Of a stretch of DNA of 7,028 nt, positions 1 through 7,028 are shown one piece after another (position 1 is the stretch's first letter; each line of letters starts with the position of its first letter). The translations under genes were made by a program, and so were the position numbers. The notes under the pieces were generated by a model. It was not told where the DNA came from and did no database searches. It was given only the letters and a program-made list of their open reading frames with translations. The stretch comes from Deltaproteobacteria bacterium RIFOXYA12_FULL_61_11. GTDB lineage: Bacteria > Bdellovibrionota_F > JAHFAK01 > YA12-FULL-61-11. The stretch lies in NCBI GenBank assembly GCA_001799195.1, contig MGSU01000234.1, positions 1 to 7,028 on the forward strand, in the 5' to 3' direction.

Positions 1-285
1 ACCGAACTGCCCGGCTGCTCGCTGTGCATGGGCAATCAGGCCCGGGTGGCCGAGAACACCGTGGTGTACTCGACCTCGACCCGCAACTTCGACAACCGCC
101 TCGGTACCGGATCGAAGGTGTATCTCGGCTCGGCCGAACTCGGAGCCATGGTCGCCCTGAGCGGCAAGCTGCCCAGCGTTACCGAGTACCTCGAGACGTA
201 TCAGCAGAAGATCGCCCCCCATGCCGCCGCGATCTACCGCTACCTGCAGTTCGACGAGCTGCCTCCCAAAGTCTATTCGGCCTGA
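1..285 (+). CDS. acnB: Aconitate hydratase B, C-terminal fragment (5' end outside window)
   Basis: Only the last 94 residues are present; the reading frame is open at the left edge and ends at a TGA. AcnB is the cytoplasmic TCA-cycle aconitase that interconverts citrate and isocitrate through a [4Fe-4S] cluster. The visible part starts almost exactly at the cluster-binding loop [10 protein letters not shown] (Cys at visible residues 6 and 9, equivalent to two of the three cluster ligands), followed by the [17 protein letters not shown] and [13 protein letters not shown] segments that are highly typical of AcnB. The C-terminus, ending [16 protein letters not shown], is shorter by somewhat under twenty residues than I recall for the E. 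coli protein, which is a common variation. Nothing looks broken. A 313-residue gene follows after 47 bp on the same strand and may share the transcript. Confidence 0.96.
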
Positions 286-320
286 GAGGTGTACCCTCGG
301 TTCAACCTCCTGGAGGATCG

Positions 321-330
321 AGGAGGAGGA
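321..330 (+). promoter_or_regulatory. Strong purine-rich Shine-Dalgarno that fixes the GTG start at 333
   Basis: AGGAGGAGGA ends two bases before a GTG at 333-335; the GGAGG copy at 322-326 is six bases from that codon. The reading frame is open far upstream inside acnB, so this site is the main argument for placing the start of the next gene here. A CCTCCT at 306-311 is complementary to AGGAGG at 321-326 and again at 324-329, so the site could be partly masked in the mRNA. Confidence 0.75.
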
Positions 331-332
331 GC

Positions 333-1274
333 GTGAGCCAACTCCGCGACGAGCTCCAGCGGTTGGAGCTGGGTCTTTTCGATGCACTCGAGGCAGGAGT
401 CCGGCCCTCCGTCGAGGTCCTTGCCTTCGGAGAGACAAGTGCCACCCTCGCCCTCCGACTCGGAGAACGCGACTTCGCCTGCACACGGCTGGCCGCGTTC
501 CGGAGCGAAGCAACGGTAGAACGCTACCGTTCGCTCTACGAGGACTATCGCGGTTTGCTGGTTGAACACCTTCGGCTCCACCTGCCCGAAGCCAGGATCT
601 ATTCCGTCCCCAGGCCCGACGGTTTCTTCGCCATCTACGAGGTTCAACCCCGGTTTCCCCGGGAGCGCCTCTGCAAAGAGCTGCTCCTTGAACTCGACGA
701 AGCGGGACTCGGCGGGCTCCTCCTGGCAGTGCTCGGTCTCTTGGGGGAGTTGGCGAGATTGAACCATTATTCCGGAGATCTCCAGGTAGGCCTGGACGTG
801 CGGTTCACCAACTGGTACTTGCCGCCCGGCGGCGGCTTCGATGCCCTCGGTTACCTCGGGTTGGGCACCCCGTTGATTCGCCGGCGCGGCCGCGAGCTGC
901 TCGAGCCGGATTTCTGGGGAACCGGCCTACCTCCCGGATTGCCTTGGTTCCTGCGGCGCTACTGGCTGCGCCCAACCCTGGACCAGTACTACCGGCCGAG
1001 AACAGGAGCGGTGATCCTCCTGGCCAATCTCATCGAAGAGCACCGCTCCGAAGCCTTGCCCGGTCTGCTCATCCAGGCCAATGCTTTTCTCGCCGCTTCC
1101 CCCCTCCTCAGCCGGCTCCCGCCTGTCACCCTCGGCGAACTCCACCGCCGCGCCACCCTCGAAGCCTGGACCCGGTCCTTGCTCCGGAACCTGCGCGCGG
1201 GATATCGGGGGTTCCTCCGGCGGGTGTTGCATCGCGGCTATCAATTCTTCTTGCCAGACGACCTGGCTTCCTGA
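333..1274 (+). CDS. Protein of unknown function, possibly DUF6206-like with a degenerate kinase fold
   Basis: The protein has 313 residues and starts at GTG 333, chosen because a strong AGGAGGAGGA lies just upstream; the frame itself is open further left across acnB, which is only a high-GC artefact. I see no signal peptide and no clear membrane segment, so it is probably cytosolic. Recognisable spots are GLDVRFTNWYL (Asp155, Asn160, Trp161), LGLGTPLIR shortly after, then an LP..PWFLRRYWLRPTLDQYY stretch and a basic, aromatic C-terminus ending FFLPDDLAS. The D...NW plus TPLIR arrangement recalls an uncharacterised family I remember as DUF6206, in which the region resembles the catalytic and metal-binding loops of APH/choline-kinase-like enzymes. 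Here the residue where I would expect an Asp just before TPLIR is Gly, so activity is doubtful. The family assignment is from memory and uncertain. It probably shares a transcript with acnB; a functional tie is not shown. Confidence 0.85.
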   Translation: MSQLRDELQRLELGLFDALEAGVRPSVEVLAFGETSATLALRLGERDFACTRLAAFRSEATVERYRSLYEDYRGLLVEHLRLHLPEARIYSVPRPDGFFAIYEVQPRFPRERLCKELLLELDEAGLGGLLLAVLGLLGELARLNHYSGDLQVGLDVRFTNWYLPPGGGFDALGYLGLGTPLIRRRGRELLEPDFWGTGLPPGLPWFLRRYWLRPTLDQYYRPRTGAVILLANLIEEHRSEALPGLLIQANAFLAASPLLSRLPPVTLGELHRRATLEAWTRSLLRNLRAGYRGFLRRVLHRGYQFFLPDDLAS

Positions 1275-1411
1275 GCTCGATACCGTCAGCCAGTCCAGTT
1301 TAGGTTGAAAACCTTAGAAGGGATTCGTCACGACAATGTGCAATAATAGTCAATTATTGCATACTATTACAGCAACTAGGTGCAAGATAACGGGAAGTAT
1401 TCCTTGAGGTT
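1275..1411. other. AT-rich intergenic gap between convergent genes
   Basis: This 137-bp stretch separates the 3' ends of the plus-strand unknown gene and minus-strand can. No ORF with coding character was found. It holds one clear inverted repeat (1339-1361) and weak short stems such as AGGTT-GAA-AACCT at 1302-1314. None is followed by a T-run on either strand, so I cannot call an intrinsic terminator; termination may be factor-dependent. Confidence 0.7.
1339..1361. repeat. AT-rich inverted repeat downstream of can
   Basis: TGCAATAAT (1339-1347) and ATTATTGCA (1353-1361) are perfect 9-bp inverted arms around a 5-bp spacer. A second, mutually exclusive pairing exists: TAATAGT (1344-1350) with ACTATTA (1363-1369), 7 bp. 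The site sits between two convergent 3' ends, so a role in transcript end formation, mRNA 3' protection or protein binding is possible, but there is no GC-rich stem and no T-tract as in a standard terminator. Confidence 0.6.
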
Positions 1412-2074
1412 CTATCGAGGGGATCGCCGCCGTTCCTGCTGCGTCACCATGGCGAGGTAGCTCTCCTCGGTCTCGCCTTGCGAGGTCAAGTCGAGCCCCA
1501 TGTCCCTGAGCAACCCGGTTTCGAGATCGTACATCCACCCGTGGATGGTCAACTCCCGTTCCTGTTCCCAGCATTTCTGGACCACCGTGGTATGACAGAG
1601 GTGGTAGAGCTGTTCGATCATGTTGAGTTCGCACAGACGGTTGAAGCGTTGCTCTTCGTTCTCGATCGCGACCAGGGCGGTGCGATGTTTCTGGTAGACG
1701 TTGCGCACCAACCACAACCAGTTACCGATCAGACCATGGTCCTCTCGGGAGAGGGCTGCCTTGATACCTCCGCAGCCGTAATGCCCACAGAGGATGACGT
1801 GTCGGACCGAGAGCACATCCACCGCGTACTGCAGGGCCGAGAGCAAGTTGAGGTCGGTCTGGCTGACCACGTTTGCGATATTGCGATGCACGAAGAGTTC
1901 ACCGGCCTTGAGTCCGATGATCGAATTGGAGGGGACGCGGCTGTCCGAGCACCCGATCCAGAGGTAGTCGGGGTTCTGGGAACGGGCCAGTTCGCGGAAG
2001 AAGTCGGGTTGTTCCCTCTCCATCCGTTCCGCCCAGCGTCGGTTGTTCTCGAAGAGGTGTTCCAACGGGCGCAT
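1412..2074 (-). CDS. can: Beta-class carbonic anhydrase, Can type
   Basis: The protein has 220 residues, full length for this family, with an ATG start preceded by GGAG eight bases upstream (minus strand). It is a cytosolic zinc enzyme that interconverts CO2 and bicarbonate and supplies bicarbonate for biosynthetic carboxylations. Zinc and catalytic residues are all present: Cys42-Ser-Asp44-Ser-Arg46 in WIGCSDSRVP, and His98/Cys101 in CGHYGCGG. Trp39, Arg64 and Tyr182 (in HGWMYD) match, allowing for one residue of offset, the triad that forms the non-catalytic bicarbonate pocket in the Haemophilus enzyme, so this is a type II, allosterically inhibited form by homology. The LFVHRNIANVV, LQYAVDVL and CELNMIEQ segments also follow E. 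coli Can closely. It is transcribed divergently from the histidine kinase and ends in an AT-rich gap. The last dozen residues, ending QQERRRSPR, are basic and diverge from other members. Confidence 0.97.
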   Translation of the reverse strand: MRPLEHLFENNRRWAERMEREQPDFFRELARSQNPDYLWIGCSDSRVPSNSIIGLKAGELFVHRNIANVVSQTDLNLLSALQYAVDVLSVRHVILCGHYGCGGIKAALSREDHGLIGNWLWLVRNVYQKHRTALVAIENEEQRFNRLCELNMIEQLYHLCHTTVVQKCWEQERELTIHGWMYDLETGLLRDMGLDLTSQGETEESYLAMVTQQERRRSPR

Positions 2075-2114
2075 CGCTTCGGCTCCAGAGCAGTCCTAGA
2101 GTCATGGAGAAGGC

Positions 2115-2143
2115 ACGGTACCAGACCATCGCTTATCTGGCAA
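2115..2143 (-). promoter_or_regulatory. Candidate sigma-70 promoter for can
   Basis: Read on the minus strand, TTGCCA (2143-2138) is followed after 17 bp by TACCGT (2120-2115). The -35 hexamer matches the consensus at 5 of 6 bases, the -10 only at 3 of 6, so this is a weak call. Transcription would begin near 2108, giving a leader of about 30-35 bases before the can start codon. Confidence 0.35.
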
Positions 2144-2152
2144 ATGCGAAAA

Positions 2153-2180
2153 TTGACCTATTGCATCATGCTATGATACT
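2153..2180 (+). promoter_or_regulatory. Candidate sigma-70 promoter for the histidine kinase
   Basis: TTGACC (2153-2158, 5 of 6 consensus bases) is followed after 16 bp by GATACT (2175-2180, 4 of 6). Transcription would start near 2187, upstream of the likely CTG start at 2250. It faces away from the candidate can promoter without overlapping it. The dyad at 2165-2177 lies in its spacer, so a protein bound there could block it. Confidence 0.42.
2165..2177. promoter_or_regulatory. Short dyad, possible operator
   Basis: ATCAT-GCT-ATGAT is a 5-bp perfect inverted repeat with a 3-bp centre, lying between the -35 and -10 hexamers of the candidate kinase promoter. An operator role is inferred from position only; half-sites this short can arise by chance, especially in AT-rich sequence. 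Confidence 0.3.
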
Positions 2181-2240
2181 GGATCGGGCACGTGGTCGTG
2201 GAGGAAGAAAACGACGACTGACCGCATTGGTCCAGACCGG

Positions 2241-2252
2241 GGAGCCTCTCTG
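2241..2252 (+). promoter_or_regulatory. Shine-Dalgarno and CTG that may start the histidine kinase
   Basis: GGAG at 2241-2244 (part of a GGGGAG run) is five bases from CTG 2250-2252, in the kinase frame. No ATG, GTG or TTG exists in that frame between the stop codon at 2154 and the TTG at 2376, while sequence from 2250 on shows strong G/C third-position bias. The TTG at 2376 has no good Shine-Dalgarno and would cut through the first PAS domain. Confidence 0.45.
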
Positions 2253-4460
2253 CGATCCACCTCCTCGGAACTCCCGCACCTCTGGCACGACGAATGCGAG
2301 GGTCTGTGCGAGTTTCTGCGAGTCGGGTTCTTCGAACTCGGCCTCGACTTCTCGGTCCTCCGGGGTACTCCCCGCTTGCTCGAGCGTCTTGGTTTCAATC
2401 CGGGACACGTCGAAGGGCAACCCTTCGTAAGATTGGTACTCAAGGAGCATCGCGCCGAGATGCTCGCCGCCTTGGCTGCGTTGCAACCCGGCGAGGGCAG
2501 TCGGCTCGGGACCGGGCTGATCGATGGACGCATGGTCAGTGTAGCGGTAGAGTTGTTCGGGTGGCGGCCTCGGGTCGCTCCCCAGAGCATACTCGTCCTC
2601 GTTCCCCCGCCCGATGCGACCTGTCCTCCTCCGCCGGCGGCCTCGACCTTCTTGCAGGACATGCTCGATGCCCTTGATGAAACGGTCCTCGTCAGTGACG
2701 AAGGGTACCGCTGGGTCTTCCTCAATGACAGGGCCTGCGCCTTGCTCGGTGGTCGCCGGGAAACGCTGCTCTTCACCTCGAAGGCACCCGAGATCTCCCC
2801 CGAGGCGCTGGAGCGGCTCCAGAGAACCGCTGACCGGGTCAGGAGCAGCGGTCGCCGTCAGCAAGAAGAACTCGCTCTCGACAAGGAGACCGGAGGACGG
2901 GTCCTGGCCCTCGAGCACTCGCTGTGGATCGATCCTCACAGCCGCCAGAGTTTCGTCATTTGCACCGGCCACGAGGTCACCGAAGCCCACGTTTGGCGGG
3001 ACCAACTCAACGAGCGCGCCGACATGCTGGCGGAACTCAACGCCATGGCCCTGCGCCTGGGCCGTTCGAAGGAGAACGCCGAGTTGGTCTCCGGGCTCGT
3101 CCTGACGGCACGACGCTTGGCCCGAGCCCGGGTAGCCCTGTATTTCGAACCGGAGAAGAGTTCCGGCTTCTTGCACGTCCGCACGGTCGACGGAGACCTC
3201 GAATACCATCGCCTGCGCGATGAACCGAGCGTAGCGGCGCTGAACCGCTTGAAGGTTCCCCAGTCCGAGGAACTCCGCGAATGGTTGCTGGCCAATGCGG
3301 TCGCAACCTTGCCCGGTCCCACCGACCTCTTTCCCGAAGGATGCGTACTCGATCCCGCGCTGTCGACGGTCCTGGACCTGGGGCAGGTCCTCCGCCTGGT
3401 CTTCCACGACGGGCGCGAGGTCCTGGCCGTGCTCGCCCTGTTGCTCCCCGGTCAGAGCCGTCTCGCAGTCCACGATCTGTTCGAGACCTTCGTCGGGCTG
3501 GCCTCTTCCTTACTCCAGCGAGTTGAGGCCGAGAAGCGCCTCCACCAGAGTTTGACGTCCTTCGGTCACCTCGTCGAGTACGGTCTCGACGGCATCGTCG
3601 TCTTTCTCGAGGGGGAAGAGCACCCCACCTATCTCAACGAGACCGCCCGGCGCATGCTCGACCTCGCCCCCGGAACGATGGGACTTCCTCCCGGGGTCCG
3701 CGAGGGCGGGGAGGTCCCCATCCTGCGGGGTGAGGAAGGAGCCGGGCTCGCTGAAGTCCGCGTCACTCGGATTACGTGGATCGGCCAGCATGCTCGCCTC
3801 GCCGTGCTTCATGATGTGACCGAGCAACGCGAACAACGCCAACGCATCGAGGCCTCGTTGCGGGAGAAAGAGGTGCTGCTCCAGGAGATCCATCACCGGG
3901 TCAAGAACAACCTCGCCATCGTGTCCAGTCTCTTGGCCCTACAACAACGCGAGGTCGCCGATCCGGCCATGCGCGGTCTGCTCCTGGAAAGCCGGAACAG
4001 GATACAGACCATGGCCTTGATCCACGAGCGGCTGTATCGCTCCGAGGACCTCGCCAAAGTTGGGATGGCCGAGTACCTGGCTTCGTTGGTGACCTACCTC
4101 AAGCGCAGCTACAACCTCAACCCCCGACTCCGCTTGACCGCGAGCGTGGAAGCCGGATTGGTCCTCTCGGCCTCTCGGGCCATCCCCTGTGGCCTGATCG
4201 TCAACGAATTGGTCGCCAATGCCATCAAGCACGCCTTTCCCAATGACCGAGCCGGCAGCATCGAGGTGCTCCTGCGTCGCTGCCCGGACGACCTGCTCGA
4301 ACTCTCGGTCAAGGACGACGGTGTCGGCTCGTCGAACGAACTACGAGCCGGCGGGAGTCTCGGCAAGGTCATCGTCGCCTCGCTCGGAGAGCAACTCGGA
4401 GCCACCTTGGAAAACGGACCAAGTCCGGGCACCAAGGTGATCTTGCGTTTCCCGTCCTGA
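2250..4460 (+). CDS. Soluble multi-sensor histidine kinase (PAS-PAS-GAF-PAS-HisKA_2-HATPase)
   Basis: The protein has about 736 residues from CTG 2250; the first conventional start is TTG 2376, giving 694. The frame before 2376 reads as protein (CEFLRVGFFELGLDFSVL) and completes a PAS-like domain, so I extend to 2250. From the CTG numbering: PAS 1 at about 17-110, PAS 2 at about 137-245, a GAF-like region at about 262-432, PAS 3 at about 440-530, and a short charged linker. Then comes the HisKA_2 H-box EIHHRVKNNLA (His548-His549, the second being the likely phospho-acceptor), the N-box NELVANAIKHAF (Asn652), G1 DDGVG (689-693) and a G2-like SLGKVIV (703-709). No membrane segment is visible, so it senses a cytosolic signal and autophosphorylates with ATP. 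No response regulator is next to it, so its partner is unknown. PAS domains can hold flavin, heme or small ligands, but no diagnostic motif (such as the LOV NCRFLQ) is present. It is divergent from can and 81 bp ahead of a purine permease on the same strand. Confidence 0.9.
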   Translation: MRSTSSELPHLWHDECEGLCEFLRVGFFELGLDFSVLRGTPRLLERLGFNPGHVEGQPFVRLVLKEHRAEMLAALAALQPGEGSRLGTGLIDGRMVSVAVELFGWRPRVAPQSILVLVPPPDATCPPPPAASTFLQDMLDALDETVLVSDEGYRWVFLNDRACALLGGRRETLLFTSKAPEISPEALERLQRTADRVRSSGRRQQEELALDKETGGRVLALEHSLWIDPHSRQSFVICTGHEVTEAHVWRDQLNERADMLAELNAMALRLGRSKENAELVSGLVLTARRLARARVALYFEPEKSSGFLHVRTVDGDLEYHRLRDEPSVAALNRLKVPQSEELREWLLANAVATLPGPTDLFPEGCVLDPALSTVLDLGQVLRLVFHDGREVLAVLALLLPGQSRLAVHDLFETFVGLASSLLQRVEAEKRLHQSLTSFGHLVEYGLDGIVVFLEGEEHPTYLNETARRMLDLAPGTMGLPPGVREGGEVPILRGEEGAGLAEVRVTRITWIGQHARLAVLHDVTEQREQRQRIEASLREKEVLLQEIHHRVKNNLAIVSSLLALQQREVADPAMRGLLLESRNRIQTMALIHERLYRSEDLAKVGMAEYLASLVTYLKRSYNLNPRLRLTASVEAGLVLSASRAIPCGLIVNELVANAIKHAFPNDRAGSIEVLLRRCPDDLLELSVKDDGVGSSNELRAGGSLGKVIVASLGEQLGATLENGPSPGTKVILRFPS

Positions 4461-4541
4461 GCGTCGCGAGAATCGTTGGCAGGGCAGGGGACCTCGTGCT
4501 AGGGAGCAGGTCTGCTGGGAGTTCCCGAGGGAGTCGAGCCG

Positions 4542-5840
4542 ATGCACCTCCTCGAACGTTTCTTCAACCTCCGCCTCGCAGGCACCAACCTCCGTACCGA
4601 GGTCCTGGCCGGGGCCACCACCTTCCTGACCGCGGCCTACATCATCTTCGTCAATCCTGACATCCTCGCCAAGGCCGGTATGGACCGCCATGCTCTGGTC
4701 GTGGTGACCTGTTTGGTCTCGGGCCTAGGCACCCTGCTCTTTGCACTGGTTGCCAAGGTGCCGATGATGATGGCCCCGGGCATGGGTCTCAACGCCTTTT
4801 TCACCTTCACCATCGTGCTGGGCCAAGGAGTGTCGTGGCGGACAGCCCTCGGGATCGTCTTCGTTTCCGGCGTACTCTTCCTGATCCTTACCCTTATTGG
4901 TGTCCGGGAGAAGATCATCCACAGTATTCCCCCTCATCTGCGTTTCGCAACCTCCATTGGTATCGGAGTGTTCATCGCTTTTATCGGCTTGCAGAACCTC
5001 GGTCTCATCAAGGACAATCCCGCCACCCTGGTGCAGCTCGGTCGCATCGACCTACCGGCTCTCTTGGGACTCGGCGGCTTGGTGTTGACCGCCCTGCTAA
5101 CGGCTCGGCGTGTCACTGGGGCCATCTTGTGGGGTATCCTCGCGACCACGGTGACCGGCCTTGCTCTGGGCTTGGTCTCCTTGCCGACGACCTGGCTCGA
5201 CCTCCGTCCGGACATCACCCCGATCGCCTTCGAACTCGACATCCCCGGGGCACTGCGCCTCGGCCTGTTGGCCAACATCCTGGCTTTCATGTATGTCGAC
5301 CTCTTCGACAGCCTGGGTACCATGCTCGCCGTGGCCAATCAGGCCGGCATGGTCAAGAACGGCAAGATCGAGAAGATCGGCAGCATGCTCACCTGCGATG
5401 CCGTGGCAACGGTCGGAGGGGCCTTGCTCGGCACCTCGACCACCACGACCTATCTCGAATCGGCCTGCGGTATCGCCGTGGGCGGTAGGACCGGACTGAC
5501 CGCCCTGGTCACCGCCGCCCTGTTCCTCTTCGCCATTCCGCTCGCTCCGGCCCTGGCCATCGTTCCGGGTTTCGCCACGGCACCGGCCCTGATCGTGGTC
5601 GGGAGCCTGATGATGGCAGAGGTCCGACAGCTCGATTTCAGCAGGATAGAACTGGCCTTGCCTGCCTTCCTCACCATGATCCTGATGCCGCTCACCTACA
5701 GTATCGCCACCGGGATCATGTTCGGTTTCCTGGCGCACGTCTGCATCTTCGCCCTGATCGGCAAGGCCCGCGAGTTGAATCCGACGGTCCTGGTCATCGC
5801 TGCGTTCTCGCTGCTCAACCTGGTACTCGGTCAGGGATGA
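4542..5840 (+). CDS. NCS2-family purine permease (AzgA/PbuG type)
   Basis: The 432-residue inner-membrane protein starts at ATG 4542 with GAGGGAG eight bases upstream. It belongs to the azaguanine-like branch of the NCS2 nucleobase transporters, which import adenine or guanine/hypoxanthine with protons through 14 membrane segments. Family marks are the N-terminal TEVLAGATTFLTAAYIIFVNP, the TM3-type GMGLNAFF (80-87), DLFDSLGTML (Asp253, Asp256) and GTSTTTTYLESACG (Glu306) followed by IAVGGRTGLTA. The acidic residues in the last two motifs are the expected purine-binding positions. Length and motifs are complete. The exact substrate cannot be told from sequence alone. It lies 81 bp after the kinase with no clear terminator between them and may be co-transcribed; no purine riboswitch fold is visible in that gap. 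It converges with the hydrogenase-like operon. Confidence 0.94.
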   Translation: MHLLERFFNLRLAGTNLRTEVLAGATTFLTAAYIIFVNPDILAKAGMDRHALVVVTCLVSGLGTLLFALVAKVPMMMAPGMGLNAFFTFTIVLGQGVSWRTALGIVFVSGVLFLILTLIGVREKIIHSIPPHLRFATSIGIGVFIAFIGLQNLGLIKDNPATLVQLGRIDLPALLGLGGLVLTALLTARRVTGAILWGILATTVTGLALGLVSLPTTWLDLRPDITPIAFELDIPGALRLGLLANILAFMYVDLFDSLGTMLAVANQAGMVKNGKIEKIGSMLTCDAVATVGGALLGTSTTTTYLESACGIAVGGRTGLTALVTAALFLFAIPLAPALAIVPGFATAPALIVVGSLMMAEVRQLDFSRIELALPAFLTMILMPLTYSIATGIMFGFLAHVCIFALIGKARELNPTVLVIAAFSLLNLVLGQG

Positions 5841-5886
5841 GTCGGAGACCAAGGATGCTCGGACGGGGCTTCATCGAGCGGGGGAA
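5841..5886. other. Short gap between convergent genes, no clear terminator
   Basis: These 46 bp separate the 3' ends of the permease and the minus-strand Fe-S subunit. A weak stem GCTCG (5857-5861) / CGAGC (5875-5879) with a 13-base loop is the only hairpin noted; there is no T-run on either side. Confidence 0.5.
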
Positions 5887-6642
5887 TTAGCTCCGCCCCT
5901 GGATCTTCAGCAGTCCGTCGAGGATGGTCAAGGGATGAGGAGGGCAACCGGGGATCCAGAGATCCACCGGTAAGAGAGCTCCACAGCCGTTGTGGACCTC
6001 CTGATGGTCGGCAAACGGACCACCGCTGATGGCGCAACTCCCAACCGCTATGACGAGGCGCGGCGGCGGTATAGCCCTGTAGGTTTTTTCCAGGGCGAGG
6101 GCCATGTTCTTCGTCACCGGACCGGTTACCACGAGGCCGTCCGCATGCCGTGGGGAGGCAACGATTTGGATACCGAAGCGCCCCAAATCGAAGGACAGGG
6201 TGCTGAGCACGTTGATATCCGCCTCACAGGCATTACACCCTCCGGCTGAAACCTGCCGCAGCTTGAGCGAACGACGGAACAACCGGAAACGGCGATCGTC
6301 GCGTTGCCCCTTAGCGAGCGGTGCACCTTCCCGGAGGATGAGCTCCTCGCGCGTCCAGGTAGCGAGACGATGGTCTCGGGTGAACTGCAAGGCTTGTTCA
6401 GGACAACTCCTTGCGCACTCGCCGCAGAAAAGACACTGTCCGAGGTCGAGGGCAGGCCTGGTCCCGGACAGGGTGAGCGCACCGGTCGGGCAGACCTCGG
6501 AACATCTCTGACAATTCGACCTACAGGTGCCGGGGCTCATCACCGGCAGACCGAGGTAACGGTCGGGTAGGGGGGGCGAGTCCTGCGGGTAGGGCATGGT
6601 CCGGTACCCTTGCCGGAAGCGTTCGAGCAACTCTTTCAACAT
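5887..6642 (-). CDS. Fused ferredoxin / HycG-NuoB-like small subunit of a hydrogenase-related complex
   Basis: The 251-residue protein joins two electron-transfer subunits. Residues about 35-90 form a two-cluster ferredoxin domain: C40-x3-C44-x2-C47-x3-C51-P and C70-x2-C73-x2-C76-x3-C80-P. Residues about 120-251 are a NuoB/HycG/HyfI-like 20-kDa domain with a full proximal [4Fe-4S] ligand set: GGCNACE (C136, C139), GSCAISGG (C203) and PGCPPHP (C233). The protein should pass electrons between a ferredoxin partner and the large subunit on the cytoplasmic face of a membrane complex. I chose ATG 6642 because GAGG lies five bases upstream; an ATG at 6660, overlapping the preceding gene by 11 bp, would add six residues but has a poor ribosome site. 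It follows the large subunit by 7 bp, in the order large-ferredoxin-small seen in E. coli hycE-F-G and hyfG-H-I, with the last two genes fused. The first cluster motif has one more residue than the usual CxxC. It is the last gene of the operon. Confidence 0.92.
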   Translation of the reverse strand: MLKELLERFRQGYRTMPYPQDSPPLPDRYLGLPVMSPGTCRSNCQRCSEVCPTGALTLSGTRPALDLGQCLFCGECARSCPEQALQFTRDHRLATWTREELILREGAPLAKGQRDDRRFRLFRRSLKLRQVSAGGCNACEADINVLSTLSFDLGRFGIQIVASPRHADGLVVTGPVTKNMALALEKTYRAIPPPRLVIAVGSCAISGGPFADHQEVHNGCGALLPVDLWIPGCPPHPLTILDGLLKIQGRS

Positions 6643-6647
6643 CGCCG

Positions 6648-6651
6648 CCTC
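6648..6651 (-). promoter_or_regulatory. Ribosome site supporting the start at 6642
   Basis: On the minus strand GAGG (6651-6648) lies five bases before ATG 6642-6640 and overlaps the stop codon of the large-subunit gene, which suggests translational coupling. The alternative ATG at 6660 has only TTGCGGGC before it. Confidence 0.5.
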
Positions 6652-7028
6652 ACAGGTCATGCCCGCAATAGGAAAGATTGAAGCTCTTGTTGCACAACGG
6701 GAAATCTGAAATTTCTTGGTTGCGCAGGGCCATCGAGAGGCCCATCCAGTTGTGGAAGGATGGATCGACGATCTTGTAATGCGCGATCCGGCCTGCCTGA
6801 TCGGTCATGGCTACATGACAAATCTCTCCGCGCCAACCTTCGACCATGGACACGACCAGGCTCTCGGACGCGAGCGGACCGCAATCGGCCCGCAACGCCC
6901 CTCGGGGCAGGTCGGGTAACTGGGCGCGCAGGAATTCCATGGAATGCTCGAGCTCGAGCCAACGCACCCACGCTCGAGCAAAGACATCCCCGCTCTTCCC
7001 AACCGCGACCTTCACCGGGGCTCGTTTG
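6650..7028 (-). CDS. HycE/HyfG/NuoD-like large subunit, C-terminal fragment, NiFe ligands replaced
   Basis: The last 125 residues are present; the frame is open to the right edge (KRAP precedes the GTG at 7015), so the start lies outside. The segments GDVFARAWVRWLELEHSM, SMVEGWRGEICHVAM, YKIVDPSFHNWMGLSMALR and the terminal DFPLCNKSFNLSYCGHDL identify the catalytic-type large subunit of group 4 [NiFe]-hydrogenase-like and complex I-like systems. In true group 4 hydrogenases the end reads D-x-PL-(x)n-DPCxxCxxR, with both Cys binding nickel and iron, then a tail removed by an endopeptidase. Aligned without gaps, the two ligand positions here are Ser and Gly (a Cys sits just before the Gly), and the stop codon follows where that Arg would be. 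This fits the energy-converting hydrogenase-related (Ehr) group, which lacks the metal site. The N-terminal ligand pair cannot be seen. The stop overlaps the ribosome site of the fused small-subunit gene. Confidence 0.9.
   Translation of the reverse strand, partial: KRAPVKVAVGKSGDVFARAWVRWLELEHSMEFLRAQLPDLPRGALRADCGPLASESLVVSMVEGWRGEICHVAMTDQAGRIAHYKIVDPSFHNWMGLSMALRNQEISDFPLCNKSFNLSYCGHDL

Follow-up and report, generated by a model that had tools for sequence, protein, structure and literature searches.

Ehr complexes are described as energy-converting or Ech hydrogenase-related membrane complexes in which the NiFe ligands are missing and for which no function is known (PMC7894505, PMC12342949, PMC10284858, and PMC6349859). 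Those of Geobacter sulfurreducens (GSU0739-45), Nitrospira, and Riflemargulisbacteria combine HyfB/C/E/F-like subunits with a large subunit, EhrL, and a small subunit, EhrS. They are common in genomes. Related systems are the Escherichia coli formate hydrogenlyase-1 (FHL) and hydrogenase 4, with the large subunits HycE and HyfG, complex I with NuoD and NuoB, and the Pyrococcus sulfane sulfur reductase MBS. The residues around the NiFe site of FHL and their complex I equivalents have been described, including proton-route roles of HycE E193, H284, R395, E437, and R478 and a canopy aspartate, D529, called strictly conserved (PMC9474812). MBS is, like Ehr, a group-4 relative without a NiFe centre; two of its four NiFe cysteines are kept, and its proximal cluster is held by three cysteines, the loop being three residues shorter and one cysteine released (PMC7684303).

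The gene analysed here almost certainly belongs to an Ehr complex and not to a hydrogenase. It is a typical Ehr gene, and since published work already describes such complexes, missing ligands included, it represents a further member of a known group, from which no essential difference was found. The locus by itself is ordinary.

An Ehr operon divided between two contigs

The window, the stretch of 7,028 nucleotides that was analysed, corresponds to the complete contig C234 of genome G000 (4.64 Mb, 87% complete). On its minus strand, the frame at 6650-6706 ends with the tail DFPLCNKSFNLSYCGHDL followed by TGA, as the first-pass annotation had read it. The following features were located, with residue numbers referring to the complete proteins and tail counts to about 190 homologues in which the tail region was aligned:

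6650..7027 (-), C-terminal 125 residues of EhrL, a HyfG/NuoCD-like large subunit (Pfam, homologues, contig overlap)
6653..6706 (-), conserved EhrL tail DFPLCNKSFNLSYCGHDL in place of the hydrogenase DPCxxC ligand motif (alignment)
6677..6679 (-), codon of N499, at HycE canopy D529; Asn in nearly all homologues
6671..6673 (-), codon of S501, at HycE Ni ligand C531; Ser in all ~190 homologues
6662..6664 (-), codon of G504, at HycE Ni ligand C534; Gly in all ~190 homologues
5887..6660 (-), EhrS, with a ferredoxin-type 2[4Fe-4S] domain and a NuoB/HycG-like domain in one chain (Pfam)
6391..6525 (-), 2[4Fe-4S] part of EhrS, with C46, C50, C53, C57, C76, C79, C82, and C86
5899..6246 (-), proximal-cluster domain of EhrS, with C142xxC145, C209, and C239

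The EhrL fragment matched the Pfam family Complex1_49kDa (3e-12) and homologues at 55-66% identity were found in other genomes, so the frame was taken as a real gene. Truncation of the frame by the assembly was ruled out, the stop being common to nearly all relatives. The missing N-terminal half was located where contig C86 of the same genome ends (L033 8360-9547); the last 43 bases of C86 are exactly the first 43 of the C234 reverse complement. The two parts match adjoining stretches of the Pfam model, and together they give an EhrL of 507 aa; this predicted join is strongly supported by the 43-bp overlap.

The gene order is hyfB-hyfC-hyfE-hyfF-ehrL-ehrS (L033 3304-8363 on C86 plus the window; Pfam). 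The membrane subunits, which the first-pass annotation had suggested looking for beyond position 7028, are thus present as HyfB-like (666 aa), HyfC-like (303 aa), HyfE-like (217 aa), and HyfF-like (493 aa) proteins encoded in one direction with overlapping or near-touching gene ends, and the ehrS start overlaps the ehrL stop. Antiporter-type Glu/Lys residues and the HyfC carboxylates are conserved. The subunit plan is shared with FHL and hydrogenase 4, from which Ehr differs in having the ferredoxin domain and the small subunit fused in one protein; partners of the HycB/HyfA, HyfD, HycH, or HycI type were not seen in the window's Ehr operon. Clustering of the neighbours in 80 loci returned no recurring formate dehydrogenase (FDH) or NuoEF genes beside Ehr operons, a result of a crude longest-ORF caller by which families could be missed; the only recurrent neighbour was the HTH-EIIA regulator gene described below.

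In the window EhrS, all twelve Fe-S cysteines are present, and they are kept in most relatives. The proximal domain carries CNAC, with the hydrogenase-like CxxC spacing of HycG and no complex I CC pair (cluster N2). In the EhrS alignment, the four proximal ligands were all kept in 171 of about 180 sequences and the eight ferredoxin cysteines in most, and redox use is therefore the rule in Ehr.

In the maximum-likelihood tree, the Ehr proteins came out as a single clade (100/100) next to HycE/HyfG and separate from NuoD; among the named Ehr-type proteins compared, that of the Geobacter argillaceus locus L067 lies in this clade, as do others. The assignment as an Ehr large subunit made from the window was borne out by this placement, by the operon, and by the four missing ligands. 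At least 580 homologous stretches were confirmed in one scan, with hosts among Planctomycetota, Verrucomicrobiota, Geobacter and other former deltaproteobacteria, Elusimicrobia, Omnitrophota, Acidobacteriota, and others; the tail motif occurred in 31/198 genomes of one phylum and 100/387 of another.

Around the operon, two ORFs of 452 and 501 aa without a Pfam match lie directly 5' of hyfB (L033 234-1592 and 1601-3106). The window also carries an aconitase C-terminal fragment (1-285, +), a DUF6206 protein (405-1274, +), a beta-type carbonic anhydrase (1412-2074, -), a PAS/HisKA_2 sensor kinase (2376-4460, +), and a xanthine/uracil-type permease (4542-5840, +), none of them with an evident link to Ehr. 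Two successive HyfB-like antiporter genes were seen in some other Ehr operons (L040, L060, L081, L089, L097, and L128).

Ligand positions, tail, and pocket of EhrL

The HycE, HyfG, and NuoCD sequences encoded in the E. coli genome were aligned in MAFFT together with 87 Ehr proteins, and an HMMER profile of 37 full-length relatives and the window fragment was compared with E. coli HycE (7z0s_E), which it matched without gaps (3e-67). Both programs returned the ungapped fit to the HycE end given in the first-pass annotation, and the HycE tail used for it was correct. HycE C241, C244, C531, and C534 correspond to A211, T214, S501, and G504 of EhrL; beside the two C-terminal ligands, the loss of which had been claimed from the window, the N-terminal pair read from C86 is also gone. 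Across Ehr, position 211 is mostly Ala or Ser, 214 mostly Thr or Ser, 501 always Ser, and 504 always Gly. With none of the four ligand cysteines left, the predicted EhrL protein cannot, as the alignment shows, be a NiFe hydrogenase of known type.

The tail motif NKSFNLSYxGxD was near-invariant across the ~190 homologues. The special role proposed for the tail cysteines was not supported, as neither is invariant: C494 is replaced by Asn, Ile, or Val in 11 and C503 by Ala or Ser in about 16 of these sequences, so that neither can be an essential ligand family-wide. A gapped alignment placing C503 on a ligand position was produced by neither HMMER nor MAFFT. The chain ends at the residue named in the first-pass annotation, L507 aligning in MAFFT with HycE R537, after which, according to that annotation, HycI cleaves, and EhrL has no C-terminal extension, in contrast to HycE and HyfG. 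The significance attached to this end did not stand, because NuoD tails (e.g., SIDIVLGEVDR) and the hydrogenase of L010 (DPCMSCMDR, CxxC intact) stop at the same point; such an end is not specific for Ehr and says little by itself.

The HycE proton-route residues E193, H284, R395, E437, and R478 are kept as EhrL E164, H254, R365, E407, and R448, among them the glutamate of the beta1-beta2 loop (E193) and the canopy arginine (R478), whereas the canopy aspartate is replaced by N499. The column of the complex I quinone His is Ile in 87/87 Ehr sequences (I163) and that of the quinone Tyr is Gly in 86/87 (G212). With the NiFe ligands and both quinone residues lost, the EhrL pocket matches neither a NiFe site nor a canonical quinone site. 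New here, as read from the alignments, are the loss of the quinone residues, the retention of the predicted proton route, and the near-invariance of the tail. Asn at the canopy aspartate position was also seen in the NuoD of G000 itself (L035 3617-4735, contig C169) and in L019.

The AlphaFold model of a relative (L036, lone chain) had a mean pLDDT of 86.6, with values below 50 in the beta1-beta2 loop and the tail, the most conserved parts of EhrL. Such values would fit, without proving, a folding of loop and tail against partner subunits or a ligand. The closest fold to this model was HycE (Z 40.4, 466 residues, 2.8 Å), which was also the best sequence match.

Cluster-poor relatives, linked regulator gene, and maturation genes

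Nine EhrS sequences have other residues, often Asp or Glu, at three or all four positions of the proximal-cluster cysteines. They are listed by the residues found in place of the four ligands:

L040 11546-12337, EhrS with NEEW
L097 11464-12300 and L125 11741-12604, EhrS with SEEW
L090 5008-5973, EhrS with DVCW
L029 637-1608 (-), EhrS with ASEH
L030 7243-7989, EhrS with -AGD
L031 3257-3796, EhrS with DCDD
L124 9511-10062 and L126 1794-2342, EhrS with TCDD

In L031, L124, and L126, where at most one proximal Cys is left, the ferredoxin domain is missing too. All nine keep the large-subunit tail. The motifs flanking the replaced ligands are intact and Oxidored_q6 is still matched, so frameshifts are not the cause. 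By our reading of a quick tree, in which they are scattered, cluster-poor EhrS arose at least five times. A homologue search found no second Ehr copy in the genomes of L029 (G057), L030 (G016), and L031 (G021). The loss of the proximal ligands in these nine relatives implies that some lineages can do without electron transfer into the pocket, and we propose that some of them may possess a redox-free Ehr complex; an unlinked subunit could supply clusters.

A gene for a protein of 238 aa with HTH_17 and PTS EIIA-2 domains (HTH-EIIA) lies directly 5' of hyfB on the same strand in 31 of 66 judgeable loci, with a gap of 14-212 bp (e.g., L026 2624-3340), and anywhere in the locus in 39/66. The histidine of its IPH motif, the expected phosphorylation site, is kept in 40/42. 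This linkage points to a possible control of Ehr by the phosphotransferase system. About half of the relatives have the gene adjoining hyfB, whereas it is absent next to the Ehr operon in the genome of the window. A search of the openly accessible literature, to which the original Ehr papers do not belong, yielded no description of the EIIA linkage or of an Ehr lacking its proximal-cluster ligands.

The first-pass annotation had expected maturation genes to be absent and had named a second, complete NiFe large subunit as evidence to the contrary. No such subunit (PF00374 search), no HypD, and no HycI were found in G000, absences that are suggestive only in a genome 87% complete. HycI was likewise not found in G043 and G057. 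HypD gave no match in the near-complete Ehr genomes G043 (98%), G235 (97%), and G239 (99%), so it is not required for Ehr, and Ehr as a Hyp-dependent enzyme was ruled out. In one phylum, HypD was present in 27/31 Ehr genomes and 111/167 others (40 no-match genomes not individually named). In one family, hypD and the Ehr operon are ~20-24 kb apart in 4/4 genomes (G024, G101, G137, and G226).

Possible reactions and paired complexes

The best explanation by analogy with related complexes, to which we give a probability of about 60%, is that Ehr is a ferredoxin-driven ion pump whose re-lined pocket takes up the acceptor. Electrons from a donor of low potential, which is assumed from Ech, Mbh, and MBS and is probably reduced ferredoxin, would enter the 2[4Fe-4S] domain of EhrS and reach the former NiFe/quinone pocket via the proximal [4Fe-4S] cluster. 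The acceptor reduced there would be neither H+ at a NiFe site nor a canonically bound complex I quinone, protons would be supplied along the retained E164-R448-H254-E407-R365 route, and the energy would drive ion translocation by HyfB and HyfF through HyfC. A redox-driven ion pump as such is probable; as the acceptor, a non-canonically bound quinone and another small molecule are each put forward tentatively. The lack of a recurring FDH or NuoEF input gene and the nine relatives without most proximal ligands speak against the redox-pump reading.

Ehr might instead be a ferredoxin:quinone oxidoreductase like complex I/NDH-1, with the quinone held by residues such as K496, N499, Y502, and W447. 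The large-subunit fold is that of the quinone-binding subunit (Z 36-38), the four NiFe cysteines are lost as in complex I while the canopy Arg, His, and Glu are kept, and G000 probably uses a quinone, because it encodes separate NuoB and NuoD proteins. We nevertheless consider this reading rather doubtful, as I163 and G212 stand in place of the headgroup His and Tyr, the EhrS cysteines are spaced CxxC as in hydrogenases without a CC pair, and the membrane anchor resembles HycD/HyfC of FHL, an enzyme using no quinone. Ehr also lacks NuoEFG, and Ehr genomes without identified quinone synthesis genes have been reported (PMC6349859); UbiA (PF01040, a very broad family) was matched in 32 of 34 Ehr genomes. 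The loss of clusters in the nine relatives would be explained if the EhrL-EhrS pair were a binding or regulatory module gating ion transport by HyfB/C/E/F, the Fe-S clusters being sensory or auxiliary. The retained tails, the sole Ehr copies L029, L030, and L031, the nearly cysteine-free small subunits of L031, L126, and L124, and the EIIA-type regulator gene favour such a module, which is unlikely for the family given the ligands kept in 171 of ~180 EhrS and the scattered, derived appearance of the cluster-poor copies.

Reduction of a small substrate, e.g., polysulfide, by the proximal cluster itself has its precedent in MBS (PMC7684303); it appears highly improbable in Ehr, where the CxxC spacing matches HycG without the shortened loop, four cysteines are available to the cluster, and no NiFe cysteine is left, compared with two in MBS. 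A formate-linked complex, either FDH-Ehr, as proposed in PMC6349859, or formate hydrogenlyase-like, would agree with the increase of Geobacter Ehr subunits in formate-grown cells (PMC7894505), but is very unlikely with no FDH genes recurring beside the operon in the 80 loci and no hydrogen-producing site left.

As a speculative possibility, the EhrL pocket (GPVHAGxIEPGHF, AGDT, EGWRGE, and NKSFNLSYxGxD) could be an active site of a third type within the complex I superfamily, distinct from both the NiFe and the canonical quinone site, with an acceptor new to the superfamily; in the few lineages of L031, L126, and L124, where almost all predicted redox ligands are lost, the complex would work as a non-redox, ligand-driven ion machine. 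The residue map makes the ligand of the NKSFNLSY pocket, the need for a quinone, and the role of the cluster-poor relatives testable. The answer bears on the change of complex I from hydrogenase to quinone reductase. It also concerns the question whether ion pumping in the superfamily serves chemistries that have so far not been looked for.

Paired Ehr operons, tandem or interleaved, were found in L124 (2987-17518), L125 (2564-12601), and L086 (4315-19916). In each pair, one tail is of the C494/C503 type and the other carries Ile or Val at 494 and Ser at 503, which suggests paired or co-regulated complexes.
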